From: a virus
IMG/VR virus record: IMGVR_UViG_3300047560_000289
Span: 1 to 21,265 of that record
DNA: 21,265 bases
Direction: 5' to 3' (one strand)
The notes beneath the pieces were generated by a model. That model had not been told where the DNA came from. It made no database searches and worked only from the letters and a program-made list of their open reading frames with translations. A program made the translations under genes and the position numbers. Positions 1 to 21,265 of this stretch are shown one piece after another; positions within the stretch are counted from its first letter, which is position 1, and each line of letters opens with the position of its first letter.

Positions 1-584
1 AACAATTTGGGCCAGCGTTAAAAACGTCTACAAACCCGGCATTCCGCAGCAAGTATGCTGACTTGTCCGCGTGCGTAGAAGCTGTCATAGACGCGTTAAA
101 CGCCAATGGCATAGCACTTATGCAAGTGTTCCATGAACATGAACGTGGCGTGATTTGCGAAACGCTGTTTATTCACGAAAGCGGTGAACAGTTAAGCGGG
201 GGCAAACTGTTTATGCCAGCAGTTAAGCTAGACGGACATGGCATGGGCAGCGCGTGCACTTATGCGCGTAGACAGTCCTTGTTAGCAGCCACGGGGCTTG
301 CACCAGAAGATGATGATGCCAACGCTGCTAGTAGCAAGCCTGTACCACGCATTAGCCCCACGCAAGGCGCTTTTGATGCGTTGCCAGCAGCACGTCAAAG
401 CATCATCATGGATGTGGTTGCTGCAATCACAGAACGCTTTAATGCTGACGATGAAATTGGCGCTTACGATGAATACACGGGCATAACTGATGCTGATGAA
501 AAAATTGCTTTGTGGTCAAAGCTGCCAAGCAATATCCGCACAATGCTCACCAAAATGAACAACCAACTTAAAGGGAAAAAATGA
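1..584 (+). CDS. erf: ERF-family single-strand annealing recombinase (5' end missing)
   Basis: The reading frame is open from the left edge (first full codon at base 3), so this is the 3' part of a longer gene. TTG at 63 is only the first start-like codon in the window. The upstream in-frame residues (NPAFRSKYADLSACVEAV) match the ERF signature 'NPxFKSKYADLxAVxxAV' and so belong to the protein. Later come the GxGxxxTYARRxSLLAATGL stretch and the acidic EDDDAN motif, both typical of ERF proteins (P22 Erf and relatives). ERF proteins are known to anneal complementary single strands during phage recombination and genome circularisation. The stop overlaps the ATG of the next gene (ATGA), and that neighbour looks like a single-strand DNA-binding protein, which fits a recombination module. 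The ERF family call is firm; the full length is unknown. Confidence 0.93.
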   Translation, partial: QFGPALKTSTNPAFRSKYADLSACVEAVIDALNANGIALMQVFHEHERGVICETLFIHESGEQLSGGKLFMPAVKLDGHGMGSACTYARRQSLLAATGLAPEDDDANAASSKPVPRISPTQGAFDALPAARQSIIMDVVAAITERFNADDEIGAYDEYTGITDADEKIALWSKLPSNIRTMLTKMNNQLKGKK

Positions 585-829
585 CACACAAAGTAATTAC
601 CGCCATCGTTGATACATACATCGACAAAAAAACTGGCGAAAAGAAAAACGTCTACAAAGAATTGGGCACTGTATTTGAAAGCAAGAATGGGCCAATGCTG
701 CGTATGACGTTAATTCCTGTGGGTTGGTCGGGTTACGCATATTTGAATGACCCGTATGACAAAAACAAAGAAAAACCCACCGATGAAACAAACGAATATA
801 GAGATGACAATTCTGATATTCCCTTCTAA
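581..829 (+). CDS. Small SSB-like protein with acidic IPF tail
   Basis: This is an 82-residue protein whose ATG overlaps the ERF stop by four bases, so the two are probably translated together. The N-terminal part (about residues 1-60) is lysine-rich and predicted beta-rich. The last 20 residues are acidic and end in DDNSDIPF, which closely resembles the C-terminal tip of bacterial SSB (DDDIPF) that docks partner proteins. At about half the length of ordinary SSB, with no confident OB-fold motif by eye, it may be a minimal phage single-strand binding protein or an adaptor carrying only the SSB tail. The position after ERF supports a recombination or replication role. The tail is seen directly; the DNA-binding function is inferred. 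Confidence 0.72.
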   Translation: MTHKVITAIVDTYIDKKTGEKKNVYKELGTVFESKNGPMLRMTLIPVGWSGYAYLNDPYDKNKEKPTDETNEYRDDNSDIPF

Positions 830-847
830 ATTAAAAAGGATTTACAA

Positions 848-1138
848 ATGCAATTAAAACAGTTAATCAATCGGCTTTTCCGCAGCACAGACCCTGTAAC
901 CAGCAAGATGGCAGCAGCACAAGCTGAACCCATGCTTGCTAGGCATGAACGCGTTATTTTGGAAGCATTAAAACTGCAACCAAATGGCAAAAGCGGCATT
1001 GCTAGGCTATGTGGCTTGGATGAAAATCAAGTGTCGCGCAGGCTCAAAATCATGCAGCAACGCGGGTTGATTGATTTAACTGGCAAAGTGGTTAGAAGTT
1101 CAACCAACCGGGCCGAAAGGGAATGGCGTGCTGTTTAA
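848..1138 (+). CDS. Winged helix-turn-helix DNA-binding protein
   Basis: This is a 96-residue protein preceded by an AAAAAGGA ribosome site. Residues 15-35 (DPVTSKMAAAQAEPMLARHE) form a lead-in helix common in small phage wHTH proteins. Residues about 36-80 give the winged-helix core: a helix (VILEALKL), a short turn (NGKSG), then IARLCGLDENQVSRRLKIMQQRGLI, where the QVSRRLKIM segment is the expected recognition helix. This layout matches MarR/Cro-type phage regulators or replication accessory proteins. It follows the ERF and SSB-like genes and precedes a run of tiny ORFs, so it may regulate this early operon. The fold is well supported; the target is unknown. Confidence 0.75.
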   Translation: MQLKQLINRLFRSTDPVTSKMAAAQAEPMLARHERVILEALKLQPNGKSGIARLCGLDENQVSRRLKIMQQRGLIDLTGKVVRSSTNRAEREWRAV

Positions 1139-1229
1139 AGTAATTGCCATTTTGCTGTGGTTACCATTGATTGGCTTTATTGCGCGATTGATGTGGGAGT
1201 GTTTGGTATGGGGCTGGAACATACTTTAA
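1128..1229 (+). CDS. 33-residue single-pass membrane peptide
   Basis: This is a short ORF starting with GTG inside the end of the winged-helix gene, which it overlaps by 11 bases. An AAAGGG ribosome site lies about six bases upstream. The product is almost entirely hydrophobic: a charged start (MLFK), then about 24 apolar residues containing ILLWLPLIGFIA, an arginine near the middle, and several tryptophans. It is predicted to be one membrane span. Its frame occupies the region that would otherwise be read as the N-terminus of the following Cys-containing protein, and the ribosome site supports this frame instead. Phage peptides of this kind include superinfection-exclusion and host-inhibitor proteins, but no specific function can be assigned. 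Confidence 0.55.
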   Translation: MLFKVIAILLWLPLIGFIARLMWECLVWGWNIL

Positions 1230-1387
1230 AACCAATAAACACATGGACAGTGCGCGAAGCTGGCGTGTGTGACGATAGAACGCGGGTTGGTGTAGCTAAT
1301 GCTTGGTATTGCACGCAATGCAAGCAAATTTACCCAACCCGCACCAAAGCTGATAAACAACCCTGCAAAGGAATTCAAGATGATTAA
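1208..1387 (+). CDS. Small Cys-containing protein of unknown function
   Basis: This is a 59-residue protein taken from the ATG at 1208, which has a GGGAG site eight bases upstream. A longer reading from GTG at 1157 is possible, but its extra residues simply shadow the overlapping membrane-peptide frame. The protein has a CxxC pair (WYCTQCKQIYP) plus one cysteine before and one after it, so it could bind one zinc ion like a small rubredoxin- or zinc-ribbon-like knuckle. The rest is basic and polar. It overlaps the preceding peptide by 22 bases and the next gene by 8 bases, which suggests coupled translation. No family is recognised. Confidence 0.6.
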   Translation: MGLEHTLKPINTWTVREAGVCDDRTRVGVANAWYCTQCKQIYPTRTKADKQPCKGIQDD

Positions 1388-1574
1388 CGGGTCAAGAAAA
1401 CATCAAATAATTGCTGCAAAAAATGAATGGGAAAACATCAGCACCTACACCGACATGGTGCGTAACGAAACCATAGAAGAAATTGCCAAAGAATTAGAAA
1501 CAAAATTCTTTTTGCCTTTTGGTAAAGACACTGTGCAATCGTTTACTGTTTACATCAGGGGAATGAAAAAATGA
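1380..1574 (+). CDS. Small hypothetical phage protein (64 residues)
   Basis: The start is the ATG at 1380, with AAAGGA seven bases upstream. The longer in-frame reading from 1299 would run antiparallel in logic to the Cys-containing gene and lacks a good ribosome site. The product is soluble and helical: an amphipathic segment (NEWENISTYTDMVRNETIEEIAKELETKF) followed by a more hydrophobic end (LPFGKDTVQSFTVYIRGMKK). It overlaps its upstream neighbour by 8 bases and its downstream neighbour by the ATGA at 1571-1574. The function is unknown. The helical, acidic character would suit a protein-binding regulator or anti-defence protein, but nothing specific is recognised. Confidence 0.6.
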   Translation: MINGSRKHQIIAAKNEWENISTYTDMVRNETIEEIAKELETKFFLPFGKDTVQSFTVYIRGMKK

Positions 1575-1792
1575 GTGAAACAGAATGGGAATTGTGGCAA
1601 CGAACCCGGCGCACAGTATTCACCGCAACAAGAAACGCATGGAATCGCAGAACAAGTGCTGACATTGGCATCATGGAATGTGAAATATGTGGTCAAACCA
1701 CTGAGGTCATGTCAATTGATTCATCGGATGGTGAGTATCACAGTTTTGATTGCTGTCGCCATTGCATGGAAAAACTTTGGGATAAAGCATGA
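1571..1792 (+). CDS. Small zinc-finger-like protein
   Basis: This is a 73-residue protein started by an ATGA overlap with the preceding gene. Residues 1-33 are basic and tryptophan-rich (WELWQRTRRTVFTATRNAWNRR). Residues 36-66 contain two knuckles, MECEICGQT and DCCRHCME, with CxxC spacing about 22 residues apart, the usual geometry of a single zinc ribbon. The basic front half could contact nucleic acid. An alternative frame over the same bases (1575-1802) has no ribosome site and is treated as a shadow. It ends in another ATGA overlap with the next ORF. The zinc ribbon is well supported; the role is not known. Confidence 0.62.
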   Translation: MSETEWELWQRTRRTVFTATRNAWNRRTSADIGIMECEICGQTTEVMSIDSSDGEYHSFDCCRHCMEKLWDKA

Positions 1793-1947
1793 CTCAAGAT
1801 GAAATGCAAAAACTTTGGGAAATCTTGAGTTTGGTTTATGGCAAAAATTTGCAAGCGGCAACCATAACTGTGCTGATTCAAGACGGAGATAGTGCTGTGC
1901 GATTTGTCACATCAACTTTTCCACAACAACCAAAGGAGAACACATGA
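1789..1947 (+). CDS. 52-residue hypothetical protein
   Basis: This short ORF fills the gap between two larger genes. Its ATG overlaps the preceding stop (ATGA at 1789-1792) and its stop overlaps the next ATG (ATGA at 1944-1947). That double junction, together with the lack of any other gene in the space, is the main reason to call it. The product begins MTQDEMQKLWEILSLVYG, an amphipathic helix, followed by a beta-like stretch (ATITVLIQDGDSAVRFVTSTF) and a polar end. The layout is helix plus hairpin. The function is unknown. Confidence 0.6.
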   Translation: MTQDEMQKLWEILSLVYGKNLQAATITVLIQDGDSAVRFVTSTFPQQPKENT

Positions 1948-2159
1948 CACAAAATTTAAAAGTTAACGACATTGTGCAAGTGTCTCCAGACAAGGAAATA
2001 TTTGGTGGGTGCATGGTGGTGGTAACAGAACTCAAGAGTTTTGGCATTCAAGGCTATGTGCAATCTGCGGGTGTTGAAGGTCAAGCATACATCAGATTGG
2101 CGTTTTGTGATTTTGAGCCTACTGGCGGCAGAGCAATATGGGTGGTGGCACATGACTGA
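1944..2159 (+). CDS. Small beta-rich phage protein
   Basis: This is a 71-residue protein with an AAAGGAG ribosome site just upstream of ATG 1944. The sequence (NDIVQVSPDKEIFGGCMVVVTELKSFGIQGYV) has the alternating hydrophobic pattern of a small beta barrel resembling an SH3 or KOW fold, a pattern seen in many small phage proteins of unknown role. It ends in GRAIWVVAHD and overlaps the next gene by 8 bases. An antisense frame over the same bases has no ribosome site and was discarded. It probably belongs to the same early operon. Function unknown. Confidence 0.68.
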   Translation: MTQNLKVNDIVQVSPDKEIFGGCMVVVTELKSFGIQGYVQSAGVEGQAYIRLAFCDFEPTGGRAIWVVAHD

Positions 2160-2700
2160 CAAAGAAGCAATGAAGCTGGCGCTGGAGGCGCTGGAGTCGT
2201 TTCGGGAGATTAGCGATTTCACGCCAGCACAAGCTGTCCACGCCATCACCGCACTCAAAGAACGATTGGCACAGCCAGAGCAAGAGCCTGTGGCGTGGCT
2301 GTCAATAGACAGTATTGGCAAACGCTATTTGTGCTTTGACAAGCCTTTAGATAACGACCCTGTGCAACCCCTCTACATTGCCCCACAACCACAAGAGTTT
2401 GTGTGCAGTACGGGGCTTTGCCACTTTACCCTCACACAGACCAATGTAGGCATTGCAGAGCGAGGAATGCAGGCATACGAAGAAGCTAAAAAGCGTGGGT
2501 GGGTAGGCTTATCTGACGAGCGTTTGATGGAGATGCCAAAGCAAGAGCCTGTCAAGTGGGCCGACTACGAGCCTGACGGAATGCACCACAACAAGTCACC
2601 ACAGCGCACAGAGCCTATATGCCCCGAATGCAAAGCAGAAGTGCTTTATGAATGCGTGGCTTGCGGCAGCAACAACTACCCACCAAAGGAAACAACATGA
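2152..2700 (+). CDS. 'QEPVAW'-type phage protein with C-terminal zinc ribbon
   Basis: The ATG at 2152 gives 182 residues and an 8-base overlap with the preceding gene; the longer frame back to 2041 runs through that gene. The N-terminus (MTDKEAMKLALEALE followed by AITALKERLAQPEQEPVAW) is a widespread signature in phages and prophages of Burkholderiales. A second copy of the QEPVxW element (PKQEPVKWADYEPDGM) appears about 95 residues later, so the protein is modular. Between them is VQPLYIAPQPQ, also typical of these proteins. The end carries a four-cysteine zinc ribbon (CPEC and CVAC). The family is common but uncharacterised; no function is offered. Confidence 0.78.
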   Translation: MTDKEAMKLALEALESFREISDFTPAQAVHAITALKERLAQPEQEPVAWLSIDSIGKRYLCFDKPLDNDPVQPLYIAPQPQEFVCSTGLCHFTLTQTNVGIAERGMQAYEEAKKRGWVGLSDERLMEMPKQEPVKWADYEPDGMHHNKSPQRTEPICPECKAEVLYECVACGSNNYPPKETT

Positions 2701-2849
2701 AAGCACGACAAGTATTCATCGCCATGATGATGGGTAAAGGGTACACCGAAGAGGATTTGTATTGGGATGGCAAAAAATTTACCAACCAAAACATGACTAT
2801 TCGTTGGAATTATTTTTTATTGGGTTGGCAAATGCGGGGTGTAATGTGA
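2697..2849 (+). CDS. 50-residue phage protein (KGYTEEDLYWDGKKF type)
   Basis: The ATG at 2697 overlaps the preceding stop (ATGA) and has AAAGGA eight bases upstream; the longer frame from 2652 runs through the zinc-ribbon gene. The sequence MKARQVFIAMMMGKGYTEEDLYWDGKKF followed by RWNYFLLGWQMR resembles a small protein found in many phages (pattern FxxWxxxGYxxxDLxWDGxxFxNxxxxxxWxYFLLGW). The spacing of aromatic residues suggests a compact fold. It ends in a GTGA overlap with the next ORF. Function unknown. Confidence 0.65.
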   Translation: MKARQVFIAMMMGKGYTEEDLYWDGKKFTNQNMTIRWNYFLLGWQMRGVM

Positions 2850-2941
2850 TTGGTTTGTTTTTAGTTTTGTGTTTAGGTGCTGCCATAGCAATATTGGTGG
2901 GGTGGATATTTGTGCAAATACTGTTATGGGCTGAGGAATAA
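2846..2941 (+). CDS. 31-residue membrane peptide
   Basis: This ORF opens with GTG (2846) overlapping the stop of the preceding gene (GTGA), with a GGGGTG ribosome site about five bases upstream. The product (MIGLFLVLCLGAAIAILVGW, then IFVQILLWAEE) is one uninterrupted hydrophobic helix with two acidic residues at the end, so it should lie in the inner membrane. It is the last gene of the + arm and runs 18 bases into the 3' end of the endolysin gene on the other strand. It may be a lysis, exclusion or inhibitory peptide, but this is not shown. It is the second such peptide in the arm (see 1128-1229). Confidence 0.55.
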   Translation: MIGLFLVLCLGAAIAILVGWIFVQILLWAEE

Positions 2942-3403
2942 AGCGCGTTCGTCTTTGCGCCTATTTGCTAACCCTTTGAGGATTTTTCCGCCAGCCATGC
3001 AATATTTAAGCAATTCATCAGCAGCGCCCGTTTTATCGCCGCGCAAAACCTTTTGACGGAAGGTGCTGCGCTGTAATGTGCCCAAACCAACATTAAAAGC
3101 AAAACTGACGCAAGCATCAAATTCACTTTGGGTAAGTGCAACGGGTAAAAATTGTTCCACGCCGCGTTCAAAGCGTTGTAAATCTCGCTTAAGTATTGCA
3201 TCCACTTCTTCCATACTAAAAATGCGGAAATCTTCTATCCGCAGCGCAAACCCATCACGCTGGTCTATAGGCAATTTACCTTGCTCTGGGTACAGCACAT
3301 GACCCACACCCACTGTCCATAGCTTTGCGGGGCATTTATACGGCTTTTGTCGCACCCCTTCATGGTGTTTAATCATAGCTATGGCTTTGGGGCTGACGTT
3401 CAT
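2924..3403 (-). CDS. GH24 endolysin (lysozyme)
   Basis: This is a 159-residue enzyme that cuts the glycan backbone of peptidoglycan. The GH24 catalytic set is complete and correctly spaced: E15 in HHEG, C24, and T30 in LWTVGVGH, i.e. E-x8-C-x5-T, the arrangement of P21-type and other cysteine-form lysozymes. The C-terminal half contains SFAFNVG (about residues 95-101) and GGKILKGLANRR, also characteristic. There is no obvious N-terminal signal-anchor, so export would depend on a holin, and a holin lies directly upstream with an ATGA overlap (3400-3403). The length is normal for the family. It is the last gene of the - arm and runs tail to tail into the + arm. Confidence 0.95.
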   Translation of the reverse strand: MNVSPKAIAMIKHHEGVRQKPYKCPAKLWTVGVGHVLYPEQGKLPIDQRDGFALRIEDFRIFSMEEVDAILKRDLQRFERGVEQFLPVALTQSEFDACVSFAFNVGLGTLQRSTFRQKVLRGDKTGAADELLKYCMAGGKILKGLANRRKDERALFLSP

Positions 3404-3915
3404 TTGCCGAATGCTCTGCCACCAAAGTGAAACGCAATAATGCTTGCAAACAATGCTTGTGTATCATCATCCCAAAGTTGATTTGACATATCGTCAAAAG
3501 CAACATTGGTATTAAAGCCATGCCAAGCCAGCGCAGCATCTAAACCAACCAGCAAAAAGAAAAACCCGTAAGTAATTACCGGGCGCACGCTTGCACGCAA
3601 ATCTTTCATCCATTGGCTTGTCCCTTCATTTAGCGCGGTGTCATGCGCGTACAAGGCTTGCATCTCAGCCACTTGTGCGCCAATCATTGCTTGCTTTTCT
3701 TGCGATTTGGTTTCTACTCCCAATTGTTCGGATTTAATATGTTCCACGCGTTCTTGCGCTTCATAGCCCAATTTACGCATTTCCAATTCACGCTGCACTT
3801 GGATTTGCGCCATTTCTAATTCATGTTTTTTATCGTTTCTGTCTTGGAAAAAATCCAGCAGTTTGGGCAAACCGCCCATTAAAAAACTAATTAGAGTTGA
3901 TAACAGGGTTAACAT
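3400..3915 (-). CDS. Holin (3-TM family, gene-transfer-agent type)
   Basis: The start used is the ATG at 3915 (171 residues), preceded by AAAGGA with seven bases of spacing; the longer frame back to GTG 3984 overlaps the gene before and lacks a ribosome site. The protein has a short hydrophobic N-terminus (MLTLLSTLISFLMGGLPKLL), a long charged coiled segment (about residues 25-105), then RPVITYGFFFLLVGLDAALAW and FASIIAFHFGGRAFGK, which match the C-terminal spans of GTA_holin_3TM proteins. Such holins make the inner-membrane lesion that releases the endolysin. It overlaps the endolysin gene by four bases. An unusual point is the very long charged middle segment rich in E, K and Q. Confidence 0.85.
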   Translation of the reverse strand: MLTLLSTLISFLMGGLPKLLDFFQDRNDKKHELEMAQIQVQRELEMRKLGYEAQERVEHIKSEQLGVETKSQEKQAMIGAQVAEMQALYAHDTALNEGTSQWMKDLRASVRPVITYGFFFLLVGLDAALAWHGFNTNVAFDDMSNQLWDDDTQALFASIIAFHFGGRAFGK

Positions 3916-4204
3916 TTTTTTTCCTTTCGTCTTCCAGTTGTTTGCGTAATTTTTCCACTTTTTCCATTTGCTGTTTTGCTTCACGCTTAACAGTTAATGT
4001 GTCCATGTACAGCAATGAAATTAACGGCAGCATCAGCGCAAATACAATTACAAACAATATCAGGGTAAATACGTATCCAGTCGGCCCCGATGGTGTAGGC
4101 TTATCAACGTCATCAGAAAAACTAGGTAAGCTGCCACGAAAACCACCAGCACTGTTTCCAGCAGTCTGTCCAAGATTTTGTTTTTTAATCTTTGTCGCTG
4201 CCAT
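3887..4204 (-). CDS. One-span membrane protein with coiled coil, overlapping the upstream gene
   Basis: This is a 105-residue protein: a polar, Gly/Ser/Pro-rich N-terminus (about residues 1-43), one membrane span (YVFTLILFVIVFALMLPLIS), then a charged coiled coil (KREAKQQMEKVEKLRKQLEDERKK). Its 5' half lies in another frame of the 189-residue membrane gene (145 bases shared), and its 3' end overlaps the holin start by 29 bases. The ribosome site is weak (ACGGGT), so translation may be coupled to the gene above. The span plus periplasmic coiled coil resembles an inner-membrane spanin, but the N-terminal tail is long for that family and no partner lipoprotein is seen. Function unknown. Confidence 0.6.
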   Translation of the reverse strand: MAATKIKKQNLGQTAGNSAGGFRGSLPSFSDDVDKPTPSGPTGYVFTLILFVIVFALMLPLISLLYMDTLTVKREAKQQMEKVEKLRKQLEDERKKNVNPVINSN

Positions 4205-4629
4205 GCTTTTACCCGTTGCGCGTGTAATTCCCTTGCGTTGTTGGCTGCTTTTTCTTCAAGCAATCGCTGATATTCATCAACGATTTCATGCCACAAATCT
4301 GGCATCCCCATTTCCCACCGCACCATGCGTTCAAGGTCGGCATAGAATTGTTTAGTTTGCCGCAAATAAATTACGTTGTCTATCGCTTGGGTTGCCAAAT
4401 CGTCTTTGATGCCCTTGCGTTGGTTTTCTTGTCTTTGTATTTCGGATTTTTCGTGGCTTGCTTCTAACTCAGCGTGCCCTTTGAAAAACTTAGAAAGTGC
4501 GCCGCCCACTTCCCCGGTAATTTTGGTTAAATCGTTGCCAGTTTTTTTTAAATCTTGGTAAACGCTTATGCAGCCTTTAATGCCTTCATAAGCACTTTTG
4601 CACAACGCAAACGCGGTAATGGGGTCCAC
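4060..4629 (-). CDS. Membrane-anchored coiled protein of the lysis cassette
   Basis: This is a 189-residue protein starting at GTG 4629, two bases after the preceding stop. Residues 1-150 are helical and highly charged (for example SKFFKGHAELEASHEKSEIQ and KAANNARELHAQRVKAWQRQ). Residues about 158-178 form a single hydrophobic span (LETVLVVFVAAYLVFLMTLISL) close to the C-terminus, as in tail-anchored proteins. No enzyme motif is visible. It shares 145 bases with the next gene in another frame, a rare amount of dual coding that suggests a functional link between the two membrane proteins. The place in the lysis block suggests a role in lysis or its timing, unproven. Confidence 0.65.
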   Translation of the reverse strand: MDPITAFALCKSAYEGIKGCISVYQDLKKTGNDLTKITGEVGGALSKFFKGHAELEASHEKSEIQRQENQRKGIKDDLATQAIDNVIYLRQTKQFYADLERMVRWEMGMPDLWHEIVDEYQRLLEEKAANNARELHAQRVKAWQRQRLKNKILDRLLETVLVVFVAAYLVFLMTLISLHHRGRLDTYLP

Positions 4630-4630
4630 C

Positions 4631-4855
4631 TCACGGTTTGTCCTGTTTGTTGTCCAGCTTGTTAAAAATTTGTTTCAAAATGTCTTTGATTTCCGCAATA
4701 TCGTTTCGGTAATCGTCTTTGGCAACATATACATGGGGCATATCTTGCATTTTTTCTTCAAGCCTAGAAATTTTGCTTGTCAAAGAATTGATAACGTATA
4801 TTGCTAGGAAACCAGCAATGCTAACAACTGCGTTAAATAATTGCTGGTTGTCCAT
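4631..4855 (-). CDS. XhlA-like membrane/coiled-coil protein
   Basis: This is a 74-residue protein with an N-terminal membrane helix (about residues 8-26, NAVVSIAGFLAIYVINSL), followed by a heptad-patterned coiled coil (KISRLEEKMQDM and DIAEIKDILKQIFNKLDNK). This layout matches small phage membrane proteins of the XhlA/hemolysin-like group that help holin and endolysin in other phages. A GGAG ribosome site lies about seven bases before the ATG. It follows a 49-residue ORF by two bases and is followed by the 189-residue membrane gene. The membrane helix and coiled coil are clear; assignment to the XhlA family is by pattern only. Confidence 0.65.
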   Translation of the reverse strand: MDNQQLFNAVVSIAGFLAIYVINSLTSKISRLEEKMQDMPHVYVAKDDYRNDIAEIKDILKQIFNKLDNKQDKP

Positions 4856-4857
4856 GT

Positions 4858-5007
4858 TTACTCCGCTGGGGGTTCAGCCGGGGGTTGTTGTTGTTGCACA
4901 TCTTGCGTGATTGCATCAATCAAACGCCGCACTTCCCCATGGGGGCGCGTGTCCAAGTATTGCAAAACTGCGTTAATCAATGTGGCTGACAAAGTGAATT
5001 TGTCCAT
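4858..5007 (-). CDS. 49-residue hypothetical protein at the head of the lysis cassette
   Basis: This small ORF has a strong AAAGGA site about five bases upstream of the ATG and ends two bases before the next gene. The product (MDKFTLSATLINAVLQYLDT, then a polar RPHGEVRRLIDAITQDV helix, ending in a Gln/Pro-rich tail QQQQPPAEPPAE) is two short amphipathic helices plus a flexible tail. Similar short proteins sit next to lysis genes in other phages, without a known function. It is the first gene after the terminator at 5020-5047, so the lysis genes are either reached by read-through or have a promoter that is not obvious here. Confidence 0.62.
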   Translation of the reverse strand: MDKFTLSATLINAVLQYLDTRPHGEVRRLIDAITQDVQQQQPPAEPPAE

Positions 5008-5019
5008 GTCTTTTCCTTT

Positions 5020-5047
5020 AAAAAAATACCGCTGTTAGGGCCAGCGG
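5020..5047 (-). terminator. Rho-independent terminator between tail and lysis genes
   Basis: Read on the - strand, a 6-bp GC-rich stem (CCGCTG at 5047-5042 pairing with CAGCGG at 5034-5029) with a 7-base loop is followed at once by TATTTTTTT (5028-5020). It lies 15 bases after the stop of the DUF7936-like gene. The + orientation has only a weak T-run (CCCTTTTC), so the - direction is preferred. It should stop or reduce transcription before the lysis genes. Confidence 0.7.
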
Positions 5048-5061
5048 GTTGCCCTTTTCTA

Positions 5062-5391
5062 TTATGCCCAAGGGTTGGGTAGAATGACTGATGGCGGGTT
5101 CAAGATCTGCTCAATCTGAGTGTCCAAACCAGCTTCAACAGCGGCCTGATCTACGCCAGATGCCCACACCCAGCCCAAAACTTGGTCTTGGGTCAAATCG
5201 GGGTAAGCAGTGAAGTCTTGAGTGCTGGGCGGGCCAAAGTGGGCATACCCATAATTGGAGGCGGTGGTTGGCGTATCCCCGCCAGTGGTTGCACTGCAAT
5301 TCCATTGACAAGAGATCACCACATCCGTCAGGCCATCGTCAGAGGGCTTGGTGTCCATGTAGGCGATTGCCCAGGTGTAAGTGTTTGCCAT
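5062..5391 (-). CDS. DUF7936-like tail-region protein
   Basis: This is a 109-residue protein with an AAAGGA ribosome site about eight bases before the ATG. The sequence MANTYTWAIAYMDTKPSDDG, followed by VISCQWNCSATTG, then YPDLTQDQVLGWVWASGVD and ending in QILNPPSVILPNPWA, follows the pattern of a family (DUF7936) found next to tail-fibre genes in many phages. It is probably a small beta-sandwich protein. Its gene begins one base after the glycosyltransferase stop codon, so the two are co-expressed, and a terminator follows. The role is unknown; a fibre-linked or assembly role is inferred only from position. Confidence 0.7.
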   Translation of the reverse strand: MANTYTWAIAYMDTKPSDDGLTDVVISCQWNCSATTGGDTPTTASNYGYAHFGPPSTQDFTAYPDLTQDQVLGWVWASGVDQAAVEAGLDTQIEQILNPPSVILPNPWA

Positions 5392-5392
5392 T

Positions 5393-6292
5393 TCAAATTT
5401 CCTTTAAAAGTTCGGGTACACGCTTCCATTCATGCTGTCTCAGGGCTATTACTGAGTCATACCAAACAGCATTCTTCCATCTCCAGCAGACATAATCATC
5501 TTCTGGCAACAGCACAATACATTTCACGCCCAAAGCGCCAGCCATGTGCGCCGTTCCAGTGTCCACAGTGACAACTGCCTTCATGGATTTCATGTGTTCC
5601 GCTGTCTTCTGCCAATCTTTTTTCCAGCCGTTTTCGGGCAACTTAATGAACGGGCCATCATCTTCTGGGTTTAGGCTATATGCGTTCTTGCCCACAAGCT
5701 CCATCATGCGCTCTGGAGTTGTGCTTTTAATCCCGTGCAGGTAACGCCTTGATGCACCCCAGTTCACGCCGACAAAAGGCAGTATCTGGCTTGGCTTGGC
5801 ATCCAGATACCCTTCGCTTCCAATGACCTTGTTTTGGGTTATTGGGAACAGCGCACGAACAGGGGCAGGACAGTGCAGAGCAATGAATGGAAGGCTCATC
5901 GACCCAATCCAATAATCACACTCTTGAGACACACCCTCTTTTTCGTTGTTGGTGATGTAATCAATACAAGGGATTTGAGCGTACAAATACGCCAACGGCA
6001 GGGTGGACAGCACCACCAGCTTGCTTGCCCCCAAAACCTTCAGGATGGGCAGAAAACGCATGAATTGAATGCAGTCCCCGTAGCCCATTTCCATTTGAAC
6101 AACGATTGACTTGCCTTGAAGCGGCTCACCCCTCCAAACCGGGGACGGCGTGTACTTCTCAAAAGGCTCATCAAGCGTTGCAATCGCATCTGGATGCCAG
6201 CGGTATTCAAACAAACGAAACCCCGTAGCGTAGTCACCTGAATGAAGGTGAGCATACGCTTGGTGATACAGATCAACTGGGGTGTGGTTCAT
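5393..6292 (-). CDS. TPR plus heptosyltransferase-like glycosyltransferase
   Basis: This is a 299-residue protein. Residues 3-34 fit one TPR unit (DLYHQAYAHLHSGDYATGFR). Residues 69-82 (MGYGDCIQFMRFLP) match the 'GxGDxIQFxRYLP' motif of TPR-linked GT9/heptosyltransferase-like proteins; residues 174-181 (VGVNWGAS) and 243-255 (VDTGTAHMAGALG) form the nucleotide-sugar cleft; residues 266-280 (DYVCWRWKNAVWYDS) match the usual 'dWRWxxxxxxxPWYpS' end. It should transfer a sugar from a nucleotide donor. The ATG has no ribosome site and overlaps the stop of a 13-codon ORF. Its place beside the fibre suggests it glycosylates virion protein or alters host surface glycan; this is inference. Confidence 0.82.
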   Translation of the reverse strand: MNHTPVDLYHQAYAHLHSGDYATGFRLFEYRWHPDAIATLDEPFEKYTPSPVWRGEPLQGKSIVVQMEMGYGDCIQFMRFLPILKVLGASKLVVLSTLPLAYLYAQIPCIDYITNNEKEGVSQECDYWIGSMSLPFIALHCPAPVRALFPITQNKVIGSEGYLDAKPSQILPFVGVNWGASRRYLHGIKSTTPERMMELVGKNAYSLNPEDDGPFIKLPENGWKKDWQKTAEHMKSMKAVVTVDTGTAHMAGALGVKCIVLLPEDDYVCWRWKNAVWYDSVIALRQHEWKRVPELLKEI

Positions 6293-6330
6293 TTTTTAAC
6301 TGCGCTGATGTTCCAGACTATGGTACTCAT
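6289..6330 (-). CDS. 13-residue bridging ORF ahead of the glycosyltransferase
   Basis: This very short ORF (product MSTIVWNISAVKK) has a strong AAGGAG ribosome site seven bases before its ATG. The ATG overlaps the fibre stop (ATGA, 6330-6327) and its own stop overlaps the glycosyltransferase ATG (ATGA, 6292-6289). The glycosyltransferase has no ribosome site of its own, so this ORF could carry ribosomes to it by coupled translation. The peptide loosely resembles the start of the DUF7936-like protein (MANTYTWAIAYMDT), so it could be the remnant of a duplicate whose rest was lost when the glycosyltransferase arrived. The junctions and ribosome site are seen; both explanations are inference. Confidence 0.5.
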   Translation of the reverse strand: MSTIVWNISAVKK

Positions 6331-8879
6331 GATGATGCTCCTTCCAAAGCGGTGATACGGGCGGTGAGTTGGGTGATGATGGCTTGTTGTTCTTTGATTA
6401 AACCATGCAATTCATCAACCCCCGCCGCAATTAAAGGAATAGTCCAGTTGTAATTGACGCCCCACGCTTCTGGGTCTGCTTTTTCAACGGCTTGAGGAAA
6501 ATTAATATCTAAATCTTGAGCAATAAAAAATGCTACGTTTCTGCTTGGGTCTGCTTTGTAATTACCTGTTACTTTTCTCAAACCAGCAATTTTTGAAAGC
6601 GCTCCCGTGATTGGTGAAAGGTTTTCTTTTAATCGCTCATCTGATGATGTTGTAAAAGTTGTAGCGCCAGTTGCGACATAGCCAGCAATAGTTCCCGAGT
6701 TGTTTCGTATACAAACGTCATACGAACTTCCTTTACCTTGAAGAACAGCCCCAAGACTAGAATACCCAAAAACAATAGCATCCCCGTTTGTAGGTGTTGA
6801 CCCGCCCGAACCACTCACCCATTTTGTATAGCCGCCTCCAGTAATCAGCAAGTTACCGCTTGCATCAAGGGTCATTGCTGTCGTGGCGTTGCTTAGTACC
6901 CATGCGTGTGAGAGAGCATCGTACTGAGCATTGGCAAAGTAGCTTGCGCCGCCATCAACACTGCGTACAGCTTTGACGGTGGTGCTTGTTCCAGACGATG
7001 CTGAACGGGCCGTGTAAGCAGATGTGGCATTTGATAAAGCCTCAATTCGTCCGCCGCCTGTGTTTGTCGTAGCCCCCACCAGCAAGTTACCGCTGGAGTC
7101 GATACGGGCGCGTTCTGAGCCATCCGTGCTAAACACCATGTAATTGCCGTTATGGCTGTAATAAATCTGTCCACGATATGCATCTGCGCCCGATGTTCCA
7201 TCAGCAAAGTGAATGGAACCATCGTTGCTAATGCCAGAAACAATTGTTAAGCCGTTTGAACCAGAAGTCCCAATAACTAGATTGTCGGCAACTCCGTTGT
7301 ACGAACTTGGCGATGTGTTTGCCACCCCCAAGTTACCGCTGGAGTCGATCAAGACATCGTAACCACCACTGCGTGACAACCAAAGAGGGTCGTTTGCCAA
7401 TGCACCAGCAATGCCAATGGTTGCAGTAGAAGAACTGCGTTGCAGTAAAAGGTGCTTTGAATTTGCGCCGGATACCGAATCGTTTAGGCGAAGCGTTGAA
7501 CCACCTACCGTACCCGGCCCAGTTACATCCAGCTTATAAGCAGGCGAACTTGTCCCAATACCCAAGTTGCCTGAAACATCCAAATCCATTTGTCGAGTGC
7601 CGCCATTCCACCAAGAATGTGCGTTCCCGCCGCTTGAATATGTCGCTTCATATTTGACGTAAGCAGTTTCTTGCGTAAGACGCAATCGCTTATTTGTCCC
7701 AGTGGATGTTTCATAAATCTGAGCGCCAACACCAGCAGAACCTTGAATGTCAAGTTTATATCCGGGCGAACTTGTCCCAATACCCACATTGCCAAGCACA
7801 GCAAGCCCGTTGTTGCCAACGCTTGTCAGTGTTGAATAACCTATGCCTACTGCGCCTACACCGCCTGTGGCAGAGGCAATACGCATATATTCGGACGAAG
7901 CATCGTAATTTGTCCATGCCAATGTTTCTGCCCGTGATTGCAAAATGCCGCTTGAGTTGGTAAGAATCAAACCTGCTTTTGTTGCGCCACCAGAGTTTGA
8001 AAATGCCAAATAACTGTATGCACCTGAAGATGTTAATGAAGCACCCGCAACAGAAGCAGAAACAGTTAAAGCACTCCCATCAAAAGTCAGCGCACTACCC
8101 GTAGCCAACGTACTTGAGTTTGAGGCATACAGCACACCATTTGCGGTAAATGAGGTGAGGCCTGTGCCGCCATTTGCTGTGGGCAGTGTGCCGCTAACGT
8201 GCGTGGTTAGGCCAATCTTGCCCCAACTTGGCGCAGTTGATACACCACCAGAAATAAGCGCATTGCCCGTTGCAACGTCAGCAAGTTTGGACAATGCCGT
8301 TGTGCTTGACGCATAAAGCAAATCACCCACTGCGTAACTAGATTGTCCTGTGCCGCCGTTTGCTGTTGCAAGCGTGCCAGCCAATGTAATTGTGCCGCTG
8401 CCCGTAATTGGGCCACCGCTTGTGGTTAGCCCCGTAGTGCCACCAGAAAAGTCAACTGATGTAACAGTACCGCCACCATCTGCAACCCATTCCAAGGCGG
8501 TTGCGCCGCTGTTTAAGCCCAAGCGTTTGCTGCCATTACCCGTGTAGCTAGGCAACAAATTTTGAATAGCTGATGCCGCTGTGGTTGCGTTTGTACCGCC
8601 CAAATTTATGGGCACTGTGGTTAAGCTAATGGTGTTGCCAGTAATGTCAATTGGGCTTGTACCCGCATAAGCCGTACTGGTTAATGGGCCAACGTCTTGC
8701 TGTGTTCCATTGGTGTAATAAATTCGCAAATATTGCAGCGTGCTAATTGTGACCGGAACAATGCTGCTAATGCCGTTACCCGCTACGCCACGATCAATCG
8801 TGATGGTCTGCGCTGCAACAGGTGTTAATTGGACAGTGATATTGTTTGCATCTGTGACAGATACAGTAATGTTAGCCAT
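6327..8879 (-). CDS. Tail fibre with S74 self-cleaving chaperone domain
   Basis: This is an 850-residue fibre. The N-terminus (about 1-110) is beta-rich, with GNGISSIVP and TNGTQQDVGPL linkers seen near fibre attachment regions. The middle (about 110-740) is Gly/Ser/Thr-rich with repeating units such as ATANGGTG and GNLGIGTSSPAYKLDV, expected to trimerise as a fibrous shaft. The C-terminal 105 residues are a peptidase S74 domain starting at SDERLKEN, with the catalytic serine (746) and lysine (751) in the usual S-x4-K spacing; this domain folds the trimer and cuts itself off. The last helix (EQQAIITQLTARITALEG) is a trimeric coiled coil. It probably binds the host surface. A good GGGGA ribosome site precedes the ATG. 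Confidence 0.9.
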   Translation of the reverse strand: MANITVSVTDANNITVQLTPVAAQTITIDRGVAGNGISSIVPVTISTLQYLRIYYTNGTQQDVGPLTSTAYAGTSPIDITGNTISLTTVPINLGGTNATTAASAIQNLLPSYTGNGSKRLGLNSGATALEWVADGGGTVTSVDFSGGTTGLTTSGGPITGSGTITLAGTLATANGGTGQSSYAVGDLLYASSTTALSKLADVATGNALISGGVSTAPSWGKIGLTTHVSGTLPTANGGTGLTSFTANGVLYASNSSTLATGSALTFDGSALTVSASVAGASLTSSGAYSYLAFSNSGGATKAGLILTNSSGILQSRAETLAWTNYDASSEYMRIASATGGVGAVGIGYSTLTSVGNNGLAVLGNVGIGTSSPGYKLDIQGSAGVGAQIYETSTGTNKRLRLTQETAYVKYEATYSSGGNAHSWWNGGTRQMDLDVSGNLGIGTSSPAYKLDVTGPGTVGGSTLRLNDSVSGANSKHLLLQRSSSTATIGIAGALANDPLWLSRSGGYDVLIDSSGNLGVANTSPSSYNGVADNLVIGTSGSNGLTIVSGISNDGSIHFADGTSGADAYRGQIYYSHNGNYMVFSTDGSERARIDSSGNLLVGATTNTGGGRIEALSNATSAYTARSASSGTSTTVKAVRSVDGGASYFANAQYDALSHAWVLSNATTAMTLDASGNLLITGGGYTKWVSGSGGSTPTNGDAIVFGYSSLGAVLQGKGSSYDVCIRNNSGTIAGYVATGATTFTTSSDERLKENLSPITGALSKIAGLRKVTGNYKADPSRNVAFFIAQDLDINFPQAVEKADPEAWGVNYNWTIPLIAAGVDELHGLIKEQQAIITQLTARITALEGASS
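7084..7349 (-). repeat. Pair of identical 20-base direct repeats in the fibre gene
   Basis: A 20-base stretch (AAGTTACCGCTGGAGTCGAT on the + strand) occurs at 7084-7103 and again at 7330-7349, with a diverged third copy near 6849. Each encodes the 'IDSSGNL' element of the fibre shaft. The identity over 20 bases suggests recent duplication or gene conversion and allows loss or gain of about 246 bases in frame (82 codons). Confidence 0.7.
7543..7786 (-). repeat. Second pair of direct repeats in the fibre gene
   Basis: A 22-base stretch beginning GGCGAACTTGTCCC is identical at 7543-7564 and 7765-7786. It encodes the 'GIGTSSP' element of the shaft. The spacing is 222 bases, a multiple of three, so recombination between copies would keep the frame and change the fibre length by 74 residues. 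Confidence 0.7.
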
Positions 8880-8895
8880 GTTTGTTTCCCCTTAA

Positions 8896-9381
8896 TTAGA
8901 CAACCACCACACCATCGCTGCGAACCAAAAACATCAAAAATATGATGTTGTCCTCTGCGGGTGTTGGCGTTACTGCCGGGAAACTCATTTTGATGCGCCC
9001 CGTAAAACAAACGGGGTTTTCTGCGTTAATGTCTAACTCAGGGTCACTGGTAATCAAACCCCAAGCGGTATCGTCAATTTCAAGCGTAAAACTGCCAGAA
9101 GCATCTATGCGGTTTGAAATGGTAAGGTTAACAGGCGTTGGCGTTGGCGTGTAGTTGCTAACATCAAAACTCAAGCCATTGCGCGTATCCACAAGGTTAG
9201 ACACTGTGCGCCGCACAATTTGCGCCCCAATAGTCACGCCCGTCAAGTTAACAGGCGTTGCACCATTTGTAAGAACAAGATTCCAATACGTTTTTTGGTT
9301 GTAAACTAATTCACCAGAAATAACTGGATTGTTAAACCCGCTAACTTGGGTGATGGTATTTTGTGAAAAGAGTGCGATGAT
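8896..9381 (-). CDS. BppU-like tail/fibre-associated protein lacking a usual start codon
   Basis: The only ordinary start in frame is TTG 9246 (116 residues), with no ribosome site. However, 45 more codons upstream stay open and complete the fold: IIALFSQNTITQVSGFNNPV, then NQKTYWNLVLTNGATPVNLTG leads straight into VTIGAQIVRR, the beginning of a BppU_N-like beta sandwich (G-x-YWNLxLTxG-x-PVxLTG-x-xI). The coordinates here assume an ATC at 9381, which has AGGAAGG upstream; this is not established. The C-terminus (EDNIIFLMFLVRSDGVVVV) is typical of small tail proteins beside fibres. The GIY-YIG gene ends at its 5' edge and may have removed the original start. The family call is by pattern only. 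Confidence 0.68.
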   Translation of the reverse strand: MIALFSQNTITQVSGFNNPVISGELVYNQKTYWNLVLTNGATPVNLTGVTIGAQIVRRTVSNLVDTRNGLSFDVSNYTPTPTPVNLTISNRIDASGSFTLEIDDTAWGLITSDPELDINAENPVCFTGRIKMSFPAVTPTPAEDNIIFLMFLVRSDGVVVV

Positions 9382-9382
9382 T

Positions 9383-9859
9383 TTACCCTGCCTTCCTGAT
9401 GAAACCCCAACCCTTTTGTGGCGGGAGAAATTTGCCGTTCACTGTTCTACCTAAACATTTTCTTCTAATTGTGCTTACATATACATTGTGTGCCGCTGCG
9501 GCTTTTGTTGAAGAATCAAATATGCCTAAAGGCGTAATGTAAGAACCAATGTAATGCGGCGCTTCCGCACCAAATTTACCGTAATTAGGGTTTTCTGTGC
9601 CAACCATTACATTATTTGACGCACCGCCAGCGGATATATTCCAACCAATTCGCCTATGCGGTCTAAGTTTAGCTTCTATTTCGTAACAATAATCAATAGT
9701 TGATTTAACTAACAACTTAACAATTACTTTGTCCCAAATAGTTTTTAAGCGATGTTTGTGACTACGCAAGCGTGCATCAATGTTAGATGCTGCGCCAATG
9801 TAACCTTGCGTTAGAACGTCTTTGTGTTCTGGCAAGTGAAGCCAATAAACATAAGCCAT
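9383..9859 (-). CDS. GIY-YIG homing endonuclease
   Basis: This is a 158-residue nuclease. Residues 3-6 (YVYW) and 19-22 (GYIG) are the GIY and YIG elements; R30 or R32, E62 (in IEAKLRP) and N74 (in GWNISAGG) fill the catalytic positions of the fold. The C-terminal half (about 85-137) has NPNYGK, a NUMOD3-like element, and FDSSTKAAAAHNVYVSTIRRKCLGR, a NUMOD1/IENR1-like helix-turn-helix for DNA contact. Such enzymes cut a phage allele lacking the gene and spread by repair. It lies between the tail-tip gene and a small tail gene, oriented with them. A small hairpin partly covers its ribosome site. No intron core was recognised, so it is treated as free-standing. Confidence 0.88.
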   Translation of the reverse strand: MAYVYWLHLPEHKDVLTQGYIGAASNIDARLRSHKHRLKTIWDKVIVKLLVKSTIDYCYEIEAKLRPHRRIGWNISAGGASNNVMVGTENPNYGKFGAEAPHYIGSYITPLGIFDSSTKAAAAHNVYVSTIRRKCLGRTVNGKFLPPQKGWGFIRKAG

Positions 9860-9867
9860 GATGTTTC

Positions 9868-9879
9868 CCTGTACTCAGG
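9868..9879 (-). promoter_or_regulatory. Small hairpin covering the endonuclease ribosome site
   Basis: On the - strand, CCTG-AGTA-CAGG can fold into a 4-bp stem with an AGTA loop; its 3' arm contains the AGG of the AGGGAAA ribosome site of the GIY-YIG gene. Structures that hide the ribosome site are known for other phage homing endonucleases (for example I-TevI of T4). The stem here is short, so the effect is uncertain. Confidence 0.35.
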
Positions 9880-9889
9880 TGATGACGCT

Positions 9890-9907
9890 CCCCGCGTACT
9901 CGCAGGG
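9890..9907. other. GC-rich hairpin between the tail-tip gene and the endonuclease gene
   Basis: A 7-bp stem (CCCCGCG/CGCAGGG on +, one G-T pair) with a four-base TACT loop lies in the 85-base spacer. It is not followed by a T-run in either direction, so it is not a standard terminator. Its loop is the same as that of the smaller hairpin 10 bases away, giving a near-repeat of CCTG..AGTAC..GG. It could end the tail-tip mRNA or belong to the endonuclease cassette. Confidence 0.4.
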
Positions 9908-9944
9908 CTACGAATCTTGTCTTGTAATAATTTTACGCGACTTG

Positions 9945-12900
9945 TTAAATGTTTGCCGCATATGAAAAACTCATCACTCCTTGTAACTCTAAATTTTGAA
10001 AAGACCCCGGCGCAGGCGTAATAAAATTGCCGCTAGAATTTAAATAAGATATAGCATTAGCTTTAAAAACAATATCATATCCATAAGTTCTTGATGATAG
10101 GTATTGTGTATTAGTAAATGATGTGGAACTTGATGCGTTTTTAAGTCCACCAAACAAAGAACAAACTGTTCTCCAATCTCTATTTACTGCTACTAATAAT
10201 CCAAGGCTATTGTAAACTTGTCCTGTTCCAGTTCCAGCACTTGTTGCGGTAAAATATGTTCCAACTGTATTTGATGTAGCCCCATATAAAGTAAAATTTG
10301 TTGTGCCAACAAAACTTATTTGATAATTTTCCCCAACAATCATTTCGGATGCGCCATATACAGGCATTAATCCAAATTGATATTGCAAAAAAAATGATGC
10401 AACATTTGGATCATTTATTATAAAATATATATCTCCAGACATTCCATATAATACTTGTACTGGTTTGCTTACATTAAAATTATATAATTTAGCATAATAA
10501 GTTTGTATAATTTGAGGTGTTAATTGTGAATTAGACCCAGAACTAAAACCATTTAAATATACATTGGTTCCATTAAACACCATATTAGTTGTTGAATTGC
10601 CAAACGCAAAATTACCATTGGCATATAAATGCGCCCCAACACCAGCCATAGTTGTGCCAGATAATGTTGGGCTTGAACCAATCGATAAATCACCCGCTGT
10701 AACAGTGCCTAAGTTTGCAGAAATAGCAGACAAAGACCCAACTTTAAGATTGCTTAAATATGGCACATTCCAAACAGTATTGCCTGTGCTTGGGCTATAT
10801 ATGCCATCGCTTTGATACATATATTCGCCAGCAACCAAAGTCATTGGCGTTGCTACCCACGTTTCTGAACCGCCCCAACTGTTAGCTGGGGGGAATGAAG
10901 TGCTGCCAGCGGTTGTGATTGTTGCTGGTGTGCTGTTTAATGGGTTTACGGTTGATTTGGCATAGCAAATTCTGGATGACCCGCCTGTTTGCCCAGAAAA
11001 CCCAGATGCAACAATGCTTGCTGTTGTCCAGTTAATGGTTGATGTTGTTACTGTTGTAGCGTCAACTAATCTAACTGTTGCAGCCCACAAAGTAAATCCT
11101 GCGCTAGGTGACGTTGTAATTATTTGCGACCACCCGTCAGGGTCTGCAAATGCACCTGTTGCCCATGTATAACTGCTAGTACCCGTTAAAGGTGCCGGTA
11201 ATGATGCAGCCCATTGATAAACAGTGGGTGATGCGGTTTGTACCGCGTTTCCACCAGATATAGCAGCAATTGAAACACCAGTTGTCCAATCAACCGATGT
11301 AATTCCTGTTCCAGCAGTAGCCACAATTTGTTTTGATGCTGCCCACAAAGAAAGACCCGCTGTGCCGGGGTTTGCTGGCACTGCAACTTCCCAACTATAT
11401 AAACCGCTGTAGCTGGTATTTGCGCCTGTTGCCCATGTGTATGTGCTTGTTCCCGTGGGGTTTGTTGGCGCACTTGTTGACCATTGATAAAGGTAAACAG
11501 TTGCAGCTTGATTTCCTGCTGCGCCGGGTGAACCAGTTGCGCCGGGGTCTACAAAGATAAATTGCAGAATGGCATTTGCGCCTTGGCTAATAACGCCAGT
11601 TGATGATTTATAGCGCACAGGCACAGTTAACGTAGCCGGGCTGCTTGTCATTGCGGTGGGTATTGCCCATTGCGCGTATGTGCCGCCATCAGTGGGTGCG
11701 CTAAGTGTCAAACCGCCTGTGGTAACAATATCGCCGTTACCCGTGGTGCTGCTGCCGCCAATGCGCCAAGTATTGTTTACAAATGAAACATCAGTGTCTG
11801 CTTGTGCGGTTACAAAATCAATAGAACCACCCGCTGCGCTGCCATAAAGCTGCGTTATCAATCCTGTGAATTGAGGCGTTGGGCTTGGGCCGCTTGTTCT
11901 TGGCACAAGCATTGTGACGGGCGAAAAGGTTGCCAAAAATGTACCCGCAACCGCTGTAGTGGTTGGGTTTGGCGACCACACTAATGCTGTTGATGCTGCT
12001 GATAGCAAAGATGCGCTGATTTCATTTTGTACTTTATACGCAAAATAATACGTGCCCGTGGGCATCTGTATATTGGTAAATGTGAAATTTGTTGATGGCG
12101 TATATGCGTTGCTTGTTGAGCTACTTTGCGAACCATAAACTAACCAATCACCCGCGCTTGGCGTTGCCACTGTTGTATAAAACAGCGTAAACATTGTCAC
12201 GCGCCCGGTGGCAGGAATATAAATGGTTACATCAAAGCTAGGCACTGTTGCCGTAGGCAATTGATTGCTAACAGTTGGCGCAGCTAATACGCTGAAATAA
12301 CTTGGATTGGCTAAATTACTGTTTGGTGATGGTGCATAAGCTGTAATTGATACATCATCATAAACAGCAGCGTTATATTCAATTAAATCCACAGTTGCAG
12401 ATAAATCGCCAACGCCTTGCGATTGTTCTGTAACTTTCATTACGCGGAATAACTTATCTGTCCATCCATAATCTGCGTTGGTCACGCTAACAACATCGCC
12501 AGCATCTACTTGAATGCCGGGATATGGCGTGCTAAACGTAACAATCAAATCTTCCCGCGCTTGTTCCAATTGCCTGTTTGCAAGGTATTGGGCTTGCACA
12601 CTGTCATTCACCATATCAAGCGTTATGCTTAATTTATTGACAGGCTCATTGGGATACAGCAACCCACTAGGCGTTTCAAGGTAAACGTAATCTATTTGAT
12701 CGCGGTTTAATTTATTTGGAAAACTTGCTTGTATTTGGTTAATGCTGCTGGTTAAATCGTAGCTGCTAACGCGAATATCAGACATGATATTGCTATCGTT
12801 AAAAGCAAAAGATGTGGCCTCTGCTTTGTTGATAACAATTGCCCATTTGCCCGTGGTGGCGTTGTATTGTGTCCAGCTATCGCAAGCGGACATGATGCGA

Positions 12901-13829
12901 TCAATGTTTTGCAAACAATCCAAACCAGTGTCCAGCACGCCGTTGATTCTGTAACGTGGTTGACTTGCAGAACCGCCCCCACTAGGAATATATGAAATTA
13001 ACGCATCTGAATAAGCATTTAATGCTGTTACTTGCGTTGTATCAACAATGGTTGTATCCATTGCTGCGCCATAGGTTTCGTTGGTCATGTAGTCATACCA
13101 AACGTCACCGGGCTTTGCCACGCCTGTGCCATTTAAATAATGCTGCGCTCTAAATGTCAACGCTTGCATTTGCGTGGTTTGCGCTTCGCGGCTGTAATTC
13201 AACTTCACAATTGCAAAAGCCAAACCATTCATTTGCCGCCCCGTAGAGGGCCATCTTTGTGCTGCCGCTATGTCTGCACCGCCCATGTACGTTGATGGTG
13301 CTGGTGCGCCGTTTAAACTGGTTATTACCCCTGCCTGTGTGCTGGTGTATAGGGCAATGTACAAATTGCCGTTGATTTTTGTATCTACGTTGCCAGCACC
13401 ATCGGTCAGGCTAACAACTTTAGTTAAATCTGTGGTGTCAAAGGTAATCAGCCTGTCGCTGTAATAAAATTTTGTTGTGTCAAAAAAGAATTGACCATTT
13501 GGGCTGATTGCCGAAACAGTCATAACGTAATACATTGTTTTTTGATTAGTGGTGAGCACAGCATCTGTAAAAATGCCGCCAAGGTAGGCATCGCCATACA
13601 CCACGGGAATGCTGTTTGAATTGCTAGGTGGGCCTTGCAAACGCACGCCGTTATCAATAGATTGATTAGTGCCTGTTTGTGCATTGGGTTTAAATGCACG
13701 CGCTATAACTTGTGTAAGCGCATAAGACACGGCAAACGATGCAACAGCAACGCCAACGCTGCCAAGAGCAGCGCCCATCAAAATTAAATCGCCACCAAAA
13801 AATACGGCTGCAACAATGGTTGTTGGCAT
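9945..13829 (-). CDS. Tail-tip / host-specificity protein (gpJ-like)
   Basis: This 1294-residue protein forms the tip of the tail. The N-terminus (about residues 1-50) has two hydrophobic stretches (IVAAVFFGGDLILMGAALGS and VGVAVASFAVSYALTQV). IPVVYGDAYLGG at 74-85 is a hallmark of gpJ-like tail-tip proteins. Residues to about 520 form the hub; about 530-630 looks fibronectin-like; residues about 778-955 hold two ~90-residue tandem repeats (VYxYQW, TGTSxYTWATG, LWAAxxxxV). The C-terminus contains GTTNFTLYGATSNTVGTYFTA, a beta element seen in many phage tip proteins, and probably contacts the host. The last 210 or so residues are coded by visibly more A+T-rich DNA. An AAGGA site precedes ATG 13829. 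Confidence 0.88.
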   Translation of the reverse strand: MPTTIVAAVFFGGDLILMGAALGSVGVAVASFAVSYALTQVIARAFKPNAQTGTNQSIDNGVRLQGPPSNSNSIPVVYGDAYLGGIFTDAVLTTNQKTMYYVMTVSAISPNGQFFFDTTKFYYSDRLITFDTTDLTKVVSLTDGAGNVDTKINGNLYIALYTSTQAGVITSLNGAPAPSTYMGGADIAAAQRWPSTGRQMNGLAFAIVKLNYSREAQTTQMQALTFRAQHYLNGTGVAKPGDVWYDYMTNETYGAAMDTTIVDTTQVTALNAYSDALISYIPSGGGSASQPRYRINGVLDTGLDCLQNIDRIMSACDSWTQYNATTGKWAIVINKAEATSFAFNDSNIMSDIRVSSYDLTSSINQIQASFPNKLNRDQIDYVYLETPSGLLYPNEPVNKLSITLDMVNDSVQAQYLANRQLEQAREDLIVTFSTPYPGIQVDAGDVVSVTNADYGWTDKLFRVMKVTEQSQGVGDLSATVDLIEYNAAVYDDVSITAYAPSPNSNLANPSYFSVLAAPTVSNQLPTATVPSFDVTIYIPATGRVTMFTLFYTTVATPSAGDWLVYGSQSSSTSNAYTPSTNFTFTNIQMPTGTYYFAYKVQNEISASLLSAASTALVWSPNPTTTAVAGTFLATFSPVTMLVPRTSGPSPTPQFTGLITQLYGSAAGGSIDFVTAQADTDVSFVNNTWRIGGSSTTGNGDIVTTGGLTLSAPTDGGTYAQWAIPTAMTSSPATLTVPVRYKSSTGVISQGANAILQFIFVDPGATGSPGAAGNQAATVYLYQWSTSAPTNPTGTSTYTWATGANTSYSGLYSWEVAVPANPGTAGLSLWAASKQIVATAGTGITSVDWTTGVSIAAISGGNAVQTASPTVYQWAASLPAPLTGTSSYTWATGAFADPDGWSQIITTSPSAGFTLWAATVRLVDATTVTTSTINWTTASIVASGFSGQTGGSSRICYAKSTVNPLNSTPATITTAGSTSFPPANSWGGSETWVATPMTLVAGEYMYQSDGIYSPSTGNTVWNVPYLSNLKVGSLSAISANLGTVTAGDLSIGSSPTLSGTTMAGVGAHLYANGNFAFGNSTTNMVFNGTNVYLNGFSSGSNSQLTPQIIQTYYAKLYNFNVSKPVQVLYGMSGDIYFIINDPNVASFFLQYQFGLMPVYGASEMIVGENYQISFVGTTNFTLYGATSNTVGTYFTATSAGTGTGQVYNSLGLLVAVNRDWRTVCSLFGGLKNASSSTSFTNTQYLSSRTYGYDIVFKANAISYLNSSGNFITPAPGSFQNLELQGVMSFSYAANI
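10965..11498 (-). repeat. Two tandem ~90-residue repeats in the tail-tip protein
   Basis: The two units share VYLYQWST/VYQWAAS, then PTGTSTYTWATG/LTGTSSYTWATG, then SLWAASKQIV/TLWAATVRLV and VDWTTGVSI/INWTTASIV. They are Ig- or fibronectin-like beta domains arising by duplication. Boundaries are approximate. Confidence 0.6.
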
Positions 13830-13834
13830 TTCTT

Positions 13835-14281
13835 TTATTCCTTGAAAAAGGTTGCTTCCAAGGGTTTATACCCTCGTTTAGTGTAATCAATCAATGGTGA
13901 ATTTGCCATCACAGTGGTACACGCATAAGCAACGCGCCCACTATTAACCATTGATTGCGCCATCAGATTAAATTCAGCCCACAATCTGCCGCCCAACGTG
14001 CCATTGCGGTGTTCATGCTTTACCCACCATGCAAGTTCATGCAAGATTAAAACTTTGGGACACCACAAATTAGGCGTAACCATTGCAAGCAACATTCCCC
14101 GGTAATCGTCATCAACCAAAGCAAATCCACGCCCGGAAACAATTTGAAAAATTAACTTAGTTACATGATCGGCATCATGGTTATCTGCTGCACGCAATGC
14201 TTGTGGGCTAGATTCCAATGCGTATTGCCGCATCATTTCAACCAATGCGGGAATGTCTTGTTTTGTGGCTTGTCTTATCAA
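13835..14281 (-). CDS. GNAT-family N-acetyltransferase
   Basis: This is a 148-residue enzyme starting at TTG 14281 with AAGGTG five bases upstream. The N-terminus (MIRQATKQDIPALVEMMRQY) is the usual GNAT opening; residues 82-101 (ELAWWVKHEHRNGTLGGRLW) are motif A, where HRNGTLGG would bind the acetyl-CoA pyrophosphate; the end (YTKRGYKPLEATFFKE) is motif B. Phage GNATs of this type are often found in the tail-tip gene block. The acceptor is unknown: it might acetylate a tail protein or a host protein. It ends five bases before the tail-tip gene start. Confidence 0.85.
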   Translation of the reverse strand: MIRQATKQDIPALVEMMRQYALESSPQALRAADNHDADHVTKLIFQIVSGRGFALVDDDYRGMLLAMVTPNLWCPKVLILHELAWWVKHEHRNGTLGGRLWAEFNLMAQSMVNSGRVAYACTTVMANSPLIDYTKRGYKPLEATFFKE

Positions 14282-14290
14282 AATAGCACC

Positions 14291-14956
14291 TTAAAAACCG
14301 CCATATGATTGATTAGAATTAACGGATTCTGCTGCTCTTATTGCAGCATTTGCCAATGCTGATTGTGTTTCAGCCAAAGGTGATGCGCCAAAATCAAAAA
14401 ATGTTGCTGCAATCACTGGCACTCTGTCCATGCTAATGTCATTCGGATAAAAAGTTTTCCAAATGCTTGGATTGGTTCTTACGCCGCCCACGCGGTTTTG
14501 CAAAATGGTTCTGAACGATGCACACGTTAAAACGCACGTTGCAACGCGAATTCTTTCTTGCGTATTGAAATCTTCTTTGATTGCAATGTTAGAAACTAAC
14601 CCTTGATAACGCTTAAAAAATTGTTGTGTTGGCGTTGTAATGATTTGATTGTTGGAATCCAAAAAACCGCGAAACACTTCAATTTTGCTGCCTTTAATGT
14701 TTGCGGACAAAACCAAAGCAATGTTTGCGCTATCAATGCCGGTAAGTGAAATGCCCAAATCACCGCTGGTTGCTTTTACTTGACGGTCAATATTGGTAAT
14801 GCTTAACAAACTGCCCATGCCCGAATACACAGTGCCATCTACAGTAATGGGCGCGGCTGCGTTGCAAAACGTGTAGGTCGCGCTTGGCGTTGTAAGTTTT
14901 ACAAACTCTGCATAAACAATGCTGTTACTGCTCAATGCAGTCATTGTGGTTGTCAT
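14291..14956 (-). CDS. Minor tail / tail-tip protein (DUF2163-like)
   Basis: This is a 221-residue protein whose ATG overlaps the preceding stop (ATGA). The sequence YAEFVKLTTPSATYTFCNAA followed by TVYSGMGSLLSITNIDRQ, KATSGDLGISLTGID and KIEVFRGFLDSNNQII resembles the beta-rich core of DUF2163-type hub proteins at the siphovirus tail tip. Later, RVGGVRTNPSIWKTFYPNDI and FDFGASP continue the pattern. It may form the ring between the distal tail protein and the gpJ-like protein. The tail-tip place is firm from context; the exact family name is less certain. Confidence 0.72.
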   Translation of the reverse strand: MTTTMTALSSNSIVYAEFVKLTTPSATYTFCNAAAPITVDGTVYSGMGSLLSITNIDRQVKATSGDLGISLTGIDSANIALVLSANIKGSKIEVFRGFLDSNNQIITTPTQQFFKRYQGLVSNIAIKEDFNTQERIRVATCVLTCASFRTILQNRVGGVRTNPSIWKTFYPNDISMDRVPVIAATFFDFGASPLAETQSALANAAIRAAESVNSNQSYGGF

Positions 14957-15600
14957 GTAATGTCCTCTCTAAAAACAAACGCGCTGTCCCATTGCACAAA
15001 CGCGCCATTGGTCATTGGGTTAAGCGTATATGTTGGGCAGCTTTCAGCAAGCAAATAAAACGTGCAATTTGCCCCCACAGCAGTCAATGTGCCCGTGCTA
15101 GGCGTGCCAATAACGGGTCTGTGTAAGGTTACGCTCACTGTGCTGCCAGAACCGCGCAAAACTTGTGTGGTGACTTTGTACGGATAAATTCCCAACTGCA
15201 AAAAATCACCCGGTTCAAAAATTATTGTGGATGATGTTACTGCTGGCAAATTGCCCACAGTAATAATTGTGCTGTTAGCTGGTGGCACGCTTGCCAATGT
15301 AAGCGCGTTAACTTGCGGAGTGGTCAAATCGCCTTGATATGCCGTAAACCATGACAAATTGGCGTTATTGAAAGTTATTGTTTCTGGTATTTGCCTGTCT
15401 TTATTGTCAATCGCTTGAATAATGTCACGCGCTTGCGGGTAGTATAAATAATTGTGTGGCATCACTGTAAACACCCAAGGCACAGCAGTTAGATATTGCG
15501 CCACACGCACTTGACCGCCACGGCTAACTTGTTGCCCAACCATGCGCCGATTGTTCACCGACATATTTTGCTGGATGTTAAATATCGTTTGAAAAGACAT
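14953..15600 (-). CDS. Distal tail-like structural protein
   Basis: This is a 215-residue protein. Its ATG overlaps the tape-measure stop by one base (TAATG), which suggests coupled translation. The first 60 residues include GGQVRVAQYLTAVPWVFTV; the second half has EPGDFLQLGIYPYKVTTQVL and VTLHRPVIGTP, a beta-sandwich pattern, and NPMTNGAFVQWDSAFVFRED near the end. It follows the tape measure directly, where distal tail (Dit) proteins lie in siphoviruses. The function is assigned by position and fold pattern, not by a clear family motif. Confidence 0.68.
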   Translation of the reverse strand: MSFQTIFNIQQNMSVNNRRMVGQQVSRGGQVRVAQYLTAVPWVFTVMPHNYLYYPQARDIIQAIDNKDRQIPETITFNNANLSWFTAYQGDLTTPQVNALTLASVPPANSTIITVGNLPAVTSSTIIFEPGDFLQLGIYPYKVTTQVLRGSGSTVSVTLHRPVIGTPSTGTLTAVGANCTFYLLAESCPTYTLNPMTNGAFVQWDSAFVFREDIT

Positions 15601-17627
15601 TACGCCCTCCCTAAATTACCGGAAATGGCTTTTTCGCCATACCTATTTGCGGCCCAAATTGCATTAGCAGAACCATAAATCCTATCTTCAAAGGATTTTG
15701 TATCAATGGCTTGTATGTAATTGTTGGTGACGTTAGTAACGCTGCCTAACCCATCTAGCTGGTTATTGGGAATGATTGTTCCTGCGGTGCGTGGCACAAA
15801 CAATTCTGGCCCACGCTCACCAACAATGCTTGCTTTGCCTACTGGCGGGTTTCCACCATCAGCAAAAAATGCAGCATCAACCATAGAAATAGGGCCAGAA
15901 ACGTCACCGCCACTGCCACCGAACAAACTACCAATCAAACCGCCTAAACCGCCACCACCGCCACCAAACAATGATTTTGTAAACGACATTGCTTGTGCAC
16001 GCAATTGGATATAAATTAAATCTTGAACAATGCTTTGCGCCAAATCATTAAAACTTAATTTGCCAGTTCTAACAAAATTGCGTAATGCGTTGTCCATGTT
16101 GCTAACAACTGCTTCAAATGCGCGTTGCCCATCTTCCATTGCTGTGGGCATATCGCGGATAAATTCTTTCATGCTTTTGGCAAAGCCTTCGCCATACGTG
16201 CCTTCACGCATACTCTTTGTCGCAGCGTTGCGCCGTTCAGCTAAACGAATTGCTTTTTCTGCCTGTTGATTTTCGCGCTCAATCATCACCGCTTTTGTTT
16301 CGGCATCAATTTTGTCGCTTTCTTGTATTTGTTTAACTACGTCAGCACGCTTGTATTCAATTTGCAAAAGTTGTTGTGCTAAATCGTAATCTTCTTTCCG
16401 CATACTTGTCGCTTTTAAAGACAAGTTAAACAATTCCTGTTCGCGTTCAAGTTGTGTATCAGTTGCGCGGATGCGTTCTAAAAATGTTTTGTATTCTTTA
16501 TTTGTTTCATTTTCTATTTCAGCAGCCAAACGCGCCAATTCTTGCTCTTGCGCCACTTGTGCTGCAAATGCTTTTGCTTGTTCAGCCCAATACTTTTTTA
16601 ATTCTGGGTCTTCGCCCGGCTTAACTTTGCGTTTTACGCCCGGTGCTGCTTTAGGCGCATCCCAACTATCACCGCCAAAATCGGTGAATGGTGCGCCCAT
16701 TACTTTTTGTTGGAAAAATTCTAAACGCGCTTTTTCACGTTCGCGCATTTGGTCATAAACTTCATTAGCTTTTGTTGCCGCTGTAATTCCTTGTGTTATT
16801 AAAAGTTTTGCGTTTTCAATTGTGTGTGCAATTTCATCAGAAATACCTTTAAATACAAAAGCTACATCAGAACCAAGTACTGCAACAGTTTGAAATACTG
16901 TTTTAATCACATCGCCAAATAAATTGCTTTCACCGCGTATTTCTTTAATGTATTCCAATGTTGTTTTCAATGTTGGGCCAATTGCTGTGGCAAAAACTAA
17001 AGCGGTATCACGCCCCGCTTGTTGCAGCATATCCCACGCATCGGCAGCGTCTTGCACTGCTTTGGCTTGTTCTTGGGTTACACCTTTGCCTTCTTTAAAC
17101 GCCGCATTTAGGCCAACAAAATCCACGCCTTTGGCTGCTTTGCCAAATATCTCCATCGCCTTGGCATTGCGTGTTAGCGGGTCTTCAATGGCAGCAATGC
17201 CAGCAACTGCTTTTTGAAACAAATCGTCCGTAGACATTTTGCTCAAATCGCCCAAAGTAATGCCAGCTTGTTGGAATGCCTTTTGTGCAGTGAATGAGCC
17301 TTCAGCTGCGGTGTCTACAAATTTGGTAAACCCGGCTAACAATTTGCCAGCATCTTCGGCGTGCCCACCAGCTTGACCCAATGCGTTAGACAAACGCAAA
17401 ACGCTATCAATGGCAACGTCATTGGCTTTGGCTACGTCAGCAATGCCATCAGCGTATTCCAACGCTTTATATGTTGCGGCTGCTAACGCTACAGCACCAA
17501 CTTTTCCATAAATTTCAACTTGCTTGCTAAATTGTTCAAGTTTCTTTTGTGCGTTTTCAATGCCTTTGGTGAATTCGGCACTATCCAAGCCAAGTAAAAC
17601 GCCAAGTCTACCAATCATGTTAGCCAT
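15600..17627 (-). CDS. Tape measure protein
   Basis: This is a 675-residue protein with GAGGTG just upstream of the ATG. The start (MANMIGRLGVLLGLDSAEFTKGIENAQKKLEQF) and MEIFGKAAKGVDF (about residue 160) are typical of phage tape measures. The middle is long helical coiled coil (AQEQELARLAAEIENETN and ERENQQAEKAIRLAERRN). Near the C-terminus are a glycine-rich patch (FGGGGGGLGGLIGSLFGG) and GERGPELFVPRTAGTIIP, the usual end motif. Tape measures set tail length at about 0.15 nm per residue, so this one predicts a tail of roughly 100 nm. It follows the T chaperone frame with an 8-base overlap. Confidence 0.95.
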   Translation of the reverse strand: MANMIGRLGVLLGLDSAEFTKGIENAQKKLEQFSKQVEIYGKVGAVALAAATYKALEYADGIADVAKANDVAIDSVLRLSNALGQAGGHAEDAGKLLAGFTKFVDTAAEGSFTAQKAFQQAGITLGDLSKMSTDDLFQKAVAGIAAIEDPLTRNAKAMEIFGKAAKGVDFVGLNAAFKEGKGVTQEQAKAVQDAADAWDMLQQAGRDTALVFATAIGPTLKTTLEYIKEIRGESNLFGDVIKTVFQTVAVLGSDVAFVFKGISDEIAHTIENAKLLITQGITAATKANEVYDQMREREKARLEFFQQKVMGAPFTDFGGDSWDAPKAAPGVKRKVKPGEDPELKKYWAEQAKAFAAQVAQEQELARLAAEIENETNKEYKTFLERIRATDTQLEREQELFNLSLKATSMRKEDYDLAQQLLQIEYKRADVVKQIQESDKIDAETKAVMIERENQQAEKAIRLAERRNAATKSMREGTYGEGFAKSMKEFIRDMPTAMEDGQRAFEAVVSNMDNALRNFVRTGKLSFNDLAQSIVQDLIYIQLRAQAMSFTKSLFGGGGGGLGGLIGSLFGGSGGDVSGPISMVDAAFFADGGNPPVGKASIVGERGPELFVPRTAGTIIPNNQLDGLGSVTNVTNNYIQAIDTKSFEDRIYGSANAIWAANRYGEKAISGNLGRA

Positions 17628-17973
17628 GCTTCACCTCAAATCTGTCTTTGCTGAAACCCGGCGCTTGCACCATAAACGCTAACAAATTATCGCTTACGGC
17701 TTGTTTTTGATATTCTTCTGGCAATGGCGGGAATAGGTAATCATACGCAAGCCCCATAATGTTGGCTAGTTTATAAGGCGGTGCATTTGCAGGGCGAATA
17801 TAATTAAACACGCCATTTGTTAACGTGCTTAATACGTTCAACAAACCATGATTGCCAATGATGCCATCAGCGTACATAGTCTGTATTTGGCGCATCGTTA
17901 TATCGTCTAACCCGGCAATTGATTCATGTGTATGCCCGTTGAAGATCATGGCGCATTCCACTTGCGTCTTCAA
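17620..17973 (-). CDS. Tail assembly chaperone T domain, made by -1 frameshift
   Basis: This frame is the second part of a G-T fusion. It is open back to the slippery site at 17985-17991; the TTG at 17973 is only the first start-like codon and has no ribosome site, and the first ATG is at 17949. After the slip it adds 121 residues to G, giving a 281-residue G-T protein. The sequence (HTHESIAGLDDITMRQIQTM, then YADGIIGNHGLLNVLSTLTN and PPLPEEYQKQAVSDNLLAF) is small and mostly helical like lambda T. It should recruit the tail tube to the tape measure, which follows at once. It is unlikely to be made alone. Confidence 0.82.
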   Translation of the reverse strand: MKTQVECAMIFNGHTHESIAGLDDITMRQIQTMYADGIIGNHGLLNVLSTLTNGVFNYIRPANAPPYKLANIMGLAYDYLFPPLPEEYQKQAVSDNLLAFMVQAPGFSKDRFEVKHG

Positions 17974-17991
17974 CGAGCTTATTAGTTTCCC
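17935..17991 (-). promoter_or_regulatory. Programmed -1 ribosomal frameshift signal between G and T
   Basis: The heptamer G GGA AAC (17991-17985) fits X XXY YYZ in the G frame, two codons before the G stop (TAA 17984-17982). Seven bases later an 11-bp stem begins (17977-17967 paired with 17945-17935, one G-U pair), with a smaller 4-bp helix inside its loop (17966-17963 with 17955-17952). A -1 slip joins G directly to the open T frame. Heptamer, spacer, stem, frame and gene identity all agree. Confidence 0.88.
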
Positions 17992-18464
17992 CGCGTTTCC
18001 TTATACGATGGGCTAATTGCTTCGCCAATTTTTTCAATCAATGCCATTTGCACTGAAAATGGGAATTCGGCTTCAATGTCTGCGTAAGTAATATCATCCA
18101 GCGTTGCGTTGGAATCTTCTGGAATTAACAATTTAATAAATTCAGTAATTCGCATCTGCGTGGTGATTTTGTTTTTGGCAGCTTCACGCAAAGACCGCCC
18201 ATCCACCACAATGTCATTGTCCAAAAAAGTTACATTGCCATCGGGCGTGTCTTTAAACGCTAACAATGGGGCTGCAATTTCTTGATACGCGGCCTCTATA
18301 GCCTGTTCATCTGGGTTTTGAATGCGCTGGTAAATTTCCTGTGTTTCAACAACCAAAGGAATTTTTACTTTAAAAATGTGCCCGCCTAATTCAAAAGTAC
18401 GGGTCAACAATTGTCTGCGCTGTGCTTGGTATTTTTCACCAAATGCTGATGCTAGTTTTGTCAT
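17982..18464 (-). CDS. Tail assembly chaperone G
   Basis: This is a 160-residue protein starting at an ATGA overlap with the HK97 gp10-like gene. It is acidic and helical (EIYQRIQNPDEQAIEAAYQE and DVAYADIEAEF-type segments) with a beta-rich front (ELGGHIFKVKIPLVVETQEI), as in gpG-like chaperones. It sits between the tail tube and tape measure, the usual place. Its last codons (CGG GGA AAC TAA) contain the slip site, so most ribosomes make G and a minority make G-T. The family sequence is poorly conserved in phages; the call rests on position and the frameshift. Confidence 0.84.
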   Translation of the reverse strand: MTKLASAFGEKYQAQRRQLLTRTFELGGHIFKVKIPLVVETQEIYQRIQNPDEQAIEAAYQEIAAPLLAFKDTPDGNVTFLDNDIVVDGRSLREAAKNKITTQMRITEFIKLLIPEDSNATLDDITYADIEAEFPFSVQMALIEKIGEAISPSYKETRGN

Positions 18465-18937
18465 TTCTGTTTTGCCTTAAATTGTTCTATCCTGCGTGCC
18501 AATATGCCACTCAATAAATTGACTGTGCTTTGCGCCATGCTTTCCAATGCTGGTCGCAAATAAGGGTGCGCTTGATTGCGTGCGGAACCGAATTCCTGTG
18601 CAATGGCGCGCGCATCTGATTCAATGCCCATCTTAGCTAATTTCTTGCCTGATGCGGTTGTTACCGCTGCAATCACAGTGTCTGTTTCGGTAACGTATTT
18701 AGAACGTCTGTCGCGTCTTGTTGGTCGGCGTGCTTCAATGATTAAGCTGCGTTCCAGTGCGCCAGTGTCTTTAGGTGAATTTGCCTTTGCCATTGCAAGC
18801 ACAGGCTTCATGGCTTCGCGCACCGCTGGCACTAAGATTTTGCTTTGTGCCTGTTTATCGCCTATTTCTTTTTGCAGTTCATAAAGCACATCTGCAATTG
18901 GGCCAATGCCTTCCAACTTAATGGTAACACGGCCCAT
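18461..18937 (-). CDS. HK97 gp10-like tail/neck protein
   Basis: This is a 158-residue protein with a GGGAG site eight bases before ATG 18937. MAKANSPKDTGALERSL and IAQEFGSARNQAHPYLRPAL are the two diagnostic stretches of the HK97-gp10_like family (PF04883). These proteins help complete the tail or neck. In many siphoviruses the gene comes before the tail terminator and tube, but here it lies after the tube and before chaperone G, so it may be a minor tail component in this phage. The family call is firm; the exact place in the virion is not. Confidence 0.88.
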   Translation of the reverse strand: MGRVTIKLEGIGPIADVLYELQKEIGDKQAQSKILVPAVREAMKPVLAMAKANSPKDTGALERSLIIEARRPTRRDRRSKYVTETDTVIAAVTTASGKKLAKMGIESDARAIAQEFGSARNQAHPYLRPALESMAQSTVNLLSGILARRIEQFKAKQK

Positions 18938-18939
18938 GT

Positions 18940-19170
18940 TTATGCTCCCGGTTTAATCAACCGCGTAAATAGCACGTTGTTTAGCTTTACAACGTAATCA
19001 ACAACTTCGTCAGGTGTCATTTTGTCGGCATGATTTACGGCAATTTGGTGCGCTAGGCTAATGCCTGTAATCTTTTGCTGCAAAAAGCCAAACCATTGCT
19101 TATTGCCGCTTTCGCTTTGCGCTACCAAATATGCCAGCAAATCATTAGTGTTTTGTATTGTCGTTTCCAT
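18940..19170 (-). CDS. Small hypothetical tail-region protein (76 residues)
   Basis: This gene lies between a 58-residue ORF (three bases away) and the HK97 gp10-like gene (two bases away). The ribosome site is weak. The protein is helical (NTNDLLAYLVAQSESGNKQW, then LQQKITGISLAHQIAVNH, then TPDEVVDYVVKLNNVLF). Its position in the gap between tail tube and chaperone could suit an extra chaperone or assembly helper, but no family is recognised. Confidence 0.62.
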   Translation of the reverse strand: METTIQNTNDLLAYLVAQSESGNKQWFGFLQQKITGISLAHQIAVNHADKMTPDEVVDYVVKLNNVLFTRLIKPGA

Positions 19171-19173
19171 GTT

Positions 19174-19350
19174 TTATTCTGTATATTTTGCAAGATATGT
19201 GAGTGCTACATATTCTTGCGTGTCAGGGTCAGCAGCATCCAAAGCGTCTGCTACTTCTTCTGCGTCCAACCCCCAACCCCTAGCCATTACGTCTAGAGAT
19301 TGGTAGGTGCTGGTCAATGCTGCTACAGCAGCTTGCAATTGGTCACTCAT
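19174..19350 (-). CDS. Small hypothetical tail-region protein (58 residues)
   Basis: The start chosen is ATG 19350 (58 residues); TTG 19356 would add two residues and overlap the tail-tube stop. The protein is acidic and helical (QLQAAVAALTSTYQSLDVMA, then GLDAEEVADALDAADPDTQE), much like a small helical bundle or ferredoxin-like adaptor. It follows the tube gene at once and precedes another unknown. Function unknown. Confidence 0.55.
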   Translation of the reverse strand: MSDQLQAAVAALTSTYQSLDVMARGWGLDAEEVADALDAADPDTQEYVALTYLAKYTE

Positions 19351-19352
19351 GT

Positions 19353-19847
19353 TCAAGTGCTTGCTGACCAGCCGTATTGATTGCCACGCGGGTGAATGCT
19401 AAAAATTACTTTAGCTTCTGCGCCGGGTGCGCTGTCAATTTGCCATTGGCTAACGCGTCCGTTAAAAGCGTAATTAACAATGCCAGTGCCATCGGTTGCG
19501 CTGATAACAAAAGTGCGGTCAATCGTGCCGTTATAAGCATCGCCACGCAACAACAGCAAAACGGTATCGCTAGGATTCCAAGCCGCAGTAATGGTCATGC
19601 TGGTGGGTGCGCTTTGCACAGGGATTTTGTCCGATTGACGCGAACCAGCAACGCCGAACGATGCCACAGCATCATCTTGACCAAATGCGGGAATAGCTTC
19701 AACAGGAACCAAATTGCCGCTAATAGCAATTGCGCTAACGCTTGCATAAGTGGACAAGTTAGCAACAGTCAACGGGGTTGGCGTTGCACTGGGTTGTGCA
19801 TACAGTGTTGCGCTAAAACCGGGTAGGATTTTAGTTGGGAGTGCCAT
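19353..19847 (-). CDS. Major tail tube protein
   Basis: This is a 164-residue protein with GAAGGA eight bases before the ATG. It is beta-rich with the small residues and loops of siphovirus tube proteins: MALPTKILPGFSATLYAQPS, VEAIPAFGQDDAVASFG, then SMTITAAWNPSDTVLLLL and RTFVISATDGTGIVNYAFNG, ending WQIDSAPGAEAKVIFSIHP. It lies after the tail terminator and before the chaperones, the usual place. It should polymerise as the tube; late genes of this kind are strongly expressed, in line with the good ribosome site. Confidence 0.83.
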   Translation of the reverse strand: MALPTKILPGFSATLYAQPSATPTPLTVANLSTYASVSAIAISGNLVPVEAIPAFGQDDAVASFGVAGSRQSDKIPVQSAPTSMTITAAWNPSDTVLLLLRGDAYNGTIDRTFVISATDGTGIVNYAFNGRVSQWQIDSAPGAEAKVIFSIHPRGNQYGWSAST

Positions 19848-19886
19848 GGTTTAGTCCTTCAAAAAAAGTTAATGGATTTTGTCTTA

Positions 19887-20300
19887 TCAGGTTGGTACTT
19901 GCAAAGTGCAATCCAAAAAGATTTCTGCTAACTTGTCTTCGTTGTTATAACTGTTGTACAGCCACATTACATCGGCTTTGCTTATGTTAAAGCCGTATGT
20001 AGCACCGCCAAACAACCCGCTATAACCATGCAGCGATTGTAGTATCTGGTTAGCAATTGTGAAACCATCTTCAATCACTTGCGTAAAAATACTAATTTGG
20101 AAAACAGGCGTATCAATGCCTTTGACTGATTGATACACACCCGTATATACAGGCTGATGCACGTTACGCACCATCCACGTAATGAATTTAGGCTGCGTTG
20201 CAAAGTTGCGGTTAAACGCCGCGTAGACAGGCACAGGCGCGACAATCCCGGTCAATTGCGCTTGTATGGCTTGCCCATACTGTACCGGGTTCATTTGCAT
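19887..20300 (-). CDS. Tail terminator / tail completion protein (DUF3168-like)
   Basis: This is a 137-residue protein with a one-base overlap with the preceding stop (TAATG). The pattern PVYAAFNRNFATQPKFITWM, followed by KGIDTPVFQISIFTQVIEDG and TIANQILQSLHGYSGLFGG, fits DUF3168/gpU-type tail terminators, where a helix spans the central beta sheet. It should form the ring that caps the tube and joins it to the head. The gap of 39 bases to the tube gene contains no clear terminator. Confidence 0.75.
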   Translation of the reverse strand: MQMNPVQYGQAIQAQLTGIVAPVPVYAAFNRNFATQPKFITWMVRNVHQPVYTGVYQSVKGIDTPVFQISIFTQVIEDGFTIANQILQSLHGYSGLFGGATYGFNISKADVMWLYNSYNNEDKLAEIFLDCTLQVPT

Positions 20301-20644
20301 TACATTGCCACCACAGGGTCGTTTCTAACGCACAAAATGTTCACTGTCATGCGGTCATCAGCTTCGCGCACATTGTCAATACGCCAATCAAAATTGCGCC
20401 AGTTAATGGAATACAAATTTTGGTTATCAATCATTTCTTTGGTGTTGGGCGTGTAGTTCAATGTAAAGCTAACAATGTCTGAATAAACCCGATATTTATC
20501 AGATATTTTTACATGATTAGCCACAGAATGCACACGCGCACGCGTATCAAACCATTTGGTTTTGCCTGTGGTTTGCTCACCAAACGCACTTGCCCCAAAA
20601 ACTAGCGTATTAACAGTTATATTTTCAAACCGCGCAATTGCCAT
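20300..20644 (-). CDS. Head-tail joining (head closure) protein
   Basis: This is a 114-residue protein one base after the connector stop. The body (YRVYSDIVSFTLNYTPNTKE, then NQNLYSINWRNFDWRIDNVR and DRMTVNILCVRND) follows the 'Phage_H_T_join' beta-barrel pattern with the W-R-I-x-x-V-R element in the last strand. It should close the capsid and form the docking surface for the tail. The family match is by pattern and position. Confidence 0.8.
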   Translation of the reverse strand: MAIARFENITVNTLVFGASAFGEQTTGKTKWFDTRARVHSVANHVKISDKYRVYSDIVSFTLNYTPNTKEMIDNQNLYSINWRNFDWRIDNVREADDRMTVNILCVRNDPVVAM

Positions 20645-20645
20645 G

Positions 20646-21265
20646 TCACATCACCAGCGGTTTATATGCGCGCAACAACGTAGAAACGCCAAATGGAATT
20701 TCCTTCAATTGTCCATCCACTGTATTGCTGCGCTGGTTGTACAAATGCGTTAGCAACAGCAATGCCGCTTGCTTAATTACCGGGTAAGTGCTTAACGGGT
20801 TTGCCGCTGTGGTGTATTCGCAAAAAACAGGGCTGGTCATGCTGCTGTTTAAATCGCTTGGCAGCGTTTGCAAAACCACTTTGTTACCAGAACCATCGTA
20901 ATAATACGTGGTGGGGTCAACTGTAGTTAGCACAGGCGTGCCATCAGTCCAATACTTAACAGCGTTGATTGTTACGCCGGGGTTTGCCGGGTTAATGTTT
21001 TGGCTAACCTCTGGCAAATCCAACGTCAATGGCGTTCCATACAGGCTTGCAGCGTTATACCAAACGCGATATTGCGTTGCAAAAATGGACAAGCCCAAAT
21101 AATCTTCAATGGCTTGCCGCGTTGCCAGTTCCAAACCCGTTAAATAACTGTCTTGGCTTTCATCATCAAACAGGTTTAACTGTTGCGTGATTTCTTCCAG
21201 CGTCAGCCATGCGGTTGCAACATCGCGGTTGATTTGCTCTACTTTTTCATAGTTAAATGGGTTGC
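20646..21265 (-). CDS. Head-tail connector (gp6-like), 5' end missing
   Basis: The frame is open to the right edge, so the N-terminus lies beyond the window; TTG 21134 is only the first start-like codon with a long reading. The upstream residues (TAWLTLEEITQQLNLFDDES, then QDSYLTGLELATRQAIEDYL) match the helical front of Phage_gp6-type connectors. Later, PVIKQAALLLLTHLYNQRSN matches the C-terminal helix. These proteins form the ring below the portal. It is the first gene of the joining block seen here. Confidence 0.82.
   Translation of the reverse strand, partial: NPFNYEKVEQINRDVATAWLTLEEITQQLNLFDDESQDSYLTGLELATRQAIEDYLGLSIFATQYRVWYNAASLYGTPLTLDLPEVSQNINPANPGVTINAVKYWTDGTPVLTTVDPTTYYYDGSGNKVVLQTLPSDLNSSMTSPVFCEYTTAANPLSTYPVIKQAALLLLTHLYNQRSNTVDGQLKEIPFGVSTLLRAYKPLVM

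Follow-up and report, generated by a model that had tools for sequence, protein, structure and literature searches.

A covarying hairpin follows a predicted -1 frameshift site joining two putative tail assembly chaperone genes in a group of aquatic phages

Layout of the G/T junction

The window, i.e., the whole stretch of DNA that was analyzed, is a 21,265-base IMG/VR virus record in which the G/T junction is read on the minus strand. Gene G (17982..18464), an open reading frame (ORF) with homologues at 223 loci and an AF2 model, codes for a putative tail assembly chaperone of 160 residues. Its last codons are CGG GGA AAC TAA, with the terminus G_GGA_AAC_TAA. As expected of a bacterial programmed -1 signal, in which either an X_XXY_YYZ heptamer or a Z_ZZN tetramer would serve, the heptamer G_GGA_AAC (17985..17991) lies in the zero frame 5′ of the stop, in the register that two-tRNA slippage requires, and the stop codon TAA (17982..17984) is flush with the slip codon. 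The T frame (17620..17985), which would be reached only by a -1 shift, is an ORF of 121 codons that begins with CTA at position 17985, stops at 17622-17620 and overlaps the start of the tape-measure gene by 8 nt. Past the slip site, the -1 frame reads LISSLKTQVECAMIFNGHT..., and the predicted G-T fusion has 281 residues. A first-pass annotation of this DNA had reported a GGGAAAC heptamer in the correct frame (here at 17991-17985, with TAA next), a G protein of 160 residues, a -1 frame open for 121 codons and a fusion of 281 residues, all of which our reading of the ORFs bears out.

The slip site is separated from a strong stem-loop by a 6-nt spacer, TAATAA (17979..17984), which includes the stop codon and which is ungapped in the alignment of relatives. 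The sequence GCTCGTTGAAGA (17978-17967), the 5′ arm, pairs with TCTTCAACGGGC (17945-17934), the 3′ arm, to form a stem of 12 bp with one U-G pair. Between the arms lies a variable loop of 21 nt (17946..17966) that encodes T residues and holds a T-frame ATG at 17949-17947. The minimum free energy of the hairpin is -22.3 kcal/mol (z = -4.0), and none of 200 shuffled sequences folded as well; for the 60 nt 3′ of the slip site, the z score relative to shuffles is -4.8. A downstream structure approximately 5 to 9 nt after the slip site is another characteristic of -1 signals, and here the covarying 12-bp stem, a putative stimulator, is found at 6 nt. The first-pass annotation had recognized the stem-loop after the heptamer but described it as an 11-bp stem preceded by a 7-base spacer and ending at 17935. 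The outer G-C pair 17978/17934 had been overlooked; the stem reaches 17934, and the spacer is one base shorter. An inner helix, also part of that description, is indeed predicted in the window, but the inner pairing varies among relatives and is absent from the RNAalifold consensus, i.e., it is not a conserved part of the element. A search of the window against Rfam gave no match, and no U-run was found 3′ of the stem, unlike at a terminator.

The gene order is of the lambda type, with tail tube, G, T and tape measure in succession, and three small genes separate the tube gene from G. The genes for a tail-tube-like (major tail) protein (19353-19847; phrog_158, E = 2.6e-4), a neck-type protein (18461-18937; PF04883) and the tape-measure protein, the next one downstream of T (15600..17627; PF09718, E = 7.6e-14; phrog_339, E = 1.6e-19), are all on the minus strand. 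T also fits the lambda type in that it lacks a separate start and would be read through a -1 shift out of G, as judged from the frame, the coding pattern and the missing ATGs described below. Sequence searches of Pfam, PHROGs and PDB with G and T returned nothing significant, and no protein sequence similarity to lambda G/T was found in the Pfam and PHROG searches; one G member matched the tail assembly chaperone family phrog_344 with a nonsignificant E value of 0.09. When the AF2 model of G (pLDDT 87) was compared with solved structures in VIA, 2ob9, a tail assembly chaperone of HK97, came out on top (Z 6.0, rmsd 4.5, 94 aligned residues), in a tie with 5ir0 (Z 5.9) and at a level at which similarity can arise by chance, and the weak BFVD matches of the model include several tail assembly chaperones. 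The model of T (pLDDT 73, pTM 0.37) is too poor for conclusions about its fold. From the gene order, the frameshift layout and the modest fold match to the HK97 chaperone, we infer that G and T are tail assembly chaperones, the first two of these observations carrying the assignment.

Several other genes of the window were noted. Among the tail genes, a 158-residue ORF (9383-9859, minus strand) begins with a sequence that looks like a GIY-YIG nuclease by eye (YIGAASNIDARLRSHK) and has no Pfam match at an E value of 0.01. A tail-fiber-like ORF with a Peptidase_S74 chaperone domain (6327-8879) adjoins an ORF (5393-6292, minus strand) that weakly resembles glycosyltransferase family 9 (PF01075, E = 1.5e-4), in a match that falls slightly short of the cut-off. 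A phage lysozyme is encoded at 2924-3403 (minus strand; PF00959, E = 1.1e-35), and beside its gene the small ORFs at 3400-4855 have a membrane-anchored look, again by eye.

Covariation of the stem among relatives

Relatives of T, of which IMG/VR has several hundred, were collected from it in separate searches, which found 199, 551 and 85 stretches and from each of which up to 80 were taken. As the loci from separate searches overlap, distinct sequences were counted where needed, giving 96 distinct 79-nt junctions. To locate the junctions (n = 237), we used a motif of the T protein in which the ATG is included, and five loci devoid of that ATG were read by hand. Only one relative is cultured, Methylophilaceae phage P19250A, which was found among reference phages; two others are metagenome-assembled (MAG) contigs from bacterial genomes. 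One relative (L037, about 1-961) has an in-frame stop codon in G some 31 codons before its end, which probably reflects a sequencing error or a broken gene, and this locus was set aside.

The 79-nt junctions align in all relatives without a gap, from 5′ of the slip site to past the stem, and 11 or 12 of the 12 stem pairs are formed in each of the 96 distinct junctions. The paired changes in the stem of related phages, which the first-pass annotation had proposed as a check, were found and are mostly synonymous. At pair 22/64, C-G, A-U, U-A and G-C all occur among these junctions. Pair 25/61 is G-C in 61 of them, A-U in 34 and G-U in one, and pair 28/58 is G-C in 50, A-U in 45 and A-C in one. 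By parsimony on a tree built from the T sequence outside the stem, these three pairs underwent at least 3, 12 and 8 double changes, respectively, i.e., at least 23 independent events.

Because related sequences can mimic covariation, we scored every pair of variable third-position columns of T, 6,001 in all, for changes on the same branch. Ranks 1 to 4 are taken by the four variable pairs of the stem, with co-change scores of 0.38 to 1.0, compared with 0.33 for the best pair outside the stem. Similarly, a mean of 7.7 pairs formed under codon-preserving randomization, against 11.8 observed. RNAalifold applied to 41 sequences returned the same 12 stem pairs and no pairing within the loop. We saw no conserved inner helix or pseudoknot: the loop pairs are unlike between relatives, and no other third-position pair co-changes as often as the stem pairs. 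These comparative data indicate that the stem is an RNA structure under selection. The G stop is likewise constant: TAA, TGA or TAG directly follows the slip codon at the identical place in all 237 junctions found with the motif and in the five read by hand. Evolution has thus preserved the hairpin itself more strictly than it has the slip sequence.

Slip sites and the upstream purine tract

The slip sites differ between two clades. In the clade of the window, the site is GGGAAAC or, in rare cases, AAAAAAC, and the stop next to it is TAA or TGA. The slip codons are under synonymous selection, with GGA as the Gly codon of the heptamer in 94 of 94 cases, versus 3.5% elsewhere in G, and AAC as the second codon in 96 of 96. 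Sites of the P19250A clade are GTCAAAG, CTCAAAG, TTCAAAG or GGAAAAG, and in one case GTCAAAA, with TAG or TAA as the stop. Only the A_AAG part is slippery there, before the same stem as in the clade of the window; the P-site codon would re-pair poorly in the -1 frame, making two-tRNA slippage unlikely in that clade. In about 45 of 55 sequences, another A_AAG (ATA_AAG) precedes this one by two codons, and the Lys codon of the earlier copy is AAG in 46 of 46, though AAA makes up 91% of the Lys codons elsewhere in G. A survey of all motifs in E. coli found GGGAAAC and AAAAAAC to be of low efficiency and A_AAG to be the best tetramer, yet one that gives hardly any shift unless a stimulator is present (Sharma et al. 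2014, PMC4066793). There is precedent for A_AAG as a slip site in IS1222 (PMC5009743).

A Shine-Dalgarno-like purine tract, ARGGAR (AAGGAA in the window, 17997..18002), lies 5 nt 5′ of the heptamer and is invariant in the clade of the window, whereas it is mostly missing from the P19250A clade. Its Lys/Arg codon has undergone no third-base change in 90 sequences, versus an average of 16 for 49 other G codons, none of which has zero. The codon switched between Lys and Arg six times, always at the second base, with Lys always encoded by AAG and Arg always by AGG. Such conservation suggests that ARGGAR may be an upstream stimulator of the Shine-Dalgarno type in the clade of the window. The Shine-Dalgarno spacing in dnaX is about 10 nt, longer than that of ARGGAR. 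With its short spacing of 5 to 6 nt, a dnaX-like role for the tract is uncertain; it lies at or just under the range of 6 to 17 nt adopted in PMC4066793. Another G codon, at position -10 (18012-18014, minus strand), encodes Ser with AGC in 92 of 96 sequences, versus 13% of the Ser codons elsewhere in G, and shows two third-position changes only.

Predicted frameshifting and related systems

Based on the layout of the junction and its comparison among relatives, we consider it very probable that a -1 frameshift at the flush-stop slip site, with the hairpin as stimulator, yields G-T. Most ribosomes would read GGA AAC and halt at the adjoining TAA, releasing G (160 aa). In a minority of cases the 12-bp hairpin, positioned at the mRNA entry, would hold the ribosome while it slips by -1 from G_GGA_AAC to GGG AAA, and the slipped ribosomes would continue through T; as in lambda, the resulting G-T (281 aa) would be made at a low ratio. 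Throughout the phage group, the hairpin would thereby serve as a constant stimulator, whereas the slip sequence 5′ of it has changed between clades, and ARGGAR just 5′ may add to the shift in the clade of the window. In E. coli, the species from which the efficiencies come, rather than in Methylophilaceae, the slip motifs of the group are of low efficiency or dependent on a stimulator, and all of its slip sites would therefore benefit from one. The stem with the flush stop is the sole feature shared by all the slip sites, and on the preferred reading it would be the stem that sets the efficiency; it probably makes the shift efficient and offsets the slip codon AAC, which is weak in E. coli. 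The hairpin may also point to a set ratio of G to G-T, as the first-pass annotation suggested. The layout and its conservation, the paired changes in the stem, the protein-coding evolution of the T frame 5′ of any start codon and the change of slip motif are observations, from which we infer that slippage occurs, how efficient it is, in what ratio G and G-T are made and that the proteins act as chaperones.

We regard the signal as a well-supported variation on the mechanism known for lambda G/G-T, one for which the comparative evidence is unusually good. The two have in common the order of tail tube, G, T and tape measure, the -1 direction and a longer fusion product, and lambda likewise has a purine heptamer at the end of gene G. 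However, lambda has GGGAAAG, with an efficient A-site codon, its stop ends 18 nt past the heptamer, and a strong adjoining stem is lacking (z = +1.0), whereas the phage group of the window has GGGAAAC or A_AAG, a flush stop and a covarying 12-bp stem. The first-pass annotation was right in calling the stem stronger than that of lambda (z = -4.8 versus +1.0). In chaperone pairs of the lambda type, both products are expected to associate with the tape measure or tail tube and to come off before the virion is complete. In the lambda model, the molar ratio is 30:1, the G part binds the tape measure and the T part the tail shaft protein (PMC5009743). GGGAAAC is also the slip site in g-t pairs of haloarchaeal viruses (PMC5009743); HCTV-1, -2 and -5, which have a G-T frameshift, infect archaea. 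The signals of IS3/IS911-type elements and IS1222 similarly pair a weak heptamer or A_AAG with a stimulator further downstream, either a stem or a pseudoknot, and IS911 has an upstream stimulator as well (PMC4066793, PMC5009743). Those signals are found in transposase genes of unrelated sequence, and the putative stimulator in the group of the window is a plain hairpin. Other tail chaperone pairs joined by a -1 frameshift, HK97 gp13/gp14, P2 E/E′ and mycobacteriophage D29 gp24/gp25, have their stop 19 to 21 nt past the slip site, unlike the flush stop found here. No notable fold adjoins the slip site in HK97 (z = -0.9) or P2 (z = -0.15), but a strong hairpin (z = -3.0) follows that of D29 (L256, slip site near 2573). 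A strong stem is thus neither general among tail chaperone sites nor unique to the group of the window.

Alternatively, T might be a separate protein whose translation begins at the hairpin ATG, through re-initiation or translational coupling past the G stop, with the hairpin gating that ATG. This codon is common among the relatives, sits 32 nt past the G stop and is the annotated T start in phage P19250A (KX815270.1 9904-10715; L089 5001-5812), in which G and T are hypothetical proteins APC43898.1 and APC43899.1 with no frameshift annotated. Nevertheless, none of the 96 distinct junctions has a Shine-Dalgarno-like sequence 5′ of it, and Leu (CTA or CTT) replaces it in five relatives (L236, L241, L248, L250 and L251), all of which retain the flush stop and all 12 stem pairs. 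This agrees with the earlier claim that T has no usable start. Furthermore, between the G stop and the ATG the T frame is open in 96 of 96 junctions and the other frames are not, and in the loop it has undergone 36, 30 and 117 changes at codon positions 1, 2 and 3, third-position changes being three- to fourfold more common. This pattern shows that the stretch from the G stop to the first ATG is constrained as protein-coding sequence in the T frame, and together with the synonymous selection on the slip codons it makes a separate start of T highly improbable. We consider it just as hard to believe that the stem was kept for mRNA processing or stability, or for transcription pausing, while the slip site acts alone as in lambda. 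Covariation by itself is silent on function, and lambda, HK97 and P2 do function without a strong adjoining stem. Yet the stem lies exactly 6 nt from every slip site, a spacing in the range of stimulators, with no insertion or deletion among the relatives; it persists where the heptamer shrinks to A_AAG, and the missing U-run sets it apart from a terminator. Transcriptional slippage was ruled out, the runs being of 3 or 4 bases only, or up to 6 or 7 A in the rare AAAAAAC sites.

A refinement of the preferred reading, frameshifting stimulated by the hairpin, concerns the stop codon. The flush stop could occupy the A site during slippage in the P19250A clade, and perhaps throughout the group, slow termination in front of the stem giving the lone P-site tRNA time to slip. 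The stop is flush in 237 of 237 junctions, whereas it ends 18 to 21 nt further on in lambda, HK97 and P2, and only a single tRNA can re-pair in the P19250A clade. Against such a role, the bases of the stop also contribute to T codons that specify conserved Leu/Val and Ile/Val residues, which could have fixed its position; each of TAA, TGA and TAG is in use, and two-tRNA slippage is enough for GGGAAAC. We regard an active stop as possible but doubtful. Equally tentative is the idea that the stable recoding unit is the stop codon plus the hairpin rather than the heptamer. The ribosome would be caught in the act of termination at the flush stop before the stem, which would let the motif drift between a two-tRNA heptamer and, at the end, a one-tRNA A_AAG without a change in the ratio of G to G-T.

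For phage P19250A, these observations correct the annotation, in which G and T are listed apart and T begins inside the hairpin. For the widespread and uncultured group of aquatic phages to which the window belongs, they provide a well-documented covarying, putative stimulator of a tail chaperone frameshift. As the slip motif changes while the stem and the stop remain constant, the group represents a natural series in which control of the G to G-T ratio can be tested.
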